NCBI GenBank assembly: GCA_019671135.1
Contig: JAHRHY010000013.1
Span: 1,785,690 to 1,849,689 of the forward strand
Length of the DNA: 64,000 nucleotides
From: Linnemannia hyalina
Lineage: Eukaryota; Mortierellomycota; Mortierellomycetes; Mortierellales; Mortierellaceae
Direction: 5' to 3'
Positions 1-64,000 of the stretch are shown piece after piece. How positions within the stretch are numbered: the first letter of the stretch is position 1; every line of letters starts with the position of its first letter. The notes below the pieces were generated by a model. The model was not told the origin of the DNA. It was given only the letters and a program-made list of their open reading frames with translations, and did no database searches. The translations under genes were made by a program, and so were the position numbers.

Positions 1-2582
1 ATCATCGATTACCAATCCATGAAGAAGATCAGCCGTTGACGGCATTTATGCATAACGGGATTCAATATATGTTCAAGAAGGCTCCTTTTGGATTGAAGCC
101 CTTGTCCAGTTTGTTTCAGCGTGGCATGAGCCGAATCCTTGGGGATTTGAAATTTGTCAGAAATTTTATCGATGACATTCTTCTCGCATCAAAGAACAGA
201 AGCGATCATGCGATTCAGATGATAGAGTTGGTTAAACGGCTAACTGATGCCAAGCTTATTATTAACCTTGACAAGTGCAAGTTCTACAGTACGCAGGTGG
301 CGTTGCTGGGCTTCATTGTGGATCTTGATGGAAAAAGAATTGATCCCAATAAATTGGTGAATATCAATGATTGGAAACCCCCAACTACGGGTAAGCAGGT
401 TCAATCTTATATGGGGACTTTTAATTTTTTCCGCGATCACGTACCCATTATAGCTACCATTAGCGCTCCGCTAGATGCTATGCGTAATGTGGTGGGTCCA
501 TTTACGTTGAATGCTGCTCAGTTGAAGAGCTTTGAGGCACTAAAGAATTTGTTGGTCTTATCGCCCATAATTTGCTGGGTGGATTTCAATTTGCCGTTAT
601 ATGTTGCTACAGATGCATCTAACGTTGGAATTGGAGCAATTTTATATCAGCTGCCGGAAGGCGAGGCGAATCCCAAAAACATTAGATATATTTCTTTTGT
701 TGCGCGCTCATTGCAACCCAGTGAACGACGCTATAGTACAACTCAGAAGGAGTTATTGGCAATTGTGTTTGCACTGAAGAAGTTGCATTACTATTTGTGG
801 GGCCGTCACTTTACGCTTTTCACGGATCATCGCGCTCTTACTTTTATGCATACGCAGAAGGATATGAACTCGATGCTTACCGCATGGCAGGAGACTATTT
901 TGGATTACACGTTTAAGGTTGTTTATCGACCTGGCGTTCTGAACGTTTTACCAGACGCTTTGTCTCGCCAGTTTCCTCAAGAGTTGTGGACAGCCCGCAT
1001 TCAAGGATCTGCTCCGAGCAAAATTTATGGTTATGTTCACTTAATCCAGGACGCCGACACTCAACGTGTGACGGTAGCTGTCTCAGAGAGAAGAGGAGTG
1101 TTAGTCGACGCACATGCGCTTGGTCACATTGGGACCAATGCCATGGTCAAGCATATTCATTCGTTGCAAAAGACGTGGCCTAATCTGGCCAAGGATTGCT
1201 TGGAGTATGTTCAGCGTTGCCAAGAATGCCAGCGAGTCAACATCGCACGCAAGGGATACCACCCTCTGACGGCCATTCATGCTCAGTTACCAGGTGAACA
1301 TATGGCGGTTGATTTGACCGGTCCATTCCCTGTGGAGAGCGATGGAAACCTATTCCTACTCATTTTGGTTGATGTTTGTACAAGGTTCGTCTTCTTGGAA
1401 CCCATACCTGACAAGAAGGGGATGACCATTGCAAAAGTTTTGTTCAAAATCTTCACCACTATTGGTTTTCCACGTATCCTCCAATCTGACAATGGCAGAG
1501 AATTCGTTAACGAGGCGGTGCAAGTGATGACTACCACTATGGGAGTGCAACATAGGTTACTCACCCCTTATCACCCTCGCGGAAACGGAGTCGCCGAAAA
1601 TCATGTGAAAACAGCATGCACTATCATTCGCAAAGAGGTTCAAGACCATAAACAAGCATGGGCGAAACATGTTCCTATGGCACAGCTAGCTATGAACACC
1701 AGAATTGTGGCTCTACACAATTCGTCCCCATTCTCTTTGTTTTTTGCGCGGCGTTATAATGGTATTAGCAATTTCTCGGACACGACAGAGAAGTTATCAT
1801 CCCAGGAGGAGCTCTTAAAGCGGCTTGAGTACATGACCAAGACCGTCTTTCCAGCGATTGACACTAAGACCCGCGAAACTCAACGTCGAATGATTGAGCG
1901 TTTCAATAGAACAGTACTGCACAGTGAATTCCCTGATGGAGCAAAGGTTATGTCTTTGGACCCGATCTTGGGCGACAAGCTTTCGCCTAGGTATGAAGGC
2001 CCTTATATTGTAGTCAGACGAACAACTGGTGGATCCTATGTGTTGAAGGATGCCACAGGAGAAGAGTTAGGTCGTAAATTTGCGCCGTCGCAGCTAAAGC
2101 TTGTGCTCGACGATTTTGAAGCAACTGACACATACGTAGTAGAAAAAGTTCTCAACCACAGGCATGGACCTAGGGGGGGGATGGAATACCGCGTAAAATG
2201 GAAAGGGTACAAAGAGGAAACCTGGGAGCCTCAAGAGAATTTTATTGAGAGAAAGTGTATCACAGACTACTGGAAGACTAAAAACCTACCAGGATCGCAA
2301 TCTCTAACGCAGCCTCGTCAAACGGCCGCGACTCTCGGGACTAAGGGTCAAGAGCAGGAGCTCAATCCATCGCAACGTAAAGGTGCTACTAAAACATCAA
2401 AGAACATATCCAATGGTGATGCTCTTAATAAGGGTACATGCAAGCGTGCAAACCCCGACGAAGAAGAAGATCAATTGGTCGATCGACGCAGGTCTAAACG
2501 ACTGCGAAGAAATAATGCTAATGGCGAGAAGATGAGTATTGAGCTTAGGACGATTCGCGGGCGTATGCCTGATCGTCATTAG
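1..2582 (+). CDS. Ty3/Gypsy chromovirus pol polyprotein, 5' end outside window
   Basis: Pol of an LTR retrotransposon: copies element RNA into cDNA and integrates it into chromosomes. The frame is open from base 3 to the TAG at 2580, so the first 'start' near 36 is not a real start and protease plus early RT lie upstream of the window. Order seen: RT palm with the box FIDDIL (in place of YxDD), RNase H beginning YVATDASN, integrase zinc domain H-H-C-C (GHIGT...CQECQR), integrase core D (MAVDLTG), D (LQSDNG), E (GVAENH), and a C-terminal chromodomain (EYRVKWKGY..ETWEP). A lysine/arginine-rich tail follows. The chromodomain assigns it to the chromovirus branch of Ty3/Gypsy. No stop or frameshift is visible in the part present. 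It is clearly a different family from the element at 10516-16074. Confidence 0.95.
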   Translation, partial: HRLPIHEEDQPLTAFMHNGIQYMFKKAPFGLKPLSSLFQRGMSRILGDLKFVRNFIDDILLASKNRSDHAIQMIELVKRLTDAKLIINLDKCKFYSTQVALLGFIVDLDGKRIDPNKLVNINDWKPPTTGKQVQSYMGTFNFFRDHVPIIATISAPLDAMRNVVGPFTLNAAQLKSFEALKNLLVLSPIICWVDFNLPLYVATDASNVGIGAILYQLPEGEANPKNIRYISFVARSLQPSERRYSTTQKELLAIVFALKKLHYYLWGRHFTLFTDHRALTFMHTQKDMNSMLTAWQETILDYTFKVVYRPGVLNVLPDALSRQFPQELWTARIQGSAPSKIYGYVHLIQDADTQRVTVAVSERRGVLVDAHALGHIGTNAMVKHIHSLQKTWPNLAKDCLEYVQRCQECQRVNIARKGYHPLTAIHAQLPGEHMAVDLTGPFPVESDGNLFLLILVDVCTRFVFLEPIPDKKGMTIAKVLFKIFTTIGFPRILQSDNGREFVNEAVQVMTTTMGVQHRLLTPYHPRGNGVAENHVKTACTIIRKEVQDHKQAWAKHVPMAQLAMNTRIVALHNSSPFSLFFARRYNGISNFSDTTEKLSSQEELLKRLEYMTKTVFPAIDTKTRETQRRMIERFNRTVLHSEFPDGAKVMSLDPILGDKLSPRYEGPYIVVRRTTGGSYVLKDATGEELGRKFAPSQLKLVLDDFEATDTYVVEKVLNHRHGPRGGMEYRVKWKGYKEETWEPQENFIERKCITDYWKTKNLPGSQSLTQPRQTAATLGTKGQEQELNPSQRKGATKTSKNISNGDALNKGTCKRANPDEEEDQLVDRRRSKRLRRNNANGEKMSIELRTIRGRMPDRH

Positions 2583-3062
2583 CATGCATCATCAGTGCAT
2601 CCGATGAATAATGCAGTAGGGGTTTTTCCGCTTCCCCTACAATCACGTTCGAGGTTTTCCCTCTTGGGTTTTCCCCTCGCAAGGATTTTTAAACGATTTT
2701 TTGCCTTGAGTGAACAATTAATGTCATGTGAGGATTGTTGATCCTCAACCTGTCTGCAAGGTTTTTATTCAGATTTTTTCCTGGCAGAACAGTAAAATAA
2801 TGCACAGAGTCCAAGTGATTCTTAGACACAAACGAGCAGAGCATATATGCGTTTTTAAGCAGACGGCTTTCAGCCTTTCCCATGGGAGGGGATTGTCGCA
2901 TATTTGCCTGTCTCGGGGGTGTCAGCTAATGTAATTAGGCTAGAGACAGTAATTTAGTCATATGACCAGACACCGACATAAATGGAGGTGTCTGGGCTGT
3001 TAACAAAGATCCCTCTCTTGTCTTATCAATTCGATTGTGCGTGACTAGCGTAAAAATTTTCA
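2583..3062 (+). repeat. 3' non-coding end of the first Gypsy element, probable polypurine tract and partial LTR
   Basis: Non-coding tail of the pol ORF. A purine run GGGAGGGGATTG at 2884-2895 followed by TGTCGC looks like a polypurine tract and LTR start (near 2894). The expected full LTR is not present: at about 3062 the sequence becomes the broken hydrolase gene. A perfect 9-bp inverted repeat (CCAGACACC 2966-2974, GGTGTCTGG 2987-2995, 12-nt loop) lies inside. Boundaries are inferred because no second LTR copy is in the window. Confidence 0.4.
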
Positions 3063-3850
3063 TTCTGCTCTCGACGGACCGTGGGCTGTCCAGGTCCCTC
3101 GTACGTGATGATGTTGATGTTTCTTTGCAGCGCGGCTTGACCAAAGACGTGGTACATCTCTTCTTGGGCACCGTCGTAACCGTTGCACATGATGATGGTG
3201 GGTCTTGGCTTGGACGAGCCACTGCTATAGTAGATGGCCGGGACTTTAAATTGGCCGCCCTTGGAACGCAAGGTAACGCGTTTTCCAGGAATGGTCATGA
3301 GCTTGAGCGCTGCGTTAAAGGAAGCCGTCTGTTTGTCCCAGAGCGTGTTGATATTGGGATCGGACCAGTTGCCATGGAGGAAAAAGTCGGCCGCGCGGTA
3401 GTAGGTGGCGGCCTTGAAGTGGGCATTGCGTGCCGAGATTGGGTACTTTGACGAATCGATACCTTCAGCGACCTTGCCCATATGGGTGGCCAGCTCATCA
3501 AAGGATTTGGACCAGCTGAGCATGGAGAGGGGTTCAATCTTGTTAGCAGCGACGAGAACCTCGCCAATGTCGGATCCCTCGTACGGCGCTATACCCAGGA
3601 TGCGAAGAAGTTCGTAGTGAAAGTCGTCATCGGCGCTCAATTGGTACATGGGATCCCCTGAAGGTGAATTATTTTCCGCTCGAATGCGCAAGTTTGGTAC
3701 AACGACGGCCTAAGTAGAGAGATTCAATTAGCAAAAAAAAAAAAAAAAAAGGAACATTGTGCATCATATTCACCCCCATGAAATGCTGGTGGTCATTACC
3801 AAGGAAGCACTGGCGCAAAGCAAAAAGAAGAAAGCGTTGACTGCCTTCAT
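3026..3850 (-). pseudogene. Secreted alpha/beta-hydrolase (FrsA/DUF1100-like esterase), 3' truncated
   Basis: Two-exon gene on the minus strand. Exon 1 (3850-3800) encodes a hydrophobic signal peptide beginning MKAVNAFFFLLCASASL. A GTAATG donor at 3799 and a CTACTTAG acceptor at 3710 join it in phase 0 to exon 2 (3709 downward). Exon 2 carries the N-terminal helical region and first strands of an alpha/beta-hydrolase, including MCNGYDGAQEEMYHVFG and YEGPGQPTVRREQ, typical of the stretch just before the nucleophile elbow. Homology then stops near 3063, and the last ~12 residues to the stop at 3026 read out of flanking DNA. The Ser-Asp-His catalytic half is therefore missing. The break coincides with the 3' end of the neighbouring Gypsy element, so insertion or recombination there probably truncated the gene. 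The intron is 90 bp. A TTAAAAGG TATA-like box lies near 4016-4024. The exact substrate cannot be told. Confidence 0.75.
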
Positions 3851-4697
3851 TTTGTTTGGAAAGAGGTTAAAAGTACGTGTATGAGGGGAGAAGGCTAGAG
3901 GGCAAGAAATAGACGAAAGGAAGAAAGGGGGCAGGGTGCAATTGAGGTGGGGTGTTTTTTGGCGGGTGGGGTTCAAGAGAAAGACTGAAGGAGAAGCGAG
4001 ATGAAGAGTGGGTCGCCTTTTAAGACAAATTTCTCTTCCCATGAACGCAACCGCTCGAGCGTCCTTTTTCGTTGGCTGACAGGAGCAACCCCCAGTCTCG
4101 AGTCATGTCGCCGAGCCACCCGCCCACAGCCGTGACAGCCAGTGTCCTATTTTTAGGCTATGCGCAGTATGGGAGAGGGCACGTCAGTACTCCTGTGGTA
4201 TGATATCAGACATTAAACTAAACGTCTGTTCCGCGTGGGTGGCGGGAGGCAAGCTTTTGCCCTATTCAGGTGTGCCCTTGCGGCATGCGCTCCGCCCGCT
4301 GGGTGGGGCTATCTGTCCTGATTTGGATTTTAGCGTGTCCACCGGCACAATTAAAGCGTGTAGGCTGTTCCGTATTCTCTTCTGCACCTGGACGACGAAT
4401 GCATAGTAGGGCACAGCCCAAAAAAAATGCAAAAATGTGGGAAAGTAAATAGATGATATAATCGCAGAGAGCTCCTTCACTCTTTTGACGCCCCAGTAAT
4501 TGGCGTCACTGTGTCCGCCAAGAAAAAAAGCACTAAAAAGCTGCATCGGCACTTCCGTTCAGAGCCGATTGGCCGGCCCTTTTGCCGCGGGCCGTGTGCC
4601 GCACAGAGCCGATTGGCCGGCCCTGTTGCCGCGGGCCGTGTGTGTTTATCGAGTACATTTCGTGAGTACACTAAAAGTCGCTTGTATTGATTGCCCA
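3851..4697. other. Upstream region of the hydrolase gene plus a 46-bp tandem duplication
   Basis: No convincing gene. 3851-4030 is the minus-strand leader/promoter of the hydrolase. At 4561-4645 a GC-rich unit containing GAGCCGATTGGCCGGCCC is present twice in tandem (about 46 bp apart), each followed by a CCGCGGGCC palindromic core. Confidence 0.5.
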
Positions 4698-4857
4698 CTG
4701 TGCTTTCTTTTTGCTTATGCATCTACTTTTGCGGCCTCTGTGCTTTCTGTTTTGTCATGCATCTACTTTTACGCTCCCTGTGCTTTCTTTTTGCTTATGC
4801 ATCTAGTTTTACGCCCTTTGTGCTTTCTATTTTGTCATGCATCTACTTTTACGCCCT
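4698..4857 (+). repeat. 40-bp tandem repeat, four copies, alternating subtypes
   Basis: Four direct copies start at 4698, 4738, 4778 and 4818. Each begins CTGTGCTTTCT and contains ATGCATCTA. Copies 1 and 3 share TTTTTGCTTATGC while 2 and 4 share TTTTGTCATGC, which makes an 80-bp higher-order unit. A degenerate continuation runs to about 4910. Confidence 0.85.
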
Positions 4858-5209
4858 CTTTTCTGTCTATTTGTTCATTCATGCGTCTTTATCATGTATG
4901 CTGTATGTTCACTTTTTTTATAGCCACCTTGCTTCTGCCTCCATGTTGTCTATTTGTCCCTTTTGTTCGAGCATGCCGGCTTGTACGAGTCGTTCTCACG
5001 AAAAAATATAATGACGTCACACACCATAGCACGTGATTGACCATCCATCAAGCATTACCATTATTTCTCTCCTTTCTCATCGTTGTCACTCTATTCTTCA
5101 CCATAGCCGCTTTAACATCACTTGCATCACCCCCTGTTGTTGCTTTTCTTGATCCATTCATCTCTTCTCTTTCTCCTTTTTTATTCCCACTTTTATTCAT
5201 CACCTCTGT

Positions 5210-5590
5210 TTATCCTTTGCACTTAGCTCTCTCCTTCTCTTCAATCTCTTCTTTCTCCTCTTCTTCCTCCTCCTTGTCCTCCTTCCCTTTGTCCTTCTTC
5301 CCTTTGTCCTCCTTCCCTTTGTCCTCCTTCCCTTTGTCCTCCTTCCCTTTGTCCTTCTTCCCTTTGTCCCCCTTCCCTTTATCCTCCTCCTTGTGCTCCT
5401 CCTCCTTGCCTTCCTCCTCTTCCTCAATCTCTTCTCCACCCTTCTCATCTCTTCTGGCCCAGATTTGAAGGTAATGGAGCAACTGATACTCACGCCTCAA
5501 CTTAGTGACTGTTTCCGGATTCGGGACCCTGTTCTTCTCTTCGTTCTTCGTGTGAGGATCGGTGTAGGCAGTCCTTGTTGCTCCTAGCAT
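5210..5590 (-). repeat. Pyrimidine-rich low-complexity block with 15-bp minisatellite
   Basis: From about 5281 to 5396 the unit CCTTCCCTTTGTCCT repeats about eight times. On the minus strand an open frame of 126 codons crosses it; its first ~50 residues are not low complexity (RREYQLLHYLQIWARRDEK), the rest is E/K/D/G repeat. Coding status is unproven; a short exon of an unknown gene is possible but unsupported. Confidence 0.6.
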
Positions 5591-5639
5591 GCAAGATTGC
5601 TCACCTTTCCATTACTTCCTCACTCACCTCATCATCACG

Positions 5640-6050
5640 TCCTCATACTGTACGCTCTCCCTTTTTTCTCTCCATTGACTTCTAGTACGCCCAAGTGAGA
5701 AGATTCTTTTTTACACATGCATCTATTCCCTCAATAACTTCGAATGATCCATAATTGTTTGGCTCTGCAGTGGGTGCGATGGTCCAAAGCGGTCCTGATC
5801 CCTGTACTCTTGGCTAGCAGAGGCCTCAAGAGATGCCAGGCAGGCATGTTGCACGCCAGAGGGCTGACATGTCAAGGTGAGAGGCATGCTGTACGCCAGA
5901 GGGCTGGCATGTCTAGTTGATGTTGATTATGTTGAATAATCTCGCAATGATCAGTCGATCTCACATTTGATGAAAGTGAAGGCAAGGATATAGTTGAGCT
6001 TGTAGGCGTAGTCCCGGACGGGAAGTAATAGAGCGGGATATATCTATTCC
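5640..6050. other. Intergenic, with a short direct duplication
   Basis: No gene seen. A ~40-bp unit (GCACGCCAGAGGGCTGACAT and GTACGCCAGAGGGCTGGCAT) is duplicated at about 5843-5913. Confidence 0.5.
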
Positions 6051-6051
6051 A

Positions 6052-6082
6052 CTATAATAGTACCCGCGGCTTCGCTCGCGGA
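6052..6082 (-). other. Probable 3' terminus of Helitron 1 (hairpin)
   Basis: Downstream of the helicase stop, read on the minus strand, is a GC-rich hairpin at 6064-6081 (CCGCG arm, CGCGG arm). About 8 nt later it ends CTATTATAG followed by T. Helitrons of the classical type end in a short hairpin 10-12 nt before CTRR inserted 5' of a T; here the last four bases are ATAG, one mismatch from CTRR. The same layout occurs at 48035-48065. Confidence 0.5.
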
Positions 6083-6205
6083 GGTGTTGGGTGAAAAAAA
6101 AAATGTGGGTGTGGTTTTGTATTGTAAGACTTATATCTGTTTGCCACTCTTCGGTTCACTCCCTTGCTCTCTACTTTTCATTTTTTTTTTCTCTTGTCTT
6201 TTTTT

Positions 6206-9200
6206 TTAGTCACTCAGGGTAAGAATTTCAGGGTAAACAACATTTGTTGTACAGTCATATGGTGTATCGGGATGCTCTCTCTCAATCAACACATGAACAT
6301 TGTTCTTGCTCGTCACTCGAGAAAGGGCGACGTATAGTTGACCATGGGCGAATACTGGCTTCTTGAGATAGATACCAACAGTGTCTAAAGTCTGACCTTG
6401 GGACTTGTTGATAGTCATTGCAAAGGCAGGCCGGATAGGGAACTGGAGTCGCCGGAACTTGAACGGCATATCGAGGTCAGAAGGGCAGATCGGGATGCGG
6501 GAAAGGAACACTTGTTTGCCGGCATGTGTTCCTGTAATGATAGTGGCTCCCAAGACGTATCGGGAGAGTGACGTACATATGAGTCGTGTACCATTGCAAA
6601 GTCCTTCCTGTGGCATGAGGTTTCGAAGGAGTATGACGGGACAACCCACAGTCAATCTCAGGCGGTGAGGAGGGAGCGAAGACGACTTGAGGCTGTTCAA
6701 AAACTCGATAGAAAACAGAGCGTCCACTCTATCGTCCTCTTTATCGATGATGGAGTCCTGTGAGAGAAACTCCCTTGATTCCTTCTCTATGGCTGACATG
6801 ATGAGGTTGTTGACTTCATCGACGTTGTCGTTTGTCGGACAGAGCACTGCGCGCTGATTGAGATACTGGGCATTGCCAATATTTCGCCGCAGATCAGGAT
6901 AGACTTTTGCAATGAGATCGCCAATGTTGGCATTGGCTGGCATGACCATCTGGGGTGGGAGCGTGATGGTGGTGGAGATTCCGTGGTCTGGAGATGGGCC
7001 AGGAACAGTACCTTCTCCGACTTGAAGAAGCCAGTTTGCAAACCCGGTCTGTTCCTCGATGTCAGGAGCTTCGGCATTTCTGAGGAGGCGCATGTTGATG
7101 GAAAGATGGAGGTGTTGGATGTGTTGCCAGAGTGGTGATCGTTTAAAGCAGGCTCCAATGGTTTCCTCTCTGCGACCTTGCTTGACGACTGGTGGAATCT
7201 GCCTAAAGTCGCCACCAAAGACCTTGAGCTTTCCTCCAAAGAGACGGTGTTCGTTCTCAGGGTCCACAGTCTTCATCAGGTCTTTGAGAGTGCGATCTAC
7301 AGCCTCAAAGATATGCCGATGCGTCATAGGAGCTTCGTCCCAGATAACGATCTTGGCCTGAATGAGAAGATCGGCAATTTCTGACCTAAGGTTGACAGAA
7401 CAAACACTATCTTCATGGGTAGGGACGGGAATCTTGAAGCGCGAGTGAGCGGTTCTTCCGCCTTGAAGGAGTAATGCGGCGATTCCAGATCCGGCGACGG
7501 CAAGAGCGATATCGCGATTCGACCGGACCATAGACAGGATAAAGGAGTACAGGAAGGTCTTCCCTGTGCCTGCCGAACCATCGATGAAGTATGCCTCGGA
7601 AGAGTTCATCTCATAGGAGTGCTTGATTCGGTCGTATGCTTCCCTCTGATCTGCATTGAGCGACTGTTCCATCATGGAAAACTCCTCTGCGCTAGGCAAA
7701 GGATAGCTCAACTCGTCTGCAATAAATGCATTTCCGTTGGGACCATGCTGCTCTAGCATGACGGGCTCGGGCATGCCTTCATAATCGTCGAGAGTCTTGC
7801 CGAGGTTTCTCAGGAGAACTTGTAAGTGGATCAAGGCAGCATTTGCACGCTGGTCTGCAAAGGATTGTCGCTGCTCAGGACTGGTAGCATCACGTTCCCT
7901 TGGACGGAGATCATCAGACAGTACATCGCGGAAGGTGGTCCAAAGCTGAGCAGGATCTGTCGGATTGCAAAAGGCAAGGATCTTTGCAAAAAGGGAGCGG
8001 AGTTGGTATCCTGTTTGACTGACAGCAGCATCTCGAAGACAGTTCTCCCACTCACTATCGTCTTGAAGCATGCCAAGGGCGATGCAGGCGGCCTTGAATG
8101 TGGGGTGGACCTCGTTTTCGACTGTTCTCAGATCCTCAAACGATTTAGGACTTGGCACCGAGAGCAATAGCAACCGCAAATAAAATAGATCTCCTGCGGT
8201 ATCATGCACAAAAAAGAGCCGGCCGACTGTACATCCTCTCTGTCTGAGCTTCCATCGCTTTTCCCTCTTGAGGTAAACATGAGTTTGTGGGAAGTTGTGG
8301 TACTTTGTAAGCGACTCGTCGGGATGGTGTCGGTTATAGTCGAAGAATGCAGTTAGCGTACTGCGCTCCAGTGCGGCTCTCTCTAGGACATCAGCGATGG
8401 GTTCATCCGAGCGGAAGGCGTGCATGAACTGGCCGGGAAGATGCAAATGCAACCTGGTGACAGATGGATAGGCACTATGCAGACGAAATCCGAATATGCG
8501 CCAAGAAGACTCGGAGGCAGAGACATAGCGACCGTCGATGAAATCAATGATCTCGTTGACTGCTGGCACAGGTAGATCTCCGGTTCCGGCTTGAATTCCG
8601 TCTTGTGCAGCTTGTTGAACTACGACAGTGGCTCGATCATGGCCTTTGTAGACGTACTTGTAGAGATACTTGACCGCAGTGGAAGAGGTGCAGCTCTCGA
8701 CATTGATATAAGCACCATACTTGGCAGCCAGGTAGGGGTTGTGCGGAACAACCCAACGGTTGTCAATCTCGAAATCTCTCCGGCCATCGATCCTGACCGT
8801 CCTTCCATCCATGCGACGCCGGTATTGTGGATATCCATTTGGTCCGTTTGTGGTGCGTTCGAGGAAGGGCTTGGGATAGCCTTTGGTACACACGCCGTTC
8901 TCCATGCAAGGAGAGTTCAGGTTCGCCTGTCCACATGGACCATGGATCATGGATCTAATGACAGTCTCATAGGCGGCTGGGTGAGTTGCAGGGTCGGGAA
9001 TCTCGGCAGAAATGTATGTGTCGTAGTCCGCAGGCAATCCAGGCTTGTGCTCGGGGCTCATGATGAGCAGAATGTGCGCGTGTGGGAGTCCACGCTTCTG
9101 GAACTCAATGACATGAATCATGCCAACGACCTTCCCAAGGACTTGGTTTTTCAGCAGATCATGCAGAAGTTCCTTCAGTTTGATGTGAAAGACTCGGGTC

Positions 9201-9289
9201 GTCAGGTCCGGACGGTCAGCAGCTGTTTGGTTCGGGAAAAGTTCAGACGTGATTTCAGGCCACTTGGGGTTACAGGTAAAAGTGACGAA
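6206..9289 (-). CDS. Helitron 1 RepHel protein (HUH Rep plus PIF1 helicase), N-terminus lost
   Basis: Rolling-circle transposon protein that nicks, unwinds and transfers single-stranded DNA. The frame is open from 9289 (VTFTCNPKWPEIT) through the methionine at 9121 to the stop at 6206, with no internal stop. Rep region: HUH motif in GLPHAHILLI and the tyrosine motif KYLYKYVYKGHDR. Helicase region: Walker A GSAGTGKT, Walker B IWDEAPM, GGDFRQIPP, and the C-terminal PIF1 motifs INKSQGQT and YVALSR. About 1030 residues remain; the N-terminal zinc-finger/early Rep part is absent because homology stops at a poly-A run at 9289-9302. There are no introns, unlike the two other Rep-containing Helitrons here. 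Autonomous activity is unlikely without its 5' part, but the long intact frame implies fairly recent movement. Confidence 0.9.
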   Translation of the reverse strand, partial: FVTFTCNPKWPEITSELFPNQTAADRPDLTTRVFHIKLKELLHDLLKNQVLGKVVGMIHVIEFQKRGLPHAHILLIMSPEHKPGLPADYDTYISAEIPDPATHPAAYETVIRSMIHGPCGQANLNSPCMENGVCTKGYPKPFLERTTNGPNGYPQYRRRMDGRTVRIDGRRDFEIDNRWVVPHNPYLAAKYGAYINVESCTSSTAVKYLYKYVYKGHDRATVVVQQAAQDGIQAGTGDLPVPAVNEIIDFIDGRYVSASESSWRIFGFRLHSAYPSVTRLHLHLPGQFMHAFRSDEPIADVLERAALERSTLTAFFDYNRHHPDESLTKYHNFPQTHVYLKREKRWKLRQRGCTVGRLFFVHDTAGDLFYLRLLLLSVPSPKSFEDLRTVENEVHPTFKAACIALGMLQDDSEWENCLRDAAVSQTGYQLRSLFAKILAFCNPTDPAQLWTTFRDVLSDDLRPRERDATSPEQRQSFADQRANAALIHLQVLLRNLGKTLDDYEGMPEPVMLEQHGPNGNAFIADELSYPLPSAEEFSMMEQSLNADQREAYDRIKHSYEMNSSEAYFIDGSAGTGKTFLYSFILSMVRSNRDIALAVAGSGIAALLLQGGRTAHSRFKIPVPTHEDSVCSVNLRSEIADLLIQAKIVIWDEAPMTHRHIFEAVDRTLKDLMKTVDPENEHRLFGGKLKVFGGDFRQIPPVVKQGRREETIGACFKRSPLWQHIQHLHLSINMRLLRNAEAPDIEEQTGFANWLLQVGEGTVPGPSPDHGISTTITLPPQMVMPANANIGDLIAKVYPDLRRNIGNAQYLNQRAVLCPTNDNVDEVNNLIMSAIEKESREFLSQDSIIDKEDDRVDALFSIEFLNSLKSSSLPPHRLRLTVGCPVILLRNLMPQEGLCNGTRLICTSLSRYVLGATIITGTHAGKQVFLSRIPICPSDLDMPFKFRRLQFPIRPAFAMTINKSQGQTLDTVGIYLKKPVFAHGQLYVALSRVTSKNNVHVLIEREHPDTPYDCTTNVVYPEILTLSD

Positions 9290-9490
9290 AAAAAAAAAAA
9301 GTGCGTGTGCGGGCCGTGTAAAAAAAGGATGAGCAGGGGCGTGTAAAAAAAATGAGCAAGTGCGTGTGCGGGCCGTGTAAAAAAAAAGGGGAGTGAAAAA
9401 GGTACAAGTTTTCTCAAAAAAAACTAATATAATGCCCTTAAGTTAAGCAACTGAAAGAAGAAAAAAAAAAAGAAAAAAAAGAAGAGAGAG
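9290..9490. repeat. A-tract/GTGCGTGTGCGGGCCGTGT repeats between Helitron 1 and the 28S fragment
   Basis: Three poly-A tracts alternate with GTGCGTGTGCGGGCCGTGTA-type units (about 9301, 9322 variant, 9361). Similar acid-base patterned tracts (TTTTTTTACA plus CACGGCTC) precede 28S fragment 2 at 37290-37410. No gene. Confidence 0.5.
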
Positions 9491-9510
9491 AGGAGATGTT
9501 GTTCTTTCGA

Positions 9511-9909
9511 ACAAATCTATAGAACAATGGGCTTAATCTCAGCAGATCGTAGCAACAAGGCTACTCTACTGCTTACAATACCCCGTTCAATTAAAGTCGT
9601 CTGCAATGGATTTATCTCTTCCAATATTTGAAATTAACATTAGCAGGAACCTCACAAAGCCTTTCCGCTCTGCAAGATAACCCCACGTAGTATGATTCAG
9701 GATCCGAGGATCTATTCGTATTCAACTAAAAATCGGAAAAGGCGGTAATCGTCGCGTTCTAGCACGGGTTCTGACTTAGAGGCGTTCAGCCATAACCCAA
9801 CGGATGATAGCTTCGGGCCATTGCCTGCTCAGGCAGGCCCAAATACCAATTATCCGAATGAACGGTTCCTCTCGTACTAAGTTCAATTACTATTGCAACA
9901 ACATTTCAT

Positions 9910-9964
<55 letters not shown>

Positions 9965-10008
9965 ATTAGTGGGTGAACAATCCAACGCTTACTGAATTCT
10001 GCTTCAGT

Positions 10009-10044
<36 letters not shown>

Positions 10045-10085
10045 AACGTCGCTATGAACGCTTGGCTGCCACAAGCCAGTTATCC
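9511..10085 (-). rRNA. 28S rRNA 3'-terminal fragment, copy 1 (partial)
   Basis: Reading the minus strand, this is the last ~575 nt of a large-subunit rRNA. It starts GGATAACTGGCTTGTGGCAG, includes the sarcin-ricin loop AGTACGAGAGGAACC, and continues to the 3' end near ACAAATCTATAG. Sequence after the rRNA 3' end (about 9490-9510) is also shared with copy 2, so some 3' external spacer came along. The rRNA homology stops abruptly at 10085 and nothing resembling upstream 28S follows. It is a dispersed fragment, not part of a working rDNA unit. Confidence 0.9.
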
Positions 10086-10281
10086 TCGATCTTAAAGAGA
10101 TTATGAGGGAGTGGTGATGGATGCAAGGAAGAACTGTTCAAAAAACGAGCGAAAAGATGGTGACGTATGTCATGGAGAAACAACTCTTCTTCAGAGTTCA
10201 AGGATTTTTATTTAGGGAGTTTTGTTTACGGAGTTTTTAGGATTTGTTTAAGGTTTGTTAAGGGTTTCGTTTAGTTTTAGA

Positions 10282-10503
10282 CATTTATTTAAACATTTGT
10301 TTAGACATTTGTTTAGACATTTGTTTAGACATTTGTTTAGACATTTGTTTAGACATTTGTTTAGACATTTGTTTAGACATTTGTTTAGACATTTGTTTAG
10401 ACATTTGTTTAGACATTTGTTTAGACATTTGTTTAGACATTTGTTTAGACATTTTTTGTTTAGACATTTGTTTAGACATTCGTTTAGCCATTCGTTTAAA
10501 CAT
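10282..10503 (+). repeat. 12-bp minisatellite (TTTGTTTAGACA)n
   Basis: About 18 tandem copies of TTTGTTTAGACA, very uniform in the middle and diverging at both ends. Because 12 is divisible by three, all six frames stay open and give spurious repeat ORFs. The Gypsy element at 10516 inserted a few bases beyond its right end. Confidence 0.95.
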
Positions 10504-10515
10504 CTTTTGGGGAGG

Positions 10516-10722
10516 TGCAACATATTAGGTTTATCATTGCTCTCTAGTTAGTCATTCCTTGTCACTCTCTATCATCTCTGACTCACTATGACACTACACC
10601 TAGAAACCTAGTTGGCGACTTTGTATATATATTTAGTTGTACCATAGTAATAACATCAATCATCACTGCTTCAACTCTCGTCCCCGTTCTATACTTCTCT
10701 GTCCCAGTCTTCGCCTGTTGCA
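10516..10722 (+). repeat. 5' LTR (207 bp)
   Basis: Begins TGCAACA and ends TGTTGCA, so TG...CA with a 7-bp inverted terminal repeat. A TATA-like TATATATATTTAG lies near 10625. It matches the LTR at 15868-16074 throughout by eye. Confidence 0.95.
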
Positions 10723-10738
10723 TGGTAGCAAAGGTTCC
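10723..10738 (+). other. Primer-binding site
   Basis: TGGTAGCAAAGGTTCC starts directly after the LTR CA. TGG is the complement of a tRNA CCA end; the exact primer tRNA cannot be named without the host tRNA set. Confidence 0.7.
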
Positions 10739-10926
10739 CTCGTTCCACTGACCTCTTGATTTTTCCCTCCTCGTTTTCACTGCCCGCGTTTTACTTTAAT
10801 TTTCCCTCGTCCCAGCTCTCTCTGCACACCAGCCCTGAATTTCATTCCCTGCCCCTATTTTCCTTCGTACCCTCTTACACTCTGGACATTTTTGACCTCT
10901 CCGCACTTCTCTCTGCACTACCAGTC

Positions 10927-11925
10927 ATGGTTACCCCTGCCCGCCTTAACCCCCCTCCTGTCTTTACAGGCGCCCGCGACGGTTTCTCTGCCTTGGCCTG
11001 GCTCGTTGCGGTTAACCGCTACTTCAACCTTGCTAAGATAAGTGAGACTGAACGAACACCCCACGCTCTCTCGTACTTGGGCACGCCTGGCCCTGCCCGA
11101 TGGTTTGATGGATGTGGGCTCCCTGATACTTGCAACTTCGAGACCGAGTTTACTCCTGCTTTTAAGCTAGAGTACATTCCCAACAACTTTGCGGGCTCCT
11201 GTCGACGACACCTCACCAATCTTCGCATGACCACCAACTTTTCGACCTACTTATCTACATTCAAGGAACTTTTGGGCGCCCTTCTTGGTTATGCCTCCAC
11301 CGACGCTGCCAAGACCACGGTCAACGAGTTCGCCCAAACATCCTTTATCGACAACTGCCCCTTGGTTCTTCAACAGATGATCGAAGGACACATTATTCAA
11401 AACCCCAATATCACCCTCATTCAGATCTTTCAATACGCCCAAGAGATGGACCGCATTTACTCCTTCAAACCCGACACCGGCCCCAAGACCAACTCGCTCG
11501 CCATCGCCTCCGCCCCCATCATTTCTTCCTTCACCTCTTCCTCCGCTCTCTCTCAAGCCACCCCCATGGAAATCGACAACATCCAGATCGCCCTCAACAA
11601 TATCACCCAACGATTTAATCGCCTAGAGAGAAACATGGGTCATAACAATAACTACAACCGCAACAACAATAACAACAACGGCCCCCGAAACAACAACAAC
11701 GGTAATCCCCCTTCCCTGACCCCTCAGGAACGCGAATGGTGTAAAAACAACAATGCTTGCCGTCGCTGTCGCCAACCTGGACATTATGCAAAGGAGTGCC
11801 CCATCTACGGCGACAACAACAATACCAACCGTGGCAACAACAACAACCGCCAAGGACGATGGGTTTATCAAGTAGCCGTGGGTGATTCCCCCGAGTCGGG
11901 AAAAGCCTCCGACGATCAGGCTTAG
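10927..11925 (+). CDS. Gag capsid/nucleocapsid protein of the complete Gypsy element
   Basis: 332 residues from the ATG at 10927 (MVTPARLNPPPVFTGARDG) to TAG at 11923-11925. Upstream codons in the same frame belong to leader sequence, and this ATG gives the normal Gag start. The N-terminal two thirds is a retrotransposon Gag capsid domain. Then come an Asn-rich linker and one CCHC zinc knuckle (CRRCRQPGHYAKEC, spacing CX2CX4HX4C) near residues 280-293, which binds genomic RNA. A second Asn-rich stretch leads to the frameshift site. Gag ends in frame 1 while Pol is in the -1 frame, so Gag-Pol must come from -1 ribosomal frameshifting at 11898-11904. Confidence 0.92.
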   Translation: MVTPARLNPPPVFTGARDGFSALAWLVAVNRYFNLAKISETERTPHALSYLGTPGPARWFDGCGLPDTCNFETEFTPAFKLEYIPNNFAGSCRRHLTNLRMTTNFSTYLSTFKELLGALLGYASTDAAKTTVNEFAQTSFIDNCPLVLQQMIEGHIIQNPNITLIQIFQYAQEMDRIYSFKPDTGPKTNSLAIASAPIISSFTSSSALSQATPMEIDNIQIALNNITQRFNRLERNMGHNNNYNRNNNNNNGPRNNNNGNPPSLTPQEREWCKNNNACRRCRQPGHYAKECPIYGDNNNTNRGNNNNRQGRWVYQVAVGDSPESGKASDDQA

Positions 11926-14900
11926 TCCAGGACTTGATCGTCGACGTTCCCTCCCTTTCTCCTCTGGACAAAGGGAGTGTTTCCTTACCAGAGTTAAGTT
12001 ACAGTTCCAAGAATAAAAATTCTGCTATCAAAAACACTCCCCCCTCTGTATCCATTATTCGCACTACCACATCCGCACCTCGTAGCCTACACAAACTCTC
12101 CTTCTCTCCTCCTCCACTCTCCCTTTTTCCCTCATCCATCCCTGCCTCGCCTCGTACTCCCTCCTCAATTGCCATCGACTCGACCACCACTGCCCCCAAC
12201 ACTCACTCCACCACGGTACCCTTTGACGATGAGTTACAACTCACCGACGACGTATCTGATACCTCGCCTGTTGGTCTTAGCCCATCAGAAGAAGTGGACC
12301 TGGACCCACTCTCCTCTCCTGCTGCTTTAGACCAACCCATGTCCAAGCGCAGGACCAAACGCTTGCGACACAAATCCGTCCGTCTGCACGCTTTCACGGC
12401 TGAGAAAGCCTCCCGTACACTCTTGTCGTTTATTGGTAATGTGGCTGGTGCCCCTGCGCGTATTTTAATCGATTGCGGTGCGGAAGGGAACGTCATCAGT
12501 TCTTCTTTTTGCAAACAACACTCCCTCACTCGCACTCCTGGCCCCTCCATCCCCATCATCCTTCCAAACGGTTCCTCTTCCATTTCATCATCCACCTCCA
12601 CCTTTACCATCGACCGCGACCACTACTCCGACAAACTGGAAGCACTCATTTACCCCCTCTCCAACTACGACCTCATCCTTGGAAAACCCTGGCTAACGAC
12701 CATCAACCCTTTCATCAACTGGCGAAACAACGACCTTCACTTCACCCACAATGGACACACTGTTCTCTGGCGCTGTCGTGGTGCCAACGCCAACTCCATC
12801 TCCGCTCGCACACAAGGGAAACTCCTCTCTCACCTTCACTTTCACTCCCTTGCTACCCAACCTGGAAACGCTGTCTACCTCGCCCTCGTCAACATCGCTA
12901 AAAAGACCAACGACAACAACAGTAATGACAACAAACCGACCTCCCCTCCACTCTCACCCGACATTCACAACATCGTCCACAACGAGTTCCCCGACGTTTT
13001 CCCTTCCTCCCTCCCCTCTGGCCTTCCCCCTGACAGAGGCGATGCAATGAAGATCGAAACTGATCCGAGCGCTGATCCCCCCTTTCGCCCTGTTATACGT
13101 CTCTCGATTGCTGAATTGGATGAACTAAGGAAGCAACTCGACGACCTACTTGGCAAAGGCTTTATCAAACCCTCTACCTCCCCTTATGGTGCCCCTGTAT
13201 TGTTTGTGAAAAAGAAGGATGGTTCCTTGCGTATGTGTGTTGATTACAGAGGGTTAAACCGGATTACAAAAAAGAACAGACACCCCCTTCCCCGCATTGA
13301 TGAACTTATCGACCGTTTCCGCGGGGCACGCTACTTTACCAAACTTGACCTCCTCTCCGGTTACCATCAGCAACGTATAGCAGAAGAGGACACACACAAG
13401 ACAGCCTTCCGTTGCCGCTACGGCCATTTCGAATTTAATGTGGTCCCTTTCGGGTTAACGAATGCACCGGCGTCCTTCTCCAATATGATGCTACGAGTAT
13501 TAGACCCTGTTCTCGACAAGTGGGTTGTTGTTTACCTCGACGACATTCTTATCTACTCGCGCACCGAGGCCGAACATCTACAACATCTCCGATCCGTCCT
13601 CACGCTCCTCCGCAAGTACGGTCTCTACGCCAAGTTGAGCAAGTGCTCCTTTATGCAGAAAGAGACCGAGTTCCTCGGCCACGTCATCTCCAAGGACGGT
13701 ATCCATACGAGCGGCGGTCTCGTTCGTGCCATCCGTGAATGGCCCCGTCCCCAGAAGCAGAAAGATGTTCAGCAGTTTGTTGGTCTTGCACAGTTCTATC
13801 ATCAGTACATCGCTAACTTTGCCTCGATCGCCCTACCGTTGACCGCTCTCTTAGGTGAAGGCGTTCCTTTCTCTTGGTCTCAGGAGCAGGAAGTAGCGTT
13901 TACGACTCTGAAGGAGGCCATCAGTAAAGCACCTGTTCTACGTATCTTCGACCCCGACCTTCTAACAACCGTCGAAACCGATGCCTCCGGCTTTGCTCTC
14001 GGTGCCGTTCTCTTTCAGACCGATGAGCATGGCGAGTCGCGCCCCGTCGCCTTCACCTCCCGCAAGCTGAACTCTGCCGAACGCAACTACCCAACACACG
14101 AACAGGAACTGTTGGCTGTTGTACATGCATTGAAGACATGGCGCTACTATCTGGACGGATCCCACTTCATCGTATACACCGACCATGCCACCCTCCAACA
14201 CTTCCCCACTCAACCCAAACTCACCCGCCGTCAGGCCCGCTGGATGGAACTGTTGCAGGAATACAACTTCACCTTCAAGTACAAGAAAGGAGCCGACAAC
14301 ATTGTCCCAGATGCCCTGTCTCGCCGACCGGACCATAGAGAGATTAACACACTCTCAGTACAGCTCGACCCCAGGCTCCGGCAGCGCCTGATGGATGGTT
14401 ACAAAGAGGATCACCGCCTCAAACCGATCTATGAAAGCTGCCTCCAGGGAAGTCCACCGTCTAATTACTCTCTTGTTGATGGTGTTCTTTGCATTCAACG
14501 TAATGATCTTTTACTTGTTTGTATCCCCTCGAACTCTGACCTTCGGCTTTCTCTTCTTCACGATGCACACGACTCCGCTATAGCTGGTCACTTCGGTTTC
14601 GAGAAGACGTACGGTCATCTCCACTCGCGGTTCTTCTGGCCATCTATGGCGAAGGACACCCGGCTGTATGTGCAGACCTGTGAGTCGTGCCAAAGGACTA
14701 AGCCCAGCAACCAACCACCTGCTGGCCTCCTCCAGCCCCTACCCATTCCCGATCGACCCTGGCAAACGGTGACAATGGACTTTGTCGGCCCCCTACCCAA
14801 GACCCCACGCGGCTTTGACTCCATTACGGTCTTTGTTGACAAACTCACAAAGCAAGTGCACTTTGCCCCCTGCCACACCACCGACTCCGCCTCGCAAGTT

Positions 14901-15842
14901 GCACGCATTTTTTTCGACCATGTTTTCCGCTTGCACGGCATGCCAACCACCATTGTCTCCGACCGCGATACCAAGTTCACGAGCCGCTTTTGGAAAGAAT
15001 TGAGCCGTCTGATGGACGTCCACCTTGCCATGTCGACTGCCTTCCACCCTCAGACCGATGGCCAGACCGAGCGTGCCAACCGCACCCTTATCACCATGCT
15101 CCGTAACTTTGTCGACCAACGGCAGTCTAACTGGGACCTCTTACTTTCCGCCGCCGAATTTGCCACGAACAACGCCACCAATGCCTCCACTGGAGTCTCC
15201 CCGTTCTTCTTGAACTCCGGAGCCCATCCCAACATGCCCATGTCATTGTTGACCCCTACTCCCGGCCCCAACCCATCGGTTAACGAGTTCGTGCAATCTC
15301 GAAGCGAAGCCCTCACCCTCGCTAAGGAGTCCCTTGCTGCCGCCCAAGAACGTCAAGCAGCCAACGCCGACATCCATCGGCGAGAGCATGATTTCAAGGT
15401 TGGTGACCACGTTCTCCTTAACCTTGAGAATATCACCTTACCCTCGGACCGCACCCGCACGTCGCAGAAACTCTTGGCTCGCTTTGCCGGCCCCCACACC
15501 ATTGTTGAACAGCTGTCCCCGGTCTCCTTCCGCCTTGATCTTCCACCGTCCATGAAGATTCACCCCGTCTTCCACGTCGACCGATTCCGACGCTACCAAC
15601 CATCACCTGCGACGCTAGGACCAAGAACACCAGCACGGCCACCACCGGTTATCGTTGAAGACGAGGAAGAGTATGAGGTCGAGGCCATTGCAGATCATAG
15701 GAAGGTTAACAACAACATGGAGTACCTTCTACAATGGCAAGGATACCCGCGCGAGGACTGGACATGGGAACCAGAGAGTGAACTGGCACACTGTAAGGAC
15801 ATCCTCAACAAGTACAAGCGCGACCATGGCCTTAGGACTTAG
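11886..15842 (+). CDS. Pol polyprotein of the complete Gypsy element (PR-RT-RH-IN-chromodomain)
   Basis: About 1300 residues read in the -1 frame after gag. Domains in order: Ser/Thr/Pro-rich linker; aspartic protease with active-site ILIDCGAEG (Asp kept, the usual Ser/Thr of D-S/T-G is Cys); reverse transcriptase with FTKLDLLSGYHQ and catalytic YLDDILIYS; RNase H starting VETDASGFALG; integrase zinc domain (GHFGFEKTYGHL...CESCQRTK); integrase core D (TMDFVGPL), D (IVSDRDTKF), E (DGQTERANRTL); GPY-like region; and C-terminal chromodomain (EYLLQWQGYPREDWTWEP). The stop is at 15840. No lesion is seen. Translation depends on frameshifting from gag because no ATG opens the frame near the overlap. 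Confidence 0.95.
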   Translation, partial: FPRVGKSLRRSGLVQDLIVDVPSLSPLDKGSVSLPELSYSSKNKNSAIKNTPPSVSIIRTTTSAPRSLHKLSFSPPPLSLFPSSIPASPRTPSSIAIDSTTTAPNTHSTTVPFDDELQLTDDVSDTSPVGLSPSEEVDLDPLSSPAALDQPMSKRRTKRLRHKSVRLHAFTAEKASRTLLSFIGNVAGAPARILIDCGAEGNVISSSFCKQHSLTRTPGPSIPIILPNGSSSISSSTSTFTIDRDHYSDKLEALIYPLSNYDLILGKPWLTTINPFINWRNNDLHFTHNGHTVLWRCRGANANSISARTQGKLLSHLHFHSLATQPGNAVYLALVNIAKKTNDNNSNDNKPTSPPLSPDIHNIVHNEFPDVFPSSLPSGLPPDRGDAMKIETDPSADPPFRPVIRLSIAELDELRKQLDDLLGKGFIKPSTSPYGAPVLFVKKKDGSLRMCVDYRGLNRITKKNRHPLPRIDELIDRFRGARYFTKLDLLSGYHQQRIAEEDTHKTAFRCRYGHFEFNVVPFGLTNAPASFSNMMLRVLDPVLDKWVVVYLDDILIYSRTEAEHLQHLRSVLTLLRKYGLYAKLSKCSFMQKETEFLGHVISKDGIHTSGGLVRAIREWPRPQKQKDVQQFVGLAQFYHQYIANFASIALPLTALLGEGVPFSWSQEQEVAFTTLKEAISKAPVLRIFDPDLLTTVETDASGFALGAVLFQTDEHGESRPVAFTSRKLNSAERNYPTHEQELLAVVHALKTWRYYLDGSHFIVYTDHATLQHFPTQPKLTRRQARWMELLQEYNFTFKYKKGADNIVPDALSRRPDHREINTLSVQLDPRLRQRLMDGYKEDHRLKPIYESCLQGSPPSNYSLVDGVLCIQRNDLLLVCIPSNSDLRLSLLHDAHDSAIAGHFGFEKTYGHLHSRFFWPSMAKDTRLYVQTCESCQRTKPSNQPPAGLLQPLPIPDRPWQTVTMDFVGPLPKTPRGFDSITVFVDKLTKQVHFAPCHTTDSASQVARIFFDHVFRLHGMPTTIVSDRDTKFTSRFWKELSRLMDVHLAMSTAFHPQTDGQTERANRTLITMLRNFVDQRQSNWDLLLSAAEFATNNATNASTGVSPFFLNSGAHPNMPMSLLTPTPGPNPSVNEFVQSRSEALTLAKESLAAAQERQAANADIHRREHDFKVGDHVLLNLENITLPSDRTRTSQKLLARFAGPHTIVEQLSPVSFRLDLPPSMKIHPVFHVDRFRRYQPSPATLGPRTPARPPPVIVEDEEEYEVEAIADHRKVNNNMEYLLQWQGYPREDWTWEPESELAHCKDILNKYKRDHGLRT
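11898..11943 (+). promoter_or_regulatory. Programmed -1 ribosomal frameshift signal (slippery heptamer plus hairpin)
   Basis: Heptamer G GGA AAA at 11898-11904 is in gag phase, inside the 40-nt gag/pol overlap (the pol frame opens after TGA 11883-11885; the gag stop is 11923). After a 5-nt spacer, CGACGATCA (11910-11918) pairs perfectly with TGATCGTCG (11935-11943), a 9-bp stem. Three more pairs (AGT 11924-11926 with ACT 11932-11934) can form inside the loop. The gag stop codon lies in the loop. Layout and spacing match known -1 signals; function is inferred. Confidence 0.8.
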
Positions 15843-15855
15843 CGGATTTTTTTTT

Positions 15856-15867
15856 AAGAGGGGAAGG
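15856..15867 (+). other. Polypurine tract
   Basis: AAGAGGGGAAGG directly precedes the 3' LTR and follows the pol stop by 14 nt. It is the expected plus-strand primer. Confidence 0.85.
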
Positions 15868-16074
15868 TGCAACATATTAGGTTTATCATTGCTCTCTAGT
15901 TAGTCATTCCTTGTCACTCTCTATCATCTCTGACTCACTATGACACTACACCTAGAAACCTAGTTGGCGACTTTGTATATATATTTAGTTGTACCATAGT
16001 AATAACATCAATCATCACTGCTTCAACTCTCGTCCCCGTTCTATACTTCTCTGTCCCAGTCTTCGCCTGTTGCA
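15868..16074 (+). repeat. 3' LTR (207 bp)
   Basis: Same length and, by eye, same sequence as the LTR at 10516-10722. It is followed by the second GGAGG target copy. Confidence 0.95.
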
Positions 16075-16194
16075 GGAGGTTGCGCGGTTTTACTGGGATA
16101 AGCTAATCAATTGAACACGAGATATAACAGAGTTAGTGTGTGACTAAGCTTATTTCTCAGGAGATCAATCAACAAGAACGCGTATGTGCATTAC

Positions 16195-16537
16195 CATCAG
16201 CAAGGGGGCCCTGGACCATGATATGGATCATGTTCTCCTGCGGCTTGGCTCCAAACACTCTGGAGAGCTTGATGGTCGCCCTGAGTTCCAACATTTTTGG
16301 GAGTTCAGATGAGAACAGCGAGATGGTGTGATTGTAATTGTCGTCGCCATCGGGAATCGACACTTGCCATAGTCTCAGGTCGTTTGCATTGGATTGCTGG
16401 AAACTGGCAGGTAGCTCGGCGATGATGAGCTTCTTCAGGTGGCCGACAGTCTTGGTGGACTCGATCTCGACAGGGAATGCGCTGAAGGTGTACGCACTCT
16501 CGACAAGGCAGAAGAGGGTGACAGTGTTGGTGGTCAT
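16195..16537 (-). pseudogene. Orphan Crinkler (CRN) ubiquitin-like header exon
   Basis: Minus-strand exon from the ATG at 16537 (MTTNTVTLFCLVES) to a GATG|GTAATG donor at 16195: 114 codons plus one base, phase 1. The fold pattern is the CRN N-terminal header: LFCLVE start, TVGHLKKLI helix region, LRLWQVSIPDGDDN corresponding to the L-W-x-VSIP block, and NMIHIMVQGP near the end. CRN headers are known from oomycetes, chytrids and Mucoromycota as secretion/delivery modules fused to varied enzymatic domains. Only the header is found here; the complete Gypsy element begins ~120 bp into the presumed first intron and no C-terminal module follows. Compare the complete gene at 18513-20240, whose header ends with the same donor in the same phase. 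It could still be transcribed but would lack an effector domain. Confidence 0.75.
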
Positions 16538-17050
16538 GTCGTTGTGGAATATTGAGAGGCAAAAGAGAGAGGGTGAGGAAGGTAAAAAAGGTGTGACACG
16601 TACAGAAAAGAAGCGTATAGAGAGGTGATGGTGAAGAGAGAAGGAAGGAACGAGTGGCAAAGGCAGTGAGGACGAGTGTGAGAATAGTAAAGAACAAAGT
16701 GGGCACTGTGAGAGCGGTGGGAAAGTCGATGGGGCATGCAGACAATGGCAAACAATCCTCTTGGCATGCTTCAAGTAGCATACACCATAATTGCTCTAAT
16801 GTTAAGGGAGAGTAAAAACGTGTAGAAAGAAGAAAACGATTGTGCTCGGCGAAGGAAAGTCCAAAATAAACTGATGAGAAGCGGCGAAGTGGGACAAGTT
16901 ATGTTTTGAGGTGAATGTTTCAATATTCAGCTTATGGCCGTACTCTTATATGAAATCAAGAGGATTCCAGCTTTAATCCAAATAGTCCGCATCTTTCTAA
17001 ATTTAGCCCCAGGATGACAGTGGAGGTCAGAACGAAGCCCGAAATGCAGT
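16538..17050. other. Leader/promoter of the orphan CRN exon; no other gene
   Basis: T/C-rich on the minus strand immediately upstream of the header ATG; otherwise featureless. Confidence 0.5.
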
Positions 17051-17053
17051 GAC

Positions 17054-17209
17054 GCTAGTGCAGTGGAACTTGGAATCTTTGATCTGGTTCGTGCTAGTGC
17101 AGTGGAAATTGGAATCTTTGATCTGGTTCGTGCTAGTGCAGTGGAACTTGGAATCTTTGATCTGGTTCGTGCTAGTGCAGTGGAACTTGGTATCTTTGAT
17201 CTAGTTCTT
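17054..17209 (+). repeat. 39-bp tandem repeat, four copies
   Basis: Copies start at 17054, 17093, 17132 and 17171. Each contains GCTAGTGCAGTGGAA and TTTGATCT. The period is a multiple of three, so a 13-residue repeat (RASAVELGIFDLV) is formally encoded, but there is no other sign of a gene. Confidence 0.9.
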
Positions 17210-17527
17210 ACGTGTCCAGAGAGGTGTATGGTGCACTCTCGAATCCAGAAGAATCCCCATCATAAATACAAGTGCTCTCCACTTCTCTGTTGTTTAACCC
17301 GCTTCACCAAAAAAAACACTGCTGGATACATGTGCAATCCTTTACTAATGCTATGGGGCAATCGAACACAAGACGTAAAACCGAGTACGTTGTAAATTTG
17401 AAGAGAGATTCATCTGCCTCAAGTGCAAAATATGATGGAAGGCACTCTTGGCCTTCACGCCCAATTTTTTTTTTTTTTTTTTTTTTTTGGTTGTGTAACA
17501 TTATTACCCTTTCTTTTCGGTTACTAG

Positions 17528-18081
17528 ATCCACCACTCCGGTTGGCACAGTATCTCCAGGTGGAGAACAAATTGTCAACCATTAAGAGTCTTGAAGGAAC
17601 CATCCTCGAAGTTCAGAAGCAATGCAGAGATAACTGTTTAAGGTTCCTCGAGGTCGAGAAGGCTTGCAACAGATATAAAATCTCCAGTGGGACCCTATTT
17701 GATGGCGTGGATGTGAATCCGGTTGAGGCCAACCCAGTCTACAAGAAGGATCTCGGCATCATCAACCCTTTGACCGCGGTGCAATTACTACACTGCACCT
17801 GCGATTACCTAACGAGAGTCGGACAAGCGGCCGCGCGATTCGATCCACAACTGTTTGTGGACGCCGAAACTTTGTTCCGAACGCGCCTCGAGGAGTTCAG
17901 GGCTGAGATTGAGAATGAGAGGATGCTGCAGGAGATCCGACTTGAGACTCTTAAATTTGAGAATGTGAACAAGAGACAACTGGATAACGCGGTCCTCTTA
18001 ACATGTATCACAGCGGTGGGTATGGCAATCACAGCAGCCCTCAGTATAGCAAGCTTGGCGACTAGTAAGAAGTGTCCATAG
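17528..18081 (+). CDS. Unknown coiled-coil protein with C-terminal membrane segment (terminal exon)
   Basis: Not recognised. The frame starts after a plausible acceptor (TTACTAG at 17527) and ends at TAG 18079. About 183 residues: charged, helix-prone N-terminal part (VENKLSTIKSLEGTILEVQK), a middle with Cys and small residues, a second strongly charged helical stretch (RLEEFRAEIENERMLQEIRL), then a hydrophobic segment (AVLLTCITAVGMAITAALSI) and a short Lys/Cys tail. This suggests a tail-anchored or membrane-attached coiled-coil protein. Earlier exons were not identified; directly upstream are a T-tract (17465-17488) and the 39-bp repeat, so the gene may be 5' truncated. It lies between two minus-strand CRN genes. 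Confidence 0.5.
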
Positions 18082-18512
18082 TGTGAGCTCTTTTGCAAAC
18101 AGACATCAGCAACAAGCATCAACAAGCACTGCCCCCGCTGCTCCACAACTCCTAGTCGAATCTCACAGCCCGATCACACCGCAACTCCGAATCCTCAGCC
18201 CCACACCGCCACCCTAAACATAGCCTCCCCCACATACTGCACACTCCTCACATACAGTATGGGACAAGACTGTCCCAATGTTTTTGAATTTCTTATTTGA
18301 CATGCGATTTCTCTATTGAAGTAGTGAGATGAAGGCATAGTTTTTTTTATTGGTATCAAGTTTTATAGGGATGGAATCACAGTCCATGATCATCAGTGGG
18401 CGCGTTTGGTGGCACCCAGGATATTGATGGCGTCATGGAGATTGGTGGCGCTACGGGATTGGTGGCGCGTGTTCCTTGATCCACAAATGGCTACCCCTTA
18501 AGTCTCACCTCA
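18082..18512. other. Intergenic between coiled-coil gene and CRN-ATPase gene
   Basis: No gene. GGGACAAGACTGTCCC (near 18263-18278) is a 6-bp-stem inverted repeat. ATTGGTGGCG-type words recur at 18420-18470, just beyond the truncated end of the CRN gene. Confidence 0.4.
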
Positions 18513-20240
18513 CTAGAGAGTGCAGGGTGACGACCTGTCGATGTTTGGTGTCGGTGGCGTACAGTAGATGATCGTAAGCTCATTTCGACCGCCAGCTCCT
18601 CGAAAACCGTTCAAAACCGGGCTCAACATTGGTCGCGGATCGGTCTCCAGGTAAGAGGACTGGAATTTTGTGCTGCCCTTGTCGCTCAGAACCTGGGCTT
18701 CGTCCACGACCAGCCTCAACTTGGACTCGCTTGAGAAATTGGGATAGGCATGAGCAGCAAGACTCTCTCGCACTGAAAGAAGTTCCTGTCGGACGATGGG
18801 CCTCAATGCCGACTCGAATATCGTAAGTCCTTCCAGCTTGTCATAGAGTATCGAAAACAATCCCGAGAACACGTCTTGGAACATGTGAGGACAGACCTGG
18901 AGTAAGGCCCAGCTTGCGCTCGAAAACGTCTGGCGGCAATCGGGGACTCGCAGACAGTATTTGAGGACCAAGAGTCGGGAGAGGAAAAGCAACAGGGTCA
19001 TGTTCCTTGCAAAGGCAGTATTCTGTCCTGGACCTTGTTCCTCCATTGTTTTGGTGTCAATGAAATCGGCAAGTTGGCTGAGATCGCTCGATCCAAGATC
19101 ACTCTTTGCCGCGTTGAAGTAGAACCCCCATTGAAGACAGAGCATCTCTATCACGGAACGAGTTTTCCCACATCCACTGTATTACAGAAAGAAGAAACAA
19201 ACATGTTAGACGATGCAATAGGCAGCACGGAGATGGTCATATGCGATACATAGTTGGAAACTCACCTAACACCAAATACAGGAAGGTCTTGTGATTGCAT
19301 GCCTTCCAGTCTTTCTAGTAGCACGTTCGATCTAAATTTTTCGGGGACAGCGTCGCTGGTGTTGGACGGAGGGGCTGGTAAATCCAAGAAAAGGAGACTC
19401 GGCCTTGATTCCACGTTTTCGATGACGCCTCGCCGTAGGACTTTGGGTAGCCCCTTAATACCGGCTGTGGTGATAGGCAAGGACTTTTCTCCTCTCACGT
19501 AAGCGTCCAGAAAGAGAGTGGTGGGCGAGCCAAGCGCGAAAAACTTGTTCTCTATTTTGTTGATGTCGACCTTGAGATCACCTGTTGAGAGATGAACCAG
19601 TTAGATAGCGAAGCAATCTGACCCTGAGATCACCTGTTCGAGAGAACCAGTTAGACAACGAAGCAATCATAAAAAACAGGGAAGAGTATAAGAAGCGAGG
19701 TTGACTGAACTTACCAGACAACGGTGTGCTAGGACGAGAACCGTCCGAAAGAGAGCCAGGAAGGGGAGTCAAGGATCGAGAAGGGACAGGTGCATGGACT
19801 ATGTTGGTGCAAATGGATGCGTGCTTCAAGTTAGTGCATGGACAAGAGTTGAAGATGCAAACAGCAAATCACAAAAGCAATGAACGCGTGTGAGCATTAC
19901 CATGAGGAGGGCGCTGGACGATGACATGTATGGTGTTCTTGGGCGGCTTGTCTGGAAAGACCTCTAACAAGCCACGCGTCGCTCTGAGTTTCTTCTTGTC
20001 TTTGTTGTTGACATTGTCAAGCACAATGGGGATCTCGTCGTCGTCGTCATCGTCAGGGATGGAGACACTCCAGAGCGTGAGGGACTTGGCAACAATGTCG
20101 TCAAAGTCAGGACTCTGCTTGGCCTTGATGAGGTCCTTGAGGCCATCAACTGTCTTGTTTGAGTCAATCTCGATCGAAAACGCGTTAGAAGTCGACTCTC
20201 CATCGACAAGACAGAACAGGGTCAGAGGGTTGTCAGTCAT
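18513..20240 (-). CDS. Crinkler protein: ubiquitin-like header plus P-loop ATPase (probably C-truncated)
   Basis: Four exons on the minus strand keep one frame: 20240-19901, 19798-19715, 19581-19266, 19176-18513 (467 residues). Introns are 102, 133 and 89 bp with GTAATG, GTAAGT and GTGAGT donors. Residues 1-113 are the CRN header (LFCLVDGES, LTLWSVSIPDDDDDDE, NTIHVIVQRPP). A short Ser/Pro linker follows. Residues ~143-246 lead to a Walker A motif G-V-S-G-C-G-K-T (about 245-252, created across the last splice junction). Walker B is LVVDEAQ (Asp/Glu near 405-406). This header plus P-loop NTPase architecture is a known class of eukaryotic CRN-type effectors, in which the NTPase usually precedes a nuclease or kinase-like toxin module. 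Here the frame ends soon after NELTIIYC with an unrelated 15-residue tail, so the ATPase C-half and any toxin module are missing. The second intron carries a duplicated acceptor region. Confidence 0.8.
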
Positions 20241-20830
20241 GGTGTTGCGAAGCATCAAGTGAAGAGGAGGGTGAGGGAAGGGAGATGAGTGAAGGAAGGT
20301 GAAGGATGTAGGGAAGGCGAAGGGTAAAAGAAAGAAAAAGAGAAAAGGATGCAAGCTGTGGGTTTAAAAGGAAAAGAAAGAAGAAAGGCGAAGGACGAAG
20401 AAAGGGCGTGGGAGCGGTGGCAAAGGCGATGAGGGCGTGGGAATGGTGGTAAAAAGAAAGGATTTGGGAGTGATGAGAATGTGAAACAAAGGGAAGCAAA
20501 GTCGAAGAGAGAGCGTGGGAGTGGTGGCAAAGGTAATGGAGGCGAAAGAAACAAGGCGAAAAAAAAGGGGAAAAGACGATAAGAAAAGACGTGGGAGGGT
20601 GGCACAGCAAAGAGATGTGGGAAAAGTGGAAATGGAAGGGCGTGGGAGTGACAAAGAAAGGAATCAAGTGATGGCAAGAAGAGGCATGGGGTGGTGGTAG
20701 AGGTGAAGAAGGTGTAGGAATTGTGGCAAAAAGGAGAGGAAAAACGGCAAGGAAATACATTATGGTGACGTCACTTACTTGCGCGGTATTTTGCCACCAC
20801 TCCCACGCCCTTTCATCTCTTCCACAGCAA
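20241..20830. repeat. Upstream region of CRN-ATPase gene with dispersed GTGGGAGTGGTGGCAAA motif
   Basis: A purine-rich plus strand with at least six imperfect copies of CGTGGGAGTGGTGGCAAA between about 20405 and 20730 and one inverted copy near 20795 (TTTTGCCACCACTCCCACG). It lies in the 5' region of the CRN gene. Minus-strand ORFs here are low complexity and not credible. Confidence 0.6.
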
Positions 20831-21902
20831 CCTCATCCTCACTCCCATGTCGTGAATTGGCACCCATTTAATTCACATCCCTTGCACCACCAACCAACAC
20901 CCTCTTATTGCACGCCCTCTTATTGCACCCTTTTTCTGATTTCTTTATTTACAAGAGTCAATTCTTCGCGCCTCCCTTTTCTTTCACGCGCCTTATTTCT
21001 TCTACACCTTTTACCTTCTATATTCCCTTCTTTTTTCTACGATCCCGAGTCAACGCCAAGTTGCTCTCTTTGTGTTCTTCTTATTTTCTTTACCTTTATT
21101 GTTGATGAACTATCCCCGCCTTTTTTCTTTCTTCTCCCTTCGTATCCACTTTATCGAAAGTGTCATCTATGTATGTTCACCACCCTAGGTTCACCTACAC
21201 TCCTATTCACCAACCTCCGCTCTTTCTTGTTGATGAACAACCCGGTTCCCAACGGATAGGATGTCCAGCCCCGAGTCATTGTGTTACTCTCTCTTTTTAC
21301 ATGTTCATCTGTAGTCTTTCTTATTCAGTTGTTGTTGCAGTAGTAGTGTAGCCAGATAGTATAAAAGGACACCTAGAAGGGACGATAGAACAGTATCTTC
21401 CCCCTGTCATCTATTACGTTCTTCTAGGTAAGCCTCCCTCCCCTTTCCTTTCCACCACAAGCATTGTTCTCCCCACTCCAACAACTCACTGAATAAATAT
21501 CTTCCCCCTGTCATCTATTACGTTCTTCTAGTACGAACCCTTTAGGTTGAGAACCTCTACCCTGCGCCGAAGATCCGCATTCATACCTGTCGTTACAGTG
21601 ATCTAGTTGAGATCACTCCCTCTTCCTCCCCCCTCTTTGCCAGTCTAGTTGAGACTGTGTGGTACCTCCTGCAGAAGTTGCTCGAGTTCTCCACACCCAC
21701 GCCTATTTCATCGCTACATCTATACCCCACCCTCTTTTCGTCACCCACCACACTCATCGTCATCCTTCTCTTTCCCTTTCTTATCATTCTCTTCCTCTTT
21801 GTTGTCTCTTACTCTCTCCATCACCCTTCTCTTTGTTCTCTCTTTGTTTATCGCTTCATCCTTCCCTCTTCTTACTTCTTACCTACACACACGCACACAC
21901 AC

Positions 21903-21946
<44 letters not shown>

Positions 21947-22497
21947 GCACACCATTTTCTCATTTCTCAGACACACTTCTTTTTCTCACGCAAACACACA
22001 CTCTTATTTCTTTACATTACGTCTGGTCATCCTTCCTTTTGTACTGTGTTTATCCACAAGTTGCTTCCCTTTCAACGCAAGGTAAATTGTAGATGTATGC
22101 TACGCTTGCCTCCGCATCTTTTTTGTCTACTCTCTCCGCCCCCTGGCTTTCATTGTTTTTTACAAAGTGATGAAGAGATCTCAGGGTCGCAGAGGAACGG
22201 GTTAGTATCGCGGTTATTGCACGAACTTTGGCACGTATCCTGGATACCGGCCTCATGCCCTGCAGTGATCCTGTTCCAGTGCTCAATTGCGTTGCTGAAA
22301 CACGGGACAAATGCGACTGGCAAGACGAGAACATGTAACATTTTTTGGGTTTATTTATAATCGGCATTGAATTCTGTTGACTAACATCCTCATCTGTACC
22401 TTGCGGAGTTGTTGTCTAGGACCATTCATAGGATTCTCTTAAAGTCACAAGCTCGGCCTTCCCTTCGGAGTAATTCACTCCCCTCAGTTCCAGTGCA
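20831..22497. other. Pyrimidine-rich region with LTR-like promoter block and microsatellites
   Basis: No credible gene. A block at about 21240-21660 looks like a degenerate LTR or promoter: GTATAAAAGG at 21358, a 33-bp direct duplication starting ATCTTCCCCCTGTCATC (21393 and 21499), and two GTCTAGTTGAGA-type words. (CA)n/(CT)n microsatellites lie at 21890-21948. A small possible upstream exon of the next gene (ATGAAGAGATCTCAGG near 22169, GTTAGT donor) was noted but not proven. Confidence 0.5.
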
Positions 22498-24479
22498 ATG
22501 TCCAAATCCCAACAAGATCGGCGGCGGGTGGGAGCTGCTGAATGGCAGTCGGAATTCGATGCGAACAGAAAAGGAGCAGGGTATTTTCTTTCTCAAACTG
22601 GACGGCTATGTTTTGAACCAACCGGATACATTGCATCTCGCGCCTTGGAGGAAAATCGCGCTTCAAGACTTATTCAAGAATGGGACCGGTGGATACGAGA
22701 TTTGAAGAGCAGTACATATTCCTTTGTTCGAGAGGCCGCAACTGCCACACGTCCGCTCACCATTGAGGATCTGGACCAATACTACCGGAATCGAATAGTT
22801 GTACAGCGCGATATGGTTGTTCTTGAGAACTCTTCAAACAGCTTGCGGATGGAGATCAAGAGCTATATTTACGTTTGCAGGAACTTCGACGTAAGCTTAA
22901 AGGATTGTTTTGACCGTTCGAGAGGTCAAGGCGCGCTGTTAGGGAATTTTTTTGCTAACTATGATATGTCCACATTGTATAATATAGAGAACCAACGATC
23001 GTCTATACCAACAGTATCAAAATCAACATCGGTCTCGTCCACACCATCCGCCAGTCAGGACCTTACCACTGCGCCCAGAGGTATGGACAGCACTGTCTCA
23101 CAGGTGCCGACTGATGATCGCACAGCCTCAAATATCCTTCCAAAGCGGTCAAGCACACAGCAGAAGAGGAAAGCTTCCGTGTATTTATTGAACCTCAAAC
23201 CTCCGGCTTTTCCTCCACCCAATTCTCCATCAGGATCAAGCATTCATTCTGCCTTCGACAGTTTCAGGGAAAAAAGCAAAGCCCTAGCAGGAGCTGGCTC
23301 ACTTGATTTTGCCACGCATAAAGCAGAAGCTCTGTAAGTTGTGCTATTGCATTTGCATTTTGAAATCCCTCAAGGCTGTTTTAATATGCTGTATTGACCT
23401 TAGGCCCTTGCTTTGCAGTGCGTTGAACGGTATTTGGTTTGTTGGCAAGGCGACACTGGAGTGTTTGGATGCAAAAGAGGTCCATAGGGCCATGGGCAAG
23501 GAGTACCGTATACCAGATTACCCGGAAATTGGAGCATTAACGCCTCAAGTTGAGGAGATCCTCCAGTTTGGAACTGAACAGGAGATTTCGGAGGCGATTG
23601 ATGAGCTGTGTGCTGCAGATATACCATGGACAGTCAGAAGGGCGCTTAAAGTTTGGAGGCAGCTGTAAGTGAAAAAATGACTGGCTCTATGGACACCAAG
23701 GTCATTCGTACGCTTCCTGACTAATTTTTGTTTATGTCTTTTTTCAGTTTAGACACACTTCCGAACGAGCCTAGACGGGACCTGCAGGATGGAGAGCACA
23801 CTTTTGTGAATCGAGTGTTGCAGCCATTTTTGTCGGTGACGTTTTCTGCTCGAGGCAACAAGGTGTTGAGGGGGGATATTGAGCACGACCCTGCCAGCGA
23901 GGATAAGGGGGATCACAAGCACGGTGTTCGCAGCGATTTTTTCGTTGTTTTGCCTATTCCTCGCTTGGACATGTCCTTTGTGAGCCTGGTTGGTGAGGTG
24001 AAGCCTCCTGAGAAGACACAGTCGGCACAGTCGGAACTGAAGGATCAATGGAAGTTGTTTCGTATGATGAAAAGTGAGATTGACTCTCAGATCAAAAAGG
24101 GTATACAGGATCCGGTTGTCTGGGGATGCCAGGTCTTTGGATATGATATAGCATTTTATGTGATGGATCAACGGATATCACTCATTAACTGTCTCATGAA
24201 AATGTTTGCGGGCACGTTACCCAAGTCTGTTGAGGATGTCTCAGGGGTTGGTCGAATAATCTCCGCTTTCTTTTACATAGAGGTGAGTGAGGAACAAATC
24301 AACCGTATGTGCATGTATTGAAACAAAACTGCACACTAATTGTCCATTTGATCTTTGGCTTGTAGAGCTGTATCACCAAGCGAGGACAAGTGCTCGAGAG
24401 ATCTCCTATCTATTCCCCTCCTCCCGATCCACAGTGTCATACCCAACCAAATCAAATAACGCCAAAGAAGCACAGGAAT
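22498..24479 (+). CDS. PD-(D/E)XK nuclease-like protein of the CRN effector-associated type; stop codon displaced by LINE
   Basis: Four exons in one frame: 22498-23333, 23419-23664, 23748-24282, 24366-24479; introns 85, 83 and 83 bp, all GT-AG. The first ATG after an in-frame TAA is at 22498. About 577 residues: N-terminal helical region, a Ser/Thr/Pro-rich middle (~190-270), then a C-terminal domain in which RSDFFVVLP (Asp ~424) and VGEVKPPE (Glu ~444, Lys ~446) fit the D...E-x-K core of the restriction-endonuclease fold, followed by FYVMD. Such domains occur in Mucoromycota both alone and as CRN C-termini. No CRN header exon was found upstream. The last exon runs into the poly-T side of the LINE at 24479, so the protein gains ~22 unrelated residues (poly-Phe) before a new stop at 24546; the original TAA is preserved in the target duplication at 29902-29904. 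Confidence 0.7.
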
Positions 24480-24534
24480 TTTTTTTTTTTTTTTTTTTTT
24501 TTTTTTGGAGGGAAAAGAGAGGATTTATTGTGGC

Positions 24535-27500
24535 TTAAACAGCCTTGATAGAGTTATTTTGTGCTATGGTTTTGGTGATTTCGCGAAGTATGGTGTGGAT
24601 GATATCGCTACTAGATTGAGTGTGTTGATGAAGAAAAAGAACGGTGTTGGCGGATGAAATACCAATGAGGCAACCAGCCAGCAATTGTGGGATAGTGATG
24701 TTAAATTGGGGTTTGATATCAAAGGTTGGAGGATGGAAAGACAAGACCTTATCAAGGTCATCATCTGACCAAAGTGGTTTGGATGTGTGTTCCTTGAGGA
24801 TTGTTTGCCAAGCAATGTATTTAGGAGCGCACTGAAAGATGTGATGCGCCTTGTCCTCACGTCGCTCACGACATCCGGCCATGTTACAATGAGGATCCTG
24901 CTTCCAGATTTTTTGACGTAGAGTTCCGCAAGGAAGCCAATCCCTTTTAAATCTCCACCACGTGGTCCTGGCCCGGTGTGGTATTTTAGCGCTCCAGAAT
25001 TGGCGCCACTGTTTCGAGGTTCCCGTCTCTGGTTGGGTTGAGGAGTTTGGGTTTAGTGGTGTGTCTTGCCTCAAAAAGGCTCGAAGGTGTTTGTTCGTGG
25101 CCGATTCCAGAGTGATGGGATTACTGTCGTTTGGGATCAAGACAGATGAGAGGATATGCTGTGCCAATGTATCATCCTGCGTGATCTTGGGTGGGTTCGA
25201 GAGTGCTTGCTGCATACTGTGGCGCATTCGACGACGTTCTTGGTAGGCCTGGATCCCTAGTTCCACTTGAGCAAGGCGGAGCTTGGGGGAAAGGTGTGTT
25301 TTTCTGACCAGTTGGAGGAGCCCATTGTTGTCAGGAGAAAACTGAAAGAGCTCTTCCACTCGGAGTCTGAGGGTCTTGATGGTGGTATCTGTCGTTTCAA
25401 ACCACCATTCGATTGGTGAGGAGGCAAGTGTTACAGAGTCCGGCAAGGGATCAGCAAGGGCCAGTGCTTTGAGGGAAGGGAGGAGGGACGCCGCAGATAC
25501 CAATCGTTGCAGACCGGGAAACCCTGCCAATAAGGATCTGTACTGTCCGTCCAGGGGTGCTAGGAGGAAGGCAAGGCGGTGAGACGTTTTGGTCCTCCAT
25601 CGGATGATATCAAGAATGATGTCCTTACCCCAAGAGACATTAGTGGAGAGAGCATTGCGGATATGCTTAAGTTGGAAAACATGGCATTGAGTAGCTGGGT
25701 CAATAACGCCTAGGCCACCCTTGTCCCTTGGAGTAGTGATCACCTCCCATGATGGCCTTGGTTTAAAGGGGCATACGAATTTGGTGACTGCAGCCTTCAC
25801 CTTTCGCAAAAAGTCGAGCGGGGGGTTGACAATCCAGGATAGGTGCCAAAGTTTGGAGAGGATAAGAGAGTTGATGATGGTGGCTCGGCCCAGGACGGAG
25901 AGGGATCGGGAAGAGTGTATGGTTATGGCTGATTGTATCTTCTTCAGAGTCTTGTCCCAGAAGTCTTTTTCCTGATCGCGGTTGAAAAAGATAGGGAATC
26001 CAAGGTAGATCAAAGCATCGGCGGAGTTGTAGTCATGCCATCGCACGTCCAAATGTTCCAGGTGGGTCTGCAATTCTTTGGAGTAAGAGGGGGCCATAGG
26101 AAAGGCCACAGTTTTGGACAGGTTGACTTTGGCATTGGATGCGCGGCCATAGGTCCGTAGGGTATCCTCCAATGCTGACCATTCGGTTGTGGAGGAGATG
26201 AGAGTCATGAGGTCGTCTGCATAGGCGCTGAGCTTGATGGGATCCGTGCGACCAGGGATTTCAATACCGTGAATAGCCGGGGATCGTTCGATAGAGGCAA
26301 GCAACGGTTCAAAGGCTAAGTTGAAGAGGAGGGGAGATAGTGGGTCACCCTGGCGAAGTCCTCTTGATTGTGGGAAGGTGTCTGACACAAAGCCGTTGAT
26401 ATTGAGTGCAATCCTGGTAGAGAAGAAAAGTTGAATAATCGACTCCGTAAGGCATGATGGAAATCCAAGTCGTTTCAAGACCTGTTGAAGATAGGTAGGA
26501 TGCACACGGTCGTATGCTTTTTCCTGATCCAGTAGTACGCCAATATGTCTTGTCCTTCTTGCCTTGCAGTAATCTCGGAGTGTTGAGAGCACTAAGCCAT
26601 TGTCTGCTATATGTCGTCCTGCCGTGAATCCTGTTTGGTGCGATTCTGTCAGCTTGGTCATGTACGGTTGAATCCGTAGGGTAAGGATTTTGGTGAAGAG
26701 TTTGGCATCCGAGTTAATGAGTGAAAGAGGTCTCCAGTTTGCCAGTTTTGTCGCATCGCCCTTCTTGAAGAGGAGGATCATCACTGTCTCTTGCCAGGAT
26801 GTGGGGAAAGAGGCAAGTGTCAGCGCATCGTTGATAATTGCGGTGAATAGTTCCTTGATCCAGGGTATGAGGAGGATGTATCGATAGAGCTCAAAGGGTA
26901 AGCCGTCCTTGCCTGGGGCCTTATTAAGGGGCGTCCTGCTCACAACGTGGTCTAACTCATCAGATGTGATAGTCCCTTCGAGTCTGGCGCGATCCTGGTC
27001 AGATAGGGTTGCATGTGGGGGGATGGCATCCAGTAGTCGGTTAGTTGCATTCTGGTCGGAGGGGTCGCAGGAGTATAGGCGCGAGTAAAAGTCTGTTGCT
27101 ACTTCCAGACGTTCATTGGTTGAGGTTGTCAAGGCATCGGTGGCAGGATTGTGTAGGTGTGGGACGAGTCGTTTTTTGTTGCGTTGAGAGATGGCTCGGA
27201 AGAAGTAGGCGGTGTTGCCTTCTCCTTTTTCACGCCATAAGGTTCCCGACCGGAGGGCATAGGCATCCAGTTCTTCCGATGTATGTTGTTGAAGAGATGT
27301 TTCCAAAGCTTCCAGATCCTGAATGATTGCGTCCTTAGTTACACCGGTTGCAAGGGGGAGCTGGGCTAGTTTGTTTTGGCGTTGTATGTTGAGGTCTCTT
27401 AGGGCGGATTGTCGATCCTGTTTCCTTTTGATGGAGGCTGAGATGCAGAAACGTTTGATTTCCATCTTGACCCTGTCCCAGTGTTGGATCTTGCTTTGGT

Positions 27501-28317
27501 GAGGACGGGGTAAGGAGAAGGTCGCCAGGTGGTCGGTGAGATTCTTGATAAAGTCGCAGTTGTTGAGGAGCTGGGTATTCATTCGCCATATCCCTCGACC
27601 TGTCATGGGGGCGGAGGCGGGGGAGAGTGTCAGTAGTAGCATGTCGTGATCCGAGAAAGGAGATGCGCAGAGTTGCTCAGATTTAGATACCTGTGAGAGG
27701 AATTGGATAGAGGAGAAAATGTAATCAATGGTATGGCGGACTTTGTTTCCTGCAGGGGTGCAGGTGGGCTTGGGGTTGGTATGAAGTGGGGTGATGCAGT
27801 CTACAAGATGAGTATCAACCCAGTCCTGAAACAGGGGATGAGGACGAGGGTGAGTGTAATGTATGTAGTTAAGATCGCCTAAAAGAAAGGCCTTTGGGGG
27901 AGGGGAGAGAAAGAAAGGGAGGGAGAGACAGTTCAGCATGAATAGCCTTCGTGCTGTCCTGTTGGCTGGGGCATACATAACACAGAATGTGGCCATAAAA
28001 GAAGAAGATGAAGAGGTGACGGTGGTAATAATAATCCTTCCTTGTTCTGCGTAAGAGGTGTTAGAGAAGGAGAGGTCAGGATTGCGAAGAAGGAGTGCAC
28101 AGTGGGGGGACCAAACAGAGCTGTGAGTGTTGAGATATTGGTTGTAATTGATCTGATCAGCAGTGGTTGGCGATGTTGGTAGGTTGATTTCCTGAAGGGC
28201 CATTATGTCAAAATCCGTTTGTCGAAGCCAGGTGAAGAAATGAGGTGGACCGGTAGCATTGTTGTTTTGAAGGTGCTGCTTACGTAGACCTCGCACGTTC
28301 AAGCTTGCGATCCGCAT
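24535..28317 (-). CDS. LINE ORF2: APE endonuclease, reverse transcriptase, zf-RVT
   Basis: 1260 residues with no lesion. N-terminal apurinic-type endonuclease starting MRIASLNVRGLRK, with ALQEINLP (catalytic Glu), LLGDLNYIH and SDHDMLLL (Ser-Asp-His). RT begins about residue 470 with APGKDGLPFELYR, LLDQEKAYDRV, RGLRQGDPLSPLLF and catalytic AYADD (about 26210-26230). The C-terminal region holds IPHRARTTWWRFKRDWLPCGTLR and a Cys/His cluster CNMAGCRERREDKAHHIFQC, the zf-RVT type seen in L1-like elements of plants and other eukaryotes. There is no RNase H domain, unlike fungal Tad elements. The start codon overlaps the ORF1 stop in TAATG, which suggests termination-reinitiation. Confidence 0.95.
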   Translation of the reverse strand: MRIASLNVRGLRKQHLQNNNATGPPHFFTWLRQTDFDIMALQEINLPTSPTTADQINYNQYLNTHSSVWSPHCALLLRNPDLSFSNTSYAEQGRIIITTVTSSSSSFMATFCVMYAPANRTARRLFMLNCLSLPFFLSPPPKAFLLGDLNYIHYTHPRPHPLFQDWVDTHLVDCITPLHTNPKPTCTPAGNKVRHTIDYIFSSIQFLSQVSKSEQLCASPFSDHDMLLLTLSPASAPMTGRGIWRMNTQLLNNCDFIKNLTDHLATFSLPRPHQSKIQHWDRVKMEIKRFCISASIKRKQDRQSALRDLNIQRQNKLAQLPLATGVTKDAIIQDLEALETSLQQHTSEELDAYALRSGTLWREKGEGNTAYFFRAISQRNKKRLVPHLHNPATDALTTSTNERLEVATDFYSRLYSCDPSDQNATNRLLDAIPPHATLSDQDRARLEGTITSDELDHVVSRTPLNKAPGKDGLPFELYRYILLIPWIKELFTAIINDALTLASFPTSWQETVMILLFKKGDATKLANWRPLSLINSDAKLFTKILTLRIQPYMTKLTESHQTGFTAGRHIADNGLVLSTLRDYCKARRTRHIGVLLDQEKAYDRVHPTYLQQVLKRLGFPSCLTESIIQLFFSTRIALNINGFVSDTFPQSRGLRQGDPLSPLLFNLAFEPLLASIERSPAIHGIEIPGRTDPIKLSAYADDLMTLISSTTEWSALEDTLRTYGRASNAKVNLSKTVAFPMAPSYSKELQTHLEHLDVRWHDYNSADALIYLGFPIFFNRDQEKDFWDKTLKKIQSAITIHSSRSLSVLGRATIINSLILSKLWHLSWIVNPPLDFLRKVKAAVTKFVCPFKPRPSWEVITTPRDKGGLGVIDPATQCHVFQLKHIRNALSTNVSWGKDIILDIIRWRTKTSHRLAFLLAPLDGQYRSLLAGFPGLQRLVSAASLLPSLKALALADPLPDSVTLASSPIEWWFETTDTTIKTLRLRVEELFQFSPDNNGLLQLVRKTHLSPKLRLAQVELGIQAYQERRRMRHSMQQALSNPPKITQDDTLAQHILSSVLIPNDSNPITLESATNKHLRAFLRQDTPLNPNSSTQPETGTSKQWRQFWSAKIPHRARTTWWRFKRDWLPCGTLRQKIWKQDPHCNMAGCRERREDKAHHIFQCAPKYIAWQTILKEHTSKPLWSDDDLDKVLSFHPPTFDIKPQFNITIPQLLAGCLIGISSANTVLFLHQHTQSSSDIIHTILREITKTIAQNNSIKAV

Positions 28318-29783
28318 TACTGTGACCGATTGTTTTTAATTGTAGAAGTAGATCTAGTGGCAGGTCTACCTTCTTTGGTGTAGATGTTGTTGGATGTCTT
28401 GGTGATGGTCTTAACTGCTGTGGCGACCGCGGTCTTGGCTACGGAGCGTCTTGCCTTGATCCGCGCTGCTATAGAAGCAGCCATAGCATCCTCCATGGGG
28501 AGGTCGTTGTTGTCGGAGGAAATGGAGTGTTCAGTATTGTAGGTAGCTCTGTCAAGGTCTCCCAGGTTAGCTCCCTCCAAATTGAAATCCTCATCAAAGA
28601 CCTCTTCTCCTTTATCCTGAGCCTGATCATGACATTCGGTCATAGTGATGTCATCTTTTGGTGTGTTGGAAGGAGAAACCACTAACTGGGACTGATGGGT
28701 CACATTGGTAGTGGTCAAAGCGAGATGGGTGTTTGAAATTGTATCAGGCGGTACAGAAGCAGAAGCAGAGGAAGTAGTGGAGGAAGGAGAAGAGAAGGAG
28801 GTTGAAGAATCAGAAGAAGAGGAATCATGAGAAGAAGAAGAAGAGGAAGCAGAAGAGGAAGAAGAAAAGGAGGAAGTAGAGGAAGTAAAAGCTGAGGAGG
28901 ATTCAGCGGAAGAGGTGGAAGTGGGTTGCCCTCTCACAGGCATCTTACCTTTCGCCCTCTTAGCATCTCTAGCCGAGAACCTTGAGCAGGTGAAGCTGAC
29001 GTGGCCATTCGCATTGCACGCACTGCATACGATGGCCAAGCGCTTGGGACAATGGAGAAGGAGGTTCCCGTGTCCCTTGCAATAGTTACAAAAGGGAGAG
29101 GCTCCCATCCAACTGATACGGCAAGGAGATTTTTGACGGTTGCCCAAGGAGAGCAAGCGGTCAATCTTGAATTCGTCCGCAGTCTTGTCACTCTTGACAT
29201 AAACAGCGAACTGGCTGCGAGCCTCGTGGTTGCCGTTGGGGGTAGGGAACAGAGGGATCTCGATCTTGATGACTTTGCCCATTCTCTTGGCGTCCTCAAA
29301 GTACCAAGAGCAGAACTGCTCCAGGTGGGTGCCAAAATCAAGGGAAGTCTGGAACTGGTAATCCGTGAAGACGAAACGGGTGATAATGTGAGGAACAGTC
29401 GATGAAAGGGGGGCAAACTGCTTGTCGTCGACGGTAATGGGAGTGGTGGAAACAGCTGTAGTGTCCAGAGATTCATGGTACACAATTTCAATGCGATGGT
29501 GGACATTGTCAGCGCAGGGGAAGGCCATGTTGCTAAGAATATGGAGAGGTGCTATGTCATCATGGGCTTTGAACAGAGTTGAGTGGGTGGATCTGACTGC
29601 ATCCGAAAACGCGCCAGAAGAAATAGTTTTGGGGACGATGTATGCAACAGCTCTTGGGTTCACCAGGTCGCCCAGTCGAGCTCCCTTTGGTGCAAGAGCG
29701 GCAGCAGCAAGGTGACCCTCTTCGGGGTCGGTAAACACTGAGTGAATGAGAAGTTTATTGTTACTACGGGTTCCAGCTGCCAT
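28317..29783 (-). CDS. LINE ORF1 nucleic-acid-binding protein with two zinc knuckles
   Basis: 488 residues from MAAGTRSNNKLLIHS to a TAA shared with the ORF2 start. An N-terminal domain of ~220 residues is of the type found before zinc knuckles in L1/Tx1-like ORF1 proteins. It is followed by CNYCKGHGNLLLHC (variant spacing) and CSACNANGHVSFTC (CX2CX4HX4C). Next comes a ~60-residue Ser-rich tract (around 300-350), an acidic patch (GEEVFDEDFNLEGANLGDLD) and a basic tail. It binds LINE RNA and forms the RNP. No lesion seen. Confidence 0.9.
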   Translation of the reverse strand: MAAGTRSNNKLLIHSVFTDPEEGHLAAAALAPKGARLGDLVNPRAVAYIVPKTISSGAFSDAVRSTHSTLFKAHDDIAPLHILSNMAFPCADNVHHRIEIVYHESLDTTAVSTTPITVDDKQFAPLSSTVPHIITRFVFTDYQFQTSLDFGTHLEQFCSWYFEDAKRMGKVIKIEIPLFPTPNGNHEARSQFAVYVKSDKTADEFKIDRLLSLGNRQKSPCRISWMGASPFCNYCKGHGNLLLHCPKRLAIVCSACNANGHVSFTCSRFSARDAKRAKGKMPVRGQPTSTSSAESSSAFTSSTSSFSSSSSASSSSSSHDSSSSDSSTSFSSPSSTTSSASASVPPDTISNTHLALTTTNVTHQSQLVVSPSNTPKDDITMTECHDQAQDKGEEVFDEDFNLEGANLGDLDRATYNTEHSISSDNNDLPMEDAMAASIAARIKARRSVAKTAVATAVKTITKTSNNIYTKEGRPATRSTSTIKNNRSQ

Positions 29784-29904
29784 GGAGGCATAGGAAGGGG
29801 ATGGTGGGGACCCGATTGAGGGCAGGGGTTGAGAGGGTGGGTCACCATCTCCGTGTTGGTGTTGATGTTGCTGTTGGTGGAAAAGAGTTCCGCACAGGAA
29901 TTAA

Positions 29905-30290
29905 ACATCTTGGACCTATGACGTTTAAAACCCCTTAATTAACAATTTGTCCGTGCTCCTTTTTCCAGATGTGGTTATGTCTCTGTAGTCCAGTTAGTCG
30001 CACTTTTTACTGTAGTATTTATAATACAGCAGAGATCCTTGTCTCTTTTCACGTATTGCAATTGATTCATCAAATCGCGATTTCAAACATTCTCATTTCA
30101 TTTCCGTTCACTAACTGATCAATTAGCAATCTGATTCATGTCATTCATTCTCTTCGATCGCTACTTCATTCATCACCGCTTGTCTCTTTTTGCATGAACT
30201 GACATTGGCTCATTGCCGGAATCGAAATGCCTTGACTTCAATGAATCAATTAATTGGAAGCATGTATGGCCCAGTCTTTTGCATGCTATT
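29905..30290. other. Intergenic between LINE and Helitron 2
   Basis: Original downstream DNA of the nuclease-like gene. AT-rich; no gene seen. Confidence 0.5.
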
Positions 30291-30295
30291 TATAC

Positions 30296-30320
30296 TAGCG
30301 AATTGCCCTTGTGTTAATAT
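30296..30320 (-). other. Possible 3' terminus of Helitron 2
   Basis: On the minus strand the sequence GGGCAATTCGCTAG is followed by T, i.e. a CTAG|T end ~85 bp after the helicase stop. The stem is weak, so this is only a candidate. The word resembles GGGGCAAACTCGCTTA (minus strand) at 46150-46210. Confidence 0.3.
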
Positions 30321-30399
30321 AATTTATTCTTAAGATGAGTGTTTGTAAATGATAAAGGAATGCAGTGTAATGGGGGATGTAGTGTAAATGGATTAAGGG

Positions 30400-33300
30400 T
30401 TACCAAGCTGATTTAAATACAATATTTCTTGTGTAGGATCCATCTGGTGCTGAAAATGGAGAGTTAGGGAAGAGTGTTGGTCGTATTTGTGTTGGGTTAT
30501 CGAGTATTAGAACTTTCAAGTTGTTGGGGTTAGAGCATCTCGAAAGTGCCACATAGAGTTGTCCATGTGTAAAAACAGATAGGGGTAAATATATACCGGT
30601 GGTTGTTAATGTTTGTCCTTGAGCCTTATTAATAGTGAGGGCAAATGCTAGTCTGATGGGAAATTGAAGTCGGGTAAATTTGATAGGTGATGTACCGTCG
30701 TCGTTTGTTGTGAGAGGAATGCGGGATATGAGGACAATGTTGTAGGTAAACGATCCAGGCAAGATTTTCGCCTCGATGACATATTTTTTAAGGTTGGTGA
30801 TCTGTAGTCGCGTTCCATTGCACATCCCTCGTTTTGTTGAGATATTGAGGAGTAGGATAATTGGCTGTCCTACTTTTAGTGTAAGTTTGTGTGGTGGTAT
30901 AGAGGAGATGTCAAGCGTGTTGAGGAATTCTGGTGGAAAGTGAACAGCTTGATTTGGATTGATGTCCGTGTAGTCGACACTTGTGTACGTTTCATGTAAT
31001 AGGATTGTAGATTGCCTCCTGCTTTTGGCTGCCTTGTTCCTTACTTCCTTGTTAATATCTTGTGTGTCTGTCTTACACACTACCCCTGCTTATTATTACC
31101 TCACCATAATCCCTCATACCATAGACGTATAAATACCCTATCCCTCCTGTACAATAAACCTCATTCCTTCTTGCCCTTTCCTCTTGTCCCCACACCCTCT
31201 TGTCTCTTTCCCTTGCTATTATCCTTGCCTCTTGCCTTCCTTCCTTGCCATCACCCTTGTCTCTTCTCTCTTGCTCTGCTCCTATTACGTTTCAGCTTTA
31301 TCTGAGTGGAACATATCGGTAGCAAGAGTGTTGATTTTGTTGATGTCAACATTTAGAGGACAGAGAATCGCTCTGTCTTCAAAAATGTCAGGGGAAATGT
31401 TGGTAAGTCGATATCTGGGAAGGTGGTGCGTATCAACTGTTGTTCATAGCTGTCGTTGATGTTGACTCCTGTTGGGTGAAGGATGATGTTGTCTGGTATC
31501 TTAACGTAATCGTGGTGGTTGCCATCGCTGTACATTGTCTCTGTGCCGTTGCCAATTCTGAGAAGGTAATCGATGTATGGTTGATGCTCGTCGTTGTTTC
31601 TGATCCTTAAGTTTTTGGTGAGCTTGAGGACGGTGATATGGTTCCAGATAGTTGTTGATTTTTTTAAGGATGCATTTATGACGTCGGACTCTGATCCATG
31701 TAAAACGATTGGGAGTATCTGTCGGAAGTCGCCTCCAAATACGATAACTCTGCCGCCGAACGGTATGTTTGTTGCCTCTGTCAAGTGGCGAAACGTTTTG
31801 TCGACTGCCTCAAATACTTTGTTGTGAAGCATGGGCGCCTCATCCCAAAAGACAGCTGCTGCATTGATGACGGCTTTACCAAGGATACTATTTCTGGTAA
31901 GGAAAGTTGTTGTATTGTCGGTTATGTTGAGGGGAATGCTGAATGCTGTATGGGCTGTATGTCCTTGGTGCAAGATTATTGAGGCGATTCCTGAAGATGC
32001 GACGACTACGACCGGCCTTTGTTGATGTCCGCGTATGTACTCGATAAGAGTATTATATAAAAAGTTTTTTCCTGTTCCTCCAGGGCCATCAATAAAAAAT
32101 AGTCGCTTAAATGTCCTTGAGGAGATCGTAGCGATGATTGTGTTGATGACAGTTGCCTGTTCAGGTGTTAACAGACGAAGGTGGATTGTTGCTAGTTGTG
32201 CATATTCCTGTACTGTTGGTTCATGGTGAGTACGATCTTGGCTGGTAGTGTTGTTCCAGGGATAATTGATAATATTGTCGTGTGTGTGTTGAGGCATGGT
32301 TGGGTATTTGTCGAGGCTCGATTCCATATCGTTGAGTAAACTGTTGATATGGAAGAGTGCAATGTATCTGGCATCAATTATGGCTTGTGGATCGTCAGGA
32401 CTGTAGAGTTAACATTGTTGCGCCTTATGAAAAATATTAAATAATAGTAGAGTAATATCAACAGTATTGTGCCTTTCTTACAAAATGAGGCAAAAAAATT
32501 AAAACTAATCCAACAAAATTCAGTGGAGAGCGGAGTGTACACAGGCGCGGAACAAAATTTTAGTTGTGAACAGCAACTTAATCAGGGTTTAGTTGTTCGA
32601 ATTAATTATTTTGGTTGCAAGGCGCAATAGGTGTAAGGCTAATAAAACAAAGAGCGGAATCTGTTCATCCAGGGATGGCGAGTACTTGTGTTCTTTTCGT
32701 TTATTGTGATATATATGATTATAACTCACCTTATAGAGAAAGTCGGCAGACAGGTCGTTGGCATATAGAGTCCAGAGCTTCTTTGGATCGGATGGGCTGC
32801 AGCAACAGAGGATCATTGCAAATAGGTATCGGAGATGTCGTGGGTGTTGTAGCGCATTTGCTTCTCTTAAGCAGTTGATCCATTCAGCATCGTTTGTCAA
32901 AAGACCCCGTGCTTGAGCGGCAGCCCAGAAAGAAGGATAGATGATGCCTTTGTACGTCCTGAGTTCCTCAAAGCCTTTAGCGCCGGTAACATGCATGAGT
33001 AGCACTCTAAGCATGTATCGTTCTCCATCCTTTGGGTGTACGGTGTACATGCGTGCTATGGTGTCGTGTCGAAGTCGTCGTTTATGCCAAGATCGGGTCT
33101 GATGATCAAAACCATAATGCTCGGGTAGTTGGTAGTAGGTGTATTGATGGGCGTTGTTGTCGTGAGCATTGAGGGTGAAATATGCCATAAGCATACTGTC
33201 GCTATTTTTGTTGACGGCATGTTCTAGTGTCGCGCCCTTTTTTTTTTATGGTGACCAAGTGTTGTCCTGGTAGATGCACCTGCAGTCGAATAATGCTAGG

Positions 33301-34541
33301 TGAGTGTCCATGCATGGGCAGCTTCAGCAGTCTCCACATTGCCTCACAGGCTGAGACGTATCTGGCGTCAATATATTCTGTTATTTCATCTCGAGCGGAC
33401 GCGTTGGCAACTCCAACCTTGGAAGTTAAAAAAGAAAATATAAAGCATAATTAAATCTACTATGGTAGGTAAAGATATGACATTATTTAACGTAATAAAA
33501 AAAAAGTGAGACAATACCTTGGCGCGATCATGTCCTTTATGAACGTATTTATACAAATACTTCACAGCCTTGACTGAGTTGCAGATCCCGACATTGATAT
33601 GAGCATCGTACTTAGTAGTCAGCCAAGCATTGTAGGGAACGATCCAAGAGTTGTCGATTTGCTGATTACGGCGGGTTATGTGACAGGGTCCACTGCGCCG
33701 TCGGTATAATGGATAGCCATCCTCCTGTCCAATGGTCGTGTCTCTGAGGGGTTTCGGAAATCCTTTTGAGCAGTACCATTTGCCATTGGTACCCTCAACC
33801 ATACAGAGAGCGTTCTTGTGCTGTTCGCTACAGGGTCCATGAATCATAGTGCAAGTAACGCTTGCATAGGTGAGAGGATGACTGGTTTTGTCTGGAAGCT
33901 CCGCCGAGACAATTGTATTGAAGTAAGCAGGTGTCTTGGGCTTGCCTTTGGGATCCAGAATGAGCAGAATGTGACAGTGAGGTAGACCTCTCTTTTGAAA
34001 CTCTATAACCCAACACCATCCAATAACCTTACATAAAGTAAAGCGATATATGTACTAATTAGTTTTGATAACATGACATTGCTCAAACAGATAAAAAAAA
34101 AAGAAAGGGCATTAAATAGACAAAACTGTTTGTACACAAACCTTGCCCAAAACGTCGTATAGCAAAAGATCATCCAGTAAGGATCTAAGTTTGGCGGCGA
34201 ATACCCGAGTTGTTAAATCAGGACGGTCGGTAGCTGTTTGTCGTCCTAGGAGATGATCGGTGATCTCGGGCCACTTTGGATTACACGTAAACGTGATAAA
34301 CAGATCTGGTTTTCTGGAAAAAAAATGAATGCTGATCAACAGTCCAATTTGATCTGCATGTAAAATGCCGAAACGTCCGTTTGAAATGCCGAAACATCCA
34401 CGGTTCAGTTGAAGGAACAACATCATGCACACCCAAAGATAGCACATCAAAAAAAGTTACGTTACAACTAACCTGTGCAACCTTACCCACTTCATCGAGC
34501 TCTTTATGCCAGCCTGCAGTATGGGCGAAGTACATATGCAT
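30400..34541 (-). pseudogene. Helitron 2 RepHel gene, intron-containing, frameshifted and interrupted
   Basis: Minus-strand Rep and PIF1 helicase spread over several exons. Rep: RKPDLFITFTCNPKWPEIT (about 34310), HUH motif GLPHCHILLIL, tyrosine motif KYLYKYVHKGHDRAK. Introns: 34028-34141 (114 bp) and 33418-33517 (100 bp), both phase 0 and exactly where intronless Helitron 1 has continuous protein; another probable intron 32401-32729 (GTGAGT donor, CTACAG acceptor) misses phase by one base. Helicase: Walker A GPGGTGKN (Thr to Asn), FWDEAPM, FGGDFRQILP, INKAQGQT, YVALSR. Lesions: one-base slip in a 10-A run near 33238-33247, frameshift near 31375, and a ~293-bp element at 30995-31287 splitting the helicase. 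It ends at 30400. Possible further 5' exon to 34541. Inactive. Confidence 0.85.
30995..31287. mobile_element. Solo LTR or MITE inside Helitron 2
   Basis: Splits the helicase codons cleanly. The flanking duplication (A)CGTTTCA lies at 30987-30994 and 31288-31294; removing the insert restores the reading frame across the site. Ends are inverted (TGTAATAGGA and TCCTATTA), and a GTATAAATAC TATA-like box lies inside at about 31128. Start TG and the TATA box favour a solo LTR; the 7-8-bp duplication favours a hAT-like MITE. Confidence 0.7.
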
Positions 34542-35525
34542 ACTATTGCGCGTTTCAAATAAAATGATGTAAAATTTTTTCTATCTAATGGGAGAATAGT
34601 CTCAAATCGGGGAATTCTTATTTCGAACTGTTTCGAATTCTTATTTCGAACTGTTTCGAATTCTAATCTGACACCATCAAGAAAATTTTCATTTTCATTT
34701 TCATTTTCATTGCTCATGGAGCGGAAATATTTTTTGTGGAGATTTGTGAGGGAGAGAGGACAGTTTTTACACCACTTCGCGTAGCCAGCATTACCTTGCT
34801 TGAATAGCTTAACCCTTAATGTTTTGAGGTCAAACATTCATCTCAAAACACTAAGTGATAAACTATTCCTAGGTCGTTATTCGCTCTGTTCCAAGCATTG
34901 ACCAAGCAAAGCATTGTGTCATGTAAAAAATTAGCCCTCTAATCGGAATGATTGATTAGTGGTCTAATCGGAAAATGACATTCGTTTACTTAGCTGTCCG
35001 AATTAATTATTTTACTTGAAACGCGCAATAAACACAACCGCAAAAATAAACAGAAAAAAAAGTTTGAAAATAAACCAATACGCAAGCCAACGCTCGCCGC
35101 TGTCATCACCCGCCCGCCTTGAATACAGCTAAAGTGTAAATGAATGCGCATAGGAAGAAAAAAAAAGAGTAGATGGGATCAAACCAACTCACATACCAAC
35201 ATACACCAACCAACAGAAATAGAAGAAAAAAAATTGGGATACGGCCAATGCTCAATCACACCCCGCTTCCCTTTGCACCAACCCTTTATTTTTCGGTACC
35301 CGTGCGAAAATGCAAAAGCACATACGAATACACGTTACACATACTCACATATGCTGTACCCTGACAATTTAATTTGTGCGAACATTATGCTATTTGGATG
35401 TAACCAGATCTTAGCCATCCATCTTCAGATCCATTTGGGCCGTTTGTGCAGAAACAGATACAAATAATTCGATCGCACTATCGATCATGCCACATTCATA
35501 TTCAAGATACTCATCATAGGCAGCG
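34542..35525. other. AT-rich region with short tandem duplications
   Basis: No firm gene. A ~21-bp unit TTATTTCGAACTGTTTCGAA is tandemly doubled at 34613-34660, and TTTTCA is repeated four times at 34688-34712. A minus-strand CKNC-containing frame near 34760-34830 could be a Helitron 5' exon but is unsupported. Confidence 0.4.
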
Positions 35526-35927
35526 TCAACCTTCCCCCCCCTCCTCCTCCTCCTCTTCCCGGCCCATCATAATAAAATCAAGGTCCAATTTATACCACAT
35601 GTCTTCTTGCCATTCTTGCCACCATCTATCGTACCCTAACGAATCATCACATAAGGAATCAGAGGACGACTCCAACTCAGACCTTGAACCACGCGGCGCA
35701 AATCCGATTACAGTAGATACCGAATCGATTGGATATACGCTATTAAAACACAAAAATAACAAACACACGCAAGAGTCCGTTATTAGAAAAAAGCCATACA
35801 CTCAAAACACACACGCATATGTAGAAACATGAAAAAACACTTACTCATTGTTCTGTGCCGCAAAAAAATCAGTAGCTGTCTGAGCACAGTCATTGCAAAG
35901 AGCATCAAAAGCAACAGTGTCGGTCAT
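35526..35927 (-). CDS. Small two-exon acidic protein, unknown
   Basis: Not recognised. Exon 1 (35927-35845) starts MTDTVAFDALCNDCAQTATD and ends at a GA|GTAAGT donor. Exon 2 starts after TTTTAATAG at 35739 and runs to TGA at 35526. The junction keeps frame and gives 98 residues. The product has one CxxC, an acidic Ser-rich middle (SRSELESSSDSLCDD), a Trp-rich stretch (YDRWWQEWQEDMWY) and a poly-Glu/Gly end. The intron is 105 bp. It might be a 5' exon pair of the minus-strand Helitron 2 unit or an independent gene. Confidence 0.4.
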
Positions 35928-36164
35928 ATCAAGAAAAACAGTCGAAAACAGAATTGAAAAGAGGCAAACGCATCAAAGAGGGAATGCATGCGTGGTTGTT
36001 GCTGATAGGGACCCCCTATTTGTTGTTGTAAAAAAAAGAGGTAGGTGCGCTGATTAATTGTCGTTGTTGCCCAAAGAAAGAAAAGAAAGAAAGGAAAAAA
36101 TAATGGGTGTCGATTGACGTGCGTTGTCCTTGTTAGATAAATTTAAAAGAGGAAGAAGCAGAGC

Positions 36165-36350
36165 GAAAGAAAAAGATCAGAAAGACAGAAGAAAAAAGAT
36201 CAGAGCAAGACACCCAAAAAACGATCCGAGTAAGACACCCAAAAAAACGATCCGAGTAAGACATAGAAAAAAAAAATCAGAGCAAGACACAAAAAAAAAA
36301 AGATCAGAGGAAAACACAAACGAAAAGATCAGAGTAAGTAAGATACAGAA
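36165..36350 (+). repeat. Degenerate ~30-bp A-rich tandem repeat
   Basis: Units of the type AAAAGATCAGAGCAAGACAC recur about six times with variable A-runs. The ORF across it is an artefact. Confidence 0.7.
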
Positions 36351-36573
36351 GAAAAAAAAGATAGAAACATCAGAAACAGAGATGATTCAGAGTGCGTAAG
36401 TCACGTTACAGGGGTAAGTTCTGAGATTCCTATAGTATTTTTAACATTTAAGATTTCACATGGGTTTTGCACGGAAAATGCTGTTTTTTTTATACCACAG
36501 TCTCAATGCACATCTTACAGGCAAACTGAAAGCTGTTCTATATAAAGCATAGCAACTCTAATTAAGAAATAGG

Positions 36574-36770
36574 TGTCACGAGACAAGAGCTTGCTCTTGT
36601 GACTTCGCCCTAACAAATATAAAAGGGCCTTAGATAGCAAATCTATGGCTCTTTACTTGGTATCGCCAATACAACATACGCTTTAACCTATTCCTTATAC
36701 TCATTTCCTAGTCCTTGATCAAGGTTCTCTTTATCTACTTCATTCTATTGCTTGGTCTGCTTTCTTGACA
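36574..36770 (+). repeat. Candidate solo LTR
   Basis: 197 bp starting TGTCAC and ending CTTGACA (TG...CA, 5-bp inverted ends). It contains an 8-bp perfect hairpin ACAAGAGC/GCTCTTGT and a TATA box ATATAAAAGG at about 36620. No clear target duplication (ATAGG versus GGTCC). Confidence 0.45.
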
Positions 36771-36850
36771 GGTCCCCCACCATAGTACTGACTATGCCAT
36801 CAACTGTTTAACTGCGCAGATCGGACGGGATGCGGTGGGTTTAGTTGTGT

Positions 36851-37275
36851 ATGGCCGTAACTTAAAAGTAAGTGTTTGTCACCAAACATATATCGAATGC
36901 CAGGCCTCAAAGAACGAACAAAAAAAAAACCCCCCCTCACTCACTGGCGAGGGGAGGAGTTGTCACCAAGCACATTACACATGTCGAATGCCACCCCCCC
37001 ATGAGGATTTTTTTTTTTTTTTTCTCACTGGTGAGGAGTTGTCACCAAACACATTACACATGTCGAATGCCACCCTCCCATGAGGATTTTTTTTTTTTTT
37101 TTTTTTCTCCTCACTGGCGGGCGAGGAGTTGTCACCACACTACACATGTCAAATGCCACCCTCCCATGAAGATTTTTTTTTTTTTTTTTTTTTTTTTCCT
37201 CACTGGCGAGCGAGGAGTTGTCACCACACTACACATGTCGAATGCCACCCCCCCATGAAGATTTTTTTTTTTTTT
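36851..37275 (+). repeat. ~85-95-bp minisatellite with long T tracts
   Basis: Four clear copies plus one degenerate first copy of a unit containing GAGTTGTCACCA, ACACATGTCGAATGCCACC and CCATGA(G/A)GA followed by 14-26 Ts and CTCACTGGCGAG. The differing T lengths suggest slippage. It sits directly 5' of the tract leading to 28S fragment 2. Confidence 0.9.
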
Positions 37276-37521
37276 TCAAAGGCGAGGGCGTTGAGATTTT
37301 TTACATGGTTCGTACACAGGATTCTAACACGGCTCTGGCACGACACTCTTTACACGGGTCGTGCACAGGATTTTTTTACACCGCTCTGGCACGACACAGG
37401 ATTTTTTTACATGGCGTGGCCATCTTGGTCGCTTCATGTTTTGATGAATGGCCCTTAACAACGCCCACACAAGAAAAAAAAAAAAAAAAAAGAAGAAAGA
37501 GAGAGGAGATGTTGTTCTTTC

Positions 37522-37922
37522 GAACAAATCTATAGAACAATGGGCTTAATCTCAGCAGATCGTAGTAACAAGACTACTCTACTGCTTACAATACCCCGTT
37601 CAATTAAAGTCGTCTGCAATGGATTTATCTCTTCCAATATTTGAAATTAACATTAGCAGGAACCTCACAAAGCCTTTCCGCTCTGCAAGATAACCCCACG
37701 TAGTATGATTCAGGATCCGAGGATCTATTCGTATTCAACTAAAAATCGGAAAAGGCGGTAATCGTCGCGTTCTAGCACGGGTTCTGACTTAGAGGCGTTC
37801 AGCCATAACCCAACGGATGATAGCTTCGGGCCATTGCCTGCTCAGGCAGGCCCAAATACCAATTATCCGAATGAACGGTTCCTCTCGTACTAAGTTCAAT
37901 TACTATTGCAACAACATTTCAT

Positions 37923-37977
<55 letters not shown>

Positions 37978-38021
37978 ATTAGTGGGTGAACAATCCAACG
38001 CTTACTGAATTCTGCTTCAGT

Positions 38022-38057
<36 letters not shown>

Positions 38058-38096
38058 AACGTCGCTATGAACGCTTGGCTGCCACAAGCCAGTTAT
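37522..38096 (-). rRNA. 28S rRNA 3'-terminal fragment, copy 2 (partial)
   Basis: Same minus-strand rRNA segment as 9511-10085, with only a couple of differences seen (e.g. GTAGTAACAAGACT versus GTAGCAACAAGGCT). The rRNA-like sequence ends at ATAACTGG (38096), within two bases of the boundary in copy 1. The flanks on that side are unrelated between copies. On the 3' side both share a short purine tract GAGAGAGGAGATG and then an A-rich run. A dispersed fragment, not an rDNA unit. Confidence 0.9.
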
Positions 38097-38522
38097 TATA
38101 CCCTTAGATATATTTTTTTGCACCATTTCTTCAATTCCGCAGTCGATATCACATACCATCTGTCAACCATCCAACCATCCCAACCTACTTGCGTCCCATT
38201 GAGCATGAGTATCCAAATTACATTTTACATTTGTCCTAAATAGGTCGCTAGAACAATCTTTTCGCCACATTCGAACCACCCAGAGCGAAATATGATAATC
38301 AGCCACTTCAGCCACCAATCTTACCTATCATTAATTTTTTATCAATGTCTAGCCACATGAGAGCACATACAAGGCAAATTTATCTTTTGCTTTGCTATCT
38401 TTAAATACTCAAGTAAGGCAACAGGGCTTACATGTAATCGCCATCCCTAATCTCGTCAGCAGCAGTCAACTACCTATACCTTACTACCCTTTATTTAACT
38501 AAGTATCAAAAAGCAGTCCCCT
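38097..38522. other. AT-rich spacer between 28S fragment and Helitron 3 remnant
   Basis: No gene seen. Confidence 0.4.
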
Positions 38523-41085
38523 TTGGACCTACCAAGCCAGGACGAGTCATCTGGAGACGATAGCCCCCTTATTCTTAATCGAACCGAGCAGAGACCCCAA
38601 GCGCCTAAACGAATTAGAGGCACGCCTCTATATTTCCTACCAAAGACATTCACCAATGAGACCAAGACGGACAAGGAAGTACCGGAAAAACGCTGCGCTG
38701 TCTGCTGCAGGCTCTTATATCCTAAGGATTACTGAAAGCTATCTTTGGCTCACAAGACGAGGATTGAGAACATGTTTCCCAAAGACCGGAGAAACGCTCT
38801 AGAACACGGTGCAACTGTGGATAAAATTGAAAAATAACGTGGCCTTTGCTAAATTATCGCGACTACAACGGAGAGTAGATAAGAACCTCAATATCCATTA
38901 CCCCAGGGGTAAGGGAGAAGAATATGTTATTGTATGTGCCAGACACAAATCAAGTGGAGCCCAGAGCCTGAATACAATCATGGACTACGTAAGTTAAATT
39001 GTGAATCGCATCTGATGCACTCACCAACGAATGGAATATGGAACTTATGCTCCTGTAAATGCAAAATCTAGATACGTTTTGTCAACAAGCATTGGATGTA
39101 TCCAGCTCCTCAGCCAGACGAACTCCGGAACCTGCATCCAAATGCAGAAGGCTTCCTCTCTTCGATCTTAGTGTTCTGTGAGTTGACCAATTCTCGCAGT
39201 AAGCTGACCCGCACAACCCGAGCAGGTCATCTTTTCGTGTCAGGCAGAATTGGGCTTTACAGGAATAACGAATATCTAGGAGCCCACGTTGGCACGCGCG
39301 GTTTGATCAAGCTGTCAGACATGAAGGTCGAGATAGACGATGAAGAGAATCAAAAAATATGCAATTCCTGGGACTGGATGAAGCAAAACCACCCGCCGAT
39401 AAGACAGTTGGATGTCGATGAGCCTAGCGACTTGATGAACGCTACGAAGAAAGTAGTTGACCACTTCGCGCATACCATATGGGACCAGTCGGCACCGGTG
39501 GTCCAAGAACGGCAGACGAGTCGAGTTATCTGGACGACATGGTTATTGGAATTCTAGGACGTGATCAGCAACTCATCAAGTTTTCAAACCCATGCCTCCT
39601 GGGATATCTCTTCCCTACCCTCTACCCCAAAGGTCGAGGATTCTTTTCAAAGGATTATGGCGGCATCGAGGGCGATCAGAATCAGAGAATACAATATTAT
39701 GACGGTAGGCTTTATACTCATCGTAGGTCTTTAGACATGTGGCTCTAAGGCAGGGCTGTAACTGATCGATACACCTCTTGAAATTATTAGATAATATTGA
39801 TAAACATTTAGTGGACAAGAATGATTACCATGAAGAAGATGTTGAAGGATATATATCGCGGTCGAGTTCTGATGGCGAAAAAAGTGACGAGAACGATGAA
39901 AGCGAAGGTAATTCGGTTTTTTAGGGTCTTCAGGGTTTTTTTAGGGGTTTTTAGGGGACATTTTTTGATCTGGATGCATAGAAGATAAGGTGCCGAAACA
40001 CCGCAAACGGCTAACCAACGTGCCATCTTTACCAGACAAAATAGAGGCTGATATTGGACCAGGCGGCGAAACCAAGTACTCCAAGTACACGATCAAGAGC
40101 TATGCCAAGTTTCGCCTGCTGAGTGTGGATAGACGCTGGGGCCGAAATGTCAAGTTTATCCTGATGATGTTCGATTGGATCCAGAAATCTGCCATTTTTA
40201 GTTATCAGATGCGCCTCGCCTCCACCACGACTGCAGGCAGAGCTACTCGAACCTATGACATCTTGGAGCGCTCAAATAATGGACAAAGTATGTTTATCTG
40301 AATGGGAAGCTAAAGGGAGAGTCACCAACCCTATTGCTCGATCAACACTGACTATGCGCGTGCACTGGGTAATAGGGACAAAGTACCGGGAATCTCGCAC
40401 CGTTGCCATACCTCCGTTTATCCGAACTGGCGCCCAGTACAAGAATTTACTGTTTCAGAAATTTTCGGCCCTTTTCGAAGAATTTGGCACCCCGGAGTTA
40501 TTCGGAACGTTCACTTGTGACAACCGAAGTGCTGGTCAAGTCGCCCTTGCCGAGCATTTTGGTGGTCCTGGGGCCAATACACATGACGATCCTGTTCTTT
40601 TCACTATGCACTAGAAGAGACAGTGGTTTCGTTTCTGGAACTAGGTTGTGAAGTCCGGAAAGGGTCGACCGGGATGGGCAGAAAGCGAGTTGGAGGAGCA
40701 CGAGCGTGGTGCTGAGTATTCGAACTACTGGACCGCGGAACCCCACATACCCACTTTTGTCTCTGGACAAACAACACCATTGAGCAGATGATTGACGACA
40801 ATATCATCACTTGCTCAGTGAGTCAAGAGAAAGCAGAGGACAGAGCACTTGTTGCCAAGCACCAGACCCATAAGCATACTGCCTACTGCAAGTCCGAGTA
40901 CAAGGAGTGTCGTTTCAATTACCCGAGGCCGCTCAGCAGTCGCACATATCTCAGCGAGGAAGGTCGCTATGTTCTGCAACGAGAACCTGGAGACGAGTGC
41001 ATCAATGGCTACAACATGGAACTACTTCGATTTGGCCGAGTGAATATGGACCTACAGTATGTACTCGCCTTATCTAGGTCAATTA
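38523..41085 (+). pseudogene. Helitron 3: diverged Rep-type protein remnant, multi-exon, no helicase
   Basis: Plus-strand pieces in several frames resemble the N-terminal and Rep regions of the second class of fungal Helitron proteins: KRCAVCCRLLYPKDY; GYLFPTLYPKGRGFFSKDYGG; YAKFRLLSVDRRWGRNVKFILMMFDWIQKSAIFSYQMR; QYKNLLFQKFSALFEEFGTPELFGTFTCDN; and CRFNYPRPLSSRTYLSEEG..LQREPGDECINGYNMELLRFGRVNMDLQYV. This order (LFP block, YDWLQ-like block, FxTxTC block, CRFxFPRP block) is Helitron-like. Possible introns are near 39701-39788 and 39907-39977. Frames are broken at least at 40614 (TAG) and 40645. The HUH and tyrosine blocks and the whole helicase domain are missing. It is a dead copy of a family different from Helitrons 1 and 2. 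Confidence 0.65.
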
Positions 41086-41322
41086 AAACGCCAACTCTTT
41101 CTCCACACCCCTTTGTCCATCCCATGCATGCTATCATGAGTCTTGTGTTATTTTGTGTAAGTAAAAAAGCCTGCGCTAGTTTATTTACTTTGTTTTATCA
41201 AATGAATGAATGGAAGGAAAAAATGATAAAAAGGGAGTATTGGGTGCATGAGGAGTTGTACTACTGTTATGCACTAGTTTTATAAAAAAAAAAGGGAAAA
41301 TGTGGCGTGGAGTGGGGTCGCT

Positions 41323-44300
41323 CTACAACAAGAAAGAAACCAACGACGCAACACCGACCACAACAGCCGCCGCCACCGCGCCACCAGCCATGGACCTCCC
41401 GGTAGCAGCACCATTCCCGGACGCATTCTCACCATCATCACCACCACCACCACCACCACCACCACCACCACCACCACCACCACCATTCTTTCCTGAGCCT
41501 TTGGTCGGCTTGGGAGGAGGATCCACCCTGTTCTGAACTCCAGCCGGGATCTCAAACTTCAACTGCGTCGACACCAAGGTACTCATATCCGTAATCCACC
41601 CCTTGACTGAATAACTCATATGCCCGGTGTCATTGACCAAATTATTGTTAAAGTCATCAAAAGTGAATCCGTTGAATTTTCCGGGTCCCGTGCGGTTAAT
41701 CGAGACATCCCAAAGGTAATCGAGGGATAGCATCTGGTTATAGGCCATGATGCGCGGGAAGAAGGCTTCGGGCTTAAAGACGGTTTGGACGAGCTCTTTG
41801 AGTGTCTGTTCGAAGTGGGGATTGATGGCCGTGTTGTTGAGGATGAGCTTTGAGACGAGGGGGTGGTCGTTGGGCGCGAAGTCTACCCAAGTCTGGTACG
41901 ACAATATAGTCGAGCCCGGGTATCCGTTCCCCAGGGTGCCATCAAAGTCCGTCGGGATCCACTGCCACTTGCCCTGCGCGCCCAGGGTCGGGTTAAAATA
42001 CATGAAATAGTTCGATCCCGACATCCAGTAGTTGTCAAAGGCGCCCGTAAGGTACTCGAGAGCCATGCAGCGCAGAAAACCATCCAAGTCGAGGCGGGTG
42101 TCGTTCCAGTAGGCGATGGGGTTAGGTGTAGTGGCGGGGTTGAAGTCTTGGAGGTCTTTCATAAATGTGATGAGTTGTTGGAGAGGGTCGGTGATGGGGC
42201 TGTTGCCGATGTTGATGATATCGTAGCCTTCGTCGTAGTTGGCGCTTGTGGGGCCCTTATAGATGAGGTCTGCCTCTATGTTGCCCCCGGGTGCGTTCAT
42301 CTATGTTGTAAACAAGGAGGAATAAAAAGAAAAGATGGAAGAAACGAAGATGTAGGCAGCAATGTAAGCACAGGAGAAAGATGCGAGTAAGAATGAAGAC
42401 GAGAGAGAAAAAAAAACCAGAAGAGAAGCAACAACATACCTGGACCATGGAGCCACTAACAATAGAAGGATAACCACCATGAATAGTCTGCTTAATAAAC
42501 GACTTCCTGATATCATCCACCATCAGGAACAATCCATAAGGCTGGTTATTGACAAACAGCCTCACATACTGCCCCTGCTGAGTCGGGATACCCGCAGAGT
42601 TGAGTAGATCAATATAAGTCTTCTCCCTCAACATGGTCGGATCCGAAGCCCCAGACCTCAGCTTGACGTGTGGCCTCGAAAAGAAGGTCTGGTTGTAATC
42701 GGTGTCAAAGTCAAACCTCCAGGCCTGCTTCCGGTGCTCCTTGGAGGATTTGCCAGAATTGATGAACGAGATGTTGTACTGCGTATAAATCTCGTTATGG
42801 TCGATCCAGCGGAAGGTGACTCGGATGTCGGGTATGTCCTTGCTGCTAGCGGTTGGGTTGGCATTGAGGGTAGCCATCTGGGCGGCGTCAGCGGTGACAT
42901 GGATAGTAGCAATCTCGTCATCGTTAAAGATCTTGGTGTAAGAGGGCCAGGTGGCAAGGTAGGTGTAAGGGATAGGGGGAAGGGCGAACTTGGTGGTGGG
43001 GCGTTCAAAGAACTCGTTGTAGCTGTGAGTGCTGTCAACTTTGGGGAGAGTGCGGGAGAAGGACTCGGTCTTGACGGCGGTTCCCGCGGCGTTGAGCTCG
43101 ACGTATTGGTACGAGACTGAGGAGGTGGCGGTGGGGACGACACCCTTCCAGACAGGGAAGGTGGTTTCGTCAGCGACCAGCTTTGTGATGACGCCGTTGA
43201 TAGAGACTCCGAATGTGTTTGTGGGTGCGGAGGGGTATCCGATCACGTTGAAGGTAACTATCGAGATGGTTGGATGGAAAGGGATGAATATGATGCGCAT
43301 TGTCCCTCTCAAAATGAATGTAAACAAATCGCAAACTGAACGGGAGCAGTAGGTTCCTATATGCGCATGCAAGGGTGTGTGTCTGTGTCTGTGTCTGTGT
43401 CTGTGTCTGTGTCTGTGTCGAGATGTACAAAGAATGTGGCTGATATGTGTATGTTCTTCCTGTGTCCAGTGGAGGAGAAGGCTGTGAGCCGACTAATTTG
43501 GGTAAACATGTGCATGCGAGGAATTCTGAGCCCTAGCCCTAGGCTGGCCCAAATGTTTGTTTACTACACTTTTTTGCCTTTTCACGTTCATAAAGCCTTC
43601 GCCCTCCACCAGGGTGGAATAACAACGGACCGAGTATAAATTATGGATAGTTGTTAGGTTGAGCTGGAGAGGAGGTGTGGCAGTGTCATGTGAGAGAGTG
43701 AGTGAATTTGTATGTGTGGAGAGTAGATTGGTCGTGTGCCATGGTCGTGCCCAACAGTCATGTGCAATGGTCGTGTGCAATGGGCGTTTGAGTGTGGAGC
43801 AAAGAAATTCACGAACAAAAAGGGGGAGGTATTGCATCTTTTCTTCTTGATGGTGTGTGTACAGCACTGCATGTATAGTATAGATGCACGAGGTTTGACT
43901 CCCATCCCAAGAACAAAGAAAACCAAAGTGTCCAAATAGGAGCCACCTCTTCTCCTTCCCCGCTTCTCCCTTCCTCTTCCTCTTCTAGTTGTGCCCCTTT
44001 TACAGTGTTACTCCACTCCTTTCCTCCTCTTTGACGACTTTACCCCACTTCCGTCCTCCCCTCGTCCAAAACGGAAATCCGTAGTGCCGAATGTGAGTCC
44101 TCCAGATAAAAAAGCCAGCAAGGCATGACGAGCATGAAGCCTGAAGCATGAAGCATGAGGCCAAGAAAACTAGTTCACATTCACAAACAAGCCCGACAAT
44201 TATCCAAAACACTTCCCCCGCCCCCTATTGTTTCGTCTCGCACGCTTTGTCTTTGCTCATGTCTTTAATTTGTCTCTTCCACGTGTGTGGTCAATGGTCG

Positions 44301-44787
44301 AGTCGCGTATTGTCGACTGAACAAAATTTAGACGAAAGCCGCCTCTGCGTTGAAAATACGCACGAGAAGGCAAGATGGTGAAAGATGAAGAAGAAAAAAA
44401 TGAACAAATTTTACTGCGTGTCCCAAAGATCCATGGCACGTTCATGGGCAGGATAGAAATGAAAAAAGAGATACTGCAATCTTCGCAAAGAATACGAAAA
44501 GGGGTACAGGAAGAGTAACAGAAGGAGACTGAAATAGACTGAGGAGAAAACCGCCGTGAATATAGGCCGAATTCTTGGTTGGTTGTTTCAGGGGAAATAG
44601 AATGGTGTGGTGTGGTGTTTTGGAAAGGACATTAACTGCCCCAAAAAAAATGAAGGTGTGTGGTAGGTTGTGGTGCATAGATTTGAGAAAAACATTGATT
44701 GAAAAAAACCAAGAAAGACTTACTTTGAGCAAGGGCGGCCGAGGACAAGGCGAGCAGACCCGCCATTGAGGCAAATACGCGCACCAT
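41323..44787 (-). CDS. CotH-type kinase/spore-coat family protein, secreted, probably GPI-anchored
   Basis: Three exons on the minus strand: 44787-44724 (signal peptide MVRVFASMAGLLALSSAALAQ), 43257-42440, 42300-41323; phases match at both junctions and give ~619 residues. The N-terminal beta-rich part (TFNVIGYPSAPTNTFGVSI) is typical of fungal CotH proteins. CotH core: QAWRFDFDTDYNQTFF, KLRSGASDPTMLREKTYIDLLN, NNQPYGLFLMVDDI and DFDGTLGNGYPG. CotH proteins are atypical secreted kinases and, in Mucorales, surface ligands; role here is inferred. The C-terminus has a 16-Gly run from a (CCA)n tract (plus strand 41441-41484), then GAATGRSMAGG and a hydrophobic end, as in GPI signals. The first intron (1466 bp) is ten times longer than the others and holds a (TGTGTC)n microsatellite. 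Confidence 0.88.
43377..43420 (+). repeat. (TGTGTC)n microsatellite in CotH intron 1
   Basis: Seven uninterrupted TGTGTC units. Confidence 0.9.
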
Positions 44788-45960
44788 TGTTGAATGATTG
44801 AGAGTGAGAGAGGGAAGGGTGAAAAGTGTAGGATGAAGAACAAGAAGTAAGGAAGGAAGAGGACGAAAGTGCACAAGACGAGAGAGAGGCGTTAAGAGGA
44901 GGGATCAACCGAGGGCGCAGACAAGGTTGAGTTTTTGGCTGTTGACCTTGCTGAATGCCAGGCGTGAATGTTGTGTTCAGGAAGTATAAAAAGAATAAAA
45001 GAAAAAATGGAAAGGGACGGACAATGAAAGGAGAGGTATGGGTGGTGCAGAAGAAGAAGGGAGAAGAAAAGAAAGAAAAGAAAAGGAAACGAACGGACAG
45101 TGGTTATATTTACAAGGAGCAGTTGAATGTCAGGGCGAAGGGAAGGGGAACAGATGAGGATACGTAAACGAATAATGATGATGATGATGATAGTGCGGAC
45201 GCGAAAGTTGGAGATGTGGATGAATGGACAATAAGTGGACAATGAACATGGACATGTACTGGCTGGGCTCGAACATGGACAGTTCACAACTTAATCCATC
45301 GATCACACGATGGCCAGTCTCTCTCTCTCACACATCCCCCCCCCCCCCCCCCCCAGGGTTTATCTACTACTATTATGAAGAACAACGAGACAGATATCCC
45401 AAGAGAGAAAAGTTGTTTATAGTTGTCTTGTCGTTCAACCTTCAACTTTTCAATGCACAAGCACCCTCTGTTCAATTGCTCATCACTCACAAGAGCCCCT
45501 GCATCTTTCCCCTCCCCCTGTTTAGCCCTAAATTAGCCGAAAGTAAGAACACTAACAACCACAACAAGATAAAAAGAAGAGACAGGGACACGATCGATTT
45601 TTTTGGCATAAAACAAAGAGAGTGGGAAAAGAAAATTATGGCAGAAGTGGTAGTGGTCTGTGTGTGTGTGGAGGGTGTAAACACGACTTTAGTGAACGGA
45701 TGGATGCGTTGTTTTGGAGAGCATTTAACGCCAGCGCGAAAGAGGATACGTGTTTTTAGTGTATGAGAGAGAGAGGGAAGAAATGTACAATACATTTTAT
45801 GGACGCTTACGATCGTGCAGACGATGAATGCAACAAAGAAAGGCGTCAGTATCGACATAAGCAACTTGAGTCGGAGGAGACATAGACTAATGCGCCAGAC
45901 GATTGGTATGACTTGCTACACTCCTCGCCATAACAGCCTCCATCTACCAAAGCGATTGGT
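44788..45960. other. CotH upstream region and intergenic DNA
   Basis: Minus-strand T/C-rich leader just upstream of the signal-peptide ATG. A poly-C run of ~18 lies near 45337-45354. No gene seen. Confidence 0.4.
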
Positions 45961-45965
45961 TTCTT

Positions 45966-46000
45966 GTGTTGCGGTACGGGTTTATTTTTAGCTTACCCCT
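45966..46000 (+). repeat. Isolated copy of the terminal motif of the 51-64 kb transposon arms
   Basis: TGTTGCGGTACGGGTTTATT then TTACCCC, matching the motif at 50981, 51643 (inverted) and 63603. Confidence 0.6.
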
Positions 46001-46119
46001 TTTTTATTTACCATCTAATATTACAAATTTGCATCCTTACCAGGTACGAGCAAATGCGGCAACTGCCTGGAAGAGGTCCCAACACCTTTCAAGTAAGAGG
46101 TATGATCATTATTTTATTT

Positions 46120-46610
46120 TATTTTATGTTAAACATTACTATAGGAATAAGCGAGTTTGCCCCTGAAATGTTAAACATACTATAGGAATAAGCGAGTTTG
46201 CCCCTGAAAACGTGATTTAGCCATTTGAAACAATCTTCCGATGATCTCTCTCATTTTCGTTGATGTTGGAACATTTTCAATTTTTTTTTGATTCTGTTTC
46301 TCTCCAACCTTTGCTTTTTTCTTTTTTGTTGGATCGTTGATTGGTAGTCGACTTTCTCCTGTTCTGTATCTATCATTCACTTACTGTTTGCTACCTTATT
46401 TACTTCATTGCTTCGTTCTTGCCTTTTCCTTTTCATTGATTTGACGTCTCCTCAGCCTATTTTCATTTGTGATCATCTCTTATTTAAATTTTTTTTTCGA
46501 GGCGGGTTTTGTGATTCTTTTTCTCTTGATTTCGTCTTTATTTTTTTTTTGCTCTCTTTCCTCTTCGTTAATACTCTAGGAGTCTCAGAACTTGCCCTGA
46601 AAACGCGAAC
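46120..46610 (+). repeat. Tandem ~41-bp duplication and diverged third copy
   Basis: ACTATAGGAATAAGCGAGTT plus TGCCCCTGAAA occurs twice in tandem (46138-46168 and 46178-46208), and a related word (AACTTGCCCTGAAAACGCGA) recurs near 46588. It resembles the candidate Helitron 2 terminus at 30300 in inverse orientation. No gene. Confidence 0.5.
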
Positions 46611-46965
46611 TTCTGATTCTCTTATGCACTTATTTTCTTCCGTTACATTCCCTTTTGCTCTGATTTTCTTCTCCGCGTACATCTTCTGTAAAGTAGTGCT
46701 GTTGGAGATGGACATGGGCGTTATTTTCTTTTGATCCAGGCGGCGGCGGCGGCATTGTCACCCCCACTGCTTCTCTTTTTTCAACTGTTCCTCTTTTTTC
46801 CCCCTTCCATCACCCTCACCTCAATTTTTTTCTCCTCTTTTACTTTTCGGTAAAATTTTCCTCTCCCCTTCGCTCTTCTTCTTTCACAGGGTTGTTTCTG
46901 TTCTTCTTTCTCCAATAAACATCTAAATCATTTCTCCAAAGGACGTAAGCCCTTGGCAGCTGACT

Positions 46966-47994
46966 TACCTTCGGAGGCAAGGTGGTCATCTTTGGAGGAG
47001 ACTTTCGCCAAGTCACTCCCGTCGTCCAGCGTGCCACTCAGAGGCAAATCGAGGATGCATGCCTTAGATTCTCCAAGTTTTGGCCCCACGTCGAATCCCT
47101 AAAGCTCACAAATAATATGAGAGTCGCTCAAGACCCGCAAAACAAGGAATTCATCCAGTTTCTTCTTCGCATCGGTGAGGGACGAGAGCCCACTGTCACT
47201 TCCGGACAACACAACGATTACATCAAGATCCCCACCCAGTTCGTCTTTCAGCCTGTCCCACCCAACAACGGCCCGAAAAGCAGCTCATCCGCACAATCTA
47301 CCCTGGCCTTGACACCACAGTACCTACACCCCAAGTTATGGCTGACCGCGTCCTCTTGACTTGCCTCAACGCCGATGTCGACCGAATGAACGCTTTAGCA
47401 ACAGAGATGATGCCTGGCGAGTCTGTCATCTACAATGCCATCGACTGTATCCCAGACGAGGACTCTCCCGAAGCTGGCCATTATACCCCAGAGTTTCTCA
47501 ACTCTCTTTAGCCCAATGGCTTGCCTCCCTTTATGCTTAAGCTCAAGGTCGGTCAACCCATCATCCTTCTTCGAAACATCCATCCTGCTCAAGGTCTGTG
47601 CAACGGTACCCGTCTTATCGTTCGACAACTGGGACGCAACCTGATTGGAGCCGAGGTCATGATTGGTGTACACCGTGGACACAATGTCATCATCCCTCGC
47701 GTCCCGCTAACCAACGCCGATGATGACCTCACCTTTCCAATCAAGTTCAGCAGGACCCAGTTTCCCATCAGGCCCGCCTTTGCAATGACCATCAATAAGG
47801 CTCAGGGCCAAACCCTTCAGCAAGTTGGACTCTACCTCCCCAAACCCGTCTTTGGCCGCGGCCAACTGTACGTTGCTCTCTCACGTTGCACCACTCCACA
47901 AATCCTCAAAGTTCTCATTGAGAATGGTGAGATAAGAGGCAGAGAGGGCGTATATACCCGTAACATTGTATTCAAGAGATTTTTCGAAGAATAA
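46966..47994 (+). pseudogene. Helitron 4: C-terminal PIF1 helicase remnant
   Basis: Plus-strand helicase starting abruptly at FGGKVVIFGGDFRQVTPVV (46966), so Rep, Walker A and Walker B are gone. It continues with LTNNMRVAQDPQNKEFIQFL, a frameshift near 47265-47285, VLLTCLNADVDRMNALA in the second frame, an in-frame TAG at 47509, then an uninterrupted C-terminus with GQPIILLRNIHPAQGLCNGT, AFAMTINKAQGQTLQQVGLYL and GQLYVALSRC to TAA at 47992. It is closer to Helitron 2 than to Helitron 1 in this region. Non-functional. Confidence 0.88.
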
Positions 47995-48034
47995 ACACCC
48001 TTACACTTCTCTATAAAAAAAACCACCCCAACAC

Positions 48035-48065
48035 CCGTGGTATCGCTCACGGACAACCTTTCTAG
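48035..48065 (+). other. Helitron 4 3' terminus (hairpin plus CTAG)
   Basis: CCGTG (48035-48039) pairs with CACGG (48048-48052). After a 9-nt spacer, CTAG (48062-48065) is followed by T. This is the classical Helitron 3' end. The preceding ACCACCCCAACACC is also found before the Helitron 1 hairpin. Confidence 0.75.
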
Positions 48066-48174
48066 TATTAGATAGTAGAGATCTTTCTTTTTACTAACGC
48101 TTCTCTAATAACTATTTCTTCTGAATGCGCAGGAGCGTGTCGGACGTTCAGTAGTCAATCCACGTTTTTATAGG

Positions 48175-48900
48175 TGTTGCTTGCATGGAAAAATCAATAT
48201 GCCGGCCATTGAAGCTCCCTGTCGCGTCGTTCCCTATGATCGGTCGACCCTTGGCACGATCAGTTGATCCTTGGGCGCAGTTGAATGAGCCCAAGACAAT
48301 TAATTAGCATTGCTCACAATCACATATATATATCCCATAGTACCCCAAATAGTTTGATCCTTACCTAGTAACTTGAATAATACTTTGTCTACACCTTGAA
48401 AACCCATATCTGACTCCCTATTCCCTTTGTTCTCTTCCTCCACCTCTCTTCCTGATCCTGCCTAAGAAAAGGTCAACTCTGCCTTGTTCTAGTCTAGATT
48501 CTCGACATTACTAGGTCAAACAACTTTGACCTGTTTCTTATCCTTTCTGTTTCCCTGTTCCTATAACCCTCCCTCCTACCCTACAATGACACCCGAAGAA
48601 CGACAAGCAGCCGATGAGGCCTTTACCACCCTCCAGAACCGTGTTCTCGCTCTCGAGGAAACCCTTGAAAGACACAGAGAGATTCTTGATCTTTTCCTCT
48701 CTCACAAGGATTTTTTTGCCCAGCTCTCCACCCACTTGGAACCAAGATTCATTAACCTTGAAAAGTCCCTCTCGTCTCTGGAGGATGTGGTTAGACGTGA
48801 TGAACTCGATCGTGCCCTGGCTACCCAGCGCGATAACATTCTTGCCAGTATAAAAGTTATGGTCGACGTTTCTCCCTCCCGCTCATCCAAAAAAGAATTT
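48175..48900 (+). mobile_element. LTR-like leader and truncated coiled-coil Gag of an LTR retrotransposon
   Basis: 48175-48585 looks like LTR and leader (starts TGTTGC, TATA-like CATATATATATCCC at 48322-48335). An ATG at 48586 opens MTPEERQAADEAFTTLQNRV, a charged coiled coil typical of Gag N-termini. The frame continues to about 48895, where sequence changes to the repeats below; the remaining codons to 48942 are not Gag-like. Partner LTR and pol are absent. The assignment rests on layout, not on a conserved domain. Confidence 0.45.
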
Positions 48901-49500
48901 CTTACAATACTCTGTAAATTAAATGTTTACAAGGGTGTATGAATGAACGTGTACAATGAGTAAAGATTCGATGAAAGGGGTCTTTTACATTAGTGTAAGG
49001 CGCACTCGACGAGTGAATAAACACACATAGGTAAGCATTTCATAAAATGAAGGTCGTACAACCCAGTAAGGCTCTGGTTTTTTTGGAATGTTTACAATGG
49101 TGTATCAATTAGCCCCAAATCCATTTTTTACATACATGTAGGAACATACAGAATCGCCTTTTCTTACCCCATTGTAAACAAAGCCCGATTCTGCCTCCTT
49201 TACAACTGAGTAAGGATTACAGCAGAATAGAGGAGGTTTCTATTTGCCGACAATTGGTCTAATCCTGGCTTGACCAGCGCTGCTGGATGCCTTAAGCGTC
49301 ATTTGACTAGGCGACTCTTATCTGCGAACTGTCCATTTTTTTTTGCTTCTTTGATTTGACAGAAAGCAACAAAAGGTGTTTGACGCCTTGAGTGTCCATT
49401 TTACTGGTGAAATTGTTTTTGTCTTGAGGATGCTAGCCATCTTGACCTGACTTTTACATACTTTTTTACACTCATTTTTACACCCGTTCATACTTGAACC
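48900..49500. repeat. Degenerate dispersed repeats (TTTACAANGGTGTA / ACAANNNAGTAAG words)
   Basis: GTTTACAAGGGTGTAT (48926), GTTTACAATGGTGTAT (49091), TACAATGAGTAAAGATT (48952), TACAACCCAGTAAGGCTC (49058) and TACAACTGAGTAAGGATT (49201) are related words on the plus strand. No gene. Confidence 0.45.
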
Positions 49501-50642
49501 TGGCCAGAGTCGAGACACAAATTAGCCTCATCTTCCAGGCCTCTTCTGCACATGAACCGTCATTCGCTTTGTCTTCTTTTCAGATCTCGTCTCTTTCTTC
49601 ATTCTCTCTTTATATTCAAACACAAGGAAACAAGGCCAAATCAACTGTTCCACCAAGCTCAGGATCCTATACAGTCCTTGTTTGCTCGTTTGTTTCTTTG
49701 TCAAATATGTCATACAGGGCAAATAAAATTAGCAAAATATAGTTTATTCTTCGAAGTATCTTATGCCTTGCCGTCCGTGTAATTCTGCACTCAAAGAGGA
49801 GGTGACTACAGGGAGAGGTGCCAAGGACCTGATTGTGCATCTAAAGGTAGAAGAGAATAAGAATTGGTGAGAGATGAATGGTAGAAGGGGAGGTTAAAGG
49901 AGGACAGAGGGAAGGTGAAGGGGAGTAGAGGGGAGCAGCTAGAGGGGAGTAGAGGGGAGCAGCTAGAGGGGGGTAGAGGGAAAGGGGGAAGGGCGGTAAG
50001 AGAAAGAAAAGAGTGAAGGAGAAAGGGAGACAAGGGATAACGTGCGTGGAGGGAATGGGGGGACGGATGGAGGGATAAAGAGGAAGAGGACAGTTGAGTG
50101 TCGTGAGGCGGTATAGTGAATATGAATAATGCCGATTACGACAACAGAGAAAAGGAAAATGGAACAGAAGGGTGGAAAAGTCCAATTCGGATTGCACCTC
50201 TTTTTAAAAGGGTGTAAGAATTCTCGACAGTTGAGCTGTGTACAATGAGTCGTGTTCTGATGACAGTCGTCCCTCTCTCCCCTTCCTCTCCGCTCCCTGT
50301 ATCTCTCATTTCGTAAACTTGCATCCGTGCACACGGGTGCTTCGAAAAGATAGAAAACAGAGAAAGGCAAGCGATACTAATCACCTGCATGCTCTTTTCT
50401 TGCCCACACAATTATACATAAGAAAAACAATTAAGCAAAAACAACAGGGATGAGGTAGCAGGAATGAGTGGTTAAGTTAAGGAACAACCACCTCCACCAT
50501 CAATCCAACAGAAAAACAAAAGATGGTGAGGGACAGAACGAGAGGAAGTCAAGGAGGGACGATGCAAGATTTCAAATAGACAACTTCCTCCAACTCGTGT
50601 TATAAAAAAAGAGAAAATTGGGCGAAAACATGTGCTTACGTC

Positions 50643-50677
<35 letters not shown>

Positions 50678-50980
50678 TTTTCTTCCTTTACAAAGTGGTC
50701 AAAGCATAACGGCGCGAATGGGCCTCCATAACCTTATACTTTTCTTAGGCCTGGATCTTGATAGAAACAACAAGGTGTACGACCAAGGACGAATATCCCC
50801 AAATGAAAAGCTAGTGCGGGTGAGAGAGAGGGCGAAAGGCAAGCTCGTGAGAACTCAGAATACGAACCTTGCAGACTAAGAGACCTGGGACCAAAGGGTG
50901 TATGATGTGATGTATGCATGTACGAGCCTTGATGAGTATTTTTTTTTCTTTCAATTATGTTTGAGTGGAATCCTTTCCCC
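49500..50980. other. Intergenic low-complexity DNA left of the large transposon
   Basis: No credible gene. AGAGGGGAGCAGCT/AGAGGGGAGTAG units are tandem at about 49915-49976, and a run of ~33 Ts lies at 50648-50680. Confidence 0.5.
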
Positions 50981-51243
50981 TGTTGCGGTACGGGGTTTTT
51001 ATTTCTATTTTACCCCGTCTTTTTATGTAACGAAGAAGTACTGCTAGCGACCACATCACCACATGGCAGATGGTCGCTGCTCAACTACCACCTCCGTGAT
51101 TGTTTATAATAATTATCATCTCCGTGATTATTTACCACCTCTGTGATTAGCTATCACCTCCGTGGTTAAATATCACTCCAGTGGTGTAAAACAATAAAAC
51201 AACTCTTTTCTTCTCGTTGACTTAGACCCCATACTTTCCGCCC

Positions 51244-52127
51244 CTTATTTTCCTTGACTCTGGTCCAGCAATTGCATGGCCGATATGGGCGATACCAACC
51301 GGTATCGCCATATGTTTGCTCGCAATCACGTGCATAACACGCTCGGCCTCGGCCCTCGATGAAAAAGGAGATGGAAGTGTGTGCGTGTGTGTGTGTGTGT
51401 GTGTGTGCGTGTGTGTGTGTGAGAGAGAGAGGGCGAGACAGAGAGGACATGAATGACTGAGGGACTCGAAAGAGAAAAGGGTGTGAGAAGTATGGGGGTA
51501 GAATTAACGAGAAGAAAGAGTGTGTTTTCTTTATTTTGCACCACAAAGCAGATAATAAGCAGTATCGGCTGTGTGGCGTGATCGGTTGAGCGTTTCTTCG
51601 TTAAATAAAAAGGGATAAATAAAAATAAACCCGTACCACAACAGGTGCACATGTTTGCACAGGCCCTTCATTGATTTTCCTTCCACTTTCTTGACCACAT
51701 CCTCTTTCCTTTATTCCCTCGCTTGCCTCTTTTTTTTTTCTTTGATTCTGGCGAAGCAACTGCTTGGCCGATATCAGCAATACCCAATTGGTATCACCAT
51801 CTATTTACTCACAATCACTTACGTAACACGCTCGTTCGCGGCTCTCCATGAAAAAGGAGATGGAAGTGTGTGCGTGTGTGTGTGTGAGAGAGAGAGGGCG
51901 AGATAGAGAGGACAAGAATGACTGAGAGACTCGAAAGAGAAAAGGGTGCACATGTTTGCACGGGCCCTTCATTGATTTTCCTTCCTCTTTCTTGACCACA
52001 TCCTCTCCCCTTTATTCCCTCGCTTGCCTCTTTTTTTTTTCTTTGATTCTGGCGAAGCAACTGCTTGGCCGATATGAGTAATACCCAATTGGTATCGCCA
52101 TCTATTTACTCACAATCACTTACGTGA
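51244..52127 (+). repeat. Left inverted arm of the large transposon, tandem ~301-bp units
   Basis: Built from three related units. Units 2 (51645-51945) and 3 (51946-52250) are 301 bp apart. Each has GGTGCACATGTTTGCAC, a T-rich run, a short palindrome (GCCGATAT...AATACCCAATTGGTATCGCC), AACACGCTCG, GGAGATGGAAGTGTGTGCG, a (GT)n tract and GAGAGAGAGGGCGAGA. Unit 1 has a perfect hairpin GGCGATACC/GGTATCGCC (51288-51296, 51301-51309) and an extra block 51484-51644 ending in the inverted terminal motif. Confidence 0.9.
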
Positions 52128-53059
52128 CGCGCTCGTTCGCGGCTCTCCGTGGAAAAGGAGATAGAAGTGTGTGCGTGTGTATGTGTGAGAGAGAGAGCGC
52201 GAGACAGAGGGCGAGACAAAGAGGAGGAAAGTGACAGAGACTTGGAACACGATAGCGTGTGCATATTGACATGTATCTCCCATTGATTCTTCCTTCTGTT
52301 TTAAAAAATAACCGCGGCCTTTTTTTTCATTCTATTCCATTTTCTATCGGACATATTCTTTATTCTGATTCTGCATCCTTCACACTCCTTGAGCTCCATC
52401 AAATTCAAACCTACATGCGGCGCAAGCATACGGCATTTAAGGCAGCTGCATTTTTACAAGACCGTTGATTCATCTAGTAGATTGACACCAGTTTCTCTGT
52501 CTATTTTGTCCTCCATTCCCTTGACTCATTTTTTCTTTTGTCCGCCCCTCACTCTCTACCGTCCATCAAATCACCTTTTGACTTCATTTATCCTCTATCA
52601 ACTCCTCTTCTACCCTCTTTACCTTCTCCTTGTACCTTTCACCTCCCCTTTATCCCTTTCGCCTCGTCTCACCAATTACTGTTCTTTCCTACCTTTAGAT
52701 ACACAATTATATCCTTGACACCCTCCCTCTGTCCGGTTACTTCGAACCGTTCGTGCCTGCGATGCTTTTATTGTTTGAATTTGTTCCTTCCCTCCCCTTC
52801 TACTCTTATTTCATATGTATCTTTCATGTTCATGTAGAATTTCATAGACCAACAAAAGACACTTTTGCTTATGCACATACCTCACCTATTGTTTCAAAAT
52901 TGATAGTGATGTAGTACAAATAAAAACACCAGCAGTTTTATTCGTGCAAACTTGCTCATGTCACTGATGTCTTGGTCTCTTCATAGTCAACAAGTCTTGC
53001 CTTGTAATGTAACTAGTGGGATCCATAAAACAAGGTCTACTGTCCTTCGAGCGGGTTCC
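52128..53059. other. Inner flank of left arm; 3' side of the first cargo gene
   Basis: 52128-52250 finishes repeat unit 3; the rest is pyrimidine-rich with no credible gene. Confidence 0.5.
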
Positions 53060-53572
53060 TTAATGGATACGACGTTTTGTATTGTTTGTTCTTTCCGATC
53101 GGCGCCTCTTGACGAACCTTGGAGAGGAATTGCGAACGTCATTGGTATTCGATCCACGCATGTCGTACAAGGTGAAGAAGGGATGGTCGAGTTCTTGACC
53201 CGCATGCTGAAAAGGCTTTTCAAACGATAGGCTTGGTGATCGAATCGGAGGCAAAGTAACATCGGTGTCGTCTCCGGAAAACTCCTCGGAACTATCGTCC
53301 ATGTATCCAGGAGACAAGGGGGATGTTTCATCGCATCGACGTAGGCTACCAACATCAACATCCCCCAGCGACAGACCAAAGTGATCAGAGGGGTGTGCTT
53401 TTGGCTTGGTGTCGACCAGACCTTCGTCCAGAAACGCGTCTAATTCAACGACCTCCGTAGGTGAGAGCGAGAGGATAGTCATATCAGGGGCTGGCATTAG
53501 ACAGAACGAGCGATGAAGCTGAAGGACTGATCGACCTGGGCTGGAGGCACCACAATAGCAAACAAACTCCAT
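53060..53572 (-). CDS. Transposon cargo: small putative zinc-binding nuclear protein
   Basis: Family not recognised. The likely start is the ATG at 53572, giving 170 residues; the frame is open further upstream but that part is low-complexity hydrophobic and lacks support. N-terminus MEFVCYCGASSPGRSVLQLH followed by RSFC gives a compact C-x-C...H...C cluster that could bind zinc. The middle is acidic and Ser/Asp-rich (MDDSSEEFSGDDTD), and the C-terminus is strongly basic (RFVKRRRSERTNNTKRRIH), a likely nuclear localisation signal. It lies inside the transposon arms, divergent from the transposase gene, so it is probably an accessory transposon protein (DNA binding or regulation, by inference). 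Confidence 0.55.
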   Translation of the reverse strand: MEFVCYCGASSPGRSVLQLHRSFCLMPAPDMTILSLSPTEVVELDAFLDEGLVDTKPKAHPSDHFGLSLGDVDVGSLRRCDETSPLSPGYMDDSSEEFSGDDTDVTLPPIRSPSLSFEKPFQHAGQELDHPFFTLYDMRGSNTNDVRNSSPRFVKRRRSERTNNTKRRIH

Positions 53573-54733
53573 TGATTTGCTAGCCTTGCGGACAAATATC
53601 TCAGTAAGTGGAGATTGCGCGGTGGGGTGGTTGTTTTTGAGAGACAGTGAGTAGGGGGTGTGATAGTCGTGAAAATGAAGCATTTTTTTTTCAATGATGA
53701 GAGGAGAATGAGGTCGCGCTGGCCACTTCATAGCGCAGTGGTAGTATGTGCAGGTGGGGAGGATGTTGACCATATTTTTTTGTTTTAAAAAGTGAAGGAT
53801 CAGAAGAAGAAAAAGTTGATGGTATCTACATGGAATGAACATTGGTCTCTTTATACAGTCCTGAAGAGCATAGACATTCAAGGCAGCTTTTTTCTTCGTC
53901 TTGTCAAGTGTTAAGTATATCCTTAAGCACCACTTTCTGGGTTTTTGCTGTTGCTATTGCCTAAAGTACTTACGTTAGCGCAAATGGGATGATCGATGTA
54001 CTTAGGCGATCAAGCCCTCATATTCAACCCCACTCTGGTAAGTAAGAGGTAATCCTGTTGGTTCCTGGGTATTGGCCTTTTTGTTCCTATAATGCAAGCT
54101 ATTCAAAAAAAATGCAACTGCATGGTAAGTCAACGCTCGTGGAAAAAGCGATTGCTAATTACTGATTAAGATGGTGCTAAAAGCCCAAGAGCACCACCCT
54201 TCCGGAGATCTTTTTCTTTGGATAAACTAAAGCCAGATTGACTTTTTCACGCCTATAGTTACTTAGGACAAGGGTCATATTCGGAGTCACCCTTGCAGTA
54301 AAAAGGAGCTTCGCCTAGTCAATGAAGGATTATGTTTGTTTGCTTATTTAAAAAAAAAAAAGAATCAAGTGCGAGTTACTATTATACCTACTTCAAATGA
54401 ATACAACCATAGCACGACTAAGCTATTTCTCACATTGCAATCGGTGAAGAATAATAGAGGTGCAAGCGCGCTTGCTAAAACGCCAAAATTCTGGCTATCA
54501 TTGGGTAGACTATAAAAACAATGCTTCATAAGTAAAATTCGCCAATTTGTAAATTCTTACAACCATAACAACACCACCACTATACCAACACCACTGCTAA
54601 TACTACCATTAGTACTACCACTCTCTCCATTCATGTAATGATTTTCTGCAGTTTTTGGTACTTCACGTTTGAAACTAATTGTACACAGCAATCGTCTGAT
54701 ATCCCTACCCTTGCATCTTTCATTACCAAAAGC
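53573..54733. other. Divergent intergenic region between cargo gene and transposase gene
   Basis: Likely holds both promoters. AT-rich. A (CACCAC/TACCA)-rich stretch lies at 54575-54615. No ORF of interest. Confidence 0.45.
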
Positions 54734-57700
54734 ATGCCCTCGATTATCAACTCCGCTTCGACCCCAATCGACGTTGACGCTTTGCCGCGGTTGCAGTCTG
54801 ATGCGGCTTGGATTTATGGAAAGATCTGGCGAAACCGTATTCCTTGTGCCCAGCTCCAAGAAGTGAACGATTTCCCTCAGTTTCCCTCGACCCGTAACAC
54901 GGGTGAGCTACAGCATTGCACTACTTTGCCGGCAACAGTCCTTAACCAGGAGAGCCTTGCAGTTTTGAGGACCATTCCCAATCTCCAGTCGTACACCGCG
55001 ACCTTTAACAAGTTCAAGAACACCAACAACAACCTCGGCCTCTGGATTAACATTGGGTCGACCTTTGTCCCCTTCCGCGTCTCCAAGGAAATAGACTTTG
55101 TCTTCTTGAAGGAAGTAGTCCAGTCTGGCTGCCTTATTGAGCATCTTCACCGAGCGCGCCGTTGGATGAGGAACTCTGTTGCTGCGTTGAATCCATCCTT
55201 TTTTGAGTGGTACCAGCAGCAGATGAAGATTATTCGCATTGATGACCCGCTGTTTTTTCTTGGTCTGGAGCCGGTTTCCTTCGCTTCCCTTCTCCCTCTT
55301 GCCGGCCAAGAGTGGATGACCTCAACCATTCTGGAGGCAATTATGGGCGATTTTGAGGTCCGATACGGATTTTACAACAGCAACACCAACCTGTTTATTT
55401 CGCCTAATAGGCTGTCTGATTGGATGCGGGAGCACCCTAAGTTAGGCAACAAGACCTTTTACAACTGGAATGTCGATGGTCTTGGAAACGGAAGCTATGA
55501 CGCCGTCTATTCCATAGTCTACCTAGACAGCCACTGGGGAGTGATCAAGTTGGATATGGTTTCGTGCACAGTTTATGTTGGAGATGGAATGCGTTTTTCG
55601 GACAGCCGATACTCCGGCGCCGTCCATGTCCTCAAGGCCTGGGTTAGTTTGGGGGTATCCAGCCTTCAGTCGAAAAAATGGACTAGAACGAATATTCAAC
55701 GCTTGCACCAACCTCGGCAGTCGGACAGCAGCTCGTGTGGCGTAATTGCCGCACATATGATCGAGAACGATATCACAGGTCAGGAGTCTATAACCACCTG
55801 GACAGAAAAAGATAATGTCAAACACCGTGCCAAGTATTTGGCTCGATTGATGGGCTTTGACAAGGTAAAAAAATGAGAATTTAGCTTGTGCCTTTTGTAG
55901 TCGTACACAAAAATCAAAATACTTGTGTACTCTTGTTTAACAGACCTTCAATTTTTTGTAGCCCAAGATTTCTCTTGACACAAAGGACAGCCAACTCAAA
56001 ATGGAAAAGATGGCAATGGAGGCCGCGTTTGTCGAGACTCCCATTTGTTGCAAGAACAAAGCCGAACCCACATCTGCTTCCTTTGAGGCCTCTCCGGGCA
56101 CAGAGCAGCAACCAGTTCTTCAGTCCAAGGTAATGAAAAAAAATCGCAACCAAAAAAAGATAATAATCAAGAAACCAAGAAAAAAAAACACCCAGGCTCA
56201 CTCTTTTTATATTTTTATTTTTATTTTTGAAACATGTAACGTGCTTCTCAACGTAGAATCTCTCCCCGACCTCCAGCAACTCAAAGAACAGTGTTAAATC
56301 GTTAGACTCACTCATCGCCTCCCCTAAAACACCGCTGACTACGCTTCCCAGCCCTTTGCTGCAAAAGGTACCTTAATGTCGCTCAAAACAACAACCCAAC
56401 AGAGTATGAAGTGACGTGACCATTTTGCTAACCTTTTTTTTCCATGGTTTTTTTAGGCTAAGGAACTTGGCGACAAATTCGAGAGCATGTTCTCTCATAA
56501 CAACCTCGAAAAGGAGGTAACATAAAATCAAGACGGTGCTTTCATTTCATTTTGGCATTCTGCCCTATCGCATTTGTGTATTCAATGCCTGTACCTCTTT
56601 CTCCTCTATCATTCTTTTTTATTAGGGTGAACATTGGTCGGACAATGCTTTTGCTGACTCGGATGAACAGGAAACGTTCAAGGAGGATGATGAAGACGAT
56701 GACGAGGCCGAGGACCAGGATCAGGACAAGTTGTATGACGGTGAGACAGAAGAGGAGTTATATTCGTCGTTCAATAAGAATACGATACATCTTGAGGCTC
56801 TGAGAGAGTCACGGCAGAAAAAGCTGGAAGGAAATGATCTCGACATGTTGAAGCGCGACACTCCTTCTCATTCCAACAATAACACCAATACCTCACCAAC
56901 TACTCTTTCCAGTAATCAAAACAAAAACATCACTTCGTCTTACAATCACACAGCAGCTGTCAGTGCCGTTCTTTACAACACATCCTCAACACCTGTATTT
57001 TCCGCTCGGGAGCGTATGAGGGAGGATGAGAGCATGGATGAGATCGACGAGGACGAGTGCGGATATGAAGAGGATGGGTCGGTTCAAGTTCCGGTCAAGG
57101 TTGGCGATGTTGCTAGCGAACTGCTGGTGGGCTGGGAGCCCACCGTTCACCATTGTTTTGGATCAAGGTCGGCTGCGGACGTATTTTTGAGGTCTTGGGC
57201 ACTGAAAAAGGGGCACAAGCTTATAATTCGCACCTCGACTGGCAATGCCGGTAAGCAATATTGGTTTGTACATGTTATGTCAAGTGTGAGATAGAGTTGA
57301 GCAAGAAATCGAAATCGCAAACCTAATCGTCCTTTTTCATTTCTAATATCATTTTTTCTACTTCCTTATCCTCTTTCCTCACCACTAAATAGTCAAGTAC
57401 GTTTGCAGCTTCTTTGGGTTCTATAAATCCAAGAAAGTTGCCGACGAGGATCGACAGCACAACAAGCGTGAGAGTCCACGTTGTGGTTGCCCATACGCGA
57501 TCAGCATATCTTCCCCTCTGTCCATTGCTCCTCAGTACCACATCACCTCCTTCAACCTCGATCACTGTGAGCACCAGTTCGATTTTAATCTCGGCCGAAC
57601 CAACCCCTTGACGGCCCCTATGATCGCGTCTATTGGGAAATGTGCCCAAATTCGACTGTCATACAAGCAAACACTGGACATTTTGCGTATCGAATTTCGG

Positions 57701-59879
57701 GATGCAAAGTTCTGCAAATATCAGGTATCGTTGTGGACAGTTACTGTTTGAGCGACAACTTTACATTTTGACTTAAATCAATTTTCTCATACACATTTTA
57801 TCTCTATACAAAAAAAAAAAAAAAAGTCCTCAACCGTCTAAAGGAGTTTAGGACTTTACTCCATGCAATCCAGATTCCTCAGACGGTCCAGCTCCTAATC
57901 GCTTTATGTATGAGGGCAAATCAGGAGAAGGGATGGTATATTGCCACCGATGTTGATGACAAGAACCAGCTTGTCCGGGTCTTTTGGATGACCCCAGGAC
58001 AGAGGGATCTTTTCCGTCGCTATGGTGATGTGCTAGTGCATGACAATACTTATCGCACCAATCGCCTTGGCCTCCCGCTGCACAACTTTGTGGTCGTCGA
58101 TTGTGAATTCAAGACACGACTCGTTGCGACCGCTCTATCTCGTCATGAGACAAAAGACGACTACAAATGGGTTCTCTCCAAGCTTCAAGAGGCAACCGAA
58201 GGACTACTGCCAAAGGTTATGATGGTTGATCAAGATGCGGCAATGGATAGAACGCTTCCTTTGGTGTTTCAGGGTGTCCATGTGATTAATTGCATATGGC
58301 ATATCCAGGAAAATCTGAGGAAGCATTTGTCTTGCAGATTGAAAGAGAGATACAATCACTTTTTCAGTATGTTCAAAGCCGCCTGTTGTGCCTTAACAGC
58401 CGGCGAGTTTGAACGCATCTGGGCTCGCATCCTTCAAAACTTTGGAGGAGACGGCTTTGGCATCTCTATCACCTCTACTATTACTCCTAGCTTTGATACT
58501 GCCACCATCGCCACTACCATCGTCAACGAAAACGACAGCAACAACAACCTCAACGCTCTACCCAGCCTCTCCACTCCACCCAACCTTTCCACTCCAGTAA
58601 ACGTCGCCACTTCCCACATCGCTGCTGACCCCATCTTGTCCGTACAGGAGCGTGATACTCTCGAGTCTGGCGAAGTTGGAGTACATCTTGCAAGGCTTTA
58701 CAACCGTCGTCATTTCTGGGCAGGACCATGGGTGCAAGCCTCTTTCACCGCAGGGATGCGCTCCACGCAGCGCGTCGAAAAGAACCACGATGTCCTCAAG
58801 ATGTTTCTGCATAACAGCAAGACTTCCCTATCGGATCTGTTCAAAGCGATCATGAACAAGATTGAAGATGAGATCGATCTCTTCACCATTTTGTCGAATG
58901 ATCCGAATGACGCCAGACCGGTGAGACGCTTGGGCGTCAGCGATACGACTTACGATATCTTTGGTCAAGTCCTCGATGCCAGCAAGGTATTCCTCAGCCA
59001 GTGGGCCCAAGGTCAGCTGCGAACCGAGATGGATTACTCCTTTGGCCTCAAGTTCACAGTCGTTAATTTCGGAGCGGTTCCTTATGTCCAGGATGGTGAA
59101 TTTTGCTTGGTGAGTTTTGTAATGATCCTTTGCCTTATTTTTATCATCTTTGCCTTAATTTTATCCTCTTTGCTACTTTTTCAAGCATTTTTTCCTTGGT
59201 TTATGTAACACAAAGGAAAATGCACTAATCGCTGGTTTATTCCAAACACTCCCTCCAGTCAAAACTATCCCGCGCTGAACAACTTCAGCGTGGCTCGGTT
59301 CATGCTTTGCTCACGTCCATCCCCAGGCACACATCGGAAGGGGTTTTCCGTGTCTCTTCTATGGCTGACACAGGAAAAGGCACGCGCCCAGAGTATGTGA
59401 TCTTACGAACAAACCGCACCTACTTCTGTACCTGCGCTTTGCAACAGAATAAGGGCATTGTTTGTAGACATTTCTTTTGTTTGATGATGGAGGATGCACG
59501 ATTCCTTTTTCACCCTTGCATGATTCTGCCACGCTGGTACAAAGAGGGAAAACAATTTGATCCGAACCTCAAGCAACAACTCTCCGTCAAACCTTTCCTC
59601 CGTGCACAGACGGAAACAGTCAACGAGGGTGCCAGCAAAGACCCGGTCGGCACGGATCTATCCATCGACACCTTTATGGACGACCCTAACTCTATCCTTC
59701 GACCTCCACCTATTGCTCTTCATTCAACACAACCCAAAGTCCCAGGGAACAGGATCCTTATCTCCGCCAAAAGTCTCGTCAAAAACACCATTAAGCTGGA
59801 CGGGATCGCGGAGACGATGCAAGCTCTTGAAGAGGGTGCTCGCCTTCTAGTTCAACAGTCACAAGAGCTGGAACCGTAG
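54734..59879 (+). CDS. Ulp1/C48 protease - MULE transposase fusion protein, eight exons
   Basis: All junctions keep one frame: exons 54734-55864, 55962-56129, 56257-56367, 56457-56516, 56626-57250, 57393-57724, 57874(or 57883)-59109, 59259-59879; about 1427 residues from MPSIINSAS (an in-frame ATG at 54638 would add 32). Exon 1 is a C48 Ulp1-like cysteine protease: His in DSHWGVIKLD, Asp in VYVGDGM, Gln and Cys in QSDSSSCG, the complete catalytic set. Then an acidic linker; a FAR1-type zinc domain (KYVCSFFGFY...RCGCPY...HCEH); MULE transposase with D (VLVHDNTYRTN, nt 58042), D (MMVDQDAAM, nt 58228), CIWH, E (STQRVEKNHD, nt 58777); and SWIM finger CTCALQQNKGIVCRH. Introns are 89-158 bp. No lesion was found, so it may be active. 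The fusion rests on splice prediction; two adjacent genes cannot be excluded without RNA. Confidence 0.85.
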
Positions 59880-61767
59880 GCGCAGATTTGAGCAAGGGAT
59901 TGGATCTAGACAGTATAGTCGATGGAACCAAAAGTGACCGGAAAGGAGAAGGTCGTCCACGTGGAGTCAGCCTTCGCACGGTTGGAAGTCCAAGGCCATC
60001 AAGAAAGCAAGCAAGACTATTAATCACTGGTGCAGCAAGCCAAGCGACCAAGCGACCAAAGCGACCAAGGCGACCAAAGCGACACAAAGCGACCAAGGCG
60101 ACCAAAGCGACCAAGGCGACCAGTTCTACAACAGCCATGGAAATGGTGTTCGCGCTGCTGTTCAAACGAACAAGAACGGGAGACGATGATGGCAGCGACG
60201 GCGGTGATGTTGAGGAGGTAGACTTGCCAAAGAAGATGCAGAGAGGGCCAAAGTCAAAGTCCGGCGAGGGGCGAGGTTCAAGAAGGCAGAGAAGCAGGAG
60301 TATGGATGCCCCTGACCAGTAATGGTGAATGTGAAGGAAGAGAAAGGGTTGAGGAGGAGGCGAAAAATGGAGAAGGATGAAGCAAGAGAATGAAGCCAGA
60401 AGAATACTCAATTAAAGACATATGATATTATATGATTTTGTTATTTATTCAAATACAAGACTTTGACATGGTCTAAATTGAGGTTGTAAGATGGCGAAAG
60501 AAGGAAATGTTTGAGTGGGTTTGAAGAAGGGAGCAAATCAGGGATGTGTATCGTGCTGCGGGTGTTAACAGATGGGTAAAGGATGTGTCTACGGTCGTGT
60601 TTTGGCAGCGGGAGAAGGGAAGAAATGAAGAAGCGTAGGGAATTTAGGCGAAAAGTAACTGGTTTGTGGACCACGCTTTCTTTGCGGGCCCTTTATTCTC
60701 GTAGCTGCGCGCCCACCCGATATTAGTATTGGTTAGGGAAACTCTTCTTTCGACGGTTTCATATGTGCTGCTTTGTGTGATTATAAAAAAAATAAGACAC
60801 CGTTGCCGATCGTAGTTAAGGGATGGGTGGTTCTTATTCTTATTTGGAGTCTATTTTGTATTTGTCAAGGGTTTGCCGCAGGAGAAATGGATATCAAGAG
60901 GAAGCGGAGGGGGCATGTCGAGCAGTCGTCGTCATTGGTTCTTGTACATTGTTTGCTACGTTTGTACTGTGGACGACACTATCTTTTCTTTGTGGTATTC
61001 TGTGACAGGCTCCCCCCCAAGCCCAAGTAAAAGTACGGAATGTGTGCCTTTTGACTATCTTAGAATCGTAACACGCACTTGTAGACGGGTAAGGCCTGTT
61101 GATCAACTGTGTTTATGTGTCAATAGTGTACTTTTGACCGAGCTGAGTTTTACTCTCGGTATCAGAGTGGTTGGCATAGGTCGAGAGTGAATACTGAATG
61201 GGTCAACGGCACAGGGAAAGAGAACCAGTCTGCAATGTGTAAAGGCGTTGGTGCCAAGGACTTTGAAAGGAGGGTTTGTTTTTTTTTCTTTTTTGATAGT
61301 ACGCGATTTTAAGTTATTTCTCTAGAAAGTAGTACAAAGAAGCATTTGGAAGTAAACGACTACAGACGAAACTACCTCAGTGCACCATCTCCTAGTCAGT
61401 GAAAGAGCGAAAAGAAGGTGGGAGGGTAAGAAAAGAGATGGGGGAAGGGGAAAAGTGAAAAAAGAAAGGAGGAAAAGAAGGCAATTGTTGCTTTGACGAG
61501 GAAGGAGGGATGGAGGATTCGAGAGACAATACGGATGCTATCTACACCAAGGACGTTCTATGCTAGCATTGTGGACCTTAAACATTGTCTCCAATATGTT
61601 CACACAAAAAGGTTTTGCAAGAAGAGGGTTTATATTGTATTATATGGTCAAACGTAATCAGAAAAATAACAAGCATGATGGTGGGGATGAGCCGTTGTTC
61701 AGGACGACTCTTGTTGTTTGCATATAGCCTTCTCCTCCTTTACACTCTCTCCTTTGCGCACTTCCTC
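59880..61767. other. Region between transposase gene and zinc-finger gene, with 9-bp repeats
   Basis: 60043-60121 is a tandem (AAGCGACCA)n-type repeat lying in an open plus-strand frame (59888-60322) rich in Lys/Arg (RPKRPRRPKR), possibly an alternative 3' exon of the transposase; not proven. The rest (60400-61760) has no credible gene. Confidence 0.45.
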
Positions 61768-62885
61768 TCACTCCTCCGCCTCCTCCTTCACATCCTCCTC
61801 CTTATGCACTTCCCCCATCTCCTCAGCTGCATCCTCCATGTCCTGTGAGTCCTTCTTCACCTTTACTGTGTTCATTTCATTCTCTTCTCCATCCATTCCA
61901 CGCGAGAATTCCTCATTGTGGCGTGCAATAACTTGAGCCTGCGCCATGTTTCTTTCCATGCTATTTTCATACTCTGGGGACTCGGACTCTGAGATAACTT
62001 GATCGTGGTCATCAAGATGCGGGATGTAGCGTCTCGGGTCGACACCAAGCCCAAAGCGTCCATCGACAGAACTTCCTGGCATGCTGAATCCTTCCTGTGA
62101 ATCTGAGAAGAAAAAAAAAACGAAGAGTTATGTTAACTTGAGAAAATACACAGCCACATGTCTAAAGAGATCAAGTGTTTACCTGTCTGCCACCCAGGCC
62201 TCTCAAATGTGAACTTCTCGATCCTGTTAAGCAGTCCCTCAGTCATGTTCATCAGTTTCACAGTGTTGTCAAAGATCTTGTTTTGCTTGGCGGAAAGGTC
62301 CTTGTTATTATCCATTAGTTGTTTAAACGATGTCGAAAGGTCGGTCTTGAGACTATCGATGCTGTCCTCGATCTGATAGAGCCGCTCAGACCCCATCTGA
62401 CTGTACCCAAGAAGGGTCATAACGGTGTTCTGGAACCGAACCATGCCTTGCACTTGCTCCTCGTTGGAGCCGTCCATGTCGATGTCGGGCTGTAGAAATG
62501 GATTCATGGGAGCTCGATGGCCTGAACTTGCGCTTGAAGAGGCACTTGTCGCTGGGTAGGGAGCCTGACGCGCCCGCTGCTGTCGTCCTAGTTGTTGGCG
62601 GAGTAAACGGAAGCGAGCGGTGTCATCGGCACGTACAAAACGGCAGACAGCAATGTGCTTCAACACATTCTGACGAACATTGGTGGTTACTTGGCATTGG
62701 GTGGACGGACATGGATAATGATTATCGTGTTCCTCGCTGCGTTCAACCATGATATCGGGGAGTCCGGGTCGTTGAACGAGAACCGCAATCTTCTCATGGT
62801 ATCTCTTGTTATGCTCCTCGGTTTGTCCCTCCGGAGGGACCCGGCAAAGTCTTCGATCAAAGTGTGGGCAGAGAACGGTAGGCAT
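61768..62885 (-). CDS. Transposon cargo: zinc-finger / coiled-coil protein, two exons
   Basis: Exon 1 62885-62183 and exon 2 62102-61768, joined in phase 1 across an 80-bp intron (GTAAAC donor, CTTCTCAG acceptor); 345 residues from MPTVLCPHFDRRLCRVPPEG. The N-terminus has two Cys/His clusters (CPHFDRRLC...H...H and YPCPSTQCQ...HIAVC) resembling paired C2H2-like fingers. An Arg/Gln-rich helix follows, then a central coiled coil (SERLYQIEDSIDSLKTDLST...IFDNTVKLMNMTEGLLNRIE), and a Glu-rich acidic C-terminus. It is inside the transposon arms and convergent with the transposase gene. Function unknown; DNA-binding accessory factor or transcriptional regulator is plausible. No domain name is claimed. 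Confidence 0.7.
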
Positions 62886-63118
62886 CGAAGGAGTTATGAG
62901 TGGAAATGTGTTTAGAATACTTTTCTGCTGTTGTGATATGGAAGTGTTGGAATTGGTTTGCTTATGAACAGTATGAAAATAAACAGAAAAAGAAAAAGAG
63001 ATATAGATGTCGTTATTGTACGAGATTATTTTGTGGTTCGTTGGGTGTGCATTGCAAGGATAAACGCAATTCTGCTTCTTCTGATGTGGTCCTGTTGGCT
63101 TCGGCGCGGGCGAGCGTA
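62886..63118. other. Promoter side of zinc-finger cargo gene, inner flank of right arm
   Basis: AT-rich leader/promoter on the minus strand. No other feature. Confidence 0.5.
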
Positions 63119-64000
63119 CCATGTACGTGGTTGTGAGTAAATAGATGGCGATACCAATTGGGTATTACTCATATCGGCCAAGCAGTTGCTTCGCCAGAAT
63201 CAAAGAAAAAAAAAAGAGGCAAGCGAGGGAATAAAGGGGAGAGGATGTGGTCAAGAAAGAGGAAGGAAAATCAATGAAGGGCCCGTGCAAACATGTGCAC
63301 CCTTTTCTCTTTCGAGTCTCTCAGTCATTCTTGTCCTCTCTATCTCGCCCTCTCTCTCTCACACACACACACGCACACACTTCCATCTCCTTTTTCATGG
63401 AGAGCCGCGAACGAGCGTGTTACGTAAGTGATTGTGAGTAAATAGATGGTGATACCAATTGGGTATTGCTGATATCGGCCAAGCAGTTGCTTCGCCAGAA
63501 TCAAAGAAAAAAAAAAGAGGCAAGCGAGGGAATAAAGGAAAGAGGATGTGGTCAAGAAAGTGGAAGGAAAATCAATGAAGGGCCTGTGCAAACATGTGCA
63601 CCTGTGTGGTAGGGTTTATTTTTATTTATCCCTTTTTATTTAACGAAGAAACGCTCAACCGATCACGCCACACAGCCGATACTGCTTATTATCTGCTTTG
63701 TGGTGCAAAATAAAGAAAACACACTCTTTCTTCTCGTTAATTCTACCCCCATACTTCTCACACCCTTTTCTCTTTCGAGTCCCTCAGTCATTCATGTCCT
63801 CTCTGTCTCGCCCTCTCTCTCTCACACACACACACGCACACACACACACACACACACACGCACACACTTCCATCTCCTTTTTCATCGAGGGCCGAGGCCG
63901 AGCGTGTTATGCACGTGATTGCGAGCAAACATATGGCGATACCGGTTGGTATCGCCCATATCGGCCATGCAATTGCTGGACCAGAGTCAAGGAAAATAAG
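63119..64000 (-). repeat. Right inverted arm of the large transposon, cut by window end
   Basis: Reverse complement of 51244-52127 with the same unit order: partial unit 3 (to ~63300), unit 2 (~63301-63600) and unit 1 (63601-64000). The unit 2-specific word TATCAGCAATACC and unit 3-specific TATGAGTAATACC are conserved in matching places, so the two arms are more alike to each other than units within an arm. It carries the terminal motif at 63603 as GTGTGGTAGGGTTTATTTTT. Confidence 0.92.

Follow-up and report, generated by a model that had tools for sequence, protein, structure and literature searches.

A Mutator-like DNA transposon of Linnemannia hyalina with kilobase inverted arms, a peptidase-bearing transposase gene and two accessory genes

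The window (i.e., the whole 64,000-nucleotide stretch of DNA that was analysed) harbors a relative of known Mutator elements that has an unusual build. It is very probably a recently active, and probably autonomous, Mutator-like DNA transposon (MULE) of about 17.5 kb with inverted arms of 3,254 bp. The element is of interest as a fungal MULE whose genes look complete, whose copies are nearly identical and whose arms reach this length; in addition, it brings accessory proteins without a Pfam match, and its apparent joining of a Ulp1-type peptidase to the transposase is retained in a second, divergent family of the same genome.

Extent of the element and structure of its arms

The original prediction had placed a unit of about 13 kb between colinear arms of about 880 bp, with a left end at about 50981 and a right end near 64260. 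Colinear arms are indeed present: the two inverted pairs, 51244-51632/63612-64000 (389 nt, 100% identity) and 51641-52141/63105-63605 (501 nt, 98% identity), have coordinate sums of 115244-115246. The dimensions of the unit, by contrast with those first proposed, are considerably larger. The left arm continues 2,356 bp outward past 51244, and in a comparison within the same genome the match was lost at window position 48888 in all nine ends reaching that point, outside of which the flanks differ from one end to the next (ten arms were compared, the tenth, on the right of the C15 copy, leaving its contig before the terminus). With its outer edge set by this common boundary and its inner edge by the inverted repeat, the complete left terminal inverted repeat (TIR) occupies 48888-52141 of the plus strand, i.e., 3,254 bp. 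On the other side, position 64000 is simply the end of contig C5 (1,849,689 bp), which stops within the right arm; the inner 896 bp of this arm are present (63105-64000, minus strand) and its outer 2,355 bp or so lie past the contig end. The right end of this copy is predicted near 66355, from which we estimate the size given above. None of the copies is assembled from one terminus to the other, and the right end and right flank of the window copy fall outside the contig.

The inner parts of the arms are 98-100% alike, and the outermost 30 bp or so are unlike between the two ends. These termini are fixed and slightly different, the left being of a type that we call A and the right of type B. 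Terminus A (31 bp; 48888-48918, plus strand) was found exactly at six places in the genome, and with three or fewer mismatches at nine, in a pattern search whose control gave no match. When the terminus was folded as a single strand, its hairpin was not above those of shuffled sequences (z -0.66).

The arms of Foldback-type MULEs consist of many short tandem repeats in variable number. Here, most of the arm yielded no tandem array, and the repeats within it are a few short ones and a 301-bp directly repeated unit (1.9 copies at 51644-52209, plus strand, in the left arm, the mirror-image copies of the right arm falling within 63105-63602). A 12-bp motif, ACCTCCGTGATT, recurs four times, spaced and with up to two mismatches, at 51090-51167 of the plus strand (repeat and motif search), and has a fifth match on the minus strand at 60536; the group in the arm is a possible protein-binding cluster.

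Insertions, target duplications and recent movement

The element has been inserted at different sites in the genome, and three of 36 flank pairs proved to share an exact target duplication (10, 10 and 9 bp; ATCTTGGACT, CTTGGACGAG and GTCTTGGTA), each pairing one A end with one B end. Among the remaining 33, no exact duplication of 4-15 bases was shared. These lengths lie within the 8-11 bp of a MULE target-site duplication and come from three paired insertions other than the window copy; alongside the transposase domain described below, they bear out the proposal of a fungal MULE with long arms. Because the duplications are situated at the outer ends, it is the whole unit that moved in all three insertions.

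Relative to the window copy, each of the others has 0-5 substitutions across as much as 10.86 kb, with indels in addition, and because the copies are so nearly identical, their movement appears to have been recent. The indel events number 16-36 per copy; an origin in homopolymer errors was not borne out, with only 4-18 of the events in a copy adjoining a short run of at least two identical bases. Reading frames are broken in some copies. The search for further copies with the same three genes, which had been put forward as a check, found them, except for a truncated copy on C13 that is without acc1 and without the peptidase. Older remnants, diverged ends and terminal derivatives of the element are present elsewhere in the genome.

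Eight of the nine contig copies reach a contig end or lie within about 2.2 kb of one (the exception being C13), and four contigs (C5, C14, C27 and C43) end at exactly the same arm base. We attribute this shared base to an assembly effect, and the element helps to account for breaks in the assembly: the shared duplications indicate probable contig joins C27-C31-C15 and C25-C43. They also account for the contig-end pattern better than a telomeric location, and a search for four consecutive TTAGGG units found none. Two other pairings were discarded on mismatched flanks, namely one insertion having its two ends on C5 and C14, and a single 65-kb element between the B ends at 531186 and 596485 of C13 (the latter judged by eye).

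The same clustering at contig ends, and the arrest of four contigs at one base, might be taken to mean that there is no transposon at all and that the arms represent either an inversion made in assembly or satellite sequence. We consider this extremely improbable, given that unlike flanks meet one sharp common boundary, that three insertions have exact target duplications, that an identical gene set lies between the arms, and that older, diverged ends occur elsewhere. Nor does it seem at all likely that the unit is composite, with other repeats having lengthened the arms of a mobile unit that is only a part of the whole: the 301-bp tandem unit and short repeats would fit such a history, as would TIRs far beyond the 14-500 bp named in the cited part of a published survey (PMC6446971), but it is at the outer ends that the target duplications were found.

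The transposase-peptidase gene and its accessory genes

As first proposed, the arms enclose a transposase-protease gene and two accessory genes of zinc type. The former (54638-59879, plus strand; 1,469 aa) was modelled by hand with eight exons joined by inferred splicing (54638-55864, 55962-56129, 56257-56367, 56457-56516, 56626-57250, 57393-57724, 57844-59109 and 59259-59879), the acceptor of exon 7 being picked to preserve the frame. Exon 7 contains the MULE transposase domain (PF10551; E 6.1e-19, 68.7 bits vs. a cut-off of 27.6). Inspection by eye revealed plausible DDE triad residues in the transposase and a SWIM-type CxC...CxH motif in the last exon, and a FAR1 match was weak (E 0.0023, under the cut-off). 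Among the matches listed from 8000 scored candidates, the transposase homologs were two Citrus FAR1-related proteins, which says little on absence elsewhere.

The protease half of the prediction is upheld by the region at 54998-55873 (plus strand), which is of Ulp1/C48 type. A profile of five such regions matches yeast Ulp1 (1euv; E 4.6e-6) and SENP1/2/3/5, and H, W, D, Q and C are invariant in all five aligned sequences (two of them nearly the same); we take the His, Asp, Gln and Cys to be the catalytic residues. The five-sequence profile was required, in that single sequences remain under the Pfam cut-off (E 0.016-0.032) and a lone sequence searched against PDB with phmmer returned chance matches only. 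A structure prediction was too poor for use (pLDDT 34.5). With splicing as modelled, one coding frame fuses an Ulp1-type peptidase to a MULE transposase.

A second, divergent Ulp1-MULE family occurs on C7, C25 (at 5 kb), C28 (twice) and C50. In this family, too, the peptidase region precedes the MULE region, its start lying about 2.7 kb upstream, but its identity to the element is only 27% in the peptidase and 42-43% in the MULE region. Upstream of the C7 copy there are four single-motif, chance-like matches.

The accessory genes, acc1 (53060-53773, minus strand; 237 aa, start codon picked by eye) and acc2 (61768-62885, minus strand; 345 aa, exons 62885-62183 and 62102-61768), each specify two zinc-finger-like motifs, and neither matched any Pfam family even with E values as high as 1 allowed. 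That they travel with the element was correctly anticipated, the gene set recurring in all but the truncated copy. Every named homolog is from Linnemannia or Mortierella (identity is 76-91% for the Linnemannia records and 65-70% for two from Mortierella). Profiles of acc1-like and acc2-like proteins compare weakly (hhalign E 0.0019, probability 14%), and a common origin is suggested by their motif layout.

Relatives of these genes form tandem clusters on C16 and occur singly on C17, C18 and C19. Because the relatives include clusters on a contig, C16, in which a search for a MULE match found none, acc1 and acc2 look to have been recruited from a host family. This distribution, and the lack of a two-finger frame over 2.5 kb on the downstream side of the C7 copy and 2.3 kb on its upstream side, would be expected if they were passive cargo, i.e., captured host genes with no part in transposition, which we regard as somewhat unlikely. 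Homologs of both genes are found in Linnemannia records, and a relative of acc1 (37% identity) on C21 adjoins the remnant of a transposase C terminus (35% over 95 aa; E 1.3e-8 in a pairwise comparison), so that the pairing of acc1 with a transposase looks old. The frame is complete at 8 of 8 places for acc1 and 8 of 9 for acc2, though young copies would show this anyway. The two genes may be helpers rather than passengers, assisting or regulating the element, a role proposed by analogy.

Proposed mechanism and comparison with known systems

In the mechanism that we propose, the transposase would bind the conserved termini of about 30 bp, excise the element and reinsert it through a 9-10-bp staggered cut. 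The peptidase might strip SUMO-like modifiers or process a protein, thereby aiding transposition or expression, and the long arms would carry promoters and binding sites. As a tentative reading, acc1 and acc2 would have been taken from a zinc-finger family of the host and would serve the element as DNA-binding helpers or regulators. A bolder version, to which we assign a low probability, makes the element the fungal counterpart of plant Ulp1-plus-helper MULE systems: the accessory proteins, each drawn from its own branch of a two-finger family of the Mortierellaceae, would be sequence-specific activators or anti-silencing factors at the clustered arm motifs, and the transposase-linked Ulp1 would remove SUMO from silencing proteins.

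Giant cargo elements of fungi of the Starship type have a tyrosine-recombinase captain gene; the MULE transposase and TIRs found here point elsewhere. Mutyl, from Yarrowia lipolytica, is likewise a fungal MULE with a 9-10-bp target duplication, two ORFs of which one is antisense, and a zinc motif (PMC6446971). However, it has a single extra ORF and a 22-bp TIR, and its row in the survey table notes no peptidase (PMC6446971), whereas our element has 3,254-bp TIRs, two extra genes and Ulp1 fused to the transposase. Its arms are about five times the longest TIR, 640 bp, in the cited part of that table (PMC6446971).

Root-knot nematodes have a Foldback-type MULE, Tm1, which resembles the element in that its arms are composite and include tandem repeats, its outermost bases are asymmetric and fall outside the inverted repeat, and its target duplication is 9 bp long (PMC3169594). 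It differs in its host and in its transposase-bearing copy of 2,593 bp, which encodes a 496-aa Phantom-like transposase; Ulp1 and extra genes go unmentioned in the cited sections of that report (PMC3169594).

Like the element, VANDAL/Kaonashi (KIU) and other Ulp1-bearing plant MULEs contain three genes and encode both a Ulp1 domain and an accessory protein (PMC13317346, PMC2528002). In the cited portions of these reports, Ulp1 lies in either orientation to the transposase, in some grapevine cases in-frame, and KIU are non-TIR MULEs whose Ulp1 resides in a VANC-type gene (in KI-MULEs, in reverse orientation to mudrA) (PMC13317346, PMC2528002). In contrast, the element has kilobase arms, accessory proteins that matched no Pfam family, and a single inferred gene in which Ulp1 lies on the N-terminal side of the transposase. 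Since the function of Ulp1 domains in plant MULEs is given as unknown (PMC13317346), a recently active fungal system would make the question testable.

Ends of the element and its insertions

The original prediction described a ~13-kb Mutator-like element (MULE) at window 51244..64000, with three genes between kilobase-long arms. Its two colinear inverted arms were borne out, matching at 100% over 389 nt and at 98% over 501 nt with constant coordinate sums. Its borders were wrong: contig C5, on which the window spans 1785690-1849689, terminates at 1849689 (window base 64000), inside the element, and the arms extend well beyond the predicted left limit. When compared with its own genome, the outer 389 bp of the arm had at least 77 matches (a lower bound, with 40 of 146 candidates scored), 14 of which were full-length and 99–100% identical, on C5, C13, C14, C15, C25, C27, C31, C43; the remainder were partial or short and repeat-like. 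We fetched nine copy regions and two places with partial matches, and aligned ten arms outward, which proved near-identical over ~2.35 kb. The element has fixed termini: in all nine arms that reach that point, matching stops at the equivalent of window 48888, and the flanks beyond are unrelated. The tenth, the right arm on C15 (98.8% identical to the C5 left arm over 3,076 columns), leaves its contig ~185 bp short of the end. Since the inner arm edge lies at window 52141, the arm is 3,254 bp long; within it lie a tandem unit of 301 bp and, at intervals, four copies of ACCTCCGTGATT, either of which could be candidate binding sites. By analogy with the arms of terminus type B (see below) on C31 and C25, which extend 2,355–2,357 bp outward, the right end of the window copy would lie near 66355 and the element would measure about 17,468 bp. 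The left terminus falls inside an open frame (window 48526–48942, plus strand), and to judge from this frame, insertion there may have disrupted a gene, either an ordinary one or one of another transposon.

The outermost ends are of two slightly different types: terminus A starts CAAAAAAGAATTTC (C5, C15, C27, C43), and terminus B starts CAACGCGGAAATG (C13, C14, C25 and two C31 places). Searching the whole genome with 30–31-base patterns at up to three mismatches, we located B at 10 places, all exact, and A at 9, six of them exact, and control patterns in the same search at none.

The whole element is mobile and creates 9–10-bp target duplications. Among all 36 pairings of the flanks of nine ends (the C15 right arm, having no terminus, was left out), exact duplications joined C27 to the C31 copy near the contig start (ATCTTGGACT), C25 to C43 (CTTGGACGAG), and C15 to the C31 copy near the contig end (GTCTTGGTA); the other 33 pairs had no exact duplication of 4–15 bases. 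Each matching pair unites one A end and one B end, as a single insertion predicts. The window copy has no partner end; these duplications stem from three other insertions. As paired contigs overlap through one element, the nine contig copies reduce to about six insertions (the three pairs, C5, C14 and the truncated C13), and the shared duplications imply contig joins C27–C31–C15 and C25–C43 across element copies unresolved in the assembly. Contigs C5, C14, C27 and C43 all break off at one identical base of the arm. In the copy at C14:870098-885205, the end that should be of type A from the order of the genes is of type B; compared with the other copies, its interior is therefore turned round, through either recombination between the arms or misassembly.

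The element has spread recently. Across the internal 10.86 kb, the other copies differ from the window copy by 0–5 substitutions each, with C13, alignable over 6.9 kb only, carrying 4; indels add 16–36 events to each copy, of which up to about half adjoin a short same-base run, and some may be assembly errors. CTTGG occurs in all three target duplications, yet neither strand contains it in the final ten bases of the flank at C5, C14 or C13; a target-site preference for it is only hinted at.

Genes carried by the element

The element carries a set of three genes. We spliced the main gene by hand into eight exons with GT–AG borders, setting the exon-7 acceptor 17 bases beyond the first candidate, which broke the frame, to give a predicted product of 1,469 aa. 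This product contains a MULE domain (Pfam E 6.1e-19), which, together with the 9–10-bp duplications in three insertions, confirms the family originally assigned, as well as a ZSWIM1-3 RNaseH-like match (E 1e-14), a FAR1 match below cut-off (E 0.0023) and, after these parts, a SWIM-type motif read by eye. As a single sequence, its N-terminal part matches Ulp1/C48 weakly (E 0.016–0.032); a profile built from it and four relatives in the same genome, two of them near-identical, matches SENP proteases as well as yeast Ulp1 (1euv, E 4.6e-6). All five of these sequences (two near-identical) share the H, D, Q and C that we take to be the catalytic residues, and on this comparison the N-terminal part is a predicted Ulp1/C48 peptidase.

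At eight of nine places the 432-aa MULE frame runs its full length free of stops (it is broken in C27), and the peptidase frame is intact at six of eight (broken in C25 and the first C31 copy); C13 has no peptidase. Because C27 and the first C31 copy represent one insertion and yet have different genes broken, at least some frame breaks point to assembly error.

Both accessory genes lie on the minus strand: acc1 (53060-53773; 237 aa), complete at all eight places where found, and acc2 (62885-61768; two exons, 345 aa), complete at eight of nine and broken in C43. Neither matched Pfam up to E 1. Protein searches returned 4 homologs of acc1 (429 candidates) and 7 of acc2 (1066 candidates), with one in common, and wherever an organism was given it was Linnemannia or Mortierella; the closest is an L. 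elongata protein, 91% identical over 97% of acc2. Parts of both acc1 and acc2 are combined in one predicted L. gamsii protein (P0007), from a contig of less than 4 kb, which suggests that such genes lie close together in that species. Both products contain two zinc-finger-like motifs, with 8 columns invariant among 11 aligned sequences, and the profile comparison between the two branches is weak.

Relatives and remnants in the genome

Searching with the peptidase turned up 10 places outside the present family. The peptidase is followed downstream by a MULE match at seven of them (C7, C25:2.4 kb, C28 twice, C50, C2, C5:1.66 Mb) and not at the other three (C12, at a contig edge, C17 and C49). 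Five of the places with both parts make up a second family, nearly identical to one another, with Ulp1 upstream of MULE (C7:1776571-1780451; C25:2388-6268; C28:14346-18128 and 83088-86967; C50:2307486-2311252). Because this divergent family (27% identity to the present one in the peptidase, 42–43% in the MULE part) pairs the two parts as well, the Ulp1–MULE union is not a one-off. Around its C7 copy, the fetched sequence (2.5 kb on the downstream side, 2.3 kb on the upstream side) contained no two-finger frame; matches to a single motif numbered four, all of them upstream.

The element's own family has left older remnants: a deletion derivative at C49 (94–96% identical) and ends at C5:199.8 kb, C44 and C13:596 kb. 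A further one, at C33:2948514-2949058, is a short element of 545 bp with a B terminus on either side, whose flanks likewise form inverted repeats; at 2939187 on C33 the same flank adjoins another B end. The sequence truncating the C13 copy is perhaps another mobile element; its start, near 540993, resembles by eye a 41-bp repeat unit at window 46126-46209.

Genes resembling acc2 form tandem clusters at C16:543747-548373 and C16:607906-615819, on a contig without any of the genome's 23 MULE matches; the cluster proteins fetched matched no Pfam zinc-finger family. A weaker acc2-like match lies at C14:317 kb. Those resembling acc1 lie on C18 and C21, with weaker ones on C17, C19 and C1, and the C21 gene adjoins a transposase C-terminus remnant (35% over 95 aa, pairwise E 1.3e-8). 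No transposase match occurred within the 2.3–3.3 kb examined at C18, C14:317 kb and three C16 loci.

Proposed mechanism and known elements

In the mechanism that we propose, the FAR1/SWIM parts would bind the termini and the MULE domain would carry out cut-and-paste, while the peptidase might act on SUMO-like modifiers; the accessory proteins may be DNA-binding helpers or regulators, and the arms may contain promoters and binding sites.

MULEs are reported in Mucorales and as ubiquitous across fungi (PMC7928374). We found no comparable Mortierella element in the open-licence literature, judged by titles and abstract openings, which is weak evidence of absence. In a survey covering 1,631 MULEs, the text puts TIRs at 14–500 bp, the table includes a few longer ones, to 613 and 640 bp, and the Yarrowia element Mutyl has two ORFs, 9–10-bp duplications and a 22-bp TIR (PMC6446971). 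Tm1 is reported to have composite arms whose tips are asymmetric (PMC3169594). Plant MULEs can carry Ulp1 in the same orientation as the transposase or in the opposite one, and VANC is tied to anti-silencing (PMC13317346, PMC2528002). The element is a real, recently active member of an already known class, the MULEs, and is new in its build, which combines kilobase arms, a predicted Ulp1–transposase fusion and twin, apparently recruited zinc-finger genes.
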